The notes under the pieces are model-generated. The model did not search any database, was not told the origin of the DNA, and saw only the letters and a program-made list of their open reading frames with translations. This document shows, piece by piece, positions 1-63,581 of a stretch of 63,581 nt of DNA. The DNA comes from Acidimicrobiia bacterium. Its GTDB lineage: Bacteria; Actinomycetota; Acidimicrobiia; Spongiisociales; ZC4RG35. Within the stretch, counting starts at the first letter, position 1. The number at the start of each line of letters is the position of its first letter. Made by a program: the position numbers and the translations under genes. The stretch spans positions 1-63,581 of the forward strand of contig BPGJ01000014.1 in NCBI GenBank assembly GCA_026002975.1, given 5' to 3'.

Positions 1-1224
1 AGGCGACCGCTAGCGTGTTTCGGTGGGGACACACTGGAGTATTGGGCGTTGGCTGCTGACCCGCTTGCTGCGTATGCTACGGATTCGCATCTATTCGGGC
101 TAGCTCTACTGAGACCTCCTGGGTACCCGCTGATCTTGGCGATCTTTCGGGCGCTCAGTGATAGTTCAGTCATAGTCTCGCTATTGCAAGCGGCACTAGG
201 AGTGGTGACCATATGGGTTACTGTGTTGGTTAGCCGCCAATGGATCGATCGACCAGGTGCCGGAGTAGCGGGCTGGTGGCTGGCGTTGGACCCTCTTCAT
301 GTCATCGAGTCGAGTTATCTGTTGACCGAGATTCCATTCTCACTGTTTTTGATACTCGCTGCCTGGGCTGCGTGGAAAGGCTTGCGGGATGAAGATTCTC
401 TCAGGGCATGGATTTGGTGGGGAGTTGCTGGACTTTTGGTGGGAATCGCGAGTCTGATTCGACCGATAGCTTTCTATTTGCCTGCAGTGGTACTCGCCAT
501 AGTGATGGGTTGGGCTCTCAAGCGAAAGCATCTGGGAGCGCTCCTCGCAGGTTTGTGCTTCGCCGTTGCGGCCGTATTTCCCATGGGAGCATGGACTGTT
601 CGAAACTGGCATGTAACCGGTGTCCCAGTGTTCTCGACCATACAAGGTGTAAATCTTGCGCAGTATCGAGCAGTAGGAGCGCTAGTAGAAGCCCGCGAAA
701 TGTCTGTTTCAGAAGCGCGAGACTTCGTGCGGGCTTTGGTGGAATCTGAGGCTGGCGAGCGGACCAATCCGGCTGAGATCAGCCAGGTTCAGAGCGCGGT
801 GGGTCTCCGGATCATTGTGGAAGAGCCGCTCGGCTATATGGAATCCGCAGTCAAAGGTCTGATACGCACTCTTGTGGGACCGGGAGGTGCTCACATCTCG
901 GCAAGGGTCGAATCAGCTGGGTGGCTATCGGCTTCCATGCCCTTATTGGTGGGGTTGTCGGCAGTATCCGCTGTGGGCGCCAGCGTCTTCTCGGTGATCG
1001 GCATCTGGTGGTTGGTCAAACGAAGAGCATGGAAGGTATTCGCACTGATCGCTGTGCCCCTCGGCTACATACTTGTAGTTGGCTCAGGGCATGAGTCCTA
1101 CTCTCGGTTTCGTTTACAAGTCCTGCCCCTGATTTTGATCTTTTCAGCTCAAGGAGTGGTCGCCGCATGGCGAGGTTTTCGTCGAAGACTCATCGGATCT
1201 CGACCTTCAGCCTCTCGTCTTTGA
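1..1224 (+). CDS. GT-C (PMT/ArnT-like, GT39) membrane glycosyltransferase, 5' partial
   Basis: The reading frame is open from base 1, so the N-terminus lies outside the window. The first residues contain GDTLEYWALAADP, followed by LRPPGYPLIL, which resembles the acidic first-loop motif and following conserved loop of dolichyl-phosphate-mannose mannosyltransferase-type GT-C enzymes. The rest is a series of hydrophobic segments (roughly ten) with short loops, then a basic tail (RGFRRRLIGSRPSASRL). Such enzymes move a sugar from a polyprenyl-phosphate donor across the membrane; donor and acceptor here are unknown. Base composition is visibly less GC-rich than most of the window. An internal TTG at position 49 is probably not the true start because the conserved motif lies upstream of it. 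Confidence 0.75.
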   Translation, partial: RRPLACFGGDTLEYWALAADPLAAYATDSHLFGLALLRPPGYPLILAIFRALSDSSVIVSLLQAALGVVTIWVTVLVSRQWIDRPGAGVAGWWLALDPLHVIESSYLLTEIPFSLFLILAAWAAWKGLRDEDSLRAWIWWGVAGLLVGIASLIRPIAFYLPAVVLAIVMGWALKRKHLGALLAGLCFAVAAVFPMGAWTVRNWHVTGVPVFSTIQGVNLAQYRAVGALVEAREMSVSEARDFVRALVESEAGERTNPAEISQVQSAVGLRIIVEEPLGYMESAVKGLIRTLVGPGGAHISARVESAGWLSASMPLLVGLSAVSAVGASVFSVIGIWWLVKRRAWKVFALIAVPLGYILVVGSGHESYSRFRLQVLPLILIFSAQGVVAAWRGFRRRLIGSRPSASRL

Positions 1225-1499
1225 TCGTCCTCGCCAACGGCGGCCGTCGTTTCGCCGACCAACGGGGGACGGGACGAACGGCAACACCCTGCGGCTCGGA
1301 TCGCTCAGCCCGATCCAAACTCGACCTGGGCTCAGCATCGCCGGGTGGTCTACCGGACGCGGTGTCCACACACCTGTTGGTTCCGCGCGGTGGGGTGGGA
1401 TGACCCACTCGATGCTCGGTTATGCTGATGTTGCCACGGCGGGCATTTGGAGGAGGGCTGGTTGGGCGAAGTGGCGGTGGTTGACGAATCCGTAGACGC
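1225..1499. other. Intergenic, no gene recognised
   Basis: Only short overlapping frames without codon-level plausibility are present. It separates the glycosyltransferase from the IS110 remnant and may include that element's 3' end; no repeat or terminator is clear. Confidence 0.4.
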
Positions 1500-2491
1500 T
1501 CCTATGTCTGTCAAGTGGGTGTGGGTGACGCCACGAGTTGTCGGATGGTCTTTGAAGAGTTCGCGGGCGACGTAGCGTTTGAGGCAGCGGATGATCTCGG
1601 CCTTGGTGCGTCCCTCGGCGAGGCGGCGAGCCATGTAGTCGTTGGTGGGTTGGTGGCAGTGGAGGCGAACGGGCACGATCCGCCAGAGGGCGTTGTTGGC
1701 TTGTCGGTTTCCTGCCCGGCTGAGCCGGTGTCGCTGGGTGTTGCCGCTGGAGGCGGGTAGTGGTGCGACGCCGCAGAGGGCGGCGAAGGCGGCCTCGCTG
1801 TTCAGCCGGTTGGGGTTGTCGCCCGCGACGGTGAGCAGAGTGGCGGCGACTTCGATGCCGACGCCTTTGTGGGCCAGGAGTTCGGGGGCGTGGCGTCGGA
1901 CTAGCTCGTCGAGGTGTCGATCGAGACCTTCGATTTCGAGGTCGAGCTGTTGGTAGCGCCGCGCAAGGATGCGGAGTGTGTGTTTGGCGGCGGCCTCTGG
2001 GGTGGTGGGGGCGCCGGGTCGGAACCTTGCGGCGGCCTCGACGAGCTGGCCCGAGACTGAGTTGCTGAAGTCTGGATCGGAGTGAGGCGGGGGCGGTTAC
2101 GACGATTGCGTGGAGCTGATTGGCGGTCTGGGTACGGGACTTGACCGCTGAGCGGCGGGCGATCCGCAGCATTCGGATCGCTTCGACTTGTCCGTTCTGC
2201 GTCTTGGGGGTGGCGGTGGCGTGACCTGCGAGCACGGCCCTGGCGGCGGCCTCGGCGTCGGTGGGGTCGGACTTGCCTTTCCGGCGGCGGTGCTGTCGGG
2301 ATGCATCGTTCCACCTCAACGACTGTGACGCCCTCGAGGGCGAGGAAGCGGACCAACCCAGCTCCCCAGGTGCCGGTACCTTCGACACCGATGACAGCCA
2401 CCTCGCCGTATGATCTCATCCAGTCCAACAGATCTCGGTAGCCGGCCGGAGTCGCTGGGAACAGAGCAGTGGCGAGTAGACGACCCAGGTG
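1500..2491 (-). pseudogene. IS110-family transposase remnant, frameshifted
   Basis: Three reading frames on the minus strand together give an IS110-type DEDD transposase. The N-terminal part reads RLLATALFPATPAGYRDLL and then VIGVEGTGTWGAGLVRFL; a second frame gives RRRKGKSDPTDAEAAARAVL, the typical KSDxxDA block; a third gives ARRLAEGRTKAEIIRCLKRY, the usual C-terminal end. At least two frameshifts separate these blocks, and the first residues are displaced beyond the IS256 insertion (the HVAAVLDHLG piece lies just right of 3873). The element is therefore dead. IS110 elements lack terminal repeats, so the exact ends cannot be set. Confidence 0.75.
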
Positions 2492-3872
2492 GGTCACGTC
2501 CCGTCAAGTGGTGGACTTTGGGGTCCGCCATCCTCACCACTCTCATGCGATCGCTGCGACGGGCTCCTGGTGGGCCTCACCTCCTTCCTCAGGGGCGTAG
2601 ATGCGGTCCATCGACTCTTGGGAGAAGTACCGGCGGTCGGCGACGGCCCACTCGTCGTCTTGTTCGGCCAGCACCATCCCCACGATGCGGAGCAGGGCCT
2701 CCCGGTTGGGGTGGATCCCGATCACATAGGTCCTCCGCTTGATCTCTTTGTGGAGCCGCTCGAGCGGGTTGGTTGACGCCAGGCGTCTTCGGTGGGGTTC
2801 GGGGAAGTGGAAGTGCGCCAGGAGGTCCTCAGAGGCGTCCTCGAGCAGCTCGGCGGCCTTGGCAAACCTCCCCCTGAGCCCCTCTGCCACCCGCTCAAGC
2901 TGAGCCCGGGCCGAGGCGTAGTCGGGCTGGGCGAAGACGGTCCGGACGAAAGAGGCCACCAGCTCCTGGGCGCCCTTGGGGACGGTGGAGAGCAGGTTGC
3001 GCATGAAGTGCACCCGACACCTTTGCCAGGCGGCTCCCTGCAGCACCTTGGCGATGGCTGCCTTGAGCCCCTCGTGGGCGTCGGAGACCACCAGGAGCAC
3101 CCCCTTGAGGCCCCTCCGCACCAGGTCCCGGAGGAACCGGGTCCAAAACGCCTCGTCCTCTGACGGCCCGGCATCGACCCCCAGCACCTGGCGCTCCCCA
3201 GACCGGGATACCCCCACCGCCACCACCGTGGCCATAGAGATCACCCGGGAGTCCTCTCTCACCTTGTGGTAGGTGGCGTCGACGAACAGGTAGGGGTGGT
3301 CGCCGGAGATAGGTCGGTTCCGGAAGGCCTCCACCTCCCGGTCGAGCTCCCGGCAGATCCGGGACACCTGGGAACGCGAGATCCCCTCCAGGCCCAGGGC
3401 CCGCACCAGGTCGTCCACCTTGCGGGTGGAGACTCCTGCCACGTAGGCCTCCTGGATCACCGACACCAGGGCCCGCTCGGTGCGCCGCCGGGGCTCGAGA
3501 AGCGAAGGGAAGTAGGTGCCGGGGGTGATCTTGGGGATCTGGAGCTCCAAGGTGCCCACCCGGGTGTCCCAGGTCCGGGTCCGATACCCGTTGCGGTAGG
3601 CGGTGCGCTCTCCGGTCCGCTCATAAAGCCCCGCTCCGATCCTCCCCGAGACCTCGGCCTCCATGAGGGCCTGGGCAAGGACCCGCACTCCTTCTCGAAG
3701 GACGTCGGCGTCCTCTTCTGAGAGGAGCTTGCCAACGAACGAGTCGAAGTCCATCCTGGTCTTGGCCATCGTCCACCTCCTTGTGGTTGTCCGACCTCAG
3801 GTGAGGATGGACGATGGCCTCTCTTCAACTGTGGATTTCCCCCAAAAGTCCACCACGTCCGGGGACGCTAAC
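2492..3872 (-). mobile_element. IS256-family insertion sequence, copy 1, intact
   Basis: This 1381-bp element is base-for-base the same as 19934-21314 as far as could be compared. It is flanked by an 8-bp direct repeat CCCAGGTG (2484-2491 and 3873-3880), the target duplication expected for IS256. The ends form imperfect inverted repeats sharing CGTCCC and GTGGTGGACTTT. It inserted into older mobile-element debris: removing it rejoins the IS110 reading frame. Confidence 0.95.
2543..3769 (-). CDS. IS256-family transposase (copy 1)
   Basis: A 408-residue DDE transposase of the IS256/MULE group. It catalyses cut-and-paste or copy-out movement of its own element. Visible landmarks are the first Asp in DATYHKVREDSR, the second in VVSDAHEGLKAAI, the family signature WQRCRVHFMRN, and the C-terminal catalytic Glu in NPLERLHKEIKRR. 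The length is normal for the family and there is no frameshift. The ATG is preceded by AAGGAGG (complement of 3776-3782). The identical protein is encoded at 19985-21211, so the element has been active recently. Confidence 0.97.
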   Translation of the reverse strand: MAKTRMDFDSFVGKLLSEEDADVLREGVRVLAQALMEAEVSGRIGAGLYERTGERTAYRNGYRTRTWDTRVGTLELQIPKITPGTYFPSLLEPRRRTERALVSVIQEAYVAGVSTRKVDDLVRALGLEGISRSQVSRICRELDREVEAFRNRPISGDHPYLFVDATYHKVREDSRVISMATVVAVGVSRSGERQVLGVDAGPSEDEAFWTRFLRDLVRRGLKGVLLVVSDAHEGLKAAIAKVLQGAAWQRCRVHFMRNLLSTVPKGAQELVASFVRTVFAQPDYASARAQLERVAEGLRGRFAKAAELLEDASEDLLAHFHFPEPHRRRLASTNPLERLHKEIKRRTYVIGIHPNREALLRIVGMVLAEQDDEWAVADRRYFSQESMDRIYAPEEGGEAHQEPVAAIA

Positions 3873-4450
3873 CCCAGGTGGTCCAACACCGCAGCGACAT
3901 GGAAGTCGTCGCCCCAGTCGAGCAGCGCTGCGATGATGCGTTCGAACTCGGGCAGCGGGCTGTCGCCATAGGCGTCGAGGAACGCTCCGAGCGCCTGGTT
4001 GGCAGCGTCGTCGTCGGGGGCGTGGTGGATTCCGTAGAGGTGTTGCAGCATCCGCCAGGCGGCTTCGAGCTGGGGGTCCCGGGCCAGCACCCGGCCCAGG
4101 GTGGCGATCCGTTCTGTGTCGAGGCGGTCGAGGCGGGTGAGCTGGAGGTAGCGGGAGCGGAAGATCTCGGGGTCGAAGGCTGGGCGGGAGCCCTTCTCTG
4201 CGATGCGCTGCACCCGCCTTCTGACCTCGATGAGCCCAGCGGCGAACCACCTTGCGACGTGAAACCGGTCAACTACGTGGGTGGCTCCGGGAAGGTGGGC
4301 TCCGATGCACCCGGGCGGTCTTGAACCCACACCATCGGCACCGTACCACCCGACGGATGTCCTCCACCTCCACAGCCAGACGTTCGATCAAGTCCACCAG
4401 CACCCCGACCACCCGGATCCTCCCCAGCGTGCAAGCGAACGGTCATAGCA
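3873..4450 (-). pseudogene. ISL3-family transposase remnant with internal deletion
   Basis: The upstream part (about 4450-4320) encodes VVGVLVDLIERLAVEVEDIR then VVRCRWCGFKTARVH, the zinc-finger N-terminus of ISL3 transposases. It then jumps to THVVDRFHVARWFAAGLIEV and continues to FERIIAALLDWGDD, part of the catalytic region, so a central segment is deleted. The last residues before the IS256 boundary (FHVAAVLDHLG) match the beginning of the IS110 protein rather than ISL3, showing an older IS110/ISL3 junction near 3905. It belongs to a different ISL3 subgroup from the intact copy at 8935. Confidence 0.7.
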
Positions 4451-4577
4451 TCAGGCGACACCAGGGCCCCTCCTCTGCTCGGCGACGTAGTCATCACCGA
4501 GTATCCAGGGGCCCTGACCATCAACCTGGCATTACCAGAATCACCGGCCTCCCCAACTCAACGCGCAGTCTCAAGTA

Positions 4578-4712
4578 GTGGAACTAGGACCGGGCGGGTT
4601 CCAGGCGCTCGATCCTTCCGGGCGGTTCCTGCTCGTGGATCGGTCGCTTCGGTCGGTGCTGGAGGTCATCGACCTGGATTCGCTCGAGGTGGTAGACAGG
4701 CTCTCCCCGTGA
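4578..4712 (+). pseudogene. C-terminal fragment resembling a beta-propeller repeat protein
   Basis: A short open frame ending at TGA 4710-4712 reads QALDPSGRFLLVDRS and then VLEVIDLDSLEVVDRLSP, which looks like one blade of a YVTN-type or cytochrome-d1-like beta-propeller. No start codon with a ribosome site lies upstream, because the ISL3 debris begins there. It is probably the tail of a gene cut by mobile elements. The match is short, so the call is weak. Confidence 0.35.
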
Positions 4713-4989
4713 TCGCGAAAACCGCCAGCTTGATGACCGGTCCGAGCCGCCCATGACCCGGATACAGACCTCGGTAAGTCGTCTACTTCGCAGGGTCGAT
4801 CATGTCCGACCGCGGGTGACGATCCCTATGGTTGGGAGGGAGCCAATGACTGAGAACCCGCGGGCTGGGTCGAGGTCGGATATCCGAATAGTGGTTTCTC
4901 GGCACGAAGAGCGCCATGATTCGGCCACCCCGGCGAGAGGAACCCCGAGAGCCTCAGGAGGCCGCTGGACGATCAGAGGGAGGTGTTCG
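4713..4989. other. Intergenic, no gene recognised
   Basis: A long frame extends upstream of the ATG at 4990, but its residues look random. The stretch presumably holds the promoter of the small gene at 4990; no distinct motif is seen. Confidence 0.35.
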
Positions 4990-5229
4990 ATGCGCGAAGG
5001 CAGCAAGCTCGTCGCACTTTTCCGTTTCGACCCGGAGGAGGGTCCGGACCGGGCAGCCGAGCGGATGTACCGGGAAATCCGGGCCATCGTGGAGGCCCGA
5101 GAGAAAGAGCGGAAGAAGGAGCAGACGGGGTCGGGTGACGACCCCGGAACGGCGACATCCCAAGACGTTCACGGGAAGGACGCCGGGTCGGCGGTGGACC
5201 CGGAGCCGGACGCCCCCTCCCAAGAGTGA
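4990..5229 (+). CDS. Small hydrophilic protein of unknown function
   Basis: A 79-residue protein. The ATG at 4990 was chosen over the longer upstream frame because AGAGGGAGG sits just ahead of it. The first half (KLVALFRFDPEEGPDRAAER) is folded-looking, followed by a charged helix (AIVEAREKERKKEQ) and a disordered acidic tail ending in PDAPSQE. There is no signal peptide or membrane segment. I do not recognise the family. Confidence 0.5.
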   Translation: MREGSKLVALFRFDPEEGPDRAAERMYREIRAIVEAREKERKKEQTGSGDDPGTATSQDVHGKDAGSAVDPEPDAPSQE

Positions 5230-5307
5230 GGGTCCGGCCGCGTTGCCTCTGTGGAGTTCTGAGGGGAGGCTGAACCAGGCCGCGAACCGGAGGCCGGGAT
5301 TCCGGTC

Positions 5308-5673
5308 TCATCCGTCGCGCTTCGCCAGACGAATCAACCGTTCCCAGGCCAAGGCGTAGTGCAACAAGGTCACTGCGAGGAACCCCACCGCCGGCCCGGT
5401 GCCGAGCTGCCGTGAGATCCCGTATGTAGCACCTGCGAACACCCCCACCTCTAGGAGGATCCGGATCTGACCGGATATGGCCACGGGCGCCGGCCCAGGG
5501 TCGTTGGGCACTCGGAACACAGCCCAGATCGTTGCGACCGTAACCGGGATGGCGACGGCGAGGACCCACCGTGCCACGCCCCGCCCGAGAGAATGCCCCA
5601 ACATCCCCCAGCCCGCCAGTGCGACCAACTCGAGCAGGAAGCGAAGCGCGTCGTTCCAGCCGACCTTCTCCAA
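5308..5673 (-). CDS. YrdB-like DUF2568 family membrane protein
   Basis: A 121-residue protein with four predicted membrane helices, starting near LRFLLELVALAGWGMLG and ending near GFLAVTLLHYALAWERLI. The layout, including the NDALRFLLEL opening and VFRVPNDPGPAP between helices 2 and 3, fits the DUF2568/YrdB family, whose function is unknown. The TTG at 5673 was chosen because GGGAGG lies seven bases upstream; the open frame extends further but without a ribosome site. Confidence 0.7.
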   Translation of the reverse strand: MEKVGWNDALRFLLELVALAGWGMLGHSLGRGVARWVLAVAIPVTVATIWAVFRVPNDPGPAPVAISGQIRILLEVGVFAGATYGISRQLGTGPAVGFLAVTLLHYALAWERLIRLAKRDG

Positions 5674-5818
5674 GGGCCACCCTCCCCGGTAGGCGAAGCG
5701 GCATGCCACCCTAGCCTCTCCCCGCGGTCTGACCCCCACCGGCGACGCGCAGGTGGCACCTGCTGGAGCGGGGGCGATGGGACTACCACTTCGGCGGAAT
5801 CTGGGAGGCTGTGGGTCG

Positions 5819-6445
5819 ATGGACCGGATCTTCGGTGGCGAATCTTCTCGGCGCCTGCGGAGGTGGGTGGCCTGGTCGGCGGCGCTGGTGGTGGCCTGGT
5901 GGGCGTTCAACAGCCTGTCCGGCACTCCCGAAAACTCCTCGGGTTCCGGTCCTTCCCCTGTAACCGCACCGGCGACGGTGACCACCGAGATGCGGCTCGA
6001 CGAGGCCGACGGGCGCCTGGCGGTGGTGGAGTCGATCACCGACGGCGACACCATCGTGGTGTCGGGTGGGGAGCGGATCCGGCTGATCGGGATCGATACA
6101 CCCGAACCGACTCGGGACGCCTGCTACGCCGCCGAGGCGACCCGGTTCGTCTCGACGCTGATCCCACCCGGGACCGGGGTCCGGCTGATCTACGACGTGG
6201 AGCGGGTGGACCGATATGGGCGCACCTTGGCGTACGTGTACCGGGCCGAAGACGGGCTCTTCGTCAACGCCGAACTGGTCGCCCGAGGCTACGCCCAGAC
6301 GCTCACCGTCCCGCCCAACGTGGCCCACACCGACGACTTCGTGCGGCTCCAACAGCAGGCCCGCCGAGCCGGGCTGGGACTGTGGGGAGCATGCGACACG
6401 GCCTCCGCCCGCATTAGCCCCGAGGACGTGACGCGCGAGGCCTAG
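5819..6445 (+). CDS. Thermonuclease (SNase) family protein, membrane-anchored
   Basis: A 208-residue staphylococcal-nuclease-type protein. Residues about 14-32 (WVAWSAALVVAWWAFNSL) form a signal anchor, followed by a Ser/Pro/Thr linker, so the enzyme would act outside the membrane. The SNase domain starts with VVESITDGDTI, then RLIGIDTPEPT and DRYGRTLAYVY, which contain the calcium ligands and catalytic Arg/Glu region of the family. Two Cys (in DACYAAE and WGACDT) may pair. The start at 5819 precedes the hydrophobic anchor; GGGAGG lies upstream at a longish spacing. It hydrolyses DNA or RNA phosphodiester bonds if active. Confidence 0.85.
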   Translation: MDRIFGGESSRRLRRWVAWSAALVVAWWAFNSLSGTPENSSGSGPSPVTAPATVTTEMRLDEADGRLAVVESITDGDTIVVSGGERIRLIGIDTPEPTRDACYAAEATRFVSTLIPPGTGVRLIYDVERVDRYGRTLAYVYRAEDGLFVNAELVARGYAQTLTVPPNVAHTDDFVRLQQQARRAGLGLWGACDTASARISPEDVTREA

Positions 6446-6623
6446 CCCCGAGGACCCGGGACTCATCCGGGGTCGGAGGCCCGATGGAAGTGAGGCCAGA
6501 TCATTGGAGACCTGGGATCGGCTGAGAGACTGGCTGATCCAGGTGGAGAACCTGCTCCGTCTCGGGTCGAAACCGGACGGCCCGGTCGGCTAGCTGCTCG
6601 AGCGGTGCGCTAGGTTCCGCCCG

Positions 6624-8579
6624 GTGAGATCCTCCCACTTGGACGTCTTCGACCATCTGGTCGACACCCTGCTCCCCGCCATGCCCGGGGAAGGTCCGGC
6701 CTTCACCACCGCCGGGAAGGATCTGGGGTTGGCGGCGCGACTCCCAGACGTCTACGCCCGGCTGCCCTCCGACCGGCACCGCCGCGACCTGTCGCTCTTC
6801 CTCACCCTCCTAGGGTCGCCTGTCGGAGGCATGGCCCTCTACGGCAAGCCGGTGCCGTTCTCCCGGCTGAGCCCGACCGACCGGGAGGCCGCCTTCCGCC
6901 GAATGGAGACCCATCCCGCCGGGCTGATCCGACGGGGCGCCAAAGCCCTCAAGGCGCTGGTGGCGCTGCTGTGGGTCACCACCGACGACCCCGACCACCG
7001 ACCCCCCGCTTGGGAGGCCATGGGGTATCCAGGGCCCGACGGACCACCCCCCGACGTCCCCAAGGTCCTCCCCACCGAGCAGGTGCTGAGAGACTCCACC
7101 GTCGAATGCGACGTGGTCGTGGTGGGGAGCGGCGCAGGAGGGGGCACCGCAGCCGGTGTGTTGGCGTCGGCCGGACTCGACGTGGTGGTGCTGGAGGCCG
7201 GCAGCTACCACAACGAGGCCGACTTCTGGCATCTCGAAGCCCAGGCCTACCGGGACGTGTACCTGGACGGGGCCCTCAACACCACCGCCGACGGCGGCAT
7301 GGTCGTCCTGGCCGGCCACACCCTCGGTGGAGGGACCGTGGTCAACTACACCACCTCTTTCCCCACTCCGCCCGAGATCAGGGAGGAGTGGGATCGGGTG
7401 TGCAGGTTCGACGGGGTGTTCTCCGGTGACGAGTACAGCCGGTCGGGCCGGGCGGTCGAGGAGAGGCTGTCGGTCAACCGGGAACACGGCTGGCCGTCCG
7501 GCCGGGACCAGCTCCTCGAGAAGGGGCTGCGGGAGTTGGGTTGGCACGTCGACGAGATGCCCCGGAACGCAGCGGGATGCACCACCGAGGCCTGCGGATA
7601 CTGCACCATGGGGTGCCGGCTGGGAGCCAAACGATCCACCCTGGTCACCTACCTGCACGACGCCGCCGAGGCCGGAGCCCGCATCTTCCCCCGAACCCGG
7701 GCGGACAAGGTGCTGGTGTCGGAGGGGCGAGCCGTCGGGGTGGTGGCCACCTCGGGGGAGGCCACCCTGACCGTCCACGCCCGAGCGGTCGTCCTCGCCG
7801 CGGGAGCTCTCCACACTCCCGCCATCCTCCTCCGAAGCGGGGTCGGGGGTCCGGCGGTCGGTCGTTTCCTCAGGCTCCACCCGGTGACCGCGGTGTGGCC
7901 CCGTTTCCCCGACCGGGTCGACCCGTGGACCGGCATCCTCCAAGCCCGGTACAGCGACCAGTTCGCCGACCTGGACGGCCGAGGCTACGGCTTCAAGTTC
8001 GAGACCGCCCCGATCCATCCCCTGTTCCTGGCCGCGTTCATCGGCTGGTGGGACGGCGCCTCCTACAAGCGGGACGTCCTGTCACTCGGCCACATGGGGG
8101 TGGTGGGGATCCTCCTCTGCGACAAGGGATGGGGCAGCGTGGGCCTGCGGAGGGACGGCTCACCGGTTTGGCGTTACCGCATATCCCGCTACGACCGGCG
8201 TCACGTCCGGGAGGGGATCCGTCGGGCCGCAGAGGTCGCCGCCGCGGCCGGCGCCGAAGAGGTGATCGCCTCCACCATGGTCCCGGTCCGCTGGCGGCCC
8301 TCGGCGGAACCGGTGGAGGCGTTCATGGAGCGGGTCGACTCGGTGGGCTACGGGTCCAACCGGACCGTGTACTTCACGTTCCACCAGATGGGCTCCGCCC
8401 GAATGGGGTCGGATCGGGCCCTGTCGGTGGTCGACCAGGACAATCGGGTGCACGACACCGAGGGCCTGTACGTGGTGGACGGCTCGTGTTTCCCCACGGC
8501 CTCGGGAGTCAACCCGATGCTGACGATCGCCACCATCGCCCATCGGGCCGCCAGCCGCCTCGCGGCTCGCCTGGGGTGA
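6624..8579 (+). CDS. GMC-family FAD oxidoreductase (alcohol/sterol-oxidase-like)
   Basis: A 651-residue flavoenzyme. An N-terminal alpha-helical region of about 150 residues, as in long-chain alcohol oxidases, precedes the FAD-binding Rossmann motif VVVVGSGAGGGTAAG (about residue 163) and VVLEAGSY. The middle has AGHTLGGGTVVNYTTSF, and the end carries HQMGSARMGSD and VVDGSCFPTASGVNPMLTI, the GMC C-terminal signature that contributes the catalytic His region. A cluster of Cys (CTTEACGYCTMGCRLGAK) lies mid-protein. It probably oxidises a hydrophobic alcohol to an aldehyde or ketone. The GTG at 6624 is the start; no partner gene is close. Confidence 0.85.
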   Translation: MRSSHLDVFDHLVDTLLPAMPGEGPAFTTAGKDLGLAARLPDVYARLPSDRHRRDLSLFLTLLGSPVGGMALYGKPVPFSRLSPTDREAAFRRMETHPAGLIRRGAKALKALVALLWVTTDDPDHRPPAWEAMGYPGPDGPPPDVPKVLPTEQVLRDSTVECDVVVVGSGAGGGTAAGVLASAGLDVVVLEAGSYHNEADFWHLEAQAYRDVYLDGALNTTADGGMVVLAGHTLGGGTVVNYTTSFPTPPEIREEWDRVCRFDGVFSGDEYSRSGRAVEERLSVNREHGWPSGRDQLLEKGLRELGWHVDEMPRNAAGCTTEACGYCTMGCRLGAKRSTLVTYLHDAAEAGARIFPRTRADKVLVSEGRAVGVVATSGEATLTVHARAVVLAAGALHTPAILLRSGVGGPAVGRFLRLHPVTAVWPRFPDRVDPWTGILQARYSDQFADLDGRGYGFKFETAPIHPLFLAAFIGWWDGASYKRDVLSLGHMGVVGILLCDKGWGSVGLRRDGSPVWRYRISRYDRRHVREGIRRAAEVAAAAGAEEVIASTMVPVRWRPSAEPVEAFMERVDSVGYGSNRTVYFTFHQMGSARMGSDRALSVVDQDNRVHDTEGLYVVDGSCFPTASGVNPMLTIATIAHRAASRLAARLG

Positions 8580-8822
8580 AGCCGATCAACCGACGTGGGT
8601 GAGGACGAAATTCCGGAGCCCTTCGGCGCCTGCCTCGTCGGCGACGGAGTTGTCCGTTGCGCATCGTCCTGCCTCGAGACGTGGGGACTCCGACCGGGGG
8701 AGCGGTTGCGCTCAGAAGTCTTGGCGAGGCACCCGGGGAGGCGACAATCGTGCCCCGGAGCGACGGCGCCCTCGAAAGGGTACGGGCCCTGGCGGGACCG
8801 GGCGCCGCTTCTCAAGAAAACC
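8580..8822. other. Intergenic, left flank of the ISL3-type element
   Basis: No convincing gene. Its last eight bases (AGAAAACC, 8815-8822) are the left target duplication of the ISL3-type element. Before that insertion it was continuous with 10245, just upstream of the operator at 10274. Confidence 0.5.
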
Positions 8823-10244
8823 GGCTCTTCCGGTTGGAGTGGGGAGTGAGGTTGGGCTGAGAATCCCGGTTTGAGGTCAGGGGCCGTGCCACCGTTGCGG
8901 CTGTAACGGCTGCAACAGAGGGAGGCCCCTGACGATGAGTGACGGTAACGGCCTGGCCGAGGCCATGTTGGGTCTGGACGGATTCCGGGTGCTCGAGGTG
9001 ACTGAGACTCCCGACGAGCTGGTCATCACTGTGGAGACCACGGCCAGCATCGTCGGCTGCCGATCGTGTGGAACCAGGGCCGAGGCTCACGATCGGCGAC
9101 CGGTGGAGGTCAGGGATCTGGCCTGTTTCGGTCGGCCGGTCCGGCTGCGGGTGTTGAAACGCCGCTGGCGTTGTGTCGACCCGGACTGTGAGGCCAGGAC
9201 CTGGACGGAGTCTCATCCGGCGTTGCCACCCCGGGCGGTGATGACTGACCGGGCCGGGTTCGAAGCGGCCCGCCAGGTGGGCGAGCTGGCCCGCCCGGTG
9301 TCTCGGGTGGCCGACGAGTTCGGGGTGTGCTGGGACACGGTCATGGCCGCGGTGAAGCTGCACGGTGAGCCGCTTGTGGACGACCCCGAGAGGGTTGGCG
9401 CGGTGGAGGAGCTGGGGGTTGATGAGACCTCGTTCCTCAAGGCCAACCGGTCCCACCCGACTATCTATGCCACCGGGCTGGTCGATACCCGAGCCGGGAT
9501 CCTGATCGATATGGTGGAGGGCAACACCGCCTGTGACCTGCGGGAATGGTGTGACCGCCAGCCCACCGAATGGCTTTCTGGGATCGGAACGGTGTCGATC
9601 GACCTCACCGACTCCTACCGGTCCGGGCTCTCCCCACACCTCAACCACGCCCTCAGGGTGGCCGACCCTTTCCATGTGGTCAGGGTGGCCAACCGCTGTC
9701 TCGACCAGGTGCGGCGGAGGGTGCAGAACGAGACCAAGGGACACCGGGGCCGCAAGAACGACCCGCTGTATCGGATCAGAAAGCTCCTCCTCAAAGGTTC
9801 GGAACGGCTCGATGACACCGGCCCTGATCGGATGCTTCTCGGCCTGAGAGTCGGTGACCCCTACGACGAGGTCGCCGGAGCCTGGCTGGCCAAAGAATCC
9901 GTCCGTGACATCTACCTGGTCGACGACCCCGCCGCCGCCCTCCTGGTCGACAAGGCGATCATCGCCTGCACCGGCGATGAGGTGCCCGAGATCCAAGCCC
10001 TCGGCCGGACCCTCAGCCGGTGGCGGACCGAGATCCTCAACCATCACACCACCGGCGCCTCCAACGGACACACCGAAGGCTTCAACCTGGTCATCAAGAA
10101 GGTGAAACGAGCCGGCCACGGCTTCCGCCGCTTCGACCACTACCGGCTCCGCTGCCTCCTCCACGCCGGCGGCGTCACCTGGCCCAACCGGCCCTCACCA
10201 CCCCGAATCAGAACCCGCCAATCCCCACTCGGATGAGAAGAACC
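8823..10244 (+). mobile_element. ISL3-family insertion sequence, intact
   Basis: A 1422-bp element bounded by inverted repeats: the left end starts GGCTCTTC and contains GAGTGGGGA; the right end, read inward, starts GGTTCTTC and contains the same GAGTGGGGA. A perfect 8-bp direct repeat AGAAAACC flanks it (8815-8822 and 10245-10252). It landed about 20 bp upstream of the operator of the importer operon. Confidence 0.95.
8935..10236 (+). CDS. ISL3-family transposase
   Basis: A complete 433-residue transposase. The N-terminus has a zinc-finger pattern (CRSCGTRAEAHD and later CVDPDCEARTW). The catalytic region follows with GVDETSFLK, then SIDLTDSYRSGL with VADPFHVVRVANRC, and the C-terminal HTTGASNGHTEGFNLVIKKV containing the third acidic residue. 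The length is normal and the frame unbroken. It moves only its own element, whose ends and target duplication are intact. Confidence 0.96.
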   Translation: MSDGNGLAEAMLGLDGFRVLEVTETPDELVITVETTASIVGCRSCGTRAEAHDRRPVEVRDLACFGRPVRLRVLKRRWRCVDPDCEARTWTESHPALPPRAVMTDRAGFEAARQVGELARPVSRVADEFGVCWDTVMAAVKLHGEPLVDDPERVGAVEELGVDETSFLKANRSHPTIYATGLVDTRAGILIDMVEGNTACDLREWCDRQPTEWLSGIGTVSIDLTDSYRSGLSPHLNHALRVADPFHVVRVANRCLDQVRRRVQNETKGHRGRKNDPLYRIRKLLLKGSERLDDTGPDRMLLGLRVGDPYDEVAGAWLAKESVRDIYLVDDPAAALLVDKAIIACTGDEVPEIQALGRTLSRWRTEILNHHTTGASNGHTEGFNLVIKKVKRAGHGFRRFDHYRLRCLLHAGGVTWPNRPSPPRIRTRQSPLG

Positions 10245-10273
10245 AGAAAACCAGCTGCGCGCCGAGCGAACCT

Positions 10274-10287
10274 ACCAAACGGTTGGT
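10274..10287. promoter_or_regulatory. Operator site 1 (TetR-type near-palindrome)
   Basis: ACCAAACGGTTGGT with arms ACCAA/TTGGT, 46 bp before the start of the solute-binding protein gene at 10333. The last T begins TAGACT (10287-10292), a TANNNT-type -10 hexamer, so a bound repressor would cover the promoter. Confidence 0.8.
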
Positions 10288-10332
10288 AGACTATGGGTGT
10301 CCCCGCCCGGGGGGCGCGAGATTGGAGGAGGC

Positions 10333-11692
10333 ATGAAGAAGGGCCAACCGTTAATCCACTTGGTTGTCGGCATAGCGTTGATACTTGTCGCCTGTGGTGG
10401 CGGTGCCACGACTACCACCACGGGCGCGACCGACACCACCGGGGCGACCCCCACCACAGAGGGAGAGGGTCAGAGCACCACCACCGCTGGCACGGTCGAG
10501 GTTCCCAGCAGTCCCGACGACGGAGTCACCGACGATGTCATCAAGCTCGGGTTCATGGGTGACATCACCGGCCCGACCGCAGCTACCCAGGACTTTGTGG
10601 CCGCCGGAGTCCGAGCCTACCTGGACTTCGTTAATGCCAACGGTGGCATCGCCGGCCGCCAGCTGCAGCTGATCGTCAAGGACGACCAATACTCGGTCGA
10701 GCCGGCGGTCACCAACTTCCAGTCACTGGCAAACGACGATAAGGTCCTGGCGATCCTCGGCCAGGGGGGTTCCCACATCCTCACTGCCCTCCAGGCCGAC
10801 ATCGACGCCTCAGGGATTCCTTTCGTCGGCCCCCAGCAGACGACCGACATCCAGTTCGAGATGCCCCGGGTCTACAACATCCTCGCCCACTTCGGCGACC
10901 AGGCCGATGTGGTGATCGCCAAAGCGGCCGACGACTTCGGCGGCGGCGAGAACCTCGTGGTGGCCTCGGTGGGGCTCGAGGTGGCGTCAGGCGAGGAATG
11001 GGCGGTCTACGTCCAGGACAGCGTCGAGAAGGTCGGCGGGACCTACACCGAGCACCTGCGGATCCCGATTCAGGGAACCGAGGCCGATGCTCAGGCTGCT
11101 CGCCTCGCCGAGCTGAGCGAACTCGGCCGGCGTGAACTTCGTCGCCCTCCACGGCTCACCGTCTGCTGCCTTGCGCCTGCTCAACTCGATGGACGCCCAA
11201 GGGGTAGACCTGCCCATCGGAGGCATCTTCGCCGTGATCGCCCAGAACGTGTTCACGGAGGGGCCTGCCGACCTGGTCGACACTTTCTTCGGGGTCAACA
11301 CCTACACCCCCCCCAACATCCCGGTTCCCGGCAACGAGGAGATGCTCGCGTTCATCGAGGAGTCCGGGAACGCCGAGTACGCCGAGAAGTCGACCAACAC
11401 CAACTTCGTCACCGGCTGGGTGATCGCCAAGCTTGCCGTGGAAGGGATTCGGCGGGCAGCCGAGACCCGGTCGATCACCCGTGACAGCCTGGCGGCGGCG
11501 CTCGACGCCCTGAGCGGCTTCGATACCGGTGGTCAGAGCCCCGTGCTGGACTGCACCCGCCCCGGACACCACTGCGGTGCGGTTGCCCGTCCTTACACAT
11601 GGGACGGCACCCAACTGGTGGCGGTAGGCGAATATGAGGACTGGGTGGACGCCCTGGACTTCGAGTACGGGTTGTTCACCCCTACGTCGTGA
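10333..11692 (+). CDS. LIV-type ABC importer solute-binding lipoprotein (one frameshift)
   Basis: The receptor of a branched-chain-amino-acid-type importer (periplasmic-binding-fold type 1). The ATG at 10333 follows GGAGGAGG. Residues 1-21 form a lipoprotein signal ending at Cys21 (ILVACGGG), then a Thr-rich linker. The binding domain begins VIKLGFMGDITGPTAATQ and shows the family feel in VLAILGQGGSHILTALQ. Near 11115 the frame shifts by one base; the continuation VNFVALHGSPSAALRLLNSM runs to EYGLFTPTS. The paralogue at 24015-25340 is uninterrupted across this point (VNFVAFHGAPAHGL), so the shift is probably a sequencing error. Ligand unknown; despite the family name it need not be an amino acid. 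Confidence 0.88.
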
Positions 11693-11706
11693 CGGAGACA
11701 AAACAA

Positions 11707-11737
11707 CCTGGGGGGCAGCTCGCCCTGCCCCCCCAGG
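11707..11737 (+). promoter_or_regulatory. GC-rich hairpin between binding-protein and permease genes
   Basis: CCTGGGGGGCAG pairs with CTGCCCCCCCAGG (one unpaired C) around a 6-nt loop. It starts 14 bases after the upstream stop and ends 13 bases before the next ATG, with no T-run. The AGGA that could serve the next gene begins in the 3' arm. It likely stabilises or partly separates the binding-protein message. Confidence 0.65.
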
Positions 11738-11750
11738 ATTTCCCAACGCC

Positions 11751-12629
11751 ATGGACAAATTCCTGATCCTGTTACTGACCGGGCTGACAGTCGGCTCCAT
11801 CTACTCGATGGTGGCCCTGGGGTTCGTCCTCGTCTTCAAATCGACCGATGTACTGAACTTCGCCCACGGTGAGTTCCTGATGCTGGGTTCCTACTTGGCT
11901 CTCACTTTCCTGGTTTCATGGGACCTGAACATCTGGATCTCGATATTGATCATCGCTGCGCTCATCTGTGCATTGGGGGTCGGCATCCACTTTGGGATCA
12001 TGCGACCGCTTATCGGACAACCTCTGTTCTCGGTGGTATTGGTGACGATCGGGATAGCCATTATCATTCGAGCAGGGCTGCTAATCATCTACGGGCCGCT
12101 CGAGCGGGGTCGCATCACCCAGGCACTGCCTCAGTCGGGGTTCGACGTTGCCGGAGTTCCGGTCCCTTGGGTGAACATGATCATGTTCGTGGTGGCCGCG
12201 CTCAGCGTGCTGGTTTTCCTGCTGTTCTTCAAGATGACGCGTATCGGCCTGCAGATGCGGGCTGTGGCCGAGAACCTCGAGGCGGCTGCGGCGATGGGGG
12301 TCAGCCCGAACAGTGTGTTCGCGACCTCTTGGGGCATCGGGGCGGTGATGGCGGCCGTGGCGGGCGTTCTCTACGCGAATTACGCCCCTGTGATCGACCT
12401 CAACCTGAGCGCCATCGGCTTGCGGGCCTTTCCGGCCGCGATGATCGGGGGTCTGGATTCCGTGGGTGGTGCCATCCTGGGAGGCCTGATAGTCGGTGTG
12501 CTCGAGCAACTAGCCGCCGGTTACATCGGCGCTGAGTACCGGGATGTCGTTGCGTTCGGCCTCATGTTCGTGGTCCTGATGGTCCGTCCGTTTGGGTTCT
12601 TCGGGAAGGAGGACGTCATAAGGGTATGA
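11751..12629 (+). CDS. LIV-type ABC importer permease, LivH-like
   Basis: A 292-residue integral membrane protein with about eight helices. The opening LLLTGLTVGSIYSMVALGFV and the NFAHGEFLMLGSYLA motif are characteristic of LivH permeases, as are IGLRAFPAAMIGGLDSVGGA and the terminal VRPFGFFGKEDVIRV. It forms the transmembrane channel with the LivM-like protein downstream. The ATG at 11751 was chosen by alignment with its paralogue at 29679-30560. Its stop overlaps the next start as ATGA, indicating translational coupling. Confidence 0.93.
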   Translation: MDKFLILLLTGLTVGSIYSMVALGFVLVFKSTDVLNFAHGEFLMLGSYLALTFLVSWDLNIWISILIIAALICALGVGIHFGIMRPLIGQPLFSVVLVTIGIAIIIRAGLLIIYGPLERGRITQALPQSGFDVAGVPVPWVNMIMFVVAALSVLVFLLFFKMTRIGLQMRAVAENLEAAAAMGVSPNSVFATSWGIGAVMAAVAGVLYANYAPVIDLNLSAIGLRAFPAAMIGGLDSVGGAILGGLIVGVLEQLAAGYIGAEYRDVVAFGLMFVVLMVRPFGFFGKEDVIRV

Positions 12630-13756
12630 GCGGGAAGTACGTAAACGACTACCGCCAAGACCTCAGGCTGTTCAGGACAACGCCGAAGAAGGTGCTGCTG
12701 GTCGTAGGGCTCCTGGCGGCAATTGCTCTCCCGTACCTTATCCAGATCCAGTGGACTCCCCCCTTCGGTTTTCCGTGGAAGGCATGGGCTAAAGCCATCA
12801 ACTTGGCGCTGATCTGGTCGATCGGTGCTGCGGCCTTCAACCTTCTCCTCGGTTATACCGGTCAGATCTCCACAGCCCATGCTGCTTTCCTGATCCTCGG
12901 GGCTCTTACCGGGGCGGTGCTGGGGGAGGCGTCCGCCGGCCTGGGTTGGTCGTTCTGGCTCGTGCTGCCGCTGGGCGGCGTGGTGGGCGCAGTGATCGGC
13001 GCCCTGGTTGGGCTTCCCGCCCTCCGAGTGCGGGGCCTCTACCTATTCATGGCTACGTTGGCGGTGCACTTCGCCGCCATCCTCGGCTTCAAGATGTATC
13101 AGGTCGCCCAGGTGGGTTTCACCGGTGTGCGCTATTTCCCGCCGGAGGTGCCGTCGTTCCTGCACTGGCTGCCGTTCGTGACACCGGACGCCAACGGCCA
13201 GTTCCTGATTCAGGGCGACTTCCGCTGGTACTTCGTACTGGTGCCGATAACCTTGGGTTGTCTTCTCTTCATGGTCAACGTGCTGCGCTCGGCGGAGGGC
13301 AGAGCGTTCGTCGCCATTCGGGATAACGACGTTGCAGCGAGCCTGCTGGGTATCAACGTGGCGAGAACCAAACTGCTGGCATTTGCGGTGTCGTCGGCGA
13401 TGGTGACAATCTCGGGGGTTCTGCTCAGCTTCTTCGTGACAGCGCGTTCAGACGAGTCCTGGTCGATAGAGATCATCCTCGACGTAGCTATCATGACTGT
13501 TGTTGGTGGATTTTCGACCATAGTCGGTGGCGTGTTCGGCGCCTTCTTCTTCTTTATGACTCCGGTCTTGTTCAACTGGATACGTGATCTTCCTCTCTTT
13601 GATCGATTCACGTTTATCGATACGTACGGATCCCAAATAGACTTGGCGATCTTCGGGGTTGCGATCGTGCTGGTTCTTGTCTTCAAACCCGAGGGTCTCG
13701 CTGGAGTATGGGAAGACACGAAAAGGTATTTCCGGACATGGCCGTTCCGGTATTGA
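12626..13756 (+). CDS. LIV-type ABC importer permease, LivM-like
   Basis: A 376-residue membrane protein, second half of the importer channel. The LivM signature appears in AFNLLLGYTGQISTAHAAFL and in VGLPALRVRGLYLFMATLA, with RAFVAIRDNDVAASLLGINV in the cytoplasmic loop expected to contact the ATPases. The N-terminus NDYRQDLRLFRTTPKK is shared with the paralogue at 28558-29682. It overlaps the LivH-like gene by four bases and its own end overlaps the start of the LivF-like gene. Confidence 0.93.
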   Translation: MSGKYVNDYRQDLRLFRTTPKKVLLVVGLLAAIALPYLIQIQWTPPFGFPWKAWAKAINLALIWSIGAAAFNLLLGYTGQISTAHAAFLILGALTGAVLGEASAGLGWSFWLVLPLGGVVGAVIGALVGLPALRVRGLYLFMATLAVHFAAILGFKMYQVAQVGFTGVRYFPPEVPSFLHWLPFVTPDANGQFLIQGDFRWYFVLVPITLGCLLFMVNVLRSAEGRAFVAIRDNDVAASLLGINVARTKLLAFAVSSAMVTISGVLLSFFVTARSDESWSIEIILDVAIMTVVGGFSTIVGGVFGAFFFFMTPVLFNWIRDLPLFDRFTFIDTYGSQIDLAIFGVAIVLVLVFKPEGLAGVWEDTKRYFRTWPFRY

Positions 13757-14559
13757 AATCTGCGCCGGTGTTGGAGGTGGCCAACCTCGAGGTGGTGTAC
13801 AAGAACGCCGTCATCGCCCTGCGGGGCGTATCGCTGACGGTCGCCGAGGGGCAAGTCGTCGCCGTGTTGGGAGCCAACGGCGCTGGCAAGACCACGCTGG
13901 TGCGCGCCATCACCGGGTTGTTGTTCGTTCACGACGGTGCCATTCGCGACGGCGCCATCCTCTTGAGAGGGGAAGACCTTGGCCGCATGAGCTGTGCTCA
14001 GATCGTTTCGCGAGGCGTATGCCAGGTCCCCGAAGGCCGGATGTTGTTCCCCTCGCTGACCGTGGAAGAGAACTTGAAGATGGGTTCGATGACCCGGCGG
14101 GATCGAGCGGGTATCAGCCAGGATCTGGAGCGGATCTACGAGCTGTTTCCGATCCTGGGCGATCGCCGCCGCCAAGAGGCTCGCTGGCTGTCGGGAGGGG
14201 AGCAGCAGATGGTGGCGGTGGGCAGAGCTTTGATGGCGCGGCCACGCCTGCTCATCTGCGACGAACTTTCGCTGGGCTTGGCTCCGCAGATCGTCGAGAC
14301 CCTGTTCGAGATGCTGGCTCGCCTCAACCGGGAGGACGGTCTTTCGGTGCTGCTGATCGAGCAGAATGCGCGAATGGCCCTGGAATACGCCGCCTACGGG
14401 TACATCTTGGAGACGGGTCGGGTAGTCCTTGACGGTCCAGCCCCGCAGCTGCGGGATAACGAGGATGTACAGGAGTTCTACCTGGGAGGCGGGGAGCATG
14501 TTTCGATCAGCTACTCGGCCATCAAGCATTACAAGCGGCGCAAGCGGTGGCTGTCGTGA
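13738..14559 (+). CDS. LIV-type ABC importer ATPase, LivF-like
   Basis: A 273-residue ATP-binding subunit. It has the Walker A motif GANGAGKTT, the family phrase CQVPEGRMLFPSLTVEENL, the signature LSGGEQQM and the Walker B LLICDELSLGLAP. ATG 13738 gives the usual short lead before LEVANLEVVY; an in-frame ATG at 13708 with a poor ribosome site is the alternative. It energises transport at the inner face of the membrane. The stop overlaps the next start as GTGA. Confidence 0.92.
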   Translation: MAVPVLKSAPVLEVANLEVVYKNAVIALRGVSLTVAEGQVVAVLGANGAGKTTLVRAITGLLFVHDGAIRDGAILLRGEDLGRMSCAQIVSRGVCQVPEGRMLFPSLTVEENLKMGSMTRRDRAGISQDLERIYELFPILGDRRRQEARWLSGGEQQMVAVGRALMARPRLLICDELSLGLAPQIVETLFEMLARLNREDGLSVLLIEQNARMALEYAAYGYILETGRVVLDGPAPQLRDNEDVQEFYLGGGEHVSISYSAIKHYKRRKRWLS

Positions 14560-15350
14560 CGGTCTTGCAGCTTGCGGATGTGTCGGTCCGTTTCGGAGGG
14601 CTGTGGGCCTGTCAAAAGGTGAGTTTTGAGATCGCGCATGGAGAGCTGTTTGCCATCATCGGACCCAACGGGGCAGGCAAGACGACGGTGGTGAACGCCA
14701 TCACCGGGGTTTATGTGCCTGCTCCGGGCAGTGTCATCAGGTTCACCGATCGTGCTGGCACGACCCATGACCTCGTGGGAAGACGGCCTTACCAAATCGT
14801 GCGGCTCGGCATCGCCCGGACGTTCCAGAACTTGGGGTTGTTCGACGCGCTCACGGTGCTTCAGAACCTGATGCTGGGCCGGTACATCTACCGGCGAGCC
14901 AACCTCCTGCAGGCAGGGTTCTGGACGCGTCGGGCGGTGGACGATGAAGTGGCCAATCGCGCCAAGGTGGAAGAGGTGATCGACCTGTTGGAGATCTCTC
15001 AATACCGCCGAGAGAAGGTGGGTGAGCTTCCTTATGGGATTCGGAAGCGGGTGGAGCTGGGGCGGGCGCTTGCCCAGGAACCCGATCTGCTGCTGCTCGA
15101 CGAGCCCATGGCCGGCATGAACGTGGAGGAGAAGCAGGACATGGTTCGGTTCATCTACGACGCGCGGCGCCAGTTGTCCACGACGATGGTCTTGATCGAG
15201 CACGACATGGGTGTGGTCATGAGCATCGCCGACCGAATCGCGGTGCTCAATTTCGGGGAGCTGATCGCGCTGGGAACACCGGAGCAGGTTCAGCAGGATC
15301 CACAAGTGATTGCAGCGTATCTCGGAACGCGAGCCCAGAGGGGAGACTGA
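14556..15350 (+). CDS. LIV-type ABC importer ATPase, LivG-like
   Basis: A 264-residue ATP-binding subunit. Walker A is GPNGAGKTT; RPYQIVRLGIARTFQNLGLF is the LivG-specific block; Walker B is LLLLDEPMAGM, followed by the switch His in VLIEHDMGVVM. The ABC signature is weakened to LPYGIRKRVELGR, as is usual in LivG. GTG 14556 was chosen because it overlaps the upstream TGA; a GTG nine bases earlier is possible. The stop overlaps the acyl-CoA ligase start (TGATG). Confidence 0.92.
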   Translation: MTVLQLADVSVRFGGLWACQKVSFEIAHGELFAIIGPNGAGKTTVVNAITGVYVPAPGSVIRFTDRAGTTHDLVGRRPYQIVRLGIARTFQNLGLFDALTVLQNLMLGRYIYRRANLLQAGFWTRRAVDDEVANRAKVEEVIDLLEISQYRREKVGELPYGIRKRVELGRALAQEPDLLLLDEPMAGMNVEEKQDMVRFIYDARRQLSTTMVLIEHDMGVVMSIADRIAVLNFGELIALGTPEQVQQDPQVIAAYLGTRAQRGD

Positions 15351-17185
15351 TGCTGGAAGAGAGCTGTGTGCCTGTGCTGCTTTTCAACCGGGCACAACAG
15401 CACCCGCGCCAGGTGGCGCTACTCGAGAAGCGGCTCGGTAAATGGGTCGAGTACACCTGGGAGGAATACTGGCGGGCAGTCGAGGCAACCGCGCTCGGAC
15501 TGGCGGAGATCGGGGTGGAACGGGGCGAGGCTGTGGTGGTGATCGGCGAGAACTCGCCGCAATGGCTTTTCGTCGACCTCGGAGTCCAGATCCTTGGCGG
15601 ATTCACAGTCGGCGTGTTCCCGACCACTCCGGTGTCCGAGCTGGCTTACATCCTCTCGGACTGCCGGGCCCGGGTGGTGGTTGTCGGCGATCAGGAGCAG
15701 GCCGACAAGGTGCTGGAGGTGATGAACCAGTCGCCGAACGTGCAGCCGGAGAGGCTGATCTACATCGAGCCTAAGGGCGTCTCGTCCTACGACCTTGAGT
15801 TTCTAAGCTCGTTCGCGGACCTCGTGGCGCGGGGTCGGCAGCTGGCAGGAGAGCAAGGTCGCAGCCAGGTGCAACGTTGGCTCTCGGAGCGGACCCTCGA
15901 CGAGATTTGCCTTGTGGGTTACACGTCCGGTACCACAGGCCTTCCGAAGGGGGTGATGATCTCTCACCGAGCCATGGTGGAGATGACCAAGTCCTTCGCT
16001 GAGGCGTTCTCGATGGATGCGAAGGATCGGATCGTGGCTTGGGTGTCGGTCGCTCATCCTGCGATTCGTGGTCCCCAGGTCTACACCCCGTTCCGGAACG
16101 GGGCGCGCCTGGCGTTCCCCGAGTCGGCGGACACGTTTGCGGAGGCGCTGTACGAGATTGCCCCCACCTACATCATGTGCCCTCCCCGGTATCTAGAGGT
16201 GATGGCGGCGGACATCCAGACGAAGATGATGAGGTCGACCCGTTTCAAGCGCGCCATGTTCTCGCTGGGCATGCGGATGGGTGAGGCTGCGGCGACAGAG
16301 AAATGGGCAAAGGGCAGGCTGGGTCCCATAGGGCTGTGTCGTCGCTGGCTGAGCTGGGTGTTGGTGGGTAAGCCGGTGCTGGAGAAGCTGGGGCTGGACC
16401 ACGTTCGCTGGGCCCTCGCCGGGGGAGCAGCGATCTCGCGAGACCTGGTGAGGTTCTTCCACAGCCTCGGCTTCGAGTTGCGCCAGGTGTTCGGACAGTC
16501 CGAGACCGTCGGCGTGTCGTTCGCCCAGTACCTCCCGGGCCCAGTAAGACCGGGAACTGCAGGAGTTGCCCTGCCCAGGATGGAAGCCCGCATCGCCGAC
16601 GACGGGGAGCTGCTGGTGCGTGGGCCGGGATTGTTCTCCGGCTATCTCAACCAGCCGGAGAAAACCTCCGAGGTGTTGGACGCAGACGGATGGTTCCACA
16701 CCGGGGATCTGGCTGAGTTCACACCGGACGGCGAGTTGGTTCTCCTCGAAAGGGAGTCGGCCATGGCGACTCTGGCGGATGGGCGACGCCTCGCTCCCAC
16801 CGAGATCGAGAACGCTCTCAAGTTCTCCCCCTACATCTCCGAAGCCGTGGTCATCGCGGACCGCCGCCCCTACCCGACCGCGTTGATCCAAATCGAACTC
16901 GACACGGTAGCTGATTGGGCGCAGCGGCAAGGCTATCCCTTCACGACCTTCCGCTCGCTCACCGAACTGGAACCGGTGCAGGAACTCGTCGCCGGGGAGG
17001 TGCGGAGGGTGAACGAACGGCTCCGCGACCTCGCCATCATAGATTTCCGGTTGCTGCCCAAGGAGCTGGACGTCGACGACGACGAGCTCACCCCGACCAG
17101 GAAGGTGAAGCGGAGGGTGATTAACGACAAGTTCGCCGCGCTGATCGAGTCCATGTACCAGCCGGACAGATCACCCGTGCCATGA
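15350..17185 (+). CDS. Long-chain-type acyl-CoA synthetase (FadD15-like)
   Basis: A 611-residue AMP-forming ligase that would join a carboxylic acid to CoA through an acyl-adenylate in the cytoplasm. The ATP-binding motif YTSGTTGLPKGVMISH lies near residue 190; ALAGGAAISRDLVRFF, FGQSETVG and DGWFHTGDLAEF follow, all typical of the long-chain branch. It is the distal enzyme of the importer operon and overlaps both neighbours, so the imported substrate is probably an acid activated on entry. Substrate length is not readable. Its paralogue at 25442-26983 has lost these motifs. Confidence 0.93.
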   Translation: MLEESCVPVLLFNRAQQHPRQVALLEKRLGKWVEYTWEEYWRAVEATALGLAEIGVERGEAVVVIGENSPQWLFVDLGVQILGGFTVGVFPTTPVSELAYILSDCRARVVVVGDQEQADKVLEVMNQSPNVQPERLIYIEPKGVSSYDLEFLSSFADLVARGRQLAGEQGRSQVQRWLSERTLDEICLVGYTSGTTGLPKGVMISHRAMVEMTKSFAEAFSMDAKDRIVAWVSVAHPAIRGPQVYTPFRNGARLAFPESADTFAEALYEIAPTYIMCPPRYLEVMAADIQTKMMRSTRFKRAMFSLGMRMGEAAATEKWAKGRLGPIGLCRRWLSWVLVGKPVLEKLGLDHVRWALAGGAAISRDLVRFFHSLGFELRQVFGQSETVGVSFAQYLPGPVRPGTAGVALPRMEARIADDGELLVRGPGLFSGYLNQPEKTSEVLDADGWFHTGDLAEFTPDGELVLLERESAMATLADGRRLAPTEIENALKFSPYISEAVVIADRRPYPTALIQIELDTVADWAQRQGYPFTTFRSLTELEPVQELVAGEVRRVNERLRDLAIIDFRLLPKELDVDDDELTPTRKVKRRVINDKFAALIESMYQPDRSPVP

Positions 17186-17442
17186 ACGAGCGGCCGGCCG
17201 ACTCGCGGCCCCTGGGGGTCCACATTCCCCACTCCGATCTGAGAGTCGGGGACCACTGCGATGTCTCGATCGAGCCGCGGCTGCTAGGGGAGAGAACCGG
17301 CACCTCCCTGACCTTGCGAAAGGTCGTGTATTGGGGCATGGACGGGGAAAAGCTGATCTTCCAGGCTCCTATGAAGCGTCACGCCTTCGCCAGTTTCGAG
17401 ATCATCCGGGTCGTACTCGTTGACTCGGAGCTCACCTCCTAA
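17182..17442 (+). CDS. Small conserved-looking protein closing the importer operon
   Basis: An 86-residue soluble protein whose ATG overlaps the ligase stop (ATGA). It has no membrane segment or Cys. Blocks such as SDLRVGDHCDVSIEPRLLGE and LTLRKVVYWGMDGEKLIFQA suggest a small beta-rich fold. I do not recognise the family. Tight coupling to the ligase suggests a role tied to it. Its end overlaps the convergent carboxyltransferase gene by 11 bp. Confidence 0.6.
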   Translation: MNERPADSRPLGVHIPHSDLRVGDHCDVSIEPRLLGERTGTSLTLRKVVYWGMDGEKLIFQAPMKRHAFASFEIIRVVLVDSELTS

Positions 17443-19017
17443 CGCCAGGCCGGGCAACCCGCGGCCTGGAGCCCCAGGCGAAGCGAATCCCCGCCGCCAC
17501 CACTCGTCGGGTCTCGGCCGGCTCGATGATGTCGTCCACGTAGAGATGCGCCGCCGCTTCCCAGGGTTCGCTCTCGTCTTGCCACGCCCGGGTCAGTTGC
17601 ATCTCCAGCTTCCGCCGGGCCTCCTCTCCTCCTTCCCGCTCGGCCTGTTCGAGGCGGCGGCGGTTTACCGTCCGCACGCCGGTCTCAGGGGCCATGAAAC
17701 CCATCTCGGCTGATGGCCACGCCAACAGGAGATCCGGCTTGGTGGGACGACCTCCTAGCGCGTAGTGACCTCCCCCGTATGCCTTGCGAACGATCACGGT
17801 GATTCGCGGCACCCGCGCCCGTGCCAGCCGGGCCACGAGCCGCTCGTAGGCTCTAACGATCCCGTCGCGCTCGGCCTGCCTCCCTATGAGAAGACCGGGG
17901 ACGTCCTGAAGGAAGAGAAGAGGGAGGTTGAAGGTGTCACAGAGATCCACGAACGCTGTCGCCTTGGCGAGGGCACGGGGGTCGAGGGCGCCGGCGCCGT
18001 GCTGCGGTTGGCTGGCCACGATCCCCAGGGGGGCCCCCTCGATGCGACCGAGGGCCGTGATCACTGATCGGCCCGATTCCGGCTGCCAGGGCAAGAGCGA
18101 ACCTTCGTCTGCGACACCCTCGAGCACGTCGAACATGTCGTAGCTCTGGCGTGGGTGGGTGGGCACCAGCTTGTTCAGGTCTGAGGTGGATCGGGCGGGG
18201 GGCACACTGGGGCTCAGAGGCGCCGGCTGCGAGGCGTTCAAGGGGAGGTAGGAGAGGAACACGGCCAGGAACCGGATCGCAGTCTCCTCGTTGTCGACCA
18301 CCAGGTGGACGGTGCCGGCGGCCTGGGCCGGTTCCGGTCCCCCCAGTTCCTCGTCGGTGACCCTTTCGCCCACCGCCGACTCCACGACGGTGGGACCGGA
18401 GAGGCCCACCGCGGCGGAACGCACCATTACGACGAAGTGGGCGGTGGCGGCGTGCAGGGCGGCATCTCCGTAGGAGGGGCCCAGCACGGCCGCCACGCGA
18501 GGGACGGCAGGATGACCCTCCGGCACTTGGAGGAAAGTGGAGAAGTCGAACGGGAGGCCGGAGAAGCGCCACCCCCATTACGTCGGGGATCCTGCCGCCG
18601 TCAGCGTCGCACAGCAAGACCAGGGGGATACCCTTCTCCGCCGCGTGGAGGGCCATCCGTCCCTGCTTGCGCATACTGACTGGTGCGGTAGTACCGGCGA
18701 GGACGGTGGCGTCGATCGCGATCACACACACCGGTCTACCGTCTACCATGGCGAAACCCGTCACCACCCCCGTCCCCGGACATGGGGCGGGACAGCCGTC
18801 GCTCCGGTTTGGCCAGCAGGCCGATCTCGAGGAAGGAGTCGGGGTCGACGAGGAGCTCGATTCGTTCCCTGGCGGTCAACCGGCCCGACTGGTGGTGGCG
18901 CCGGACTGCCTCCTCACCTCCCATCATCAAGGCCTCCTGGCGGCGTGTTCGCAGCTCCGCGACCAGCTCGTCGAGGCTCGGGCGGGCTGGCGCGGGGGGA
19001 GGCTCCGGGGAGGTCAT
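17432..19017 (-). CDS. Acyl-CoA carboxylase carboxyltransferase (AccD/PccB-like), frameshifted
   Basis: Three minus-strand frames combine into one biotin-dependent carboxyltransferase beta subunit of near-normal length. The N-terminal part carries GRLTARERIELLVDPDSFLE; the second frame gives CVIAIDATVLAGTTAPVSMR and LVLLCDADGGRIPDVMG; the third contains PLLFLQDVPGLLIGRQAE and AEMGFMAPETGVRTV. Frameshifts lie near 18780 and 18550. It would transfer carboxyl from biotin to an acyl-CoA such as propionyl-CoA or a bulkier product. No biotin carboxylase or BCCP gene is in the window. ATG 19017 overlaps the TetR stop. Confidence 0.82.
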
Positions 19018-19592
19018 TGGGGCGCCACAGCCTGGAATCCCCGGAGGAGAGGGGGTGACGATCGAGTCGACGAGCCATTGGCGGTTGGTGGGGGCGGTTG
19101 ATCCGGTGAGGCCAGCTGGATCCGGCCAACAGCGTTCCCACCGCCACCATCGGGTCCATGTCGATGAGGCGTCCATCCTCGACCCCTTGCGCATAGATGG
19201 CGCGCAAGCGCGCCTCGTACTTGCGCTCCCCGCTGCCGGATGGCCTTTTCCTCTGCCGGGGCGAGCAGCCCCCGGTCCCGCTCGTAGACGATGTTGGCGG
19301 CCCTGTTGTCGAGCAGCGTGTTGACGTGACAGCGAAGCACCCGGTCGAGGAGAGCAACGGGATCGGCGATGGCGGCGTGCAGGTCGGTCAACTGCTGCAG
19401 CATCCCTTCCACGATCCTCATCCTGATTTCGAACAGGATGGCGGCCTTGCTCTCGAAGTAGTGGTAGAGGGCTGGACCGCTGATGCCCACTCTCCGGCCT
19501 ATGTCCGCCAAGGAGGTCTGCGAATAGCCACGCCGGCTGAACAGCTCGGTGGCTACTCCGAGAATCTCCTCTCGTCGGTCGGGGGAGGGCAT
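19014..19592 (-). CDS. TetR-family transcriptional regulator (C-terminal frameshifts)
   Basis: The N-terminal 60 residues are a clear TetR DNA-binding domain: RREEILGVATELFSRRGYSQ, then TSLADIGRRVGISGPALYHY and the FESKAAILFEI extension. The ligand-binding part is recognisable to about AAN IVYERDRGLLAPAEEKA; after about 19250 another frame continues it (ARLRAIYAQGVEDGRLIDMD). The stop overlaps the carboxyltransferase start. It is the only TetR gene in the window and a candidate for the shared operator, but its own promoter carries a different palindrome. Confidence 0.85.
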   Translation of the reverse strand: MPSPDRREEILGVATELFSRRGYSQTSLADIGRRVGISGPALYHYFESKAAILFEIRMRIVEGMLQQLTDLHAAIADPVALLDRVLRCHVNTLLDNRAANIVYERDRGLLAPAEEKAIRQRGAQVRGALARHLCARGRGWTPHRHGPDGGGGNAVGRIQLASPDQPPPPTANGSSTRSSPPLLRGFQAVAPQ

Positions 19593-19604
19593 ACCAGCAC
19601 GATT

Positions 19605-19618
19605 TTAATTACCATTAA
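19605..19618. promoter_or_regulatory. Palindrome in the tetR divergent promoter
   Basis: TTAATTACCATTAA, arms TTAAT/ATTAA around TACC, 12 bp before the tetR start and 49 bp before the divergent ligase pseudogene. A likely autoregulatory operator; it differs from ACCAAACGGTTGGT. Confidence 0.55.
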
Positions 19619-19933
19619 GTCAAAAAGCCAATGCGGCTGCGGTGCGTCACGGGAGGAGGGTCGAAAAGTGAGGTTGTCGGGGTCCGACCGCAGGGCTGGC
19701 TGGATCGGGGTGACCACCATCGGCGACTGCCTTGACCGGGTGGCGACGCGTTGGGGCACTGGCCTTGTCTTCTCTCATGAGCGAGCCACCTATCCCGAGG
19801 TGGCGGCACGCTCCACCCGATTCGCCGCCGGGCTCCTCGGGTTGGGCATCGATCCCGGAGACAAGCTGGGGATCTTGAAGAACCAAGGGGGTCGACTATC
19901 TCGCACTCCTGATAGGAGCGGCCAAGATCGGGG

Positions 19934-21314
19934 GGTCACGTCCCGTCAAGTGGTGGACTTTGGGGTCCGCCATCCTCACCACTCTCATGCGATCGCTGCG
20001 ACGGGCTCCTGGTGGGCCTCACCTCCTTCCTCAGGGGCGTAGATGCGGTCCATCGACTCTTGGGAGAAGTACCGGCGGTCGGCGACGGCCCACTCGTCGT
20101 CTTGTTCGGCCAGCACCATCCCCACGATGCGGAGCAGGGCCTCCCGGTTGGGGTGGATCCCGATCACATAGGTCCTCCGCTTGATCTCTTTGTGGAGCCG
20201 CTCGAGCGGGTTGGTTGACGCCAGGCGTCTTCGGTGGGGTTCGGGGAAGTGGAAGTGCGCCAGGAGGTCCTCAGAGGCGTCCTCGAGCAGCTCGGCGGCC
20301 TTGGCAAACCTCCCCCTGAGCCCCTCTGCCACCCGCTCAAGCTGAGCCCGGGCCGAGGCGTAGTCGGGCTGGGCGAAGACGGTCCGGACGAAAGAGGCCA
20401 CCAGCTCCTGGGCGCCCTTGGGGACGGTGGAGAGCAGGTTGCGCATGAAGTGCACCCGACACCTTTGCCAGGCGGCTCCCTGCAGCACCTTGGCGATGGC
20501 TGCCTTGAGCCCCTCGTGGGCGTCGGAGACCACCAGGAGCACCCCCTTGAGGCCCCTCCGCACCAGGTCCCGGAGGAACCGGGTCCAAAACGCCTCGTCC
20601 TCTGACGGCCCGGCATCGACCCCCAGCACCTGGCGCTCCCCAGACCGGGATACCCCCACCGCCACCACCGTGGCCATAGAGATCACCCGGGAGTCCTCTC
20701 TCACCTTGTGGTAGGTGGCGTCGACGAACAGGTAGGGGTGGTCGCCGGAGATAGGTCGGTTCCGGAAGGCCTCCACCTCCCGGTCGAGCTCCCGGCAGAT
20801 CCGGGACACCTGGGAACGCGAGATCCCCTCCAGGCCCAGGGCCCGCACCAGGTCGTCCACCTTGCGGGTGGAGACTCCTGCCACGTAGGCCTCCTGGATC
20901 ACCGACACCAGGGCCCGCTCGGTGCGCCGCCGGGGCTCGAGAAGCGAAGGGAAGTAGGTGCCGGGGGTGATCTTGGGGATCTGGAGCTCCAAGGTGCCCA
21001 CCCGGGTGTCCCAGGTCCGGGTCCGATACCCGTTGCGGTAGGCGGTGCGCTCTCCGGTCCGCTCATAAAGCCCCGCTCCGATCCTCCCCGAGACCTCGGC
21101 CTCCATGAGGGCCTGGGCAAGGACCCGCACTCCTTCTCGAAGGACGTCGGCGTCCTCTTCTGAGAGGAGCTTGCCAACGAACGAGTCGAAGTCCATCCTG
21201 GTCTTGGCCATCGTCCACCTCCTTGTGGTTGTCCGACCTCAGGTGAGGATGGACGATGGCCTCTCTTCAACTGTGGATTTCCCCCAAAAGTCCACCACGT
21301 CCGGGGACGCTAAC
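19934..21314 (-). mobile_element. IS256-family insertion sequence, copy 2, intact
   Basis: Same sequence and orientation as 2492-3872. An 8-bp duplication GATCGGGG flanks it (19926-19933 and 21315-21322). It interrupts an acyl-CoA ligase gene. Confidence 0.96.
19985..21211 (-). CDS. IS256-family transposase (copy 2)
   Basis: A 408-residue DDE transposase identical in translation to the one at 2543-3769, including DATYHKVREDSR, SDAHEGLKAAI and NPLERLHKEIKRR. The lack of divergence between copies indicates recent transposition. Confidence 0.97.
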   Translation of the reverse strand: MAKTRMDFDSFVGKLLSEEDADVLREGVRVLAQALMEAEVSGRIGAGLYERTGERTAYRNGYRTRTWDTRVGTLELQIPKITPGTYFPSLLEPRRRTERALVSVIQEAYVAGVSTRKVDDLVRALGLEGISRSQVSRICRELDREVEAFRNRPISGDHPYLFVDATYHKVREDSRVISMATVVAVGVSRSGERQVLGVDAGPSEDEAFWTRFLRDLVRRGLKGVLLVVSDAHEGLKAAIAKVLQGAAWQRCRVHFMRNLLSTVPKGAQELVASFVRTVFAQPDYASARAQLERVAEGLRGRFAKAAELLEDASEDLLAHFHFPEPHRRRLASTNPLERLHKEIKRRTYVIGIHPNREALLRIVGMVLAEQDDEWAVADRRYFSQESMDRIYAPEEGGEAHQEPVAAIA

Positions 21315-21929
21315 GATCGGGGCGGTCGCCGTGCCCGTCAACTCCCGATACAAACCGCAGGAGTTGGGGCACATTATCACCAACTCGGGATACGAGGGTT
21401 TGTTCGTCTCTGGCGATCAATCCGAGTACGTCGATTTTCATGGTTTACTGGCGGCGACCCTGCCATCCCTCAACGACGCGGCAGAGTCCTCGCTGGCGCT
21501 GCGCGACGCGCCGGCCCTCCGGCACATCGTTACCATTGGTCCCCTCCTCTCCGAGGGAGGCTTTCGCTGGGGCGGCCACCGCCGACCCCGACGAGCTCGC
21601 CTGGCGACGCTACGCGGTTCGCCTGTCAAATGCAGGGGTATTGATGTACACCTCGGGAACCACCGCCGCGCCAAAGGGGGCCATGCTTACCCACACGGGC
21701 CTAGTGCGGGAGGGCCTAATGGTGGCGCGTACCCGCTACGCGTTGGCCGATGCCGACCGCCTGTGGACTGCGCTCCCCCTCTACCACATCGGTGGCATCG
21801 CTTTCTCGTTTGCCTGTTTCGGGGCCGGGGCGACCTATGTCCACAGCGGCTTCTTCGACCCGGGGGTCTCGTTGCGCCAGCTAGAGGCCGAACGCTCCCC
21901 CGGCGGGGTCAGACGCCAGGGGTGTCTCG

Positions 21930-22723
21930 TCAGGCGGCGGTGTAGCCTCCGTCGACCGCAAAGACCTGCCCCGTGATCCACTTGGATTCGTCGCTGGCCA
22001 AGAACAAAGCCATGTAGGCGATGTCTTCGGGCTCGCCGAGGTGCTGCATCGGGTAGCGGGCGGCGGTGGAGGTCAGGCTCTCTTCCAGTGACTGGCCCAG
22101 CCCTCCAGACATTCCCCCCGCGTTGCTCGTACACCCTCGTCACCAAGGGTGTGGGTATGGTGCCAGGGGCGATGGCGTTGAAGCGGATGTTCAGCGGCGC
22201 GTACTCGACAGCCGCCTGGCGGGTCAGCCCGATCACGCCGGCCTTGGCAGCCGCGTAGGCGGCGATCCCGTTCACGCCGACCAGTCCACCGATGGAAGCC
22301 TGATTGATGATCGAGCCCGCACCTTGAGACTCCATCGCCGGGAGCACCGCCTTGTTGGAAAGCCACACGCCAGTGAGGTTGACGGCGATGACGCGATCCC
22401 AGACTTCCTGCGTGGTGGTGCCGACGCTACCCGCTTCCCCGATGCCGGCGTTGGCGTACAGCACGTCGATGCGGCCGTAGCGATCCAAAGCCTGCGATGC
22501 CATCTCCTGATTGTCTTCCCACTTGGTCACGTCGACCCGCACTGCCAGCGCTTCACCCCCCTTGTTGGCGGATGCGATGGGTGGTGGCTTCGGCCGCGTC
22601 GCCTCGGATGTCGGCGCATACCACTGACGCTCCCTCGGCGGCGAACAGGAGGGCGCTGGCCTGGCCCAGTCCCGACCCGGCACCGGTGACAATCGCCACC
22701 TTGTCCTGTAGCCGACCAATCAT
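21930..22723 (-). CDS. SDR-family NAD(P) oxidoreductase (frameshifted)
   Basis: A classical short-chain dehydrogenase spread over three frames. ATG 22723 follows AAGGAGGAG; the N-terminus reads [20 protein letters not shown], the cofactor-binding TGxxxGxG. The second frame has [24 protein letters not shown] and the catalytic AAYAAAKAG; the last frame ends [13 protein letters not shown]. Shifts lie near 22565 and 22115. Cofactor preference is suggested to be NAD by the Asp in CADIRGD. It follows the P450 by 20 bp on the same strand, suggesting sequential oxidation of a hydroxylated product. Confidence 0.85.
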
Positions 22724-22742
22724 GATCTCCTCCTTCCGTAGT

Positions 22743-23957
22743 TCAGGCTCGCAGGCTTACCCATAGGTGGGGTGGGGACCGCAACACGTATCCGACCTCG
22801 TCAGGTGAGCCGTGTACCCACTCCGCGGCCGAGAAACGGTCGAGGAGGCGGTTGACGGCGACCACCATCTCCATTTGAGCCAGCAGGGAGCCGGTGCAGT
22901 GATGGCGACCGGCGCCGAAGGAGAGTATGTCGGCCTTGGGGGTGAACTGTCGCTGGGCGTTGTCGGTGAAACGGTCGACCACGTACTCCTCGGGTGCGGT
23001 GAACAGCTCCTCGTCGCGGTTGGCGGAGGCGATCAGCACGAAGACCTTCTCGCCTTGGTCTATCTCCCGGCCGGCCAGCTCGGTGGGAGCGAGCACGCCC
23101 CGGGAGACTCCGTGTACAGGCGGGGCATAGCGCAGGATCTCGGCGCAGGCCGACATGATCAAGGAGCGATCTGCCGCCAGTTGCGCCCACACCTCAGGGT
23201 GGTCGACCAGGTAGCGGATGAGGCTGGACAAGGCCCGGTCGGTGGTCTCTACTCCGGCGGCGAGCAAGAAAGAACAGAAGGACAGCACCTCCTCGTCGGA
23301 GAGTGGTTCACCCTCGAATTCGAAGTTGCAGAGATCGGAGAGCATGTCGTCCCGGGGTTCCCGTCGCCGTTGGGCGATCACCGGGCGCAGGAACTCGGCG
23401 AGCCTCCCTCGAGCCTCGAGCCCCCGCCGGCTGACCTCCGGGTCGCCTCTCAGGTTGGAGGCACCGGCCGCGACAATCATGTCGTACCAATGCCGGAAAC
23501 TGGTGGCTTCGGGTATCCCCATGATCTCTGCCGTGATCTGGAGCGGCAGAGGTGTGGTGAAGAGAGCTTTGAGATCGACCGGCTCCCCCGTTTCGATCCG
23601 ATCGAGGTAGGTATCGGTCAGCTTCTCGGCCAAAGGCCGGTAGCTCTCCTCGATCAGCTTGGGGCTACGAAGCCGGCGGGCGAGGAGCGCGCTTTTCTTG
23701 CGGTGCTCATGCCCGCTCATGTGGAGAATGACCCGCCCGTGGATGGCGGACGAGCCGGCGCCGTAGCTGAGCGGTCCGAAATGCTCCTCGTCCTCCAGTA
23801 CCCGCTTCACCTCCCGGTGACGGGACAGGACCCAGCTGTCTGTGACGGCGGAATAGAAGATGGGGCTCTGCTCTCGAGCTGCTCGGTAGAGCTCGTAGGG
23901 CGAGACCGTGCCGTCGAGGATGGCGGCGAAGCGTTCGGGGATTGTAGCGGTGCTCAT
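22743..23957 (-). CDS. Cytochrome P450
   Basis: A complete 404-residue bacterial class P450. The I-helix oxygen-binding stretch is [13 protein letters not shown], the K-helix ExxR is EILR, and the heme loop is [10 protein letters not shown] with Cys about 354. It would hydroxylate an organic substrate using electrons from a ferredoxin system, which is not encoded nearby. It lies between the solute-binding protein and SDR genes on one strand, so it is probably expressed with the importer receptor. A 20-bp hairpin ends seven bases before its ATG. Confidence 0.93.
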
Positions 23958-23964
23958 GGCAGGC

Positions 23965-24010
23965 GAGTTCCTGCTCCCTCGGCCTGGAAAGGCCGAGGGA
24001 GCAGGAACTC
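23965..24010 (-). promoter_or_regulatory. Perfect 20-bp hairpin between binding protein and P450 genes
   Basis: Bases 23965-23984 are the exact inverse complement of 23991-24010 with a 6-nt loop. On the minus strand it starts five bases after the upstream stop and ends seven before the P450 ATG. No T-run follows, so it is not a standard terminator. The only AGGA near the P450 start lies in its 3' arm. Confidence 0.85.
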
Positions 24011-24014
24011 AGGC

Positions 24015-25340
24015 TCAACCCTCGAACAGGCCGTACTCGCCGTCGATAGCGGAAGCCCACTCCTCGAATGGCTTGACCGGCTCTAGACCCTGTTCGTCCG
24101 GATTCCAGGCGAAGGGGGCGGCGCAAGGGGAGTGGTTGGAGTCCGACCAGTCGATGGGGCAGCTGATGCCCATCGTCTCGAAGGGGCCCTGCAGTGCCGC
24201 CTGCAGGCTGGCGCGGGACAACTCACCCGACTCGGCCGCCCGCTCGATGGCCTGCACCAGAATCATGCCGTCGAGCCAACCATGCGAAAAGTTGATCTGC
24301 TTGGCGCCCTCCTCCCACTCGGTGCCCGCCACGAACTCGCGGATCAGATCGGTCCCGGGGCTGGACACGTTGCCAGGCAGGAATGAGTGGATGCCTTCCA
24401 CCAGATCCAGCATGTCGGCTGGCCCCTCCAGGTAGATCTGCAGGCCGGCGATGCCGTGGATACCGATGATCGGAACCCGCAGTCCCTGGGTCTTCATCTC
24501 GGTCACCACCCCCAAGCCGTGGGCGGGGGCGCCGTGGAAGGCGACGAAGTTGACGCCTTGTGAGTCGACCAGCTCCTTGAGGCGGGTGACCGCTCCGGGA
24601 AAGTCGGGAGAGCCCGGGTTGATGAGGATGCGGTCGACGTAGGTCCCGCCTTGCTTGGCCAGGGTGTCCTTTATGTAGGCGTTCCACTCGTCGCCCGAGG
24701 GCAGCTCCAGCTGGATGACAACCACCTTCGCCTCGTCGAGCGACCCGAGGCGGTCGGCGATCCTTAGCACTGCGGCGTCCGCTTGGTCCCCGTAGTGAGC
24801 GATGTTGTTGAAGACCCAGGGGTTCTCGAGCTGGACGTCGATGGTCTGCGGTGGCCCGATGACTGGGATCCCCACCTGTTCCACCTCGGGCATCAGCGCA
24901 GAGGAGATGTGGGAACCGCCCATCTGGATGATGGCTAGCACTTTGTCGTCCTGCACCAGAGAGGTGAAGTTGGTGGCGGCGGTCTCGGCGCTGAACTGGT
25001 CGTCCTTGGCGATCAACTCGAGTCGGCGTCCCAGCACTCCGCCCTGCTCGTTCTGGTAGGCGACGAAGGCCTCTAGGCCGCGCAGGTTGAAGGACTGGGC
25101 CGACGCGGTCGGCCCAGTGGCGTCGCCCATCCAGCCGACCTTGATCGTCTCGGCGGTGACGCCGTTGTCCGGGTTGTCCGGCACTGCCGCTGCCGGCGCG
25201 GTGGTGTCGGTGGGTGCGCTGGTGGCGGCGGTCGGCTCCGGCGTGGTCGTGGTGGTCGTGGTCGTGGCCGCACCGCCGCCGCCACAAGCCGCAATCAGAA
25301 CCGCCAGCAGGGTGACTACTAGCAGCCAGCGTGGTGTCAT
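24015..25340 (-). CDS. LIV-type ABC importer solute-binding lipoprotein (second system)
   Basis: A complete 441-residue receptor. ATG 25340 follows GAGGAGGG; the longer upstream frame has no support. A lipoprotein signal ends at Cys19 (VLIAACGGGG), then a Thr-rich linker. The mature domain opens IKVGWMGDATGPTASAQSF and contains VLAIIQMGGSHISSALMPEV and VNFVAFHGAPAHGLG. It is collinear with the receptor at 10333 but clearly diverged, suggesting a related but different ligand. It has its own operator at 25386-25399 and heads a unit with a P450 and SDR, rather than preceding its permease genes. Confidence 0.93.
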   Translation of the reverse strand: MTPRWLLVVTLLAVLIAACGGGGAATTTTTTTTPEPTAATSAPTDTTAPAAAVPDNPDNGVTAETIKVGWMGDATGPTASAQSFNLRGLEAFVAYQNEQGGVLGRRLELIAKDDQFSAETAATNFTSLVQDDKVLAIIQMGGSHISSALMPEVEQVGIPVIGPPQTIDVQLENPWVFNNIAHYGDQADAAVLRIADRLGSLDEAKVVVIQLELPSGDEWNAYIKDTLAKQGGTYVDRILINPGSPDFPGAVTRLKELVDSQGVNFVAFHGAPAHGLGVVTEMKTQGLRVPIIGIHGIAGLQIYLEGPADMLDLVEGIHSFLPGNVSSPGTDLIREFVAGTEWEEGAKQINFSHGWLDGMILVQAIERAAESGELSRASLQAALQGPFETMGISCPIDWSDSNHSPCAAPFAWNPDEQGLEPVKPFEEWASAIDGEYGLFEG

Positions 25341-25385
25341 GGTCGCCCTCCTCGGTTGCGGGGCCTGTTCAGGGTAGGTTAACCA

Positions 25386-25399
25386 ACCAAACGGTTGAT
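25386..25399. promoter_or_regulatory. Operator site 2
   Basis: ACCAAACGGTTGAT, one change from the consensus, inside a longer inverted repeat CCAACCAA/TTGATTGG (25383-25402). It is 46 bp from the receptor start, the same distance as site 1. Confidence 0.75.
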
Positions 25400-25441
25400 T
25401 GGTGGCAGAGGCCGCCCGGAAATGTGACGGCATCTTTCGCC

Positions 25442-26983
25442 TCAGCGCCGTCGGGGGAACCCCCCCGAGGTGAGCGCTCCCGGTACCTCGGAGAGCGATC
25501 GGGGCGGTATGGTGACCGACTCCACTTCGACGCCCATCTCCGACGCCACCCCCCTGGTCAGCGTCGAGGCGTAGTCCAACAGCTCGGGCAGGGCGCTGAG
25601 CGACCGGTAGGTTGTGGCCTGTAGGCCCCTCTGGCTGGCCCACCGGGATGCCAGATGGCGGTCGATCTCCAGCTGGACCCGCACCTGCCGAGGTGCGCCG
25701 GTGGCCACCGCTGAGCGGAACAGCGGGGCGCCGAGCAGCTTTCGTTCCAAGGCCAGCGTGTTTAACCCCAGCTGCCAAGCCTCGTCGACCCGTGCCAGGT
25801 CGGACCAACCCCCGGGTCCGAGGGCGATTCGGGTCATGCCCCAGCCTTCTTCCGTGAGGGCTGCTTGCGGTCCTTTGACCACCACCCGGCCCGAGGCGGC
25901 AGTTTCCACCGACACTACGGGACGGGCTTGGACTGCCAGGGGCCCCGCTACCGCCGGGTCGCAGGCCACCTCGGTGACGGGGAGACCGAGGGAGGCAAGG
26001 AAATACGAGAGCTCTGGAGGATGCGGCTGTCCGGAGACGAGCAGAGATCGGAGACGCCCCATCCCTTCCTGATGGCGGACCGGGACGCCAACCAGGAGCC
26101 GGGAGAAGCCGCCTTGGTTGGCCTCCCGGCCGTAGGTCTCGAAACTGACGCCGGTGCGGCGTTCCCAGGCCCGGGCCACGAAACGCTTGAGTCCCCTGGT
26201 GTCGATGAGGCGTAAGAGAATCTGGGTGGCGAACTCTCCGAGGAACCGGGAAGTTGGGTGCAGAACGGTGGGGGCTACCTCCCTGATGGCGGCGGCGAGT
26301 GTCCCTGGTGACTCCGGCAGCGCCAAGCGCGCACCGCAGGTCAGCGCCGGGTACACGGTCATGGTCTTCTGGGCCGGATCGGCCAGGCTGCGGGCAGCCA
26401 CCATCCAGTCGGAGGCCGAGTAGCTGAAAGCCCCGAGGCTAGCCTCGACCCCGGCCACCAAGGCACGATGCGTGAGCGTGGCGATGCGAATCCCGTCATC
26501 GAGGTCGATGCTGGCCACGGCCGGGAGGTCGGGCGGCAGATGATCGGCGGCTCGAAGGGGTTGCGTCGGCCTGGGCTGCGCCAGCTGCGGCAGCAGTATG
26601 GCGGGCACGGAGGGATCGGCCACCAGCTCGGCTTCCTCCGGGGAGGAGGCGACCGCCAGCCGCGGAGGGCGAAGCGCCAGGATCTCGCTGATATCCGAGG
26701 CCGGGAGGGGGAGGGGGAGGTGCAGAGAGCAGCCACCGAGAGCCATCACCGCGACCTCGCAGGCGATGGCTTCGACGCGGTCCTTCAGCAGAAGGGCCAC
26801 CGTGTTTCCTTCCCGAACTCCCTGCTCTCTGAGTCCGTGGGCGAGGGCGGCTGCCCTGGCCATCAACTCTCCGATGGTTATCACCCTCCAGCACCCCAGC
26901 TTTTTCTCGAACAGGACGGGGGTGTCTGGCCATCGGGAGGCGCGTTCGGCGAGCTGACCGACTACGGTCTCGGCTTCAGCCAC
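25442..26983 (-). CDS. Acyl-CoA synthetase-like protein lacking the ATP-binding motif (pseudoenzyme)
   Basis: An intact 513-residue frame collinear with the ligase at 15350: ALTCGARLALPESPGTLAAA matches GARLAFPESADTF, and ASQRGLQATTYRSLSALPEL matches the C-terminal domain. However the YTSGTTGLPKG loop is missing: the equivalent is DGIRIATLTHRALVAG. The FGQSE and HTGDL motifs are also absent. It should not be able to adenylate an acid. GTG 26983 overlaps the LivG-like stop, so it is coupled to the importer as its functional paralogue is in operon 1. A carrier, regulator or structural partner role is possible; gene decay without frameshifts is the alternative. Confidence 0.85.
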   Translation of the reverse strand: MAEAETVVGQLAERASRWPDTPVLFEKKLGCWRVITIGELMARAAALAHGLREQGVREGNTVALLLKDRVEAIACEVAVMALGGCSLHLPLPLPASDISEILALRPPRLAVASSPEEAELVADPSVPAILLPQLAQPRPTQPLRAADHLPPDLPAVASIDLDDGIRIATLTHRALVAGVEASLGAFSYSASDWMVAARSLADPAQKTMTVYPALTCGARLALPESPGTLAAAIREVAPTVLHPTSRFLGEFATQILLRLIDTRGLKRFVARAWERRTGVSFETYGREANQGGFSRLLVGVPVRHQEGMGRLRSLLVSGQPHPPELSYFLASLGLPVTEVACDPAVAGPLAVQARPVVSVETAASGRVVVKGPQAALTEEGWGMTRIALGPGGWSDLARVDEAWQLGLNTLALERKLLGAPLFRSAVATGAPRQVRVQLEIDRHLASRWASQRGLQATTYRSLSALPELLDYASTLTRGVASEMGVEVESVTIPPRSLSEVPGALTSGGFPRRR

Positions 26984-27767
26984 CGTTTGCCCCTAGGTAA
27001 GCCTCGACGACTTCCGGATGCCTGGCGACGTCTTCGGGGGTGCCGATGGTGAGTGGCCGGCCGAAGTTCAGGGCCAGGATCCGTTCCGCCACGCTCATCA
27101 CGACCGCCATGTCGTGTTCGATGAGGATCACCGTGACTCCCAGGCGGCGCTGGATCTCGAAGATGAACCGGAGAATGTCCCGCTTCTCCTCCACCGACAT
27201 CCCTGCCATGGGCTCGTCCAGCAGCAGAAGGTCGGGCTCCATCGTGAGGACACGCCCCAATTCGATCCGCTTCTGGATGCCGTACGGGAGACTCCCTACC
27301 TGTTCCCAACGGAACTCGGCCATCTCGAGCAGCTCGATCACCCTCTCCACCGACTCCCTCTGTTCCAACTCCTCCCTGACGGCGGCTGGCAGGAAGAGGC
27401 CGGTCGACAGGACTCCTCGCTTCTGGTGGATGTAACGGCCTAGCATTAGGTTGTCGAGCACGCTGAGGTGGGGGAAGAGGCCCAGGTTCTGGAACGTGCG
27501 AGCGATCCCCAGCCGGACGATACGGTGCGGTTTCATGCCGATCAACTCGTGTTTGCGGCCTTGGCGGTCGCAGTAGACGATCGAAGCACCTTGTAAGGGC
27601 CGATAGATGCCGGTTATGGCGTTGAGGACGCTGGTTTTCCCGGCGCCGTTGGGTCCGATGATGGCGAACAGTTCGCCTCGTGTCACCTCGAATCCGACCC
27701 CGTCACAAGCCCGGAGGCCACCGAACTGAACCGTCACATCGCTTGCCGTGAGGATGGGGGTAGTCAT
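26976..27767 (-). CDS. LIV-type ABC importer ATPase, LivG-like (second system)
   Basis: A 263-residue ATPase beginning MTTPILTASDVTVQFGG. Walker A GPNGAGKTS, the KPHRIVRLGIARTFQNLGLF block, Walker B LLLLDEPMAGM and LIEHDMAVVM are all intact. ATG 27767 overlaps the LivF-like stop as ATGA; a much longer upstream frame through the LivF-like gene is spurious. It is followed by the ligase-like pseudoenzyme. Confidence 0.93.
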   Translation of the reverse strand: MTTPILTASDVTVQFGGLRACDGVGFEVTRGELFAIIGPNGAGKTSVLNAITGIYRPLQGASIVYCDRQGRKHELIGMKPHRIVRLGIARTFQNLGLFPHLSVLDNLMLGRYIHQKRGVLSTGLFLPAAVREELEQRESVERVIELLEMAEFRWEQVGSLPYGIQKRIELGRVLTMEPDLLLLDEPMAGMSVEEKRDILRFIFEIQRRLGVTVILIEHDMAVVMSVAERILALNFGRPLTIGTPEDVARHPEVVEAYLGANGG

Positions 27768-28561
27768 GCGATCGCATTCCGATATTGTCGTACCAAGGCC
27801 TGGTATGCCGCCTTGGCTTCGCCCGCTCCACCCAGGTAGAGCTCCTGAACGTGAGGATCGGCTCGCAGCGTACCACTGTCGCCTTCCACCACCATTTGCC
27901 CGGTCTCGAGTACGTAGCCATAGTGGGAATTCTCGAGCGCGACGCGAGCGTTCTGCTCGATCACGAGAATCGACATCTCCTCGGTTTCGTTGAGTTGCCG
28001 AAGGAGCCGGAACAGCTCGGCTACCACCATCGGCGCGAGGCCCAGCGAGAGCTCGTCGCAGATCAACAAGCGCGGGCGGGCCATGAGGGCCCGGCCCACC
28101 GCCAGCATCTGCTGCTCCCCGCCCGAGAGCAATCCTGCTGGCTGGCGCCGTCTCTCTCCCAGCACAGGAAACAGCTGGTAGACCCGCTCCAGGTCGAGGT
28201 CGATCTCGGGGGACCGGCGTCGGGTGGCCGCACCGCAGAGCAGGTTCTCCTCGGCGGTGAGCCGAGGGAACAGCATCCTTCCCTCCGGCACTTGGCAAAT
28301 CCCATGCTTGACTACTGCGGTCGCCGACGCGGTGTGGATCGGTTTGCCGTTGAAGGTGATGGTGCCTTCCCGAATCTTACCGTCGTGGACGAACAACAGG
28401 CCAGTGACCGCTCTGACGAGCGTGGTCTTTCCGGCCCCGTTGGCGCCGAGGACGGTGACGATAGATCCGCGAGGTACCCGGAGGGAGACTCCCCGCAACG
28501 CCGTGACCGACCCGGCATAGGCCACCGAGAGGTTGGCGACGAGCAGGCCACTATCGGTCAT
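27764..28561 (-). CDS. LIV-type ABC importer ATPase, LivF-like (second system)
   Basis: A 265-residue ATPase starting MTDSGLLVANLSVAYAG. It contains GANGAGKTT, ICQVPEGRMLFPRLTAEENL, LSGGEQQM and LLICDELSLGLAP. The start at 28561 is set by the ATGA overlap with the LivM-like gene. It partners the LivG-like subunit. Confidence 0.93.
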   Translation of the reverse strand: MTDSGLLVANLSVAYAGSVTALRGVSLRVPRGSIVTVLGANGAGKTTLVRAVTGLLFVHDGKIREGTITFNGKPIHTASATAVVKHGICQVPEGRMLFPRLTAEENLLCGAATRRRSPEIDLDLERVYQLFPVLGERRRQPAGLLSGGEQQMLAVGRALMARPRLLICDELSLGLAPMVVAELFRLLRQLNETEEMSILVIEQNARVALENSHYGYVLETGQMVVEGDSGTLRADPHVQELYLGGAGEAKAAYQALVRQYRNAIA

Positions 28562-29682
28562 GTCGAGAAGGGCCAACGGCCCCAGTAGCCCTTGAGCGAT
28601 CGCCACACACCGACCAGGCCTCCCGGTCGGAAGACCAACACGATTATGATCAAGATACCGAACCCGGCCAGGTTGATCTCGTTGGCGTATGCCTGGAGGA
28701 ACTTGATGTCGCGTACGACCGGCGCTCGCGATCGAAACCAGTCAAAGAAGGTGGGGAAAAAGTAGAAGAACAGCGCCCCGAGGACCGCTCCCTGGGTGGA
28801 CGAGAACCCACCAACAATCACCATGATCGCGTAGAACAGAACCACCTCGAACGGAAAAGAATCCTCGCCGCGCGCCCGCAAGTAGTACGATCCCAACACT
28901 CCGCTCATGGTCACGAATGCAGAGGAGATAGCGAAGGCGCGTAGCTTGGTGGCGGTCACGTCGATGCCGGTCAAGGATGCGGACACGTCGTGTTGGGCGA
29001 TGGCCCTGAAGGCCCGCCCCTCCCGAAGTCGGATGACATTCGACATGTAGGCGATCGACAGCACCGCAATGGGGAGCAACACCCAATACCAGCGGAAGTC
29101 TCCTTGTATTAGCACCCGTCCCTCCGCGTCCGGAGTAAACACTCCTAGCTGTGCTAACCAGACCGGGACTTCGGGGGCGGGGAACCTGATGGCATTAAAG
29201 CCGAAGAAGGAGGTCTGAAATGTCTTGTAGACCTGGAGGAAGAAGAAGTGCACCCCAAAGGTGGCGACCAGCAGGTAGAGGCCGCGGAATCGCAGGGCGG
29301 GTAGCCCCACTAGTGCCCCCACGACTGCGCCTACCAGGAGGGAGATCGGGAGGATGACCCAGAACGAGACGTGGTGAATCGACCCGAGGTAGCCGGCGGT
29401 CATCGTCCCCAACATCAGGAAGGCGGCGTGGGCTACCGACACTTGATGCGTATATCCGAGCAGCAGGTTGAAGGCGGCGGCGCCGATCGAGGCGATGAGG
29501 GCCAAGTTGGCGGCGGTAAGCCAGGCCCGCCAAGGAAACCCGAGAGGCGGAGTGAAATCGGAGGAGAAGACGAAGGGAAAGGCGACCGCCAAGCCCGCCA
29601 CCACCGCCACGATCACCTTCTGCGGTCTGGTCTTGAAGATGGCGAGGTCCTGCCGATAGTCGGTGACCAGGCGGCTTCTCAT
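28558..29682 (-). CDS. LIV-type ABC importer permease, LivM-like (second system)
   Basis: A 374-residue membrane protein starting MRSRLVTDYRQDLAIFKTRP. AFNLLLGYTHQVSVAHAAFL and VGLPALRFRGLYLLVATFG are the LivM hallmarks; RAFRAIAQHDVSASLTGIDV is the ATPase-contact loop. ATG 29682 overlaps the LivH-like stop. An apparent longer frame to 30300 is an artefact through the LivH-like gene. Confidence 0.93.
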   Translation of the reverse strand: MRSRLVTDYRQDLAIFKTRPQKVIVAVVAGLAVAFPFVFSSDFTPPLGFPWRAWLTAANLALIASIGAAAFNLLLGYTHQVSVAHAAFLMLGTMTAGYLGSIHHVSFWVILPISLLVGAVVGALVGLPALRFRGLYLLVATFGVHFFFLQVYKTFQTSFFGFNAIRFPAPEVPVWLAQLGVFTPDAEGRVLIQGDFRWYWVLLPIAVLSIAYMSNVIRLREGRAFRAIAQHDVSASLTGIDVTATKLRAFAISSAFVTMSGVLGSYYLRARGEDSFPFEVVLFYAIMVIVGGFSSTQGAVLGALFFYFFPTFFDWFRSRAPVVRDIKFLQAYANEINLAGFGILIIIVLVFRPGGLVGVWRSLKGYWGRWPFST

Positions 29683-30560
29683 ACCCGGATCAGCTCCTTG
29701 GTCCCGAAGAGACCCGAAGGCCGCCACAACAGGACGAGGAACATGATCCCGAAGGCGATCACGTCCCTCCATTGCGCCCCCAGGTAGCCGGCGCCGATGT
29801 TCTCCACCAAGGCGACAATCATCCCGCCGACGATGGCCCCCGGCACGGAGTCGATGCCGCCCAAGATGGCGGCAGGGAAAGCACGCAGGCCGATAACGCC
29901 CAATCCCAGGTTCACCGAGGGGGAGAAGTGCGCGTAGAGCACACCCCCCACCCCGGCGAGGAGGAGGCCGATGGCCCAGGCGCCGGCGTAAACGACGTTG
30001 CGGTCGATGCCCATGGCGGTGGCCGCCTCCAGGTTGTCGGCCACCGCCCGCATGTGCAGCCCCATGCGGGAGCGGTTGAAGAAGACCAGGAATGCCAGCA
30101 CCAGGATCCCGGCTGCCGCCAGGATGATGAGGTTGACATAGGGAATCACCGCTCCTCCTACCGAGAACGTCCCCTGGGGCAGGCCCTGTACCCGACCACG
30201 CTCCAGAGGCCCCCAGAAGACGAGAATCACCGCCCGGATCACGATTTCCATCCCCACCGTCACCAGCACCACCGAGAAGAAGGCCTTCCCCACCATCCAC
30301 TGCATCACCGTGTAGTGCAGGACCACCCCGAGGACGGCGAGGGAGAGGGCAACCACCAAGAGGCCGACAGCGAACGGCAGTCCTAGGCTGCCCAGCAGTG
30401 TGCTGGTCAGGTAGGCGGCAAGCATCAGAAACGAGCCGTGGGCGAAGTTGAGCACCGAAGTGGCTTTGAACACCAGGACGAACCCCAAGGCCACAAGGGC
30501 GTAGATTGCGCCGAGCGAGATTCCGCTGAGCAGCAGCTGCAGGAACTTGTCCAATGGCAT
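29679..30560 (-). CDS. LIV-type ABC importer permease, LivH-like (second system)
   Basis: A 293-residue membrane protein starting MPLDKFLQLLLSGISLGAIY. NFAHGSFLMLAAYLTS, IGLRAFPAAILGGIDSVPGA and RPSGLFGTKELIRV match LivH-type permeases and the operon 1 paralogue. It is the first gene of the minus-strand transport operon, with operator site 3 about 52 bp upstream. Confidence 0.93.
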   Translation of the reverse strand: MPLDKFLQLLLSGISLGAIYALVALGFVLVFKATSVLNFAHGSFLMLAAYLTSTLLGSLGLPFAVGLLVVALSLAVLGVVLHYTVMQWMVGKAFFSVVLVTVGMEIVIRAVILVFWGPLERGRVQGLPQGTFSVGGAVIPYVNLIILAAAGILVLAFLVFFNRSRMGLHMRAVADNLEAATAMGIDRNVVYAGAWAIGLLLAGVGGVLYAHFSPSVNLGLGVIGLRAFPAAILGGIDSVPGAIVGGMIVALVENIGAGYLGAQWRDVIAFGIMFLVLLWRPSGLFGTKELIRV

Positions 30561-30611
30561 CCTCGGGTCTGGATCGGGAGAGACTCTAGAGGATCCGCAA
30601 CCGTCGTGTCG

Positions 30612-30625
30612 ACCAAACGTTTGGT
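30612..30625. promoter_or_regulatory. Operator site 3 (perfect palindrome)
   Basis: ACCAAACGTTTGGT is fully symmetric. It lies between the LivH-like gene (minus) and the SnoaL-like gene (plus). Its last T starts TAGATT (30625-30630), a -10-like hexamer that would place transcription start on the ATG at 30637, giving a leaderless message. Confidence 0.8.
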
Positions 30626-30636
30626 AGATTTGGTTC

Positions 30637-31179
30637 ATGGACCTGGAAGAACGCCTAGCCAGGATCGAGGCCCGGCTCGAGATAGAGAACCTCATCGCCC
30701 GCTACGCCAACGCCCTTGATGCCCGTGACCTGGACACCGTGGCCGACTGCTTCTGCGAGGACGGGGTCTTCGGCCGCTACAACGGCCGTGACCGGGCTGA
30801 GGGTAGACCCGCCATCGTCCAGTTCTACCGGGAGCGGTTGGCAGGTACCGGTCCCTCGTTCCATGTTCCGCATGCTGCTGAGATCGTGATCGAGAGTCGG
30901 GATCAAGGCTGGGGGATGGTCATCGCCCACGCCGAGATGAGCGTCGCCGGCCGCCTGCTGGTGGCCGGTTTCCGATACGAGGACCGGTACCACCGGGACC
31001 CAGATGGCCGTTGGCGCTTCAAGGAGCGCCTCACTCGCTTCTACTACTTCATGCCCTTTGAGGAGCTGGCCAGTCACTACGGCGCCCCCAGGCGGATCAC
31101 CTTCCCCGGTCCTCCGGTACCCGCCGACTTGCCGGAAGGGCTCGACAGCTGGCACCGCTTTCAAGAAGGAGGGCTCTGA
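30637..31179 (+). CDS. SnoaL-like (NTF2 fold) protein
   Basis: A 180-residue protein of the nuclear-transport-factor-2 fold, as in SnoaL cyclases, ketosteroid isomerases and ring-hydroxylating small subunits. The helix LEIENLIARYANALDARDLD followed by CFCEDGVFGRY is typical. The C-terminus (FYYFMPFEELASHYGAP) resembles the protein at 34230. No ribosome site precedes the ATG, consistent with leaderless translation. It overlaps the acyl-CoA ligase start (TGATG), so an isomerase or dehydratase role on the same substrate is plausible but unproven. Confidence 0.8.
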   Translation: MDLEERLARIEARLEIENLIARYANALDARDLDTVADCFCEDGVFGRYNGRDRAEGRPAIVQFYRERLAGTGPSFHVPHAAEIVIESRDQGWGMVIAHAEMSVAGRLLVAGFRYEDRYHRDPDGRWRFKERLTRFYYFMPFEELASHYGAPRRITFPGPPVPADLPEGLDSWHRFQEGGL

Positions 31180-32804
31180 TGGCAGTGGGTGAGCGCTTCG
31201 TGTTGGCCGCCGATGCCCCGCGCACGTTTCCGGCCTGGATCAGGGCCCAGGCAGCCCGGTACGGCAACAAGGTGGCGCTCGACATCATGGGTCGGGAGAA
31301 GACCTACCTCGAGCTGGACGCGGACAGCGACCGGGTGGCAGCTGGGTTGACCGAACTGGGGCTAGCGGCGGGCGACCACTGCGCCCTGATGATGAAGAAC
31401 AGCCTGGAGAACGTGGACACCTGGTTCGGGCTCACGAAAGCCGGCGTGGTGGAGCTGGCGGTTCACCATGCCGCTCGTGGCAACGTGCTGCGCCACATCC
31501 TCTTCCACGGGGACGCCAAGGTCATCATCCTGGACGAGGAGTTCCTGCCCGCTCTAGCCGATGTGATCGACGACCTGCCGTTACTCCAGCACGTGGTCGT
31601 CAACCGGGAAACCGACGGTGAGCTGAACCGGGAGCGAATCCCCTCGCGGGTGATGGTCCACGATCACCGTGCCCTCTACTCCGACCTGCCGCCTCCCAAT
31701 CCCAGACTGGAGCGGACCGACCCGTTGGCGATCCTGCATACGTCGGGCACCACCGGGCCTCCCAAGGGGGCGATCATCTGCCATGAGTCTGCCCTGCATC
31801 TCACGCGACATATCGTGTGGCTAATGGACTACACCCCTGAAGACCGCCTCTACACCGCTTTCCCGCTCTTCCACAACAACGCCAAGTACACCAGCGTCAC
31901 CGCGGCCATCGAATGTGGTGGCTCCGTGGTAATCGAGCAACGGTTCTCCGTCTCCCGCTTCTGGGAGCTGTGCCGTAAGAAGCGCATCACCGCCTTCAAC
32001 TACATGGGTGCCCTGCTGATGATGCTCTTCAAGCAGGATCCGAAGCCCACCGATCGGGACCACCAGGTGCGGATCGCATTCGGCGCACCCTGCCCCGTCG
32101 AGATCTGGGAGGCCTTCGAGGAGCGGTTCGGCGTCCGCCTAGTCGAGGTGTACGGCATGACCGAGGCCCCCATCGCCTGTGAGAACCGCCTCGACGATCG
32201 CCGCATCGGATCGGCTGGGAAGGAGTCGATGAGCTACCAGGTCCGGATCGTCGACGCCGACGACCAGCCGGTTCCCCCCAACCAGCCGGGCGAGATAGTC
32301 ATCCGGCCCAAGTACCCCAACATCATGTTCTCTGGGTACTACAAGCGCCCAGAGGCGACGGTGGAGGCGTGGCGCAACCTGTGGTTCCATACCGGCGACC
32401 GGGGTCGTATGGACGAGGACGGGTTCCTCTACTTCCTCGACCGGACCAAGGACGTCATCCGCCGGCGGGGCGAGAACATCTCCTCCTGGGAAGTGGAGTC
32501 GGTCATCAACACCCATCCTGATGTGGTGGAGGCGGCCGCCTACGGGGTGGCCTCTGAGCTAACCGAAGAGGAGGTGATGGTGGCGGTGGTGCGCCGGCCG
32601 GGATCGGACCTCCGTCCGGAGGCCCTCCTCGACTTCTGTCAGGGGAAGATGAGCCACTTCGCGGTGCCTCGCTTTGTCCGCTTCGTCGACAGCCTCCCCA
32701 AGAACCACGCCCAGCGGGTCCAGAAGTTCTCTCTCCGGGAGGAGGGACTCACCCCCGACACGTGGGACCGGGAGGCTGCCGGCTATCGGGTGCGACGCAG
32801 TTGA
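31179..32804 (+). CDS. Acyl-CoA ligase, CaiC-like
   Basis: A 541-residue AMP-forming ligase with LHTSGTTGPPKGAIICH, EVYGMTEAPIACE, LWFHTGDRGRMDEDG and the hinge region DVIRRRGENISSWEVE all intact. The FNYMGALLMMLFKQDPKP stretch places it with the ligases at 37457, 49250 and 50921. It activates a carboxylic acid to its CoA thioester in the cytoplasm. It is coupled to the SnoaL-like gene and faces the convergent MaoC gene pair. Confidence 0.92.
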   Translation: MAVGERFVLAADAPRTFPAWIRAQAARYGNKVALDIMGREKTYLELDADSDRVAAGLTELGLAAGDHCALMMKNSLENVDTWFGLTKAGVVELAVHHAARGNVLRHILFHGDAKVIILDEEFLPALADVIDDLPLLQHVVVNRETDGELNRERIPSRVMVHDHRALYSDLPPPNPRLERTDPLAILHTSGTTGPPKGAIICHESALHLTRHIVWLMDYTPEDRLYTAFPLFHNNAKYTSVTAAIECGGSVVIEQRFSVSRFWELCRKKRITAFNYMGALLMMLFKQDPKPTDRDHQVRIAFGAPCPVEIWEAFEERFGVRLVEVYGMTEAPIACENRLDDRRIGSAGKESMSYQVRIVDADDQPVPPNQPGEIVIRPKYPNIMFSGYYKRPEATVEAWRNLWFHTGDRGRMDEDGFLYFLDRTKDVIRRRGENISSWEVESVINTHPDVVEAAAYGVASELTEEEVMVAVVRRPGSDLRPEALLDFCQGKMSHFAVPRFVRFVDSLPKNHAQRVQKFSLREEGLTPDTWDREAAGYRVRRS

Positions 32805-32846
32805 CCACGATCGGCGACCGGTGCCGGGCGGCGGCGAGCGGCCGGT

Positions 32847-33242
32847 TTAGCGCCGACCGATTTCGACCTTGGCGGTGCCCACCAGCGCCCGCTCACCGTC
32901 TCCGCGTTCGAGCCACACGTGGCAGGTGACCAGGTTTCCCTCCACGGCTGTCACCTTCCCTCCCGCCACCACCTCGTCTCCCTCCAGCACGTTGGCCGTG
33001 AACCTGACGGTGATGGAGCGAATCGCGTCGTTGCCAGCCCATGCCATCAGCATGTTCATCACGTATCCCACGTTGATGGGGCCCTGGTTGATGAGGCGGG
33101 TGCCGAAGCCCTTTTGGAGTACTGCTCGGCGGTCCCAGTGAATCGGGTTTGGATCCCGGAGAATGGCAGCCATCACCTTCATCTTCTCCGGGCTCACCGA
33201 GGTCAGCCTCCACTCGGGAAGGGGGGTGCCCACCGGGATCAC
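32847..33242 (-). CDS. MaoC-family (R)-specific enoyl-CoA hydratase-like protein
   Basis: A hot-dog-fold protein of about 131 residues with ILRDPNPIHWD, containing the Asp-(x4)-His pair of R-hydratases, and GPINVGYVMNMLMAW. GTG 33242 overlaps the upstream stop (GTGA); a TTG at 33266 is the alternative start. With the preceding gene it looks like a split two-domain hydratase that would hydrate a 2-enoyl-CoA. Confidence 0.8.
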   Translation of the reverse strand: MIPVGTPLPEWRLTSVSPEKMKVMAAILRDPNPIHWDRRAVLQKGFGTRLINQGPINVGYVMNMLMAWAGNDAIRSITVRFTANVLEGDEVVAGGKVTAVEGNLVTCHVWLERGDGERALVGTAKVEIGRR

Positions 33243-33688
33243 GGCTCGCTCCGCAAGAACAGCCAAGAGTTGACGGCCACCACCGCCACTTCCCCGCCGG
33301 GTTCGAGCATCCGCAACTCGAACACCACCTTGTCGAACAGGCCGATCCGGGCACCGCGCTTGCGCTCCACCGCCACGATCTCCCCCTCGACCCAGTACTC
33401 CACCTCCTCCCGCAGGGGGCGGCGGATCTGGAAAGTGTACTCCCCGGCTCTGATGGCATCGTCGGACTCCGCTCGGCAGAGGGCGAAGATCTCAGCGTAG
33501 CCCATCCCGATGCCGGCGAGCGGGGCGTGGAAGCAGGCCGCCGGGTGAACCATCCCCTCGGGCAACTCGGGTCCGCACACCACATCGTTGAGTAGAAAGC
33601 TCTCCCAGCGGGGGATGCGAGTCCGGCCTCCCGGGAACCGCCACCCCACCAATCGCTCCATCTCGGCCAGGGGTACCGCCACAGCCAC
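33239..33688 (-). CDS. MaoC-like N-terminal hot-dog domain protein
   Basis: A 149-residue protein resembling the N-terminal hot-dog domain of two-domain enoyl-CoA hydratases. It reads FLLNDVVCGPELPEGMVHPA and later YTFQIRRPLREEVEYWVEGE. No catalytic Asp/His pair is evident, so it probably forms a heterodimer with the catalytic partner encoded directly downstream. GTG 33688 lies 19 bp from operator site 4. Confidence 0.75.
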   Translation of the reverse strand: MAVAVPLAEMERLVGWRFPGGRTRIPRWESFLLNDVVCGPELPEGMVHPAACFHAPLAGIGMGYAEIFALCRAESDDAIRAGEYTFQIRRPLREEVEYWVEGEIVAVERKRGARIGLFDKVVFELRMLEPGGEVAVVAVNSWLFLRSEP

Positions 33689-33706
33689 ACGAGTGTAGGC
33701 TCTTCT

Positions 33707-33720
33707 ACCAAACGGTTGGT
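33707..33720. promoter_or_regulatory. Operator site 4
   Basis: ACCAAACGGTTGGT between the divergent MaoC pair (minus) and SnoaL-like gene (plus). It ends nine bases before the plus-strand ATG, with GGAGG in between. Confidence 0.8.
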
Positions 33721-33729
33721 GGAGGATCG

Positions 33730-34233
33730 ATGGCTGCAGATCTGCTCGGCCTCTTGGCCGACGCCTACGAGATCGAGGGACTCATGGTCCACTACTTCGA
33801 GCGGGTCGACGCGCTCGACCCCTTCGGGGCCGTGTCGATCTTCACCGAGGACGCCGAGGGCGACTTCATGACGGGAAAGGTGTACCGGGGACCGGAACAG
33901 ATCGCGCGGGCGCTAGGCCATATCCTCCTCCAGTATCGCCACACCAGCCATCACATCAGCAACCACCGGGCACGGATCGAGGGCGACCAGGCCGAGGCCC
34001 TGACCTACATCTACGCCTTCCACCGCTTCCCCGATGACCGGGTTTGGGAACTGTGGGCCCGCCACGAAGATCACCTGGTGCGCACTCCGCAGGGCTGGCG
34101 CGTGCGTCGGCGGGTGCTGCGGGCGGTCGACTCGGTGCCGCGTTGGGACAAGATCAGGGACGACTGGTACTACGGCCATCCCGAGCGGCACTCACCGGAG
34201 GAACTGGCGCGGCGGCTCGAGCGGTCCGACTAG
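33730..34233 (+). CDS. SnoaL-like (NTF2 fold) protein
   Basis: A 167-residue protein with the SnoaL opening EIEGLMVHYFERVDALDP and IFTEDAEGDFMTGKVYRG. The ATG follows GGAGG. It ends tail-to-tail with the next SnoaL-like gene, overlapping by four bases. Substrate unknown. Confidence 0.75.
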   Translation: MAADLLGLLADAYEIEGLMVHYFERVDALDPFGAVSIFTEDAEGDFMTGKVYRGPEQIARALGHILLQYRHTSHHISNHRARIEGDQAEALTYIYAFHRFPDDRVWELWARHEDHLVRTPQGWRVRRRVLRAVDSVPRWDKIRDDWYYGHPERHSPEELARRLERSD

Positions 34234-34754
34234 CCCCCTTGGGCGGAACGGTGCGGGTAGTCGGCCGGGTGGGGGCTGTCATAGGCTCGCACCCGCCACG
34301 GCGTAGGCAAGGCGGCGGCGTAGTCAGCCGGCCGCAGGTAGTAGAAGAAAGCCATCTCCCTTCGGGCGAACCGCCAGGCGCCCTGAAAACGGCGATACTC
34401 GTCGTGGTAGACCACCGCCACCATCATCGCCTCCCCGTTGCGGACCACCTCGGCATGGGAAGTGGTGATCCCCCGGGCCCGGTCGGGGTCGTCCGGATCG
34501 AGGTCGATGGTCTGGCCGTGAACGTAGTGGTAGGTGGGTCCGAGGACCTCGAAACGGGCGCGGTAGGTGTCGAGAATCGCCTCGATCCCCTTGGCGGCGA
34601 AGACGCCGTCTCGCGAGCACAGCTCGGCATCTGGCGTGAACAGGTCGGCGATCCCGTCGAGATCCATCTCGTCGACCACAAGGCCGTAGCGCGTCACCAG
34701 CTGGCGAATCTCCTCCTTGTCCTCCAATCGGCGCAAGCGGGCTTCCAGGTCCAT
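34230..34754 (-). CDS. SnoaL-like (NTF2 fold) protein
   Basis: A 174-residue protein beginning MDLEARLRRLEDKEEIRQLV, with LFTPDAELCSRDGVF and MAFFYYLRPADYAAALPTPW. It is a closer relative of the protein at 30637 than of its neighbour. ATG 34754 follows GGGGAGAGGAG; an upstream frame to 34832 is less likely. Operator site 5 lies 130 bp upstream. Confidence 0.78.
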   Translation of the reverse strand: MDLEARLRRLEDKEEIRQLVTRYGLVVDEMDLDGIADLFTPDAELCSRDGVFAAKGIEAILDTYRARFEVLGPTYHYVHGQTIDLDPDDPDRARGITTSHAEVVRNGEAMMVAVVYHDEYRRFQGAWRFARREMAFFYYLRPADYAAALPTPWRVRAYDSPHPADYPHRSAQGG

Positions 34755-34883
34755 CTTGCTCCTCTCCCCAAGCCTTGATCGGTCGGGCGTGGGTCGGCCG
34801 GAGACGAAGGCGCATCCCTCCATGACCCCCACCGTCTCGGTGTCATCCTTCCCTCCTGTCGCTCCGGTCCGGTCAGCCTACCA

Positions 34884-34897
34884 ACCAAACGGTTGGT
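34884..34897. promoter_or_regulatory. Operator site 5
   Basis: ACCAAACGGTTGGT, with further symmetry in the flanks. Reading toward the minus-strand SnoaL-like gene, TAGGCT follows shortly after. No plus-strand gene starts here, so it serves one direction only. Confidence 0.75.
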
Positions 34898-34904
34898 TTG
34901 AGGC

Positions 34905-36608
34905 TCAGACCTGGGGGAGAAGCAGCGCGGACGGGTGGTCCGGGTCGTGGTATATCGCCTGGCTGGCCGTCACCGCCTCAGTCAAGGTGCCTTCTCCGGG
35001 GGGCAGGGCGACGTTGAGGTTGCGGTTGAACCGGGGGAAGCTGGCCGAGGAGATGTGGAGCCCGATGCGATGACCGGCGGCGAAGGTCCACGCCACGTCC
35101 CACAGGTCGATGGTGTATTCCACCACCTCCCCCGGCGTCAGCCAGTCTGTGCGACCGAAGCCGTTGCGGTGGCGGGCACGCAGGAAGCCGTCCGCCACCA
35201 ACCACCGTTCGCCGCTGGGAGCGCAATCCACCAGCACGGCAGCGAAGTCAGTATCGACCGCCGAGCTTGCGGCCCACAACCGCAGCCTCACCCGACCGGC
35301 GACCGACACCGGATCCGACAGAGCCGCGCTGGTGAACTCGAGCAAGTCGGGACGGCCCAGCAGCTCGGACTGATCCTGGACGCCCGACGGTCCGAGGGTC
35401 GGCATCAGGGTTCGCCCACCCCGCGTGGGAGTGGGGTCGGCGGGGTCGTATTCGTACGTTGAAGGAGGGGCGGGGGCGGGAGGAACGGTGGCCAGTCCCC
35501 CCCCTCCCTGCAGGTACCACGGCGTCACCATGGAAGCAGGAGGCCACAACGGGGTCTCCTGCCAGCCACCGCCCCCCACCGCGTAATAGCGAACCCCCGG
35601 CCGGGTAGTGGCGCCCTCGGGAGCGCCTTTAAGCCAGCGGTCGAACCAGTCGAGGGCCAGCGGCTCGGTGATGGCCGGCCCTGCCATTCCTTCGGGTCCG
35701 AAGTCGCGTGCCCCAGCCATGGTCGGAACCACGTTGACGTAGGTGAAGTGGTCCCACGGACCGATCACCAGGCTTTGGTCAGCCCCGGTGGGGGAACGGT
35801 TGGCGAGCTCTCGGTAGAGCTGGAGGTGCGCGCCGAGGAAATTGTCCCACCAACCGGTGATCGAGAGCACCCGTGCGGTGAACTGGTCGGCGCGGGCGGC
35901 GAGGTCCACCTTCTCCCAATAGGGGTCGTAGCTCGCATGGTCGAGCCACTCCCAGTAATGGGGTGACAACTGCGCCAGGGCATCCCGGCTGGTGATGGGA
36001 AGCCGGTTGACGACCTCGACCGGGGACTCCATGTCGGCCTGGAGGACGGTTCGAATCCGCTCCTTCTCCCCCGGCTCGGCTGGGAGTCTCCTGAGGGACT
36101 CGGTCGCGGTTAGGTAGGTCCAGAAAGTGTTCCAGCCCAACTCGAATCCGCCGTTGGTGTAGACCCAGCCGTCGTGAGGCGAGACCCCCGACACCGCCAC
36201 TACCACCGCCTGCAACGCAGGGTGGCCAGTCGCCGCCATGGCCAAGGAGGCGAAGCCGGTGTAAGCGGTTCCGTAGCTTCCCACTCGGCCGTTGCACCAT
36301 GGCTGCGCAACCAGCCATTCGAGGGTGTCGACCCCGTCGTCTTCTTCGTGTACGAAGGGCTCCCACTCACCTTCGGAGGAACCGCGGCCGCGCACCTCCT
36401 GGATGCACACGGCGTACCCGCGCTCGGCGGCCACCACCGGGTTGAGCAGGATGGCCCCGATGATGAAACCCGAGGACTTGGATCCCCGCACCCGGTACAG
36501 GAGGGTCGGGAAGGGACCGGGTCCTGGCGGGAAGTAGACGTCGGCCATCAACCGGGTTCCATCCCGGGTCTCCATGGCCAGATCCCTTCGTACCCGGATC
36601 TCGTTCAT
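34905..36608 (-). CDS. CocE/NonD-type alpha/beta hydrolase with the nucleophile Ser replaced by Ala
   Basis: A 567-residue protein of the X-Pro dipeptidyl-peptidase/cocaine-esterase family: RRDLAMETRDGTRLMADVYF at the start, VQEVRGRGSSEG-like oxyanion region, alpha/beta core, then a jelly-roll C-terminal domain. Family members use a GxSYxG nucleophile; here the segment is GRVGSYGTAYTGF, so residue 115 is Ala (codon GCT). The other triad residues are present: Asp255 in TGWWDNF and His287 in GPWDHF. It may be inactive or altered in function. The ATG at 36608 was chosen because operator site 6 lies inside the longer frame. Confidence 0.85.
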   Translation of the reverse strand: MNEIRVRRDLAMETRDGTRLMADVYFPPGPGPFPTLLYRVRGSKSSGFIIGAILLNPVVAAERGYAVCIQEVRGRGSSEGEWEPFVHEEDDGVDTLEWLVAQPWCNGRVGSYGTAYTGFASLAMAATGHPALQAVVVAVSGVSPHDGWVYTNGGFELGWNTFWTYLTATESLRRLPAEPGEKERIRTVLQADMESPVEVVNRLPITSRDALAQLSPHYWEWLDHASYDPYWEKVDLAARADQFTARVLSITGWWDNFLGAHLQLYRELANRSPTGADQSLVIGPWDHFTYVNVVPTMAGARDFGPEGMAGPAITEPLALDWFDRWLKGAPEGATTRPGVRYYAVGGGGWQETPLWPPASMVTPWYLQGGGGLATVPPAPAPPSTYEYDPADPTPTRGGRTLMPTLGPSGVQDQSELLGRPDLLEFTSAALSDPVSVAGRVRLRLWAASSAVDTDFAAVLVDCAPSGERWLVADGFLRARHRNGFGRTDWLTPGEVVEYTIDLWDVAWTFAAGHRIGLHISSASFPRFNRNLNVALPPGEGTLTEAVTASQAIYHDPDHPSALLLPQV

Positions 36609-36628
36609 CAACAACCGCAATCTAGCCA

Positions 36629-36642
36629 ACCAAACGGTTGGT
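36629..36642. promoter_or_regulatory. Operator site 6
   Basis: ACCAAACGGTTGGT between the divergent CocE-like gene (21 bp away) and the SDR gene (31 bp away). On the minus strand TAGATT follows, a good -10 match. Confidence 0.8.
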
Positions 36643-36672
36643 AGGTATCGTGTGGGTGAAGGAGGAGGCGCG

Positions 36673-37464
36673 TTGACTACCCCTGCCGTGATTTTCGACT
36701 TGGCTGGCCGAGTGATCTGGGTGACAGGGTCCTCGCGGGGTATCGGGAGAGGGGTGGCCATACACCTGGCCAACAACAACGCCTCGGTGGTCGTGCACGG
36801 ACGACACCCCGAACGCTTATCACTGGAGGAAGTGGGCGCGGCGTCGGCAGTGGTCGGGGATGTGCGTCAGCCGGAGACGGTGTCGGCGATGGTCGACGAG
36901 ATCCATCGCCGACACGGGCGATTGGACGCCGTAGTCGCGAACGTGGGAGCGGCTCATTGGGGCCCGGCGGCTGCACTGACCCCCGAGCAATGGCGCAACA
37001 GTCTGGCCGTGAACCTCGACTCCGCCTTCTTCGTGGCCCAGAAGTCCTACCCCCTGCTGGCCGACACCGGCGGGGGGATAGTGTTCATCTCGGCCACTGC
37101 TGCCTCCTCACCGACCCCCAACTTCGCTGGCTACGGCGCTGCCAAGGCTGCAGTTGAGCACCTCACCCGCACACTGGCGGCGGAATGGGCGCCGCAGGTG
37201 CGGGTCAACTGCGTCTCCCCTGGGTTGATCCTCACGGAAGGGTCGAGTCGTGCCCTCTTTGCCGGGGACGAAGACAAGATCGCCCGGGCCGGGTCCACCA
37301 CTGCAGTAGGTCGAGTGGGCAGGGTGGAGGACATCGCCTGGGCGGTCCATTTCCTCCTGTCGCCCGCTTCCTCTTACATCACCGGGCACGTGCTGGTGGT
37401 GGACGGGGGCGAGACGGAAGGGCCGGCCGACCGGGTGCTGCGGGTGGTGGAGGGACGTGACTGA
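36673..37464 (+). CDS. SDR-family NAD(P) oxidoreductase
   Basis: A 263-residue short-chain dehydrogenase. VIWVTGSSRGIGRG binds the cofactor; ATAASSPTPNFAGYGAAKAA carries the Ser-Tyr-Lys centre; GHVLVVDGGETEGP closes the fold. The usual NNAG is VANVGA. Cofactor probably NADP given HGRHPE. TTG 36673 follows GGAGGA at good spacing; longer frames would run through the operator. The stop overlaps the ligase start. Confidence 0.9.
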   Translation: MTTPAVIFDLAGRVIWVTGSSRGIGRGVAIHLANNNASVVVHGRHPERLSLEEVGAASAVVGDVRQPETVSAMVDEIHRRHGRLDAVVANVGAAHWGPAAALTPEQWRNSLAVNLDSAFFVAQKSYPLLADTGGGIVFISATAASSPTPNFAGYGAAKAAVEHLTRTLAAEWAPQVRVNCVSPGLILTEGSSRALFAGDEDKIARAGSTTAVGRVGRVEDIAWAVHFLLSPASSYITGHVLVVDGGETEGPADRVLRVVEGRD

Positions 37465-38965
37465 GGAGCTGACCGTCGTCGACGCCCTGGAGCTGACGGC
37501 CCGCGCCGACCCGGACCGGGTGGTGGCCAAGATCGACGGTCACGAGCTCGAGGCCGGTCGCTGGCAGGAAGCGTCGGTGGGTCTGTTAGGGTGCCTCTCA
37601 GGGCGGGGGCTCGAGGCGGGAGACCGGGTGGCGACCTTCCTGTCCAACCGTCCGGAGACCCTCTACCTCTGGCTTGCGCTGGCCCGTGGCGGAATGGTGG
37701 AGGTGCCCATCAACACCGCCATGAAAGGGGACCTGTTGGCCGACCAGGTGCGTCGTGCCAGGGCTCGACTGCTGGTGGCCGAGGCGGACCTCCTTCCAGC
37801 ACTAGAAGGATCGGGCCTTCCGGTGGTGCCCGTGGAGGAGTTGCTCGAGGAGTCCGGCCCATGCCGGGCAGGAGGGGATCGAAACCGACCGGCTCCCGAC
37901 GATGTTTCCCTGATCCTGTACACCTCGGGGACTACTGGCGCATCCAAGGGGGTGGTGCTCACCCATCGGGCGAACACCCGCCTAGCCTGGAGCGTGGTGC
38001 ACCACGTCGGGCTGGAAGCCGACGATGTCCTGTACACCCCCTTCCCCCTCTTTCACATAGCGGCACGCTTCGTTTCCGTGATGCCGGCACTGCTCGTCGG
38101 GGGCCGGGTGGTGGTGGATCGCCACTTCTCAGCCTCTGGCTTCTTTCGCACCTGCCGAAGTGAGGGCGTGACTGCCATCCACTACCTCGGAACCCTTCCC
38201 ATGATGCTGTTCGGTCAGCCCCCCAGTCCCAGCGATCGGGACCACCGCGTACGGTTGGCCTATGGGGCGGGGATGCCCACCGAGATCTGGACCGCCTTCA
38301 TGCGCCGTTTTGGTATCGAGCGGGTCTACGAGCTCTACGGCTCCACCGAGCAGGGGATCGTCAGCATCACCGGCGGAGGGGAAGACGAAGTGGGGACCTG
38401 TGGCCGGCCAGTGCCCGACCTCACGGTCGAGATCCATGACCCCGAAGACAACCCTCTGCCGCCCGGTGAGCCGGGGGAGATCGTGGTGCGGCCCGAGCGG
38501 CCGGGGATCCTCTTTCAGGGATACGACGGCATGCCGGAAGCAACTCTCGAGGCATTCCGCAACCTTTGGTTCCATACCGGCGACCGGGGCCGAATCGACC
38601 AGCAGGGTCGCCTCACCTTCCTCGGGCGGGTGAAGGACTCCATTCGCCGGCGCGGCGAGAACATCTCGTGTTTCGAGGTCGAGCAGGTTTTGGAGGCCCA
38701 TCCCTTGGTGGCGGAAGCGGCCGTGGTGGGCGTACCTTCAGAGCTGGGGGAAGAGGAGGTTCTGGCTGTGGTGGTGGCCAAAGGCCCGCTTGCTTTCGAC
38801 GAGTTGATCGCCTTCTGTCGTGAACGTTTGCCTGCGTTCGCAGTCCCCCGGTACCTGAGGCTGGCGGACTCCTTGCCCAAGAATGCCGCCGCCCGAGTCC
38901 GCAAACCGGAGTTGGCCTATATCGATGCCACCACCTTCGACCGGGACAAGGGGGGCCTGGCGTGA
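37457..38965 (+). CDS. Acyl-CoA ligase, CaiC-like
   Basis: A 502-residue AMP-forming ligase. LYTSGTTGASKGVVLTH, YELYGSTEQGIVS, LWFHTGDRGRIDQQG and SIRRRGENISCFEVEQ are intact. GTG 37457 overlaps the SDR stop and its own stop overlaps the PanE-like start, so SDR, ligase and two dehydrogenases form one operon from operator site 6. Confidence 0.92.
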   Translation: MTEELTVVDALELTARADPDRVVAKIDGHELEAGRWQEASVGLLGCLSGRGLEAGDRVATFLSNRPETLYLWLALARGGMVEVPINTAMKGDLLADQVRRARARLLVAEADLLPALEGSGLPVVPVEELLEESGPCRAGGDRNRPAPDDVSLILYTSGTTGASKGVVLTHRANTRLAWSVVHHVGLEADDVLYTPFPLFHIAARFVSVMPALLVGGRVVVDRHFSASGFFRTCRSEGVTAIHYLGTLPMMLFGQPPSPSDRDHRVRLAYGAGMPTEIWTAFMRRFGIERVYELYGSTEQGIVSITGGGEDEVGTCGRPVPDLTVEIHDPEDNPLPPGEPGEIVVRPERPGILFQGYDGMPEATLEAFRNLWFHTGDRGRIDQQGRLTFLGRVKDSIRRRGENISCFEVEQVLEAHPLVAEAAVVGVPSELGEEEVLAVVVAKGPLAFDELIAFCRERLPAFAVPRYLRLADSLPKNAAARVRKPELAYIDATTFDRDKGGLA

Positions 38966-39975
38966 CCGGGCCACCCCCAGCCGCATCAGCACGGGAACAG
39001 GCGGTGGTGCTGGGTGCCGGTGCCTTGGGCTCCCTGTACGGGGCGGCACTCGCCGAGGCAGGCTGTGACGTGACGCTTCTCTGTCGGGACGACCACGCAG
39101 CCGAGGTCAGGTCAGCCGGGTTGGTCGTCACCGGGGTGAGTGGAACCCGCACTCTGTCGCTCGGCGCCACCTCCGACCCGAAGGCCCTACCGGCTCGGCC
39201 ATACGTGGCAGTGGTGGCCGCCAAGGCCTTCGATGTGGAGGCACTGTTGGCGTCGGTTGAGGTACGCCCCCGTTTGGCGTTCTCGATCCAAAACGGTGTC
39301 GGCAAGGACCACCCGCTGATGGCAGCCTGGGGGCCGGGAACCGTGGTCGGGTGCGTGTCGATGGTTGGCGCCACCCTCAAGGCGCCGGGATGGGTGGAGC
39401 ACACCATGAGTGGAACCACCTACCTAGGCAACCTCCCCTGCGGGCCGGCGAAGGGGGCGGAAGAGGTAGCTGATTTGCTTCAGGCGGGGGGACTCCTTGT
39501 CGAGGCGCGCCCCGATATCGAAGCGGTGGTCTGGTCGAAGGCGGTGCTGGCGGTGGCGGCAATGGGGGCGACGGGCCTGACCCGGCTCCCTTACCACCTG
39601 GTGTTCCTCAATAACGACGCAGCGGGGATCTTCCTCGACCTGATACGCGAGGCGGCAGCGGTGGCGCATGCCGAGGGCGTCGAGTTGGTGGACCTGCCTG
39701 GTCCGCTTCAGGTCGCCACCCTTGCGGCTTCCCCGCCGGCGCAGGCGCGCCAGCTGATGCGCCGGGTCGGCGAGCAGCTGGTGGCGGCCGGCGAGACCTC
39801 TATCAAGGTCTCCACCCTCGCCGCCCTGGAGAGCGGCAAGAGGACCGAGGTGGCGGCAGTCCATGCCCCCATCCTCGAGCTGGCCCGCAAACACGGGCTC
39901 CGAGCTCCGGTGTTGGAGACTGTTACCCGGGTTCTCTCCGCCATCGACGCATGCCGGGGGGAAGGGAGATGGTAA
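38962..39975 (+). CDS. Ketopantoate-reductase-family (PanE/ApbA-like) dehydrogenase
   Basis: A 337-residue NADPH-type reductase. The Rossmann motif VVLGAGALGSLYGAALAEAG is near the N-terminus, FSIQNGVGKD and the catalytic Lys in VVWSKAVLAVAAM follow. It reduces a 2-oxo acid or oxidises a 2-hydroxy acid; setting in a catabolic operon argues against a pantothenate role. GTG 38962 overlaps the ligase stop. Confidence 0.85.
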   Translation: MTGPPPAASAREQAVVLGAGALGSLYGAALAEAGCDVTLLCRDDHAAEVRSAGLVVTGVSGTRTLSLGATSDPKALPARPYVAVVAAKAFDVEALLASVEVRPRLAFSIQNGVGKDHPLMAAWGPGTVVGCVSMVGATLKAPGWVEHTMSGTTYLGNLPCGPAKGAEEVADLLQAGGLLVEARPDIEAVVWSKAVLAVAAMGATGLTRLPYHLVFLNNDAAGIFLDLIREAAAVAHAEGVELVDLPGPLQVATLAASPPAQARQLMRRVGEQLVAAGETSIKVSTLAALESGKRTEVAAVHAPILELARKHGLRAPVLETVTRVLSAIDACRGEGRW

Positions 39976-41060
39976 AGGCGGCGGTGCAGGTGGAGGCGGG
40001 GCGGCTCGAGATCTGGGATCTTCCCGCGCCCGGTCGCGGCACGGCCGGCGCCCTCATCAGGATCGAAGGCTGCGGTATGTGCGGCTCCGACCTGGAGTCG
40101 TTCCGGGGCGCCATCGTTCTGGCCGGTCTGGGGTCCTACCCCTACGTGCCGGGCCACGAGCCGGTGGGAAGGATCGAGTGGATCGACCCGGAGATGGCTG
40201 AGCGCAGCGAGGTGAGCGAGGGGGATCGGGTAGCGGTGGAGCCCTTCGTTCCCTGCGGGGTGTGTCGTCATTGCACCGAGGGCGAATACCGTCTGTGCCG
40301 ACGGAGGTTCATCTACTCGCTGGCCTCCGTGCACATCTCCCCGGGTCTATGGGGTGGTTTCGCTCAGTTCATGGCGCTGCGTCCCGGGTCGATCCTCCAC
40401 CGGGTGCCGGAGTCGGTTCCCATCGAAGACGCGGTTCTGTTCAATCCTCTAGGGGCGGGGTTCGAATGGGCTTACCGGGCGGCCGCCACTCGCCCGGGAG
40501 ACCAGGTCGCCATTCTCGGAGCGGGCCAACGAGGCTTGGCGGCGGTGATCGCCGTCCGGGAGGCCGGTGCGGACCAGGTGATCGTCACCGGCCTTTCCCG
40601 CGACCGTCACAAACTCGACCTGGCCCGGGCTTTGGGAGCTACCCACACGCTGGTGGCCGACGAGGAGCCGGTCGTCGAGAGGATTCGGGAGCTGACCGGA
40701 GGGCCAGGGGCCGACCGGGTGATCGATGTCACCTCCAACGCCCCCGAGGCGGTAGCCCAGGCGGTGGGGGCGGCTCGCCCGGGGGGGACGGTGGTACTCG
40801 CCGGTCTCAAAGACCGTCATCCCGTCCCCGGACTCGTATCCGACGACATCGTCTACAAGAACCTCACCGTCAAGGGCGTATTGGGGGTTTCCGCCTGGTC
40901 CTTTGCCCAGGCCATCCGCATCATCGCTTCCGGCCGCTACCCGCTCCATCTCCTGCACACCCATACCTTGAAGCTCGATCAGCTGGAGCAAGGCCTTCGC
41001 CTCCTGGCAGGGCAGGTGGAGGGGGAAACGGCTGTCCACATCACGGTGGTGCCGGGGTAG
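39969..41060 (+). CDS. Zinc-dependent medium-chain alcohol dehydrogenase
   Basis: A 363-residue MDR protein. GCGMCGSDLESF and VPGHEPVGRIE hold the catalytic zinc; CGVCRHCTEGEYRLC supplies the four Cys of the structural zinc; the nucleotide fold starts VAILGAGQRGLAAVIAVREA. ATG 39969 follows GGGAAGGGAG and overlaps the PanE-like stop. Together with the neighbour it could interconvert alcohol, ketone and oxo acid forms of the substrate. Confidence 0.9.
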   Translation: MVKAAVQVEAGRLEIWDLPAPGRGTAGALIRIEGCGMCGSDLESFRGAIVLAGLGSYPYVPGHEPVGRIEWIDPEMAERSEVSEGDRVAVEPFVPCGVCRHCTEGEYRLCRRRFIYSLASVHISPGLWGGFAQFMALRPGSILHRVPESVPIEDAVLFNPLGAGFEWAYRAAATRPGDQVAILGAGQRGLAAVIAVREAGADQVIVTGLSRDRHKLDLARALGATHTLVADEEPVVERIRELTGGPGADRVIDVTSNAPEAVAQAVGAARPGGTVVLAGLKDRHPVPGLVSDDIVYKNLTVKGVLGVSAWSFAQAIRIIASGRYPLHLLHTHTLKLDQLEQGLRLLAGQVEGETAVHITVVPG

Positions 41061-41226
41061 AGGATGCGGGAACCGTCAATGCCTGCGAGCGTTGCTGGGC
41101 ACCTCCGGGCCCCCGCGGGGAGGCCCGCTGCCTTCGACCCGGTAGGTGGCTGCCATCGCCATAAGCCATGCGGGCTGGACGCCCGGCTCGCGGGCGACTC
41201 GGCTGGCCCTGTGGGGGAGTGAGCCA

Positions 41227-42390
41227 GTGAAGAAAACCCTGGATCGGATCCACAGTCTGGAAGACCTGCAGCGCCTGGCGCGACGACGTTTACCACGGCT
41301 GGTGTCGGATTTTGTCGACGGGGGTGCCGACCGGGAAGTGACCCTGGCCAGCAACATGAGTGACTTCGACCGGATCGTCCTGTTGCCCCGGGCACTGGTC
41401 GACGTGTCCCGGCGAGACCTCACTGTCGAGGTCTTCGGCCGTCGGCTGGCGCTCCCGGTGGGCCTTGCTCCGGCCGGTCTCGCCAGGCTCGTCGACCGGG
41501 AAGGGGAGTTGGCTGCGGCGCGGGCGGCGGGCAAGGCGGGGACCGTTTTCTGTCTCTCCACTGCCTCCTCCTGCTCGATCGAGGAGGTAGCCGAGGTGGC
41601 CAGCGGACCCTTGTGGTTCCAGCTGTACCTCTGGCGCCACCACGAGGTGGTGGAAGATCTGGTGAGGCGGGCAGCCGCCGCCGGCTACGAGGCCCTGTGT
41701 TTGACCGTGGACGTGCCTGTGGTGGGCAAACGTCGTCGGGACTTGCGCAACGGCATGACCATTCCCCCTCGGGTGCGGTCGGCGGGGGCTCTCGACGCCG
41801 CCCGCCGGGTGCGCTGGTTGTGGAACCTGGCGTGGGGCGATCGGATCACCTTCCGCAACTTCCTCGGCCTCGCCGACGGTGACGACGCCACCTCGTTGGG
41901 GGCCTTCGTCAACCGGGAGCTGGTCAATCCCGCCGCTACCTGGGAGGACGTTGCCCGGCTGCGGGCCCTGTGGAAGGGGCCGTTGGTGGTGAAAGGCATC
42001 CTCACGGCGACCGACGCCCTGGCGGCGCTGCGGTGCGGGGCTGACGGTCTGGTTGTGTCCAATCATGGAGGACGGCAACTGGACGGTGCCCCATCTGCGG
42101 TCGCGGCTCTCCCCTCGGTGGTGGAGGCGGTGGGCGGACGGATTCCTGTCTACCTGGATGGGGGGGTGCGCAGCGGAGCGGACGTGGTACGAGCCAAAGC
42201 TCTCGGAGCGGGGATGGTGTTCGTAGGGCGCCCCTGGTTCTGGGGCTTGGCGGCGGGTGGCGAGGCAGGGGTGTCGCGAATGCTGGAGATCCTGGCGGAC
42301 GAAGTGGATCGGGTCCTGTCGTTGATCGGCCGTCCGGTCTTCGCGGAAGTGGGGAGGGACGCCGTGGGCGCTTACCAAACGGTAGTTTGA
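41227..42390 (+). CDS. FMN-dependent 2-hydroxyacid oxidase/dehydrogenase (LldD/mandelate dehydrogenase family)
   Basis: A 387-residue TIM-barrel flavoprotein. VSDFVDGGADREVTLASNMS, ALCLTVDVPVVGKRRRDLRN, VVKGILTATDALAAL and the active site SNHGGRQLDGAP are in family order. It oxidises L-2-hydroxy acids to 2-oxo acids. GTG 41227 was preferred over the frame start at 41146 because GGGGGAG lies just upstream and the domain begins soon after. Its end overlaps operator site 7. Confidence 0.9.
   Translation: MKKTLDRIHSLEDLQRLARRRLPRLVSDFVDGGADREVTLASNMSDFDRIVLLPRALVDVSRRDLTVEVFGRRLALPVGLAPAGLARLVDREGELAAARAAGKAGTVFCLSTASSCSIEEVAEVASGPLWFQLYLWRHHEVVEDLVRRAAAAGYEALCLTVDVPVVGKRRRDLRNGMTIPPRVRSAGALDAARRVRWLWNLAWGDRITFRNFLGLADGDDATSLGAFVNRELVNPAATWEDVARLRALWKGPLVVKGILTATDALAALRCGADGLVVSNHGGRQLDGAPSAVAALPSVVEAVGGRIPVYLDGGVRSGADVVRAKALGAGMVFVGRPWFWGLAAGGEAGVSRMLEILADEVDRVLSLIGRPVFAEVGRDAVGAYQTVV
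42374..42387. promoter_or_regulatory. Operator site 7 (degenerate)
   Basis: ACCAAACGGTAGTT, matching the left arm fully and one base from the complement of site 10. It lies in the last codons of the oxidase gene, 34 bp before 42421. TAGTTT (42383-42388) could be the -10. Confidence 0.55.
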
Positions 42391-42420
42391 TAAGCTCGCG
42401 TCGAGACGAGGAGAGAGGTC

Positions 42421-43536
42421 ATGGCCCAGGTGCTCACTCTGGAGGAAGCCGAGGTCCAAGAGCACTTCTTCGCGGCGGGGTGGACCGACGGCCTACCTGT
42501 GGTGCCACCTACCCCCGAGCGGGTGGCAGCCATGCTGGAAGCGGGTTGGGTGGAGCGCGACGAGGTGATCGGCGCAGTACCACAGCGCAACCGGGAGGTC
42601 ACCGCGGAGATGGCGGCCATCCAGGCGGTGATGGCGGGGTGCAAGCCGGAGTATTTCCCGGTGGTGATAGCCGCCCTGCAAGCCATGCTGGACCCCGGGT
42701 TCAATGCCAATGCGGCCGTCACCTCCACCGGGGGAGCCGCGCTGTGTGTAGTGGTCTCCGGACCGGGGGCCCAGGCGTTGGGCCTAAACTCCCGGCACAA
42801 CGCGCTCGGTCCGGGTAACCGGGCCAATGCCACCATTGGCCGGACTCTGCGGCTGGTGGCCCTCAACCTGCTGGACGCCCGGGTTGGGAAACTGGACGGG
42901 TCGTCGCTGGGGCATCCGGGAAAGTACACCTTCTGCTTCGCTGAGGACCCTCCCCCTGAGCCATGGACACCGCTACGGGTCGACCTGGGGTTCGGGGAGG
43001 ACGACACCACCGTCACCGTCCTGGCCAGCGAGGGACCGCGCCAGGTAGCCAACCACCTGAACGAGAACGGTCGCGATATCTGCCTCACCTTCGCCGCTGC
43101 AGCGCGTACCCCGTCCACGTATGCGGTCGGCAAGGGACACCAGGCAATCGCGGTGTTCGGTCCCGAGCACCGGCAAGCTTGCATCGCCTCCGGTATGTCC
43201 AAGGCCGACGTTCGCAACCTCATCTACGAGGAGTCTCGCATCGCTCCTGCGGAGCTGGAGCGTTGGGGGGTGCTCCTCGAGCGCGGCTATCAGCACGACA
43301 TGACCCCCGATGCCGACGGCAAGCTGGCTACGATCGCCTCCCCGGACGACCTGTTTGTGGTGACCGCCGGCGGGGAGGGTGCCGGTTGGTCGGCCTACAT
43401 TCCGGCGTGGGCACCGATCCAGCACTCCCGGGCCACCACACGTCGCGTGCGGGAGCCGGGCGACCCGCTGCCAGCTTGCGGTCCGGAGGGGTGCCATCTG
43501 CCTCCAGAGTTCTTCACCCGTCTCGAGAAAGGCTGA
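42421..43536 (+). CDS. Protein of unknown function linked to the UGSC selenoprotein
   Basis: A complete 371-residue soluble protein; the ATG follows GAGGAGAGAGG. It opens with EHFFAAGWTDGLPVVPPTPE, has a Gly-rich stretch NALGPGNRANATIGRTLRLV and ends with CGPEGCHLPPEF, where Cys353 and Cys358 could form a disulfide or bind metal. Two further Cys sit near residues 75 and 105. I recall related genes beside UGSC-family genes in other bacteria, but no function is established. It precedes the selenoprotein gene by two bases. Confidence 0.8.
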   Translation: MAQVLTLEEAEVQEHFFAAGWTDGLPVVPPTPERVAAMLEAGWVERDEVIGAVPQRNREVTAEMAAIQAVMAGCKPEYFPVVIAALQAMLDPGFNANAAVTSTGGAALCVVVSGPGAQALGLNSRHNALGPGNRANATIGRTLRLVALNLLDARVGKLDGSSLGHPGKYTFCFAEDPPPEPWTPLRVDLGFGEDDTTVTVLASEGPRQVANHLNENGRDICLTFAAAARTPSTYAVGKGHQAIAVFGPEHRQACIASGMSKADVRNLIYEESRIAPAELERWGVLLERGYQHDMTPDADGKLATIASPDDLFVVTAGGEGAGWSAYIPAWAPIQHSRATTRRVREPGDPLPACGPEGCHLPPEFFTRLEKG

Positions 43537-43538
43537 TC

Positions 43539-44072
43539 ATGCGCCAGATCACCGTGTTCGTCCCGGTACCCGGGGAGGCCCCCGCTCGGCGCCTCGAACT
43601 TGCCCTTCGCCGGAGTCTGCCAGCGAATCCGGTCCTCACCGTTGTCGAGAACGGCAAACCGAAGGCTCGCGACCTGCTGATCTATATTGTCGAGGAGCTG
43701 TCCCCCCGGTTGCCCGGGGTGACCCTCGAGGTCTACTCCAAAGCGTCGGCAGGCAAACCTCTCGAAGGAGAGGAGGCTCGCCGGATCGCCGCTCGGTCAC
43801 ACCTGATACTCACCGGGGTGGGGGACTGAGCGGCCTGTTCTGCGTGCAGTCTGCACGATGCGGTTCAGATGGAGGAGTTGGGGGTGCCGGCCACCGTGGT
43901 CATAACCGAGCCCTTCCAAACGCTGGTGGCGACCCAGGCGCGTGCTTTGGGCCTCGCAGGTTATCACCATGTGATGGTCCCCCACCCCATCTCCTCGAAG
44001 GATGAGCCCTACCTGCGTCGCCTCGCCAGGGAGGTGGCGGATGCGGTGCTCCGCCAGCTGGTGGGGGAATAG
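43539..44072 (+). CDS. UGSC-family selenoprotein with Sec97 encoded by TGA
   Basis: A 177-residue protein if TGA 43827-43829 is read as selenocysteine; conventional reading stops at 96 residues. The upstream half ends RSHLILTGVGD and the same frame continues after TGA as AACSACSLHDAVQMEELG, then PATVVITEPFQTL and VMVPHPISSKDEPYL. UGSC-family proteins carry GVGD followed by Cys/Sec-Gly-Ser-Cys at this place, so the TGA sits exactly at the redox residue, here as U-A-A-C with a further Cys103. A SECIS-like hairpin follows. It is presumably a thiol/selenol redox protein. No selA, selB, selC or selD is in the window. A TGC/TGT misread as TGA is the alternative. Confidence 0.87.
43843..43857 (+). 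promoter_or_regulatory. SECIS-like hairpin downstream of the Sec TGA
   Basis: CGTGCA and TGCACG form a 6-bp stem around loop GTC. The apical G is 20 bases after the TGA, within the range for bacterial SECIS elements. The TGCAGTCTGCAC core closely resembles the E. coli fdhF element as I remember it (TGCAGGTCTGCAC), at the same distance. Confidence 0.7.
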
Positions 44073-44102
44073 GTGCCTCACCATCCAGGAGCCTCGAAGG
44101 TC

Positions 44103-46136
44103 ATGACACGGACGGTCGCCACCCACTGCCGCATATGCGAAGCGCTGTGCGGCATCATCGTGGAGGTCGACGGTGACCGGGTCGTGTCCGTAAAGGGGGA
44201 CCCGGCTGACCCGATATCAGCCGGATACACGTGCCCGAAGGGCCGCGCCATCCCTGTCTTGCACCATCATCCCCGTCGTTACGACTATCCCATGATTCGC
44301 CGTGGCGGCGATCTGCTGGCGGTGGATTGGGGGGAGCTGCTCGACGACCTGGAGGTTCGCCTCCGGGACGTAATCGGCCTGTGTGGCCCCGATGCGGTGG
44401 GAATCTACGCCGCCACCGGTTCGGCTTTCGATGCCAATGGTCGGCGAATGGCAGAGAAGTGGCTCAAGCTCATGGGGTCCCGTTCCCGCTACACCTCGGC
44501 CACCATCGACACGCCCTGTAAACCGATGGTGGCCGAAATGATGTGCGGGTTCGCCGGAGCGGTGCCGGCCCTCGACCGGGAGAACCCGGAGCTGGTTCTG
44601 CTCATCGGGGTCAACCCGGTCGTTTCCCACGGCCACCTCAACGCGTTTCCCGACCCGGTGACGACCATCCGGCGGCTGGCAGCCAAGGGCGAGGTGTGGG
44701 TGATCGACCCCCGGAGGAGCGAGAGCGCCCGCCTCGCTACCCGGCACCTGGCCCCCCGCCCGAGCAGCGACTGGGCGCTGCTGGCCTTTCTGGTGAGGGA
44801 AGCCCTGCGAGACGGGGTAGACCGCGACCGGCTGCAGGAGCGCGCCGACGGGGTGGACCGCCTGGAGGAGGCGGTATCTCCCTACCACCTGGAGGAGGCC
44901 TGCCGGCGGACCGGGCTGGGCACCGCTGAACTGGCCGAGCTGTCGGCTGCCGTGAGGACCAAGAAGGTGGCCATCCAGACCGGCACTGGGGTGACCATGT
45001 CGGCGCAAGCCAATGTCGTCGAGTGGTTGAGCTGGACGCTGCAGGTGGTCACCGACTCGTTCGATCGACCGGGCGGCTGCTGGTTCCATCCTGGCTACCT
45101 GCGTGCACTGGAGACTCGTCGTATCGAGCCGACGGAGGGCCGGGCGGAGCCCGGTCCCCCCAGTCGGCCGGAGCTCCCCCGGCGCCTCGGCGAGTACCCG
45201 GTGGCGGCGATGTTGGACGAGATCGAAGCGGGTAACCTGCGTGCCCTCTTCGTTCTCGGCGGTAACCCCATAACCGCTTTCCCGGAAGCGGACCGCACCA
45301 AGAAGGCTTTGGCATCACTCGAGGTCTTGGTGGTGGCGGACATCGTCGCCAACGAGATGACCCCTTTCGCTACCCATGTTCTGCCCTGCGCCGACCAGCT
45401 GGAACGATCTGACCTTCCCGTCTATGTTGACCAGTTTCTGCCGGTGGTTATGACCAAGTACTCTCCGCAAGTGGTGCCGCCGGGCGCCAGACGCCGGCCG
45501 ATGTGGTGGCCTTTCGCTCAGTTGGGGCGTCGGTTCGGTATAGACGTGATCGGTGAGGGAATCGACCCGGACCTCGCAACCGATGACGACTTGCTCCGTC
45601 CCCTGGGCGATCGCAGTCGGTCGGACTTCGCCTTCATTCGTACGAACCGGGTGGTGATCAACGACCCACCACAGATGTTCGGTTGGTTCTCCGACAAGGT
45701 GCTGGCCGGTCGCCGATGGCAGCTGGCTCCGCAGCCGCTGCTCGACCAGCTCGCTGGCTTGGCGCGGGCACCCGCCGAGGGGCTGCGTCTCATCCCCCGC
45801 CGCCAGGTCCGGCGCCTAAATTCGGTGCTCAGCGATCCGGACCGGCCCGAGGAGGCCACTCTCCTGGTCCACCCCGAAGACGCGGTCCGGGTGGGGATTG
45901 CCGACGGTCAGCCGGTGCTGGTCAGCTCGGAGCTGGGAACGTTGCGGGCCATCGCGGTGGTGTCCGACAGCATTCGGCCCGGGGCGGTGTCCCTCCCTCA
46001 TGGGTACGCCGATCCCAACGTGAGTGCCCTCACGTCGGCTCGGCAAGTCGACCCCCTGACCGGGATGGTGACTCAGTCGGGGCTCACTGTCCGTCTCAGC
46101 CCGGTTTCGTCTCTGTCCCCTACGGAGTTCCGGTGA
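44103..46136 (+). CDS. Molybdopterin-dependent oxidoreductase (DMSO-reductase family) with [4Fe-4S] site
   Basis: A 677-residue enzyme. CRICEALCGIIVEVDGD and later TCPKGRAIP supply the four Cys of the N-terminal cluster (CxxCxxxC...C). Mo-bisPGD-binding blocks include VLLIGVNPVVSHGHLNAFPD, VIDPRRSESARLA and VLGGNPITAFPEAD; the C-terminal domain has LLVHPEDAVRVGIADGQPVL. No Tat signal is seen, so it is cytoplasmic. The residue in IDTPCKPMVAE may be near the Mo ligand. ATG 44103 is chosen; GTG 44073, immediately after the selenoprotein stop, is the alternative. Electron partner not encoded nearby, so the adjacent selenoprotein is an obvious candidate. Confidence 0.88.
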   Translation: MTRTVATHCRICEALCGIIVEVDGDRVVSVKGDPADPISAGYTCPKGRAIPVLHHHPRRYDYPMIRRGGDLLAVDWGELLDDLEVRLRDVIGLCGPDAVGIYAATGSAFDANGRRMAEKWLKLMGSRSRYTSATIDTPCKPMVAEMMCGFAGAVPALDRENPELVLLIGVNPVVSHGHLNAFPDPVTTIRRLAAKGEVWVIDPRRSESARLATRHLAPRPSSDWALLAFLVREALRDGVDRDRLQERADGVDRLEEAVSPYHLEEACRRTGLGTAELAELSAAVRTKKVAIQTGTGVTMSAQANVVEWLSWTLQVVTDSFDRPGGCWFHPGYLRALETRRIEPTEGRAEPGPPSRPELPRRLGEYPVAAMLDEIEAGNLRALFVLGGNPITAFPEADRTKKALASLEVLVVADIVANEMTPFATHVLPCADQLERSDLPVYVDQFLPVVMTKYSPQVVPPGARRRPMWWPFAQLGRRFGIDVIGEGIDPDLATDDDLLRPLGDRSRSDFAFIRTNRVVINDPPQMFGWFSDKVLAGRRWQLAPQPLLDQLAGLARAPAEGLRLIPRRQVRRLNSVLSDPDRPEEATLLVHPEDAVRVGIADGQPVLVSSELGTLRAIAVVSDSIRPGAVSLPHGYADPNVSALTSARQVDPLTGMVTQSGLTVRLSPVSSLSPTEFR

Positions 46137-46675
46137 GGCTGGATCACGTCTGCGTTGCGGTCCGGTCCCTTGAGCGGGCGTGTCGGCTGTTCGTCGACTT
46201 GATGGGGGGCGAGTTCGTGGGCGGAGGTGACAATCCCCGGCTGGGGGTGCGGGCGGTGCAGCTGCGCTACCCGCCGGGAGTGAAGATCGAACTTCTGCAA
46301 CCACTCACGTCCGACAACTGGTTGTCCCGCTATCTGGATCGCCACGGCGAGGGGTTACACCATCTCACGATCGTCGCCCCCGACATACCAGAGGCGGAGC
46401 AGCGACTCCACCAATTCGGCTTCGAGACGGTCGACACGGACATCTCACACCCCACTTGGCAGGAGACCTTTACCCGACCCTCCTCCACGTTCGGCGCCTT
46501 GATCCAGGTGGCCAAACCTTCCCACCCGTGGGAGAAGGCCCCGCCCGGTCTAATGCTGGACGACGTCCTGGCGGGGAGGGTGCAGGTCCTGGACAACATC
46601 ATGACCTGGAAGGATTCCGGTCAGCCTGTGAAGGAACTACCGCATGACCGTCGCAGGCGCCAGCAGAACCCGTAG
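46133..46675 (+). CDS. VOC-family (glyoxalase/methylmalonyl-CoA-epimerase-like) protein
   Basis: A 180-residue protein starting with GTG 46133, which overlaps the molybdoenzyme stop. The fold opens RLDHVCVAVRSLERACRLFV and has IELLQPLTSDN and GEGLHHLTIVAPDIPEAEQR, with His and Glu positions typical of metal-binding VOC domains. Epimerase or dioxygenase activity cannot be told apart. Its last 55 bases overlap the convergent gene at 46621. Confidence 0.8.
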   Translation: MRLDHVCVAVRSLERACRLFVDLMGGEFVGGGDNPRLGVRAVQLRYPPGVKIELLQPLTSDNWLSRYLDRHGEGLHHLTIVAPDIPEAEQRLHQFGFETVDTDISHPTWQETFTRPSSTFGALIQVAKPSHPWEKAPPGLMLDDVLAGRVQVLDNIMTWKDSGQPVKELPHDRRRRQQNP

Positions 46676-47373
46676 AGATCGCTCACCTGCCAGCAGTGGA
46701 CGGCACCGGTCGACTCGACCCAGACCACAGCGTTGGTGTCGACGAAGTCCAGGTGGCCAACGGCGTCATTGGGGGCGCCCACCAGCCCCCCGAGGTAGGC
46801 TCCATGGCGGCGGAAACGGAGGGCGACTTTGCCCCCGGCGGAGAACGCTTCGTGGATGGCCACCTCGCCCTCCGACATGAAGGGGGGTGAAGACTGAGAC
46901 AGGATGTAGTCGGCGGCTAACTTCTCGGCTTCGGGGTCGGGCTGCATCGGCTTCACGGCAAAGGGGTTTTCCATGGGGGGTGCAAGGGGAGGGGGAGGGC
47001 TTCCGCGAAGCTGCTGGAGGCGACCATAGAAGTCCTGTTCCACAATGCATTCGGTGAGCCGGTCGCGACCATTCCATCGATACAGGGCGATGCCGCTCCA
47101 TACCGCCGGTCGCTGGTGACGAGCGGAGGTACCACGTTCGGAGAAGCGCATCGCCAGTCGATCCCCGTTAGTGAAGAGATCGTGCACCACGAGGGACAAG
47201 TCGGGAAAGAGGTCGAAGGCTCCTTCCACGGTCGTCAGGTATTGCGCATAGCCGATCGTCTGACCGCTCATCGTGAAGCGGTAGGCGGGGTCGATGATGA
47301 GCGGAATCACCGTGAGGTCGTGCCGGTTGGTGTAGTCCTCCACGTACCGCTTCAACAGCTCCACGAAGGTCAT
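46621..47373 (-). CDS. Two-domain SnoaL/NTF2-like protein
   Basis: A 250-residue protein. The first half (VELLKRYVEDYTNRHDLTVI to TECIVEQDFYGRLQQL) is a SnoaL/ester-cyclase-like domain; a Pro-rich linker (GSPPPPLAPPME) leads to a second NTF2-like half ending VHCWQVSDLYGFCWRL. ATG 47373 was chosen where homology begins. Function unknown. It lies 240 bp after the ligase at 47614 on the same strand and overlaps the VOC gene tail-to-tail. Confidence 0.72.
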   Translation of the reverse strand: MTFVELLKRYVEDYTNRHDLTVIPLIIDPAYRFTMSGQTIGYAQYLTTVEGAFDLFPDLSLVVHDLFTNGDRLAMRFSERGTSARHQRPAVWSGIALYRWNGRDRLTECIVEQDFYGRLQQLRGSPPPPLAPPMENPFAVKPMQPDPEAEKLAADYILSQSSPPFMSEGEVAIHEAFSAGGKVALRFRRHGAYLGGLVGAPNDAVGHLDFVDTNAVVWVESTGAVHCWQVSDLYGFCWRLRRSCGSSFTG

Positions 47374-47613
47374 GTCCGCCACCTGCTGTAGCGGCTGACC
47401 ACCCGGCTGGGAAACGACCTCGTGCCAGTGGTGGCGGGTCGCAGCCGGTGACAAGGCTCCTTGCCGCCGACGGCTGGCCGAGGACGGACCGCCCCCTCTC
47501 CTGGGCGGGTAGCCGGACACGGCGTCATTTCGGGGGAGGCCGTGCCGCCGGTCAGACACCCCCCGATCGGCCAGGAGGGGCAGCGGCCCTGAGGCAACAC
47601 CGGGTCGGGCCAA
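47374..47613. other. Intergenic between ligase and two-domain NTF2 gene
   Basis: No gene recognised; no ACCAAACGGTTGGT-type site. It must hold the leader of the 46621 gene unless that is co-transcribed with the ligases. Confidence 0.4.
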
Positions 47614-49242
47614 TCACCTGGTCTCGAAGTCATGGACTTCGGGACGGTCGAGAGGAAGACTTTGCAGGAGGTACTTCTGGATACGCTCGGAGGGAGTCTT
47701 TGGGAAGCTGTCGCGGATCTCCAGGTAGCGGGGAACCATGTAGCGCGGCAGGTTCTCGACCAGCCAGGCATGGAGTTCGGCAGGCGGTACCGGCTCGGAG
47801 AGGCGAACGTCCAGCTTCACGTCTTCTTCTCCCAGTTCCGACGGCACACCGTAGGCGGCCGCCTCAACCACCTTGGGGTGGCGCAAGGCCACGTATTCCA
47901 ACTCCGGAGCTGAAATGTTTTCCCCACGCCGGCGGATGCGCTCCTGCTTTCTGCCTCGGTAGTGCAGCAGGCCCTCCTCGTCGTAATACCCGAGGTCGCC
48001 GGTGTGGTACATGAAGTTGCGGAACGCCTCCAACGTAGCCTGGGGATCCTTGTAGTACTCGAGGAACATCGAATAGGGTCGCATCGGCCTGAAAACGATC
48101 TCGCCCACCTCCCCTGGGGGCAGCAATCGGTCGTGGTCGTCGACCACGCCGTATTCCATCCACGAGACCGGGTAGCCTAGGGTGTCGCGGGGCACGCCCG
48201 GGAGGATGTCTGGCCGCATCCCCAGCGGGGAGATCTCGGTCTGGCCGAAGGCGTGCCAGAGTAGCCGTGTGTTGTATCGACGCTCGAACTCGTCTGCCTC
48301 GGGGGGTGGCGGTACGCAAAATATGCGGCTGAGCCGATGCTGCGGTGCCGGCGGCGACGACTTCATGACGAGGGCTGCCATCGGGCCCAGGATGATGGAG
48401 AAGGTCGCCCCATCCTGTGCGGCCTCTTCCCAATACCGGCTGGCCGAGAAACGAGATTTGAGATGGGCTGTTGCGCCCGCATGCAGAGCCGCGTTGGCGA
48501 TCAGGTGAAGCGCGGCTACGTGGAACAGAGGCATGGGTGTGGTCAGGATCTCATCGGCGGTTATCCCGATGGAGTCTACGTACATGGCGGGATACAGGTA
48601 CAGGAACTGGTGGGGATACACCGCTCCCTTCTGGCGGCCGGTGGTACCGGACGTGTACTGGATCAAACAGGGCTGCCGGTAGTCGGGAAACGTCATCGGC
48701 GGGGTCGACGGAACGGAGGCCAGCCACTCACTCCAAGGGACGACTGGGGTCTGGCCGATCGCGGTAGGGCAGTCACCGGGCCCCACGGCCACGACGAGCC
48801 GCACCGATCCCAGATCTTCGAGCGCTTCCAGCCGGTCGAGCAGATCGAGCCGGGCGACGATCACAGCGGCGTCCGAATGCTCGACCACATAGTGGAGGAG
48901 GGGTCCGCGGGCAGCGGCGTTGAAAGGCACGGCTATCCCCGAGTTGAGCATCGCCCCGAAGAACACCGGCATGAACTCCAGTTGATTGAGGAGGAAGATG
49001 CCGACGTGCGCTCCCTTCCCGACGCTAGCTTCGATGGCATGGGCCACCTGACAGCTCTCCTCCCAGGCTTCACGGTACGTGAGGTGGTCCGTCGAGTCGA
49101 ATATCAGCCAATCCTGATCGCCTCTACTGGCAGCCTGATCTGACAGCAGTCGCAGGAGGGTGCGTTCCTCCGTGGGGTAACGGAGCGCGTGCTCGCCCAA
49201 CGGATATCCCTTTCCTCGCAGTAAGCCGATCCTCTCGTGCAT
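47614..49242 (-). CDS. Acyl-CoA ligase (third of a tandem trio)
   Basis: A 542-residue AMP-forming ligase, the most diverged of the trio. IQYTSGTTGRQKGAVYPHQF, LLWHAFGQTEISPLGM, FMYHTGDLGYYDEEG and ERIRRRGENISAPELE are intact. ATG 49242, eight bases after the preceding stop with AGGAAGAG in between, was chosen over the upstream frame. Expected to activate a different acid from its neighbours. Confidence 0.92.
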   Translation of the reverse strand: MHERIGLLRGKGYPLGEHALRYPTEERTLLRLLSDQAASRGDQDWLIFDSTDHLTYREAWEESCQVAHAIEASVGKGAHVGIFLLNQLEFMPVFFGAMLNSGIAVPFNAAARGPLLHYVVEHSDAAVIVARLDLLDRLEALEDLGSVRLVVAVGPGDCPTAIGQTPVVPWSEWLASVPSTPPMTFPDYRQPCLIQYTSGTTGRQKGAVYPHQFLYLYPAMYVDSIGITADEILTTPMPLFHVAALHLIANAALHAGATAHLKSRFSASRYWEEAAQDGATFSIILGPMAALVMKSSPPAPQHRLSRIFCVPPPPEADEFERRYNTRLLWHAFGQTEISPLGMRPDILPGVPRDTLGYPVSWMEYGVVDDHDRLLPPGEVGEIVFRPMRPYSMFLEYYKDPQATLEAFRNFMYHTGDLGYYDEEGLLHYRGRKQERIRRRGENISAPELEYVALRHPKVVEAAAYGVPSELGEEDVKLDVRLSEPVPPAELHAWLVENLPRYMVPRYLEIRDSFPKTPSERIQKYLLQSLPLDRPEVHDFETR

Positions 49243-49249
49243 TCTCTTC

Positions 49250-50905
49250 CTATTCGCGGCGGACTCGATATCCGGCAGCGTCACGATCCCAGGTGTCGGG
49301 AGTGATGCCTTCCTCCCGCAGCAGGTATTTCTGTATCCGCTGGGAAGGGGTCTTGGGAAGCTCGGCGACGAAGCGCACATATCGGGGAACCGCGAAGTGC
49401 GCCATGCGGGTCTGGCAGAAGTCGAGCAGCTCGTGCGGCGTGAGGGTTTGGCCTTCCTTGACGACGACGGCAACCATGACCTCTTCCTCGGAGAGATCCG
49501 ATGCGACTCCGTAGGCGGCCGACTCTAGAACGGCATCGTGGGAGTTGACCACCGCCTCGACTTCGAAAGAGGAGATGTTCTCGCCGCGACGTCGAATGCA
49601 GTCTTTCATTCGATCGATGAAGGTGATGTAGCCGTCCGAGTCCATCACCCCTCGGTCGCCGGTGTGGAACCACAGGTTGCGGAACGCATCGAGAGTGAAC
49701 TCTTCTTGTCGGTAGTAGCCCTTGAACATGACATTCGGACGTTTCGGCCGGACCACGATCTCGCCCGCCACCCCTGGAGGGCACGGTCGATCGTTCTCGT
49801 CGAAGATCCGCACCCAGAAGTTGGCGGACTCCTTCCCGGCTGTACCCACCTTGGTCTCGCCGGGCCTGTTCTCGGTGGCGATGGCGATCTCGGTCATGCC
49901 GTAGACCTCGACCAGCGTCAGCCCGAATCGCTCCTCGAACGGGCGCCATATGTCCGCCGGACAAGGCGCACCGAAGGCGATGCGCACCGGGTTGTCGGCG
50001 TCATCGGGGCGCGGCGGCTGTTTGTAGAGCATCAGCAACAGCGCTCCCTGGTAGTTGAAGGCGGTGACCCCTTTTGCTCTCACCTTGTCCCAGAAGGTCG
50101 AGGCGCTGAAGCGCTGATCCATGACGAGCGAGGCGTTCGCTTCCATCGCAGCCATCACGCTCGTGTACTTGGCGTTGATGTGGAACAAGGGAAAGACGGT
50201 GTACAGCACATCGTCGGAGCCGTAACCCATCAGCCACACGCAGTGACGGGCGAGGTTGAGATTCGCCTCATGCGATAGGATCACGCCCTTGGACGGCCCG
50301 GTGGTCCCCGACGTGTAGAGGATCACCGAGGTGTCGGATGGCTGGGTTCGGGCATAGGTGGGGCTGCGGTGGCTCCGCAACGACGCCAGGTCGTGGACTT
50401 GTATCGACGAAGGCAGGTCGAGGCCGCTCACTCTGCCGTTGACGATCACGTGGCGGAGGTTTGGCAGCTCCGATGCGATCGGCTCGAGGCGGGGGGCGAG
50501 ATCGGCGTCGATGATGATCGCGCAAGCGTCGGATTGATTGATGATGTAGGAAAGCAGATAGCCCTTGTATGCGGTATTGATCGGCACCTCGAGGATGCCA
50601 CCCTTGCACAGGGCGAACCAGCACCAGATGTTCTCCACGCTGTTATTCATCATCAAGCAGACGTGGTCGCCGGGTTCCAGGGAGAGAGACTGGAGGCCCG
50701 CTAGAACAGCATCGGAGTTGAGGTGGATGTCGGCATAGCTCTGCGCACGGCCGGCCACCTCCACGAACCGCTTGTCGCCGTTGCGGACGGCCTTGTCCCG
50801 GACGAAGGGTCCGATGGTGCGAGCAGCGTCGGGCCCCTCCAAAAATCCCTGGTCCGTTACGAAACCCGTGTGGGATATCTGGGTGAAAGGGTGGTCCAGC
50901 GTCAC
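49250..50905 (-). CDS. Acyl-CoA ligase, CaiC-like (second of trio)
   Basis: A complete 551-residue ligase with LYTSGTTGPSKGVILSHEAN, VEVYGMTEIAIATENR, LWFHTGDRGVMDSDG and CIRRRGENISSFEVE. Highly similar in layout to those at 31179 and 50921 (FNYQGALLLMLYKQPPRPDD), pointing to tandem duplication. GTG 50905 lies 15 bp after the preceding stop. Confidence 0.92.
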   Translation of the reverse strand: MTLDHPFTQISHTGFVTDQGFLEGPDAARTIGPFVRDKAVRNGDKRFVEVAGRAQSYADIHLNSDAVLAGLQSLSLEPGDHVCLMMNNSVENIWCWFALCKGGILEVPINTAYKGYLLSYIINQSDACAIIIDADLAPRLEPIASELPNLRHVIVNGRVSGLDLPSSIQVHDLASLRSHRSPTYARTQPSDTSVILYTSGTTGPSKGVILSHEANLNLARHCVWLMGYGSDDVLYTVFPLFHINAKYTSVMAAMEANASLVMDQRFSASTFWDKVRAKGVTAFNYQGALLLMLYKQPPRPDDADNPVRIAFGAPCPADIWRPFEERFGLTLVEVYGMTEIAIATENRPGETKVGTAGKESANFWVRIFDENDRPCPPGVAGEIVVRPKRPNVMFKGYYRQEEFTLDAFRNLWFHTGDRGVMDSDGYITFIDRMKDCIRRRGENISSFEVEAVVNSHDAVLESAAYGVASDLSEEEVMVAVVVKEGQTLTPHELLDFCQTRMAHFAVPRYVRFVAELPKTPSQRIQKYLLREEGITPDTWDRDAAGYRVRRE

Positions 50906-50920
50906 CGGCGAGCCTCTCTG

Positions 50921-52514
50921 TCAGGAGCGGCGGATTTGGTAGCCATGCAGCTCGCGATCCCAGGTGTCCGGAGTGACACCTTGGGACCGTAGTACGTATT
51001 TCTGCACCCGCTGTGCCGGGTTGCGAGGTAGGTCGTCGACGAAACGCACGTAACGTGGGACGGCGAAGTGGGGCATGCGCCGTGCCACCTCGTCGAGGAT
51101 CGTTTCCGGACTGAGCTGCGCACCTGGCTTCAGCATCACCACCGCCATTACCTCCTCTTCAGTCAGTTCGGAAGGCACGCCGATGACCGCCGAGTCGGCG
51201 ACCTGCTCCAGCGAGTTGATCACTCTCTCGACCTCCCATGAAGAGATGTTCTCGCCACGACGCCGGATGGAATCCTTGATCCGGTCGAGGTAGCGAAAAT
51301 AGCCGTCGGAATCCATGACGCCCCGGTCGCCGGTGTGGAACCAGAGGTTCCGAAAGGCCGCCACCGTAGCAGAAGGGTCGCGGAAATACTCGGTGAACAT
51401 GATGTAGGGCTCGCGGGGACGGACGACGATCTCCCCGGGCACTCCGGGGGGGCATGGCTCATCGTACTCGTCGTGGATCTCGACCTCGTAATAGGGGGCA
51501 GCTCGGCCACAGCTACCGGGCCTCATGTCGTGCACCGTGTTGTATGTGACGATCCCGCACTCGGTGGATCCGTATACCTCGACGAGTTTTACTCCGAAGC
51601 GGTCTTGAAATGACTCGAATATCTCCAGCGGAGCGGGGGCACCATAAGCCTTGCGGACCGGGTTGTCGGCATCATCGGGACGCGGAGGCTGTTTGTATAA
51701 CATCATCAGCAGAGCCCCCATATAGTTGAAGGCAGTGACTCCATAGCGGCGAGTGGTTTCCCAGAAGGTACTTGCGTGGAATCGGGAGTGCATGACCACG
51801 GTTCCGTCTAGAATCAGAGCCGGGAGAACGGTGTTGGCTTTGGCATTGATATGGAAAAGAGGGAAAACAGTGAACAGGACTTCACCTTTCCGGTAATCCA
51901 TCAGGGCAATGGTGGCCTCGGCAATTGAGAAGTTGGCTCGGTGGGACCGCACCACCCCCTTTGATGGACCTGTGGTTCCGGCGGTAAAGAGGATAGAGGC
52001 GGTGTCGTGGGGGTGCACTGAGACGGACGGACGTTCCGGCGACCCGGCGGCGAGAAAGGATTCGAACTGGTGCAACTCGAAACCGGGCGGAGCGGCTGAT
52101 GGCAGGTCGCCCACCACCACTATATGCCGTAGCGTTTCCAGCTGGTGGGCCAGCTCTCCGACGCGTTCCAGGTACCGGTGATCCACCACCAGGGCGCTGA
52201 GCTGGGCATGGTTGATGAGGTAGGCGAGGAGATCCCCCTTGTAACCGGTGTTTATGGGGACCTCGGCGAACCCCCCTCGGGCGGTCCCGAACCAGGCGAA
52301 GAGGAACTCGGGACAGTTGTCGAGCATGATGCCGACCGCATGTCCCCTCTCGAATCCCAGGCCGATCAGGCGGTTGGCGAAGCGAGCCGATGCCTCGTCC
52401 AGCTCGCGATAAGTGACCGATCGGTCTTCGAAGGTGGATAAAGACCCGGTCCGGTTGCGGGGCGGCGCGTTCCTCGAGCAGAGCCCCGAGCGTCTTCACA
52501 CCCTGCCACCTCAT
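50921..52514 (-). CDS. Acyl-CoA ligase, CaiC-like (first of trio), one frameshift
   Basis: Starts at 52514 with MRWQGVKTLGALLEERAAPQ; after a one-base shift near 52435 the frame continues EDRSVTYRELDEASARFANR through to GYQIRRS. LFTAGTTGPSKGVVRSH, EVYGSTECGIVTYN and LWFHTGDRGVMDSDGY are intact. It heads the three-ligase operon, 48 bp from operator site 8. The shift may be a sequencing error because the rest is clean. Confidence 0.87.
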
Positions 52515-52561
52515 AGAGACGGCGCTACCTCCTCCATCGAGACCAGGTGCAGAGCATTTCT

Positions 52562-52575
52562 ACCAACCGTTTGGT
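52562..52575. promoter_or_regulatory. Operator site 8
   Basis: ACCAACCGTTTGGT, the exact complement-strand form of site 1, between the ligase trio (minus) and the transporter gene (plus, 14 bp away). Confidence 0.8.
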
Positions 52576-52588
52576 CAACTAGAGTAAT

Positions 52589-53493
52589 ATGATGAGCTCG
52601 TCACGGGTGAGGCTGGTGCTGCTGGTGGTTCCCGCTCTCTGGGGCCTGGTCTTCGTAGGCGTGAACCGCTTGCTCGAGCGGCTGAACGCCTTCCAGCTGG
52701 TGACCCTCCGCTTCATCCTCATCTCCGGCGCTTTCGGCATTCTCCTGGCGGTCGACCCGCGGCTGCGGCCCCATTACACCGCCAGCAATGGCGCCTCATC
52801 TGGATTGCCGGCCTGATGGCCGTGCCTTTCTCCCAGCTGGGAATCGTCTACGCGCAAAACTGGCTAGATCCCACGATGGCGTCGCTTGGTAATAACCGCC
52901 TCGCCGGCAGTGGCTGCCATCCTCGCTCCTTTGTTCCTTTCCGAGCGCGTGACGAGACGGCAGGCGATCGGCTTCGCCATCGCCCTGGCCGGAGCTGCGG
53001 TTGTCATAGTCTCCTCGGCAGGTGGTGCTTCTCTCGCTCTCGACGACCTGGTTGGTTCTGCCATAGGGGTCATCACGCCGATCGCTTGGGCCGTCTACAC
53101 CATTTTGCAAAAGCGGCTGGCGGGAGAGGAGCCCTTGGCGACCGTGGGGACTGGATTGGTCGTGGGGAACCGTGTTCCTGCTCCCCTTCGTCCCCTCAGC
53201 GGTATCTGCCAGTCGTCATCTCGATCTGGCTAGCTGGGGTTGGCTGCTCTACCTCGCCTTCGGGGGAACCTTCCTCACCTACATCATCTGGTTCTGGAGC
53301 CTCAGGTTCCTGGATGCTAGTCAGACCTCGGCCTATCTGTATCTAGTTCCGCTGTTCGCTCTGGGATGGTCGGTGCTGATTCTCGGTGACCTGCCCCCGC
53401 CCAGCGCCCTGGTCGGGGGGGGCTCTGGTCTTGGCCGGGGTGGAGCTTACCCAGAAGGGCGGGGCGACGGAAGGGCTCCCGGTGGAGCCATGA
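52589..53493 (+). CDS. EamA/DMT-family transporter, multiple frameshifts
   Basis: Pieces in different frames give a ten-helix drug/metabolite exporter: VRLVLLVVPALWGLVFVGVN, then FSQLGIVYAQNWLDPTMASL, then SPAVAAILAPLFLSERVTRR and IALAGAAVVIVSSAGGASLA, then GTFLTYIIWFWSLRFLDASQ and a proper end at TGA 53491-53493. One shift is at a run of eight G (about 53415). About four indels are needed. In the cell it may be an intact membrane transporter; substrate unknown. Confidence 0.72.
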
Positions 53494-54210
53494 GGGGAGG
53501 GTTCACTGCGATGATGACCAGGTTCGGGATGGCGCCCCGTCGGTCGGGGGACGACCATCGAGGAATTCCAAGCCCATTGGCGCACCCGACATGCCGATGT
53601 GGCGTCCGGTATTTCCAACGTGACGCGCTATGTACAGAACCACGGGATCCTCTCCGGAGGGCGCTACCTGCTCGGTTATCCGGGGTTCGACGCCTGCTCC
53701 CAGATCGACTTCGAGAGCGTGGCAGCCGTGGAGGAAGGGTTCGCCTCCGGGTTCTACCGGGAGTCGGTCACTTGGGACGAACGGGCCTTCGTAGACAAGT
53801 CCCGCTTCTCGCTGGTGGTGGGGCAACCTCTTGTGGTCCGGGCGGGTGAGGAACGGGGAGTGAAGCTGCTCTCGTTCCTGCGTCTGCATCCGGGCAGCTA
53901 GCTCACCCGCCTGCACCGGGTGCTGGTAACCGCCTACGCGGAGACGTTGAGTGCGGTCGGCCACTGACACGAGGTCTACCGGCCGGTGCTGGAAGGCCAT
54001 CGCTCGGTGGCCGCTGCTTTCGAGGCGGTGGACGTGCTCTGGTCCGACGACATCCAGTCGCTAGTCTCGTTCCTCGACAGCGAAGTCTGGTCGCGGGGCC
54101 TGGTGGCAGCTGGCAGGGTTCGCTTCCGGGGTTGCCCGCTTGGCAGCTACCCCCTTGCAGGTCGTGTAGCCGAGCCTCGGCCGACCGGTTCCCGAGGAGG
54201 CGGCACCTGA
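53490..54210 (+). pseudogene. Two-domain EthD-like protein, broken
   Basis: ATG 53490 overlaps the transporter stop (ATGA). After an extra G near 53548 the protein reads TIEEFQAHWRTRHADVASGI, NVTRYVQNHGILSGGRY and FDACSQIDFESVAAVEEGF, a typical EthD (dimeric ferredoxin-like) domain. A second, weaker domain begins VKLLSFLRLHPGS but meets TAG at 53899 and TGA at 53965 in frame, then continues YRPVLEGHRSVAAAFEAVDV. Both stops are one C-to-T change from sense codons (CAG, CGA). Confidence 0.65.
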
Positions 54211-54253
54211 ACGGGGGAGTACCCGTTCCGGCAGGGCGCCGCGGGAAACCACA

Positions 54254-55801
54254 TCAAACTGAGCGGGCGCGACCCTCCCAGTAGGGAGCCCGCAGTTCCT
54301 GTTTGAGTATCTTGCCGGTGGGCCCCTTCGGCAGGGAGGGGACGAAATCGACGCTGCGGGGCTTCATGTAGGAAGCCAGCTGCGACTTCACCACGTCGAT
54401 GATGTCCTGCTCGGTGGCGGACATCCCCGATTTCAGCACCACGATCGCCTTCACCGATTCCCCCCAGGTGTCATCGGGTACCCCGATCACCGCGCACTCC
54501 AACACCGCCGGATGACGATATATGGCGGCCTCAACCTGCGCGGGGTATATGTTCTCGCCCCCGGAGATGATCATTTCCTTCTTCCGGTCGACTATGTAGA
54601 TGAAGCCGTCCTCGTCCCAGGTCGCTAAGTCGCCCGTCCACATCCAGCCGTCCCGGAGAGTGGTGGCGGTCTCCTCTGGCCGGCGCCAATAGCGGATCAT
54701 GTTGGCTTCCGATCGGACCACGATCTCGCCTACCGACTTCCCGTCCCGGGGTACGAGACGGCCGGCTTCGTCGACCACCCGCACGGTCGTCAGGTGGGCC
54801 TCCAGTCCACACGACAGGAGCCGGTGGGGGTTGGTACCCGCGATGGCGTCCCTGTGGACCCAGGGGGGCAGGAAGGTCATGGTGCCCCCTTCCGTCTGGC
54901 CGTACCCTTGGAGCAGGTCGCAACCAAGCTGCGCGATTGCCTCCCGGATGAGGGGTTCGGGCATTGGTCCGCCCCCGTACATGATGAGACGGAGGCTGGA
55001 GAGGTCGCTGCTGGCGAGTCGGGGATGGTTGAGCAGGTAGTTCAGCATGGTGGTGATGGCGAGGAAGGCTGAGATCCTCTCCTCGGCGATCAGCTCCAAG
55101 GCTTTGCCTGGCTCAAAATTGAACAGCACCACGGGGCGTGCGTGGGCGAGGTAGTTCATGGCCAGGACGACCGGAATGTGAAACATTTGTCCCGTGAGCA
55201 GATAGACATCGGTCGGGGCGATGCGCTCGGCGACGGTCTGGTTCACCATGGCGGTGAAAGCCGAGCGGTGGGAGTGGAGGGCGCCCTTAGGGATTCCCGT
55301 GGTTCCCCCCGTGTAGAGGATGAAGAAGGGATCGTCGTCGCCCGCGGCCAGGGCAGGCTCCTCGTCGGGTTGGCGTGCCAACAGGTCTTCGTAGACCGAC
55401 TCCTCACCCGGCCGGAACCCAATCCAGTGTAGAAGGTCGACATGCCTCTGCAGTTCCTGCACCTGGGGGGAGAAGTCCTCGTGGTAGATCAGTGCCCTCG
55501 GTTCCCCGTCTTCGAGGATCCGGGTGAGTTCGGGAGTGGCCAGCCGCCAATTGAGTGGTTGGGCGACGAGTCCCGTCTTGGCGGCGGCGAAGAAGACTTC
55601 CATGAACTCGGCGGCGTTGCGGGAGAGGATGGCGACCCGTTCCCCTCGTCGGATCCCGAGCTCGCCGAAGGCGCCGGCCAGCCGATTGACCCGTTGGTTG
55701 AGGAGGTCGAACGTGAGACGCCGCCCAGTTTCGGCGTCTACTATGGCGTCGCCGTACCGGTTTCGCCAGGCTCCCCGCGATGTGATCTCGCCCAGGTTCA
55801 T
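54254..55801 (-). CDS. Acyl-CoA ligase (FadD-like)
   Basis: A complete 515-residue AMP-forming ligase from a different branch than the CaiC-like group: LYTGGTTGIPKGALHSH (Gly for Ser in the usual YTSGTTG), LQGYGQTEGGTMTF, WMWTGDLATWDEDGF, IISGGENIYPAQVE and the catalytic Lys in GPTGKILKQEL. The ATG at 55801 directly follows the promoter region and has no ribosome site, so it may be leaderless. Operator site 9 is 17 bp away. Confidence 0.93.
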   Translation of the reverse strand: MNLGEITSRGAWRNRYGDAIVDAETGRRLTFDLLNQRVNRLAGAFGELGIRRGERVAILSRNAAEFMEVFFAAAKTGLVAQPLNWRLATPELTRILEDGEPRALIYHEDFSPQVQELQRHVDLLHWIGFRPGEESVYEDLLARQPDEEPALAAGDDDPFFILYTGGTTGIPKGALHSHRSAFTAMVNQTVAERIAPTDVYLLTGQMFHIPVVLAMNYLAHARPVVLFNFEPGKALELIAEERISAFLAITTMLNYLLNHPRLASSDLSSLRLIMYGGGPMPEPLIREAIAQLGCDLLQGYGQTEGGTMTFLPPWVHRDAIAGTNPHRLLSCGLEAHLTTVRVVDEAGRLVPRDGKSVGEIVVRSEANMIRYWRRPEETATTLRDGWMWTGDLATWDEDGFIYIVDRKKEMIISGGENIYPAQVEAAIYRHPAVLECAVIGVPDDTWGESVKAIVVLKSGMSATEQDIIDVVKSQLASYMKPRSVDFVPSLPKGPTGKILKQELRAPYWEGRARSV

Positions 55802-55817
55802 GTGCCACCCTCTACCA

Positions 55818-55831
55818 ACCGACCGTTTGGT
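55818..55831. promoter_or_regulatory. Operator site 9
   Basis: ACCGACCGTTTGGT, one base from consensus, between the divergent ligase (minus) and acyl-CoA dehydrogenase (plus). TAAGTT (55831-55836) abuts it on the plus side. An overlapping ACCAACC at 55814 may extend it. Confidence 0.75.
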
Positions 55832-55857
55832 AAGTTTAGGGGAGAGAAGGAGCTGAG

Positions 55858-57016
55858 GTGTTCGGTCTCACCGAGGAACAACTGGCACTGCGGGAGATGG
55901 CGGCCTCTCTCGCTCGGGAACGCTACCGCCCCCGGGTCGCTGAGTGGGACGAGCACTTCACGTTCTTCCCCAAGGAGGAGAAGCTCTACCTGGCGTCGCT
56001 GGGCTTGATGGGAATCTGCCTCCCTGAGGAGTACGGAGGGGGAGGAGCTGGCCTGATCGACGCCCTGATCGTGATCGAGGAGCTGGCCAAGGAGTGCCAG
56101 CTAGCGGCCTTCTATGTGTTCGAGGCCAACACCGGGCCGGCCCGGGTGGTGGAGTTGTTCGGCACGCCGGAGCAGAAAGCGAAGTTCCTGCCCCCCATCA
56201 TCCGCGGCGAAAAGGTCATGGCGGTCGCCATCTCCGAGCCCGATGCGGGTTCCGCCGCCACGGACATGACCACCCGGGCCCGGGTGGACGGTGACTCTCT
56301 AGTGCTGTCTGGGATGAAGCGTTGGTGTTCCGGGGGCGGCGCCGCTGAGCAGTACCTGGTCTACTGTCGCCTCAACGACGAACCGGGTGCCAGAGCGATC
56401 GGTGCCGTGGTGGTCGAGGCCGACACCCCGGGGGTGAGTTTCGGTAAACAGGAGCGTTTCATGGGATTCCACGGAATCCCCTCGGCCGACATCTTCTTCG
56501 ACGAGGCTCGGGTTCCGGTTGAGAATCTCATCGTGGGGGCCGGGGGGTTCGGCCGCTTGTTCAGCGCCTTTTCCATCGAGCGGCTTGGCAACGCCACCAT
56601 GAGTCTGGCCATCGGGCAGGCCTGCCTGGACCGAACCGCCCGTTACGTCCCAGGAGCGCAAGCAGTTCGGGAAGGAGATCGTCGAGTTCCAGGCGGTACA
56701 GCTGGCGCTGGCGGACATGATCCTCCAGGTGGAGGCCGCCCGGCTGCTCATCTACCGGGCGGCATGGCGGGCGGGAAGGGGTGCGCCGGTCGCCTTGGAA
56801 GCCTCTATCGCCAAGTGCTTCGCCAACGAGATGGCGAAAAAGGTTTCGGATCTCGCTATTCAGCTGCATGGCGCTAACGGTTATTCGATCGAGTACGGAA
56901 TCGAGCGGTACCACCGCGACGCTCACGGGTGGGCGCTGGGAGGCGGCACCCCGAATATCCAGCGCATCCGCATCGTCTCCGAGTACCTCGGTCGCTCCTT
57001 TAACCAGCGGCGTTAG
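55858..57016 (+). CDS. Acyl-CoA dehydrogenase, one frameshift
   Basis: FAD-dependent alpha,beta-dehydrogenation of an acyl-CoA. The first frame has MGICLPEEYGGGGAGLIDAL, AISEPDAGSAATDMTTRAR and SIERLGNATMSLAIG; an extra C in a CCC run near 56650 shifts the frame, after which QERKQFGKEIVEFQAVQLAL and LHGANGYSIEYGIERYHRDA follow. The Glu of the MCAD-type EGT motif is replaced (LGGGTPNIQR), while the Glu in IERL is in the place used by isovaleryl-CoA-type enzymes. It ends four bases into the convergent P450. Confidence 0.88.
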
Positions 57017-58197
57017 ACCCTGACCAGCAGCCGGCCGGGGGACTGTGAGGGTCCCTCCACGCGGATGGGGGGCGGATCCTCCGCTAGAGCGAGCCTCGGG
57101 AACCGTTCCAGCAGCATGCGGCTGGCCACGGTCACCTCGAGGCGGGCCAGGGCGTAGCCGAGGCAGAAGTGAGGGCCTGCCCCGAACGACAGGTGGCCGG
57201 CGCCGTCGGTGTACGAGATGGAACGGTGCTCGAGCCCCTTGTGCAGGTCGGTGCGGGTGAGGTCGAAGCGATCGGGGTTGGTGAAGACCGTCTCGTCCCG
57301 ATTGGCCGATCCCACGCCCAGCCGGAGCTCTGCCCCGGCCGGGATGGTCACCCCGTGCAACTCGATCGGCTCCACTACTTCCCTTCCCAGGTATACGAGA
57401 GGTGGGGAGAAGCGCATCGTCTCGGCGAAGGCGTGGTCGAGGAGGACGGGCTCGGCGCGAACCAGCTCCAGCTGTTCGGGGTTGGTGAGCAGGTTGTGCC
57501 ACAGGTTGGACAGCACCTTGTCGGTGGTCTCTCCTCCGGCGGTGAGAAGGAGGGAGACGAACGCTGCGAGGTCATTCACCTGGTGGTCGATCAGGCGGCT
57601 GAGTAGATTCCGATCGGGGATTGAGACGGCGAGCGGCGACCTCGGGGGCGAGATGGTGGTGCAGGGCGAGATGGGCTTGTCGGCCCCCGCTCGCGAAGAC
57701 GCTCGTCGTTCCATAGTCCCCTTCATCATCGCCTCGTACCACTCGTAGAACAGGGGAACCTGCTCAGGAGGGGAAGCCGAGCAAGTGAACGATGACGGTG
57801 CCCGGTAAACGGTTGGCGAGGTGAGACACCAAGTCGAAGCATGTCTCCCCGGCGACATCGTCGAGCAGCGACCCCACCACCGACTCGACCAAGGGGTAAA
57901 ACGCCTCTAGCCGGGTGGGCGCAAACACCGGGCTGACCACCTTCCGTCTTTGGATGTGGTCGGCACCATCCATCTCCAGCATCGTGGGGCCGAAGACCCT
58001 TCCCAGGGTCTTGCGATAGAGCCGGTTGGAGAAGCGGGTCACGTCGCTGAACCCGGCGAGGACGTCGGCATGGCGGGTGACGAGGTAGACGTCGTCGACA
58101 GGGTCGTGGTACACGGGGGAAGTGGTTGCGCAGCTCCGCCCACACCGAATGGGGGGAAACGGCGAACCTCTCGTCGTGCAGGCCGGAGCGGGTACAC
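57013..58197 (-). CDS. Cytochrome P450, frameshifted
   Basis: GTG 58197 follows AAGGAGG. The N-terminus (HDERFAVSPHSVWAELRNHF) shifts frame into DDVYLVTRHADVLAGFSDVT; a second shift near 57770 at GFPS/PEQVPLFY leads to the main part. I-helix LLLTAGGETTDKVL, ExxR ETMR and heme loop FGAGPHFCLGYALARLE are intact. A short residue stretch after RRASSRAGADK looks scrambled, suggesting another indel pair. It lies 13 bp after the OYE-type gene and likely acts on the same pathway. Confidence 0.8.
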
Positions 58198-58210
58198 AGG
58201 GGCCTCCTTT

Positions 58211-60100
58211 CTAAAGGTTCTCCGCCACCTGGCGGCCGGAGCCGATGGCGGCCCGCGACGTCTCCAGGGCGGAGGGCATCGCCGATGCGGATCCCAGGTA
58301 GCTCGGGCGGGGACTACGGGGTGCAGGGGCTCGACCAGTACCAGTCCCTGGCAGGGAAGGTGACCGACCGGGTCGACGTCCACCCCCGTCGCTCTCACCG
58401 AGAGCAGGCGACCAAGCACCCCGTTCGATGCCGGCCTGACGGCAACGGGCGAGCAGAGCCCGTTTGGCCAGGCCGGAGGTGTCTGCGCCTTCGGGGCCCG
58501 ACGTGAGGAGAATCACGTGGTGGACTCTCTTCGCCAGCCACAGTGCGATGGCCAGGGCACGTTGTCCTCCTCCGACCAGCACCATGGTGCCTCGCGGTGC
58601 CTCCAGCCCGGTGGTGGCCGGCTCCCCGGTCAGGAGGCCCGTCCCCGTCCAGGTGGGGAGGAGGTCGTAACCGGCCATGGCCGGGATCACGGGTTCCGCC
58701 CCAGTGGCGAGCACGACCTGCTCTCCTACTTCGGGTTGGGGGGCGGCCCTCCCCCAAGCACACCTCCACTCCGAGGCTCTCCAACGATCGTTCGTACCAG
58801 GCTATGAGTCGCCCCCAGTGGGCGAGCACCGGAGTCGCCGCCGGTCCAGGGCGAGTTGACCTCCCAGAAAAGGACGGCGCTCGACTAGCCGAGCCCGATG
58901 CCCTAGTTCGGGCGGCCCGTCGGGCGGCTTCCATCCCGGCCGGCCCGCCGCCGACCACAAGCAGTCGCCTCGGACGCGGGGGCTTCCGGGGCGCTAGGTG
59001 TTCTCGACCCACCTCGGGGTTCACGGCACAGGAGATGGGCTCCCCGAACTGCAGCATGCCGGCGCAGCCCTGTACGGTGGCGATGCAGGGGCGGATGTCG
59101 GCGCCCCGGCTGGCCGCCGCCTTCTCCACCCACATCGGATCGGCGAGGAGGGCGGCGCCCCAAGGCCACCGCGTCGACCTCCCCCCCGGCTGATCGCTGT
59201 CTCCGCCGTCTCCGGCATAGTGATCCGCCCCACGCCGATCACGGGGTATTCCGACCACTTCTTTCACACTCGCCGCTAAGGGAATGAAGCAGCCTTCGGG
59301 ATCGTCGAGGAGTGGAATCGTGTAGGGAACCGACCCATACACCCCGGCCGAGACCAGCAGGGCATCGGCGCCGGCCATCTCTAGACGGCGGGCTGTCGAT
59401 CGAGCGTCGGCCGGGTCGATCCCTCCCTCGACGAAGTCGGCCCCGTTGATCCGCACCACCAGAGCCAGAGAAGGCTCTGCGGCCTTGATCGCCTCCACCA
59501 CCTCCACCGCCAACCTGGCGCGATCCTCCCCGAAGCGGTCCTGCCGCTGGTTGGCCTCGGGGGACAGAAATTGGTGGAGCAAGTAGCCATGGGCAGCGTG
59601 GAGCTCCACCGCCCGAAAACCGGCTTCGGCAGCCACCGGGCGGCGCGCGGGCGAAACGCCGCTACCAGTTCCTCCACCTCGTGGAGGCCGAGGCCCCGCG
59701 GGTCGTCGGTGACGTGGGTCCGGGGAGGGAGGGGGGAGGGGGCCACCGGCCGCTGGCCGATCACCCGGGGGGAAGACTGCCGTCCCCCATGTCCGATTTG
59801 CAGGCAGGGGATGGCCTCCTCGGCGCTGATGGCTCGTGCCAGTGGGGCCATGCCGGCAGCCGCGTCGGATCGCCACAGCCATGGGATCTTGTGCTCCACC
59901 CGGCCTTCGGGGCTCACGGCTCCAAAAGCGACGGTGGCCATGGCCACCCCCCGGCTGCGAGCACGGAAGTAGGCGAGGAGCTCGGGGGTGGGCAAACCCT
60001 CCTCGTAGCCGAAGCCGGTGGTCATGGCGGAGAGGACGATCCGGTTCTTCAGCGTCAGCGATCCGATCTGCAACGGCGAGAACAGATGCGGGTAGGCCAC
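58211..60100 (-). CDS. OYE-type NADH:flavin oxidoreductase/2,4-dienoyl-CoA reductase-like, frameshifted
   Basis: Three frames join into a two-part flavoenzyme of about 630 residues. The barrel domain has [37 protein letters not shown] and [20 protein letters not shown]; the FAD/NAD domain has [18 protein letters not shown] and [18 protein letters not shown]. The cluster region [10 protein letters not shown]...ISCAVNP has three Cys where relatives have four (the second is Thr), so the [4Fe-4S] site may be altered. At least three frameshifts. The ATG at 60100 is 12 bp from operator site 10. Confidence 0.78.
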
Positions 60101-60111
60101 CAGACAAGCCT

Positions 60112-60125
60112 ACCTACCGTTTGGT
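60112..60125. promoter_or_regulatory. Operator site 10
   Basis: ACCTACCGTTTGGT, one base from consensus, centred between divergent starts at 60100 and 60137. TAAGTT (60125-60130) would put transcription start at the ATG of the kinase-like gene. Confidence 0.75.
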
Positions 60126-60136
60126 AAGTTGGAGAG

Positions 60137-61268
60137 ATGGAGGAGGATGGCGAGCCGATCGCAAAGGCGATTGAGTGGGCTGTCGGCGTTACCCTGTCCC
60201 GCCCGGTACAGGTCCGGGAAGCCACCGGTGGCCTAGCCTGGCGGACCCTATTCGTCACCGACCCGCCGGTGGCTGCGAGCTGGTGTTGCGGGTGGCGCCA
60301 CTCGGCGGGACCATGGAGCCGTACGACCCGTTGTGGGAGGCCCGGGCGATCGCCGCTGCCAACGGCGCCGTTCCCGCCCCCGTCGTCCTGGGTTACGACA
60401 CCGCAGGCCGGATCCTCGGCCGACCCTTCTCCGTCCAGGCGCGGGCTCCTGGCGCGGTGATGAGCCTCGGATCCGTCCCGGAGGCCCATCGAGCCGACTA
60501 TCGGGCCGGGTTCGCCGCCACCCTCGGGGCCCTCCATCGAGGGGGGTCGCGGAGCCCGTGTCGGTGGGGACCGCCTATCGTCGCCAGCTCTCGTCGATGC
60601 GCGACGAGTACCTGCGGGTCGCCCTCCACCGCCAGCCCGGTTTCGAGGCGGGTCTCGCCTGGCTGGAGTCACACCTTCCGGATGTACCCGAACCAGCCGT
60701 TCTCTGCCACGGTGACTATCGCTTCCCTAACCTGACCTGGACCGCTCCCGGGGTGGTCGGGGCGGTGCTCGACTGGGAACGGGCCTGGAGCGGCGATCCC
60801 ATGGCGGACGTCGCCTTTTCGCGCCTGTTCTCAGGATGGTGCGCGGTGGCAGGGGACAGCGTGGCGGCCTACGAGGGGGCGGCCGAGCGGCCGGTTGACG
60901 AGAGCAGGGTCGGGTTCGCCCTCCGCTTCGAACGGGTAAGGGCCTACTTGTCCCCCCTGCGCCTCATGAGGGCCATCCACGAAGGAAAGGGTGCGGGCTC
61001 GACGCTTGGTGGAGATCGCCGAGGCGGGGGAGGCCGGGATGTGGGAGCTGGTGGATTGGGGGGTGGAGGGTCGGTCCGGCGTCTGGGCCCTTGCCGGCGG
61101 AGGGACCGGACTGGACGGAGGCGCTCACCGACCCTGACCTATCCGCTCATTTCCGTGCCCACCCCCGACCCCGCTGTACCGATCCAGACGATCCCGAGGC
61201 GGTGGCGGCCCTTGCCGCCGCTTGGCGGAAGCGGCCGCTGCTCCGTCCCCCGTTGGGAGTGGCAGTGA
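60137..61268 (+). CDS. APH-family (aminoglycoside-phosphotransferase-like) kinase, frameshifted
   Basis: Frames combine to an APH-fold small-molecule kinase. The N-lobe gives GGCELVLRVAPLGGTMEPYD and VVLGYDTAGRILGRPF; the C-lobe contains the catalytic loop AVLCHGDYRFPNLTW and the metal-binding AVLDWERAWSGDPMADVAFS. Shifts lie near 60260, 60545 and after 60990. It has no ribosome site and is probably leaderless. Such kinases beside acyl-CoA genes often act on hydroxylated lipids or alcohols rather than antibiotics. The C-terminal boundary is uncertain; a stop at 61266-61268 overlaps the next start. Confidence 0.72.
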
Positions 61269-62299
61269 ACCCTTTTCCCGTCCCCCACCGGCTGACGGAG
61301 GCCGACGAATACCTCCATCCCCCTCCGGAGGAGGGGGGACGGTTATGGTCGGACAATTTCTGGTTCTCGGTGGTCGACCGCCAAGCCGATGTATTCGGCA
61401 TCAATCACATCCACGCGTCCCTCTCCCACGGCTACCTGCGGGCGTCGGCGATGTTCGTCGTTGACGGGGTGCACCCAGCAGTGGGCCTCGAAGCACCCGC
61501 TGGACCCCGACACCGAGCGGTTCGAATCTCTCGGCGACCACCGCCTGCGGTTCCAAGTAGTGGAGCCCTTCTACCGGTACCGTTGGAGCCTCGATTCGCC
61601 CAACTTCTCGTTCGACCTTGAGTACACGGTTCGCTTCCCCACCTTCGACTACGCCGACTGCCACGGTGGCAACCCCCTGGCTGCCTACGAGCCCTACGGC
61701 GGGCACTACGAGCAGGCCCTCACTTGCCGGGGCGTGTTCCAGGCCCATAAGGGCCCCCGGCAAGGCGAGGTGCGGCGGATCGACTGCCTCGCCCATCGCG
61801 ATCACTCCTGGACATATCGGTTCGCCCAGGATCCCCCCTGGGAGCAGCGGCGACCTCGCGCGGTTGGCCGATTCCCTCGGCCACTTCTGGCCGTCGGTGC
61901 AGCTTCCCGACCGCCACCTCAACGCCTTCGGATGGCTGCGGGCTGACCAGCCTCTCCCACCGTCCGTCCCGGCCTCAGGGGGGTGGATCGGGGATTGGAA
62001 CGGGAGCCGCCCACTGCAGGCGGCAGCCGCCAAGGTCCGCCTCGAGGACGACGAGCGCACCGCCATGTCGTTCGAACTCAGTTTCGTGCTGGACGATGGG
62101 AACACCCTCACGGTCGTCACCGGCCGCAAACACGCTCAGACCCGCAACGGGTTGATGCGGTCGGAGAACGACGCCGAGGCGCGTCTCGACTGCTACGAGC
62201 CGTTTTTTCGACTTCGAGGTATTGGAGACCGGCGAGCGTGGCTACGGGGTAGTGGAGTACTCCATCCACCCCGCCCCCTCGCCCCGGTGGAGGTTCTAA
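61265..62299 (+). CDS. AttH/CrtC-like (DUF7064-type) protein, frameshifted
   Basis: GTG 61265 follows GGGAG. Pieces in three frames read EYLHPPPEEGGRLWSDNFWF, FGINHIHASLSHGYLRASAM, FSFDLEYTVRFPTFDYADCH, IDCLAHRDHSWTYR and SFELSFVLDDGNTLTVVTGR, ending VVEYSIHPAPSPRWRF. The pattern suggests the tandem lipocalin-like fold of carotenoid 1,2-hydratase/AttH relatives, a family I know to sit beside APH-type kinases in sterol- or terpenoid-related clusters. The family call is tentative. Shifts lie near 61480, 61845 and 62205. Confidence 0.55.
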
Positions 62300-62301
62300 C
62301 G

Positions 62302-63315
62302 GTGCGCGCGGCTTTCTTGAGCGGGCCTCGCCGGCTGGAGGTGCGAGACCTCCCCCCATTGTCGGTCCCCGACGGTTGGGTGCACCTCGAGGTGCTGGCC
62401 TGCGGGGTGTGCGGCTCCAACCTCCACGCTTGGCGACACCCCGAAGCCGCCATTGGCCCCTCTGACACCCCCGGCGCCAGTGGGCACGAGATCAGCGGGC
62501 GAGCGCTGATCGACTGGGTACGTCAACCGGTAGTGGTGGAACCCAACCTGGCGGGTAGCTGCGGGGAGTGTTCCGCCTGCCACGACGGCCGCGCCTGGTT
62601 CTGCCGGCAGCGCACTCCGGTCCCCGTCTGGGGGTTTTCCGAGGAAATGACCGTTCCGGCTCGGGCAGTGTTCCGGTACCCGGACGGGGTGGACCCCGCC
62701 GTTGCCACGCTCACCGAGCCGCTTGCCTGTGGGATTCACGGACTGCGGGCCAGCTACACAGGTCGGGTGCGGGGCAATCGAAGGGGCAGTGGTGGCAGTG
62801 CTGGGGTCCGGTGTGGCTGGTCTGCTGACCCAGCTGGCGGCCTGGCACCTGGGGGCAGCCGCCGTGACTGCAACCTGGCGGTACCCGCACCAGGCAGAGG
62901 CGGCCTCCAGTCTTGGGCCCACCCAATTGGTAGAGGTGGGAGACTGGGAGTCGATCAAACGGCTCGAGCCCGACCTGGTGATCGAGGCGGTGGGTGGGGA
63001 GGCCCCCACCTTCGAACAAGCGCTGAAGTTGTGCGACGGGGAGGAGAGGTCGTGGTTCTGGGACTCTTCGACCAGGCCCGGATGATCGATGCCCGTCGAG
63101 CCGCTTTCCGGGAGAACCGGCTCTTCTTCCCCGTCACTTACGGGGAAACGGAGGGGGTACACGACTACGAGATCGCCCTGTCTGTACTGGCCGCTCGTTC
63201 GTCTCAGCTGGCACGACTGGTGACCCATCGATTCTCGCTCGCGGAGGTGGCGGACGCCTTTGCCTTGGCGGACGACAAGCGACGGGGAGTGCTCCGCGTG
63301 GTGGTGACGCCGTGA
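62302..63315 (+). CDS. Zinc-dependent alcohol dehydrogenase, frameshifted
   Basis: A medium-chain dehydrogenase of about 338 residues in three frames. LACGVCGSNLHAW and ASGHEISGRALID bind catalytic zinc; CGECSACHDGRAWFC has the structural Cys set. After a shift near 62760 the NAD fold appears (AVVAVLGSGVAGLLTQLAAW); after another near 63050 the end reads GGEVVVLGLFDQARMIDARR to GVLRVVVTP. GTG 62302 lies three bases after the previous stop. It resembles the enzyme at 39969 in layout. Confidence 0.78.
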   Translation: MRAAFLSGPRRLEVRDLPPLSVPDGWVHLEVLACGVCGSNLHAWRHPEAAIGPSDTPGASGHEISGRALIDWVRQPVVVEPNLAGSCGECSACHDGRAWFCRQRTPVPVWGFSEEMTVPARAVFRYPDGVDPAVATLTEPLACGIHGLRASYTGRVRGNRRGSGGSAGVRCGWSADPAGGLAPGGSRRDCNLAVPAPGRGGLQSWAHPIGRGGRLGVDQTARARPGDRGGGWGGPHLRTSAEVVRRGGEVVVLGLFDQARMIDARRAAFRENRLFFPVTYGETEGVHDYEIALSVLAARSSQLARLVTHRFSLAEVADAFALADDKRRGVLRVVVTP

Positions 63316-63581
63316 GGGTGGGTGTGCATCTCCCCCAGCTCGGTCGGGCGGCTTCCCCCGAGTTCCTGATCGAGATCGCCAGGCGGGCCGAGAGCCTGGG
63401 TTTCGACGACTTGTGGTGCGCCGACCACGTCGCGGTTTCCCGTTGATCTCGAGGGGATGCCGTCCTTTTTCCCTGAGCCGGTCCCGCTTTTGGCGGCGGC
63501 CGCTGCCCACACCTCCACCGTCCACCTGGGGGTCAGCGTTCTCATCCCCGCCTATCGCAACCCCATGGTTCTCGCCAAGCA
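63312..63581 (+). CDS. LLM-class (F420-type) flavin oxidoreductase, 3' partial, one frameshift
   Basis: GTG 63312 overlaps the upstream stop (GTGA). The start reads VRVGVHLPQLGRAASPEFLI and AESLGFDDLWCADHVAVS, the typical opening of luciferase-like monooxygenases. A one-base shift near 63445 is followed by FFPEPVPLLAAAAAHTSTVH and LGVSVLIPAYRNPMVLAK, also in family order, to the window edge. It would use reduced FMN or F420. Confidence 0.75.

Follow-up and report, generated by a model that had tools for sequence, protein, structure and literature searches.

A probable UGSC-family selenoprotein gene with a variant U-A-A-C motif and its adjacent partner gene in an Acidimicrobiia bacterium

The window analysed here, a stretch of 63,581 nucleotides of DNA from an Acidimicrobiia bacterium, carries a predicted UGSC-family selenoprotein gene on its forward strand at positions 43539–44072. 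Reading of this frame revealed a single in-frame TGA at 43827–43829, corresponding to residue 97, and a final TAG stop codon. With the TGA read through as selenocysteine (Sec) the product consists of 177 residues, MRQITVF...LILTGVGD-U-AACSACSLHDAV...LVGE*, in which Sec97 is the first residue of the sequence U-A-A-C-S-A-C. A candidate bacterial Sec insertion (SECIS) hairpin, CGUGCA-GUC-UGCACG, lies downstream of the TGA at 43843–43857 on the same strand. Immediately upstream lies an unnamed gene encoding 371 amino acids (42421–43536, forward strand; here called the partner), whose TGA stop is separated by 2 nt from the start codon of UGSC and which is itself preceded on this strand by a gene of the FMN-dependent hydroxyacid dehydrogenase family (41146–42390; Pfam/NCBIfam). 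Directly downstream, also on the forward strand, lies a molybdopterin oxidoreductase gene (44073–46136) with a GTG start and an in-frame ATG further in. Genes for acyl-CoA ligases, a short-chain dehydrogenase, a ketopantoate-reductase-like protein, a zinc alcohol dehydrogenase and a glyoxalase-fold protein are also found around the pair, and together these neighbours point to acid catabolism through CoA esters.

The read-through product matches the Pfam UGSC family (PF24696) over residues 6–175 with 142.1 bits (E 2.6e-41), well above the curated cut-off of 25 bits, which bears out the original prediction of one in-frame TGA within a UGSC-family gene. The NCBI equivalog model NF041046 matches residues 33–174 with 114.6 bits when C is written in place of Sec, and so falls short of its curated cut-off of 125 bits. 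The source genome contains one UGSC copy. The window product resembles the family in matching it along the whole length, in having Sec at the column that holds Sec or Cys in its members, and in a Cys three residues on, U97-A-A-C100 being of the Sec/Cys-x-x-Cys form that serves as the UGSC criterion, and the columns of residues 97 and 100 are invariant over 42 UGSC rows (Sec written as C). It differs from the family in its score under the NF041046 cut-off, in a third cysteine that extends the motif to UxxCxxC, and in reading U-A-A-C rather than U-G-S-C, as the literal Gly-Ser between the redox residues is absent and Ala-Ala stands in its place.

Conventional annotation had been expected to split this gene into a truncated protein of 96 residues and a second small ORF. 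In the window the mechanical ORF call instead spans 42963–43829 and is 288 amino acids long, not 96, because the frame is open upstream. The expected split was, however, seen in a plasmid of Paracoccus ferrooxidans (CP038202.1; L125 5390–5959), where the deposited annotation breaks the UGSC gene into two hypothetical CDS flanking its TGA, an example of how annotation loses Sec members of the family. A selB gene (L125 10362–12137) lies about 4.4 kb beyond this split gene.

The homologue alignment gives Sec or Cys at the column of the TGA, as the prediction had placed it. Among 19 loci from named genome records this column holds TGA in four and TGC or TGT in 15, and a set of 79 distinct UGSC rows drawn from every source and selected by the U/C-x-x-C motif pattern has TGA in 56 and a Cys codon in 23. 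Identical rows were merged in this set, in which the window is L101; L113, L076, L077 and L047, which are without the motif pattern, and fusions carrying MGTS in its place, which fall below thresholds, are excluded. The 79 rows read UGSC (42), UGAC (10), UAAC (3), UGGC (1), CGAC (15) and CGSC (8), so that the first residue between the redox pair is Gly in 76 and the full Gly-Ser is found in 50. In a tree of the rows, built by a quick method and with several long branches flagged by the program, the window falls in a Sec clade (SH-aLRT 93) nested within a 25-row clade (support 100) with the motifs UAAC, UGAC or CGAC and a third cysteine that yields U/C-x-x-C-x-x-C. At least seven changes between Sec and Cys are needed on this tree. 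Two further genomes of this order share UAAC with TGA (loci L053 and L056). Since the nearest clade reads [U/C]GAC and two more genomes carry UAAC, the variant motif amounts to one Gly-to-Ala change. The departure from the name-giving motif is therefore real, but its description as an Ala-Ala replacement was somewhat overstated, as only the change of Gly to Ala is unusual. A Sec-type UGSC locus (L084) was also found in a record titled Bifidobacterium breve (CAMAWR010000001.1). This species is not known for selenocysteine, and the label looks doubtful.

Both sides of the TGA had been said to match UGSC proteins, and the PF24696 match over residues 6–175 is joined here by a frame-wise constraint that continues past the TGA. 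Compared with L053, the window differs at codon positions 1, 2 and 3 in 37, 29 and 63 of the 96 codons before the TGA and in 26, 17 and 47 of the 80 codons after it; the corresponding values against L056 are 38, 31 and 66 of 96 before and 27, 11 and 45 of 80 after. Judged from these codon comparisons, the frame is constrained no less strictly beyond the TGA than ahead of it. Such continued constraint weighs against the TGA being a true stop, where a recent nonsense mutation would have left a pseudogene or a protein of 96 residues. The gene just upstream does use TGA as its ordinary stop, but 55 further rows carry TGA in this column, UAAC with TGA recurs in the two other genomes of the order, and the Sec machinery is present in the genome, and we consider a true stop very improbable.

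This machinery was readily located in the source genome (G000), a draft of 2.33 Mb in 20 contigs that is 84.61% complete. A tRNA-Sec with anticodon TCA lies at C1:111067–111158 and scores 74.7 bits versus a gathering cut-off of 47, selB is found at C7:45417–47177 with selA beside it at C7:47203–48510, and selD lies at C1:239504–240413 (L021, L022). All of the components named for the search by the original prediction (selA, selB, selC and selD) are thus accounted for, and the lack of Sec machinery that it had named beforehand as speaking for its refutation was not what we found. A second tRNA-Sec match over the cut-off (C8:75056, 49.7 bits) was set aside, as ARAGORN makes it a tRNA-Ser(tga). 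The selD gene itself has an in-frame TGA in GAG-U-ACK, a position that we take to be the place of the catalytic Cys/Sec; further on it shows a change of reading frame, with two overlapping matches in different frames, which is either an assembly error or real. A GRDB-like gene at C3:30472–30840 and just after (L137) contains a TGA in VPG-U-PMC and is probably a further selenoprotein of this genome. Three genes with a TGA at a Sec-like place were found in all, namely UGSC, selD and the GRDB-like gene. The tRNA-Sec, selA and selB also bear on the idea that TGA is read genome-wide as an ordinary amino acid such as Trp, or is leaky without Sec. We found no point in favour of this idea; the upstream gene and other partner genes end at TGA, the column is Cys and not Trp in the relatives read, and it can be considered hardly credible. 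SelB and tRNA-Sec would instead decode the TGA at 43827 as selenocysteine.

Bacterial SECIS elements have been modelled as a loop of 3–9 nt with G within its first two positions, commonly succeeded by G or U, on a stem of 4–16 bp located 16–37 nt from the UGA and with an energy of at most -7.5 kcal/mol (PMC13188914, accessible text). The window hairpin has a GUC loop that begins 19 nt after the UGA and a stem of six pairs, and an outer stem extends it to 43835–43868. The core alone has an energy of -6.3 kcal/mol, short of -7.5, and with the outer stem the hairpin reaches -12.3 kcal/mol and agrees with the model. By sequence comparison, this GUC-loop hairpin 19 nt downstream would steer Sec insertion. 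The GU of the loop derives from a Ser codon, AGT, and occurs in 55 of the 56 Sec rows versus two of the 23 Cys rows of the 79-row set, while all six core pairs form in 50 of 56 Sec rows versus two of 23 Cys rows. These rows are related, and a kinship-aware comparison of Sec and Cys rows retains no more than three independent contrasts on branches of good support (p 0.25). Folding energy counts against the hairpin: shuffled sequences folded as well as the 60 nt after the TGA in 189 of 200 cases and as well as the 37-nt stretch in 82 of 200, and the best local hairpin does not differ in energy between Sec genes (mean -12.2) and Cys genes (mean -13.2; 58 rows). A stem with GU arose in 1715 of 100000 synonymous redraws, too common to prove anything by itself. 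The hairpin-energy and redraw tests used 58 rows (47 Sec, 11 Cys), a set that is small in Cys loci because the motif pattern missed some, and are superseded by the 79-row comparison. What separates Sec from Cys genes is solely the constant position of the hairpin and the letters of its loop.

The loop also helps to judge whether the TGA is a sequencing or assembly error for a true TGC or TGT. The assembly is a draft of 20 contigs and the frame change in selD could be one such error, but two independent genomes have TGA and the same motif, and the window retains the Sec-type loop codon AGT and not the Ser codons of Cys-type genes, which makes an error of this kind an even more improbable explanation than a true stop. 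The Sec machinery, the Cys/Sec column and a hairpin that fits the bacterial SECIS model all support the selenocysteine interpretation originally proposed, and we conclude from these comparisons that 43539–44072 is very probably a genuine UGSC-family selenoprotein gene with its TGA decoded as Sec.

The partner gene accompanies UGSC with few exceptions. Within a phylum sample of 396 genomes, UGSC was matched in 29, the partner in 28 and both in 27, and all 27 sampled genomes with UGSC above the Pfam cut-off also have the partner. The two genomes with UGSC alone score 21.1 and 23.9 bits, under that cut-off, and one genome has the partner without UGSC. Among loci L023–L080, at least part of the partner is present in 54 of 56 with UGSC; in the two exceptions, L056 and L058, the UGSC match starts 67 and 155 bases from a contig end. 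All 19 loci from named genome records have the partner, truncated in one. The two domains are joined in one frame with no stop between in L047, L048 and L076, and plasmids of Sporomusa and Vibrio carry a UGSC-partner fusion as single deposited genes. The partner matched 24 plasmid records, of which 15 were opened, and UGSC lies beside or is fused to it in 14 of these 15 regions, counting a divergent form in Variovorax; in the Haladaptatus plasmid region (L124) no UGSC was found within 6 kb of the partner. Partner identity to homologues is 52–66% in alignment A3, and UGSC identity is lower at 44–54% (over L035, L041 and L081–L099). From the adjacency and the fusions we infer a physical complex, and UGSC and the 371-amino-acid partner are probably the subunits of a two-protein enzyme. 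The partner may be the 'Unknown_1' domain reported as fused to UGSC in the available text of PMC2398784.

For the partner, Pfam and NCBIfam yielded nothing at E up to 0.001 and just scattered weak matches for 20 homologues at E up to 1; a sequence search gave no relatives of solved structure, and hhalign gave no relation to the GrdB or UGSC profiles (E 0.47 and 0.27). Several genome matches to the partner contain internal TGAs, but in the loci inspected these lie near the match end where the gene stops, and the partner was rejected as a selenoprotein. It was likewise rejected as a class I fumarase. The partner gene of the window ends in a C-G-P-x-x-C tail (43480–43536), which is found in the window's clade and is missing from L088–L090 and from most of the other partner tails inspected. 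A C-x-x-C stretch (CSDC, CAEC) occurs in a C-terminal extension of the Arthrobacter UGSC protein (L112 9024–9839) and of the L084 partner (L084 6639–7934).

The UGSC product was modelled with a pLDDT of 93.1 as five strands alternating with helices, with Sec97 opening the helix that follows the third strand. It would consist of one alpha/beta domain with Sec97 followed by two cysteines (UxxCxxC). A thioredoxin-like fold has been suggested for UGSC (PMC2398784, in the text available). In a Foldseek search with our model the top seven matches are flavodoxin-like domains (TM 0.44–0.53) and no thioredoxin is among the best 50 of 1756 matches, which to some extent speaks against a thioredoxin-like fold. 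A sequence search for solved-structure relatives of UGSC gave one match (E 0.031), and no viral relatives were confirmed.

Profile comparison by hhalign aligned UGSC residues 94–173 with GrdB residues 340–416, Sec on Sec (P 1.7e-4, Prob 49%), against one template, an alignment of GrdB-like proteins fetched from the phylum. With the 79 UGSC rows the P value is 7.8e-5, or 4.9e-6 when query and template change places. None among 200 column shuffles came up to the score of 38.2, the highest attaining 31.0, and reversing the profile gave 18.7. The signal is specific but weak and comes from one template, and suggests that the Sec region of UGSC may resemble that of GrdB; the Pfam families listed for 42 UGSC members at E up to 10 did not include GrdB (PF07355). 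GrdB is described, in the accessible part of PMC13188914, as the component of glycine reductase that binds substrate and carries UxxCxxC, and thioredoxin is named there as the reductant of this system. UGSC and GrdB would have in common a Sec with x-x-C-like surroundings at a helix head and about 74 similar columns, Sec on Sec. In contrast to GrdB, UGSC is one small domain without the N-terminal 340 residues, its partner has no profile match to GrdB, and the fetched GrdB-like proteins read UGTGTRC/S. GrdB-like proteins occur in this phylum, with 13 near-full-length matches in 296 genomes, and the ten genes read (L127–L136) all have TGA followed by GTGTR. PrdB, the small subunit of D-proline reductase (TIGR04483), is by its available description also a small UxxC selenoprotein and is said to be homologous to GrdB (PMC13188914), but the UGSC partner gave no prdA-like match in Pfam or NCBIfam.

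We tentatively propose, by analogy, that UGSC and its partner could form a two-subunit selenol/thiol reductase that is fed by thiols. The Sec would attack or reduce a substrate held jointly with the partner and would then be regenerated by thiols. This sequence of steps is suggested by the weak likeness to the GrdB Sec domain and by the thioredoxin reductase genes that lie beside a few relatives: near the partner these were found in Arthrobacter (with trxA), Variovorax and Roseovarius, three of 13 annotated plasmid regions. Against this, blastp with the plasmid trxB and trxA proteins gave no match in the window or in loci L018–L111. It is about equally possible that the pair is not a thiol-fed reductase but a lyase, a dehydratase or a binding protein in which the Sec/Cys has another role. 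The fused relatives of Sporomusa, Vibrio and L048 lack both redox residues, MGTS replacing the pair (L116 7317–9041 and L118 7323–9008, with L048), and two MGTS fusions adjoin aconitase X genes. Foldseek ranks class I fumarases first for the partner model (E 4.7e-5), but with TM values of 0.27–0.28 and an rmsd of about 16; moreover, U/C-x-x-C is kept in all 79 rows, though these were chosen by that motif, and trxB lies beside three relatives. In the Sporomusa and Vibrio plasmids DUF126 genes, too, lie near the MGTS fusions. The thiol-fed reductase can be drawn more fully, as an undescribed two-subunit enzyme that thioredoxin recharges and that acts in CoA-linked catabolism in actinobacteria, proteobacteria and haloarchaea, its selenol domain being of GrdB Sec-domain stock and its other subunit a new one for catalysis or substrate binding; in this complete form we regard the proposal as somewhat doubtful.

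UGSC-containing selenoproteins are established, the GOS survey having counted 255 forms with Sec and 21 with Cys, and rank among the most abundant selenoprotein families in ocean survey data (PMC2398784, accessible text). The family is also listed in the accessible text of PMC13188914, and reviews of 2022 and 2026 list it, in the portions available, without a function. The UGSC passages accessible in papers on selenium or metalloproteins contain no mention of the partner as an adjacent gene, of a likeness to GrdB or of UAAC. The UGSC selenoprotein family itself is already known; any novelty would lie in the partner gene and in the link to GrdB. With a near-constant partner, fusions of the two proteins and a possible link to the GrdB Sec domain, the function of UGSC becomes testable as that of a two-protein enzyme.
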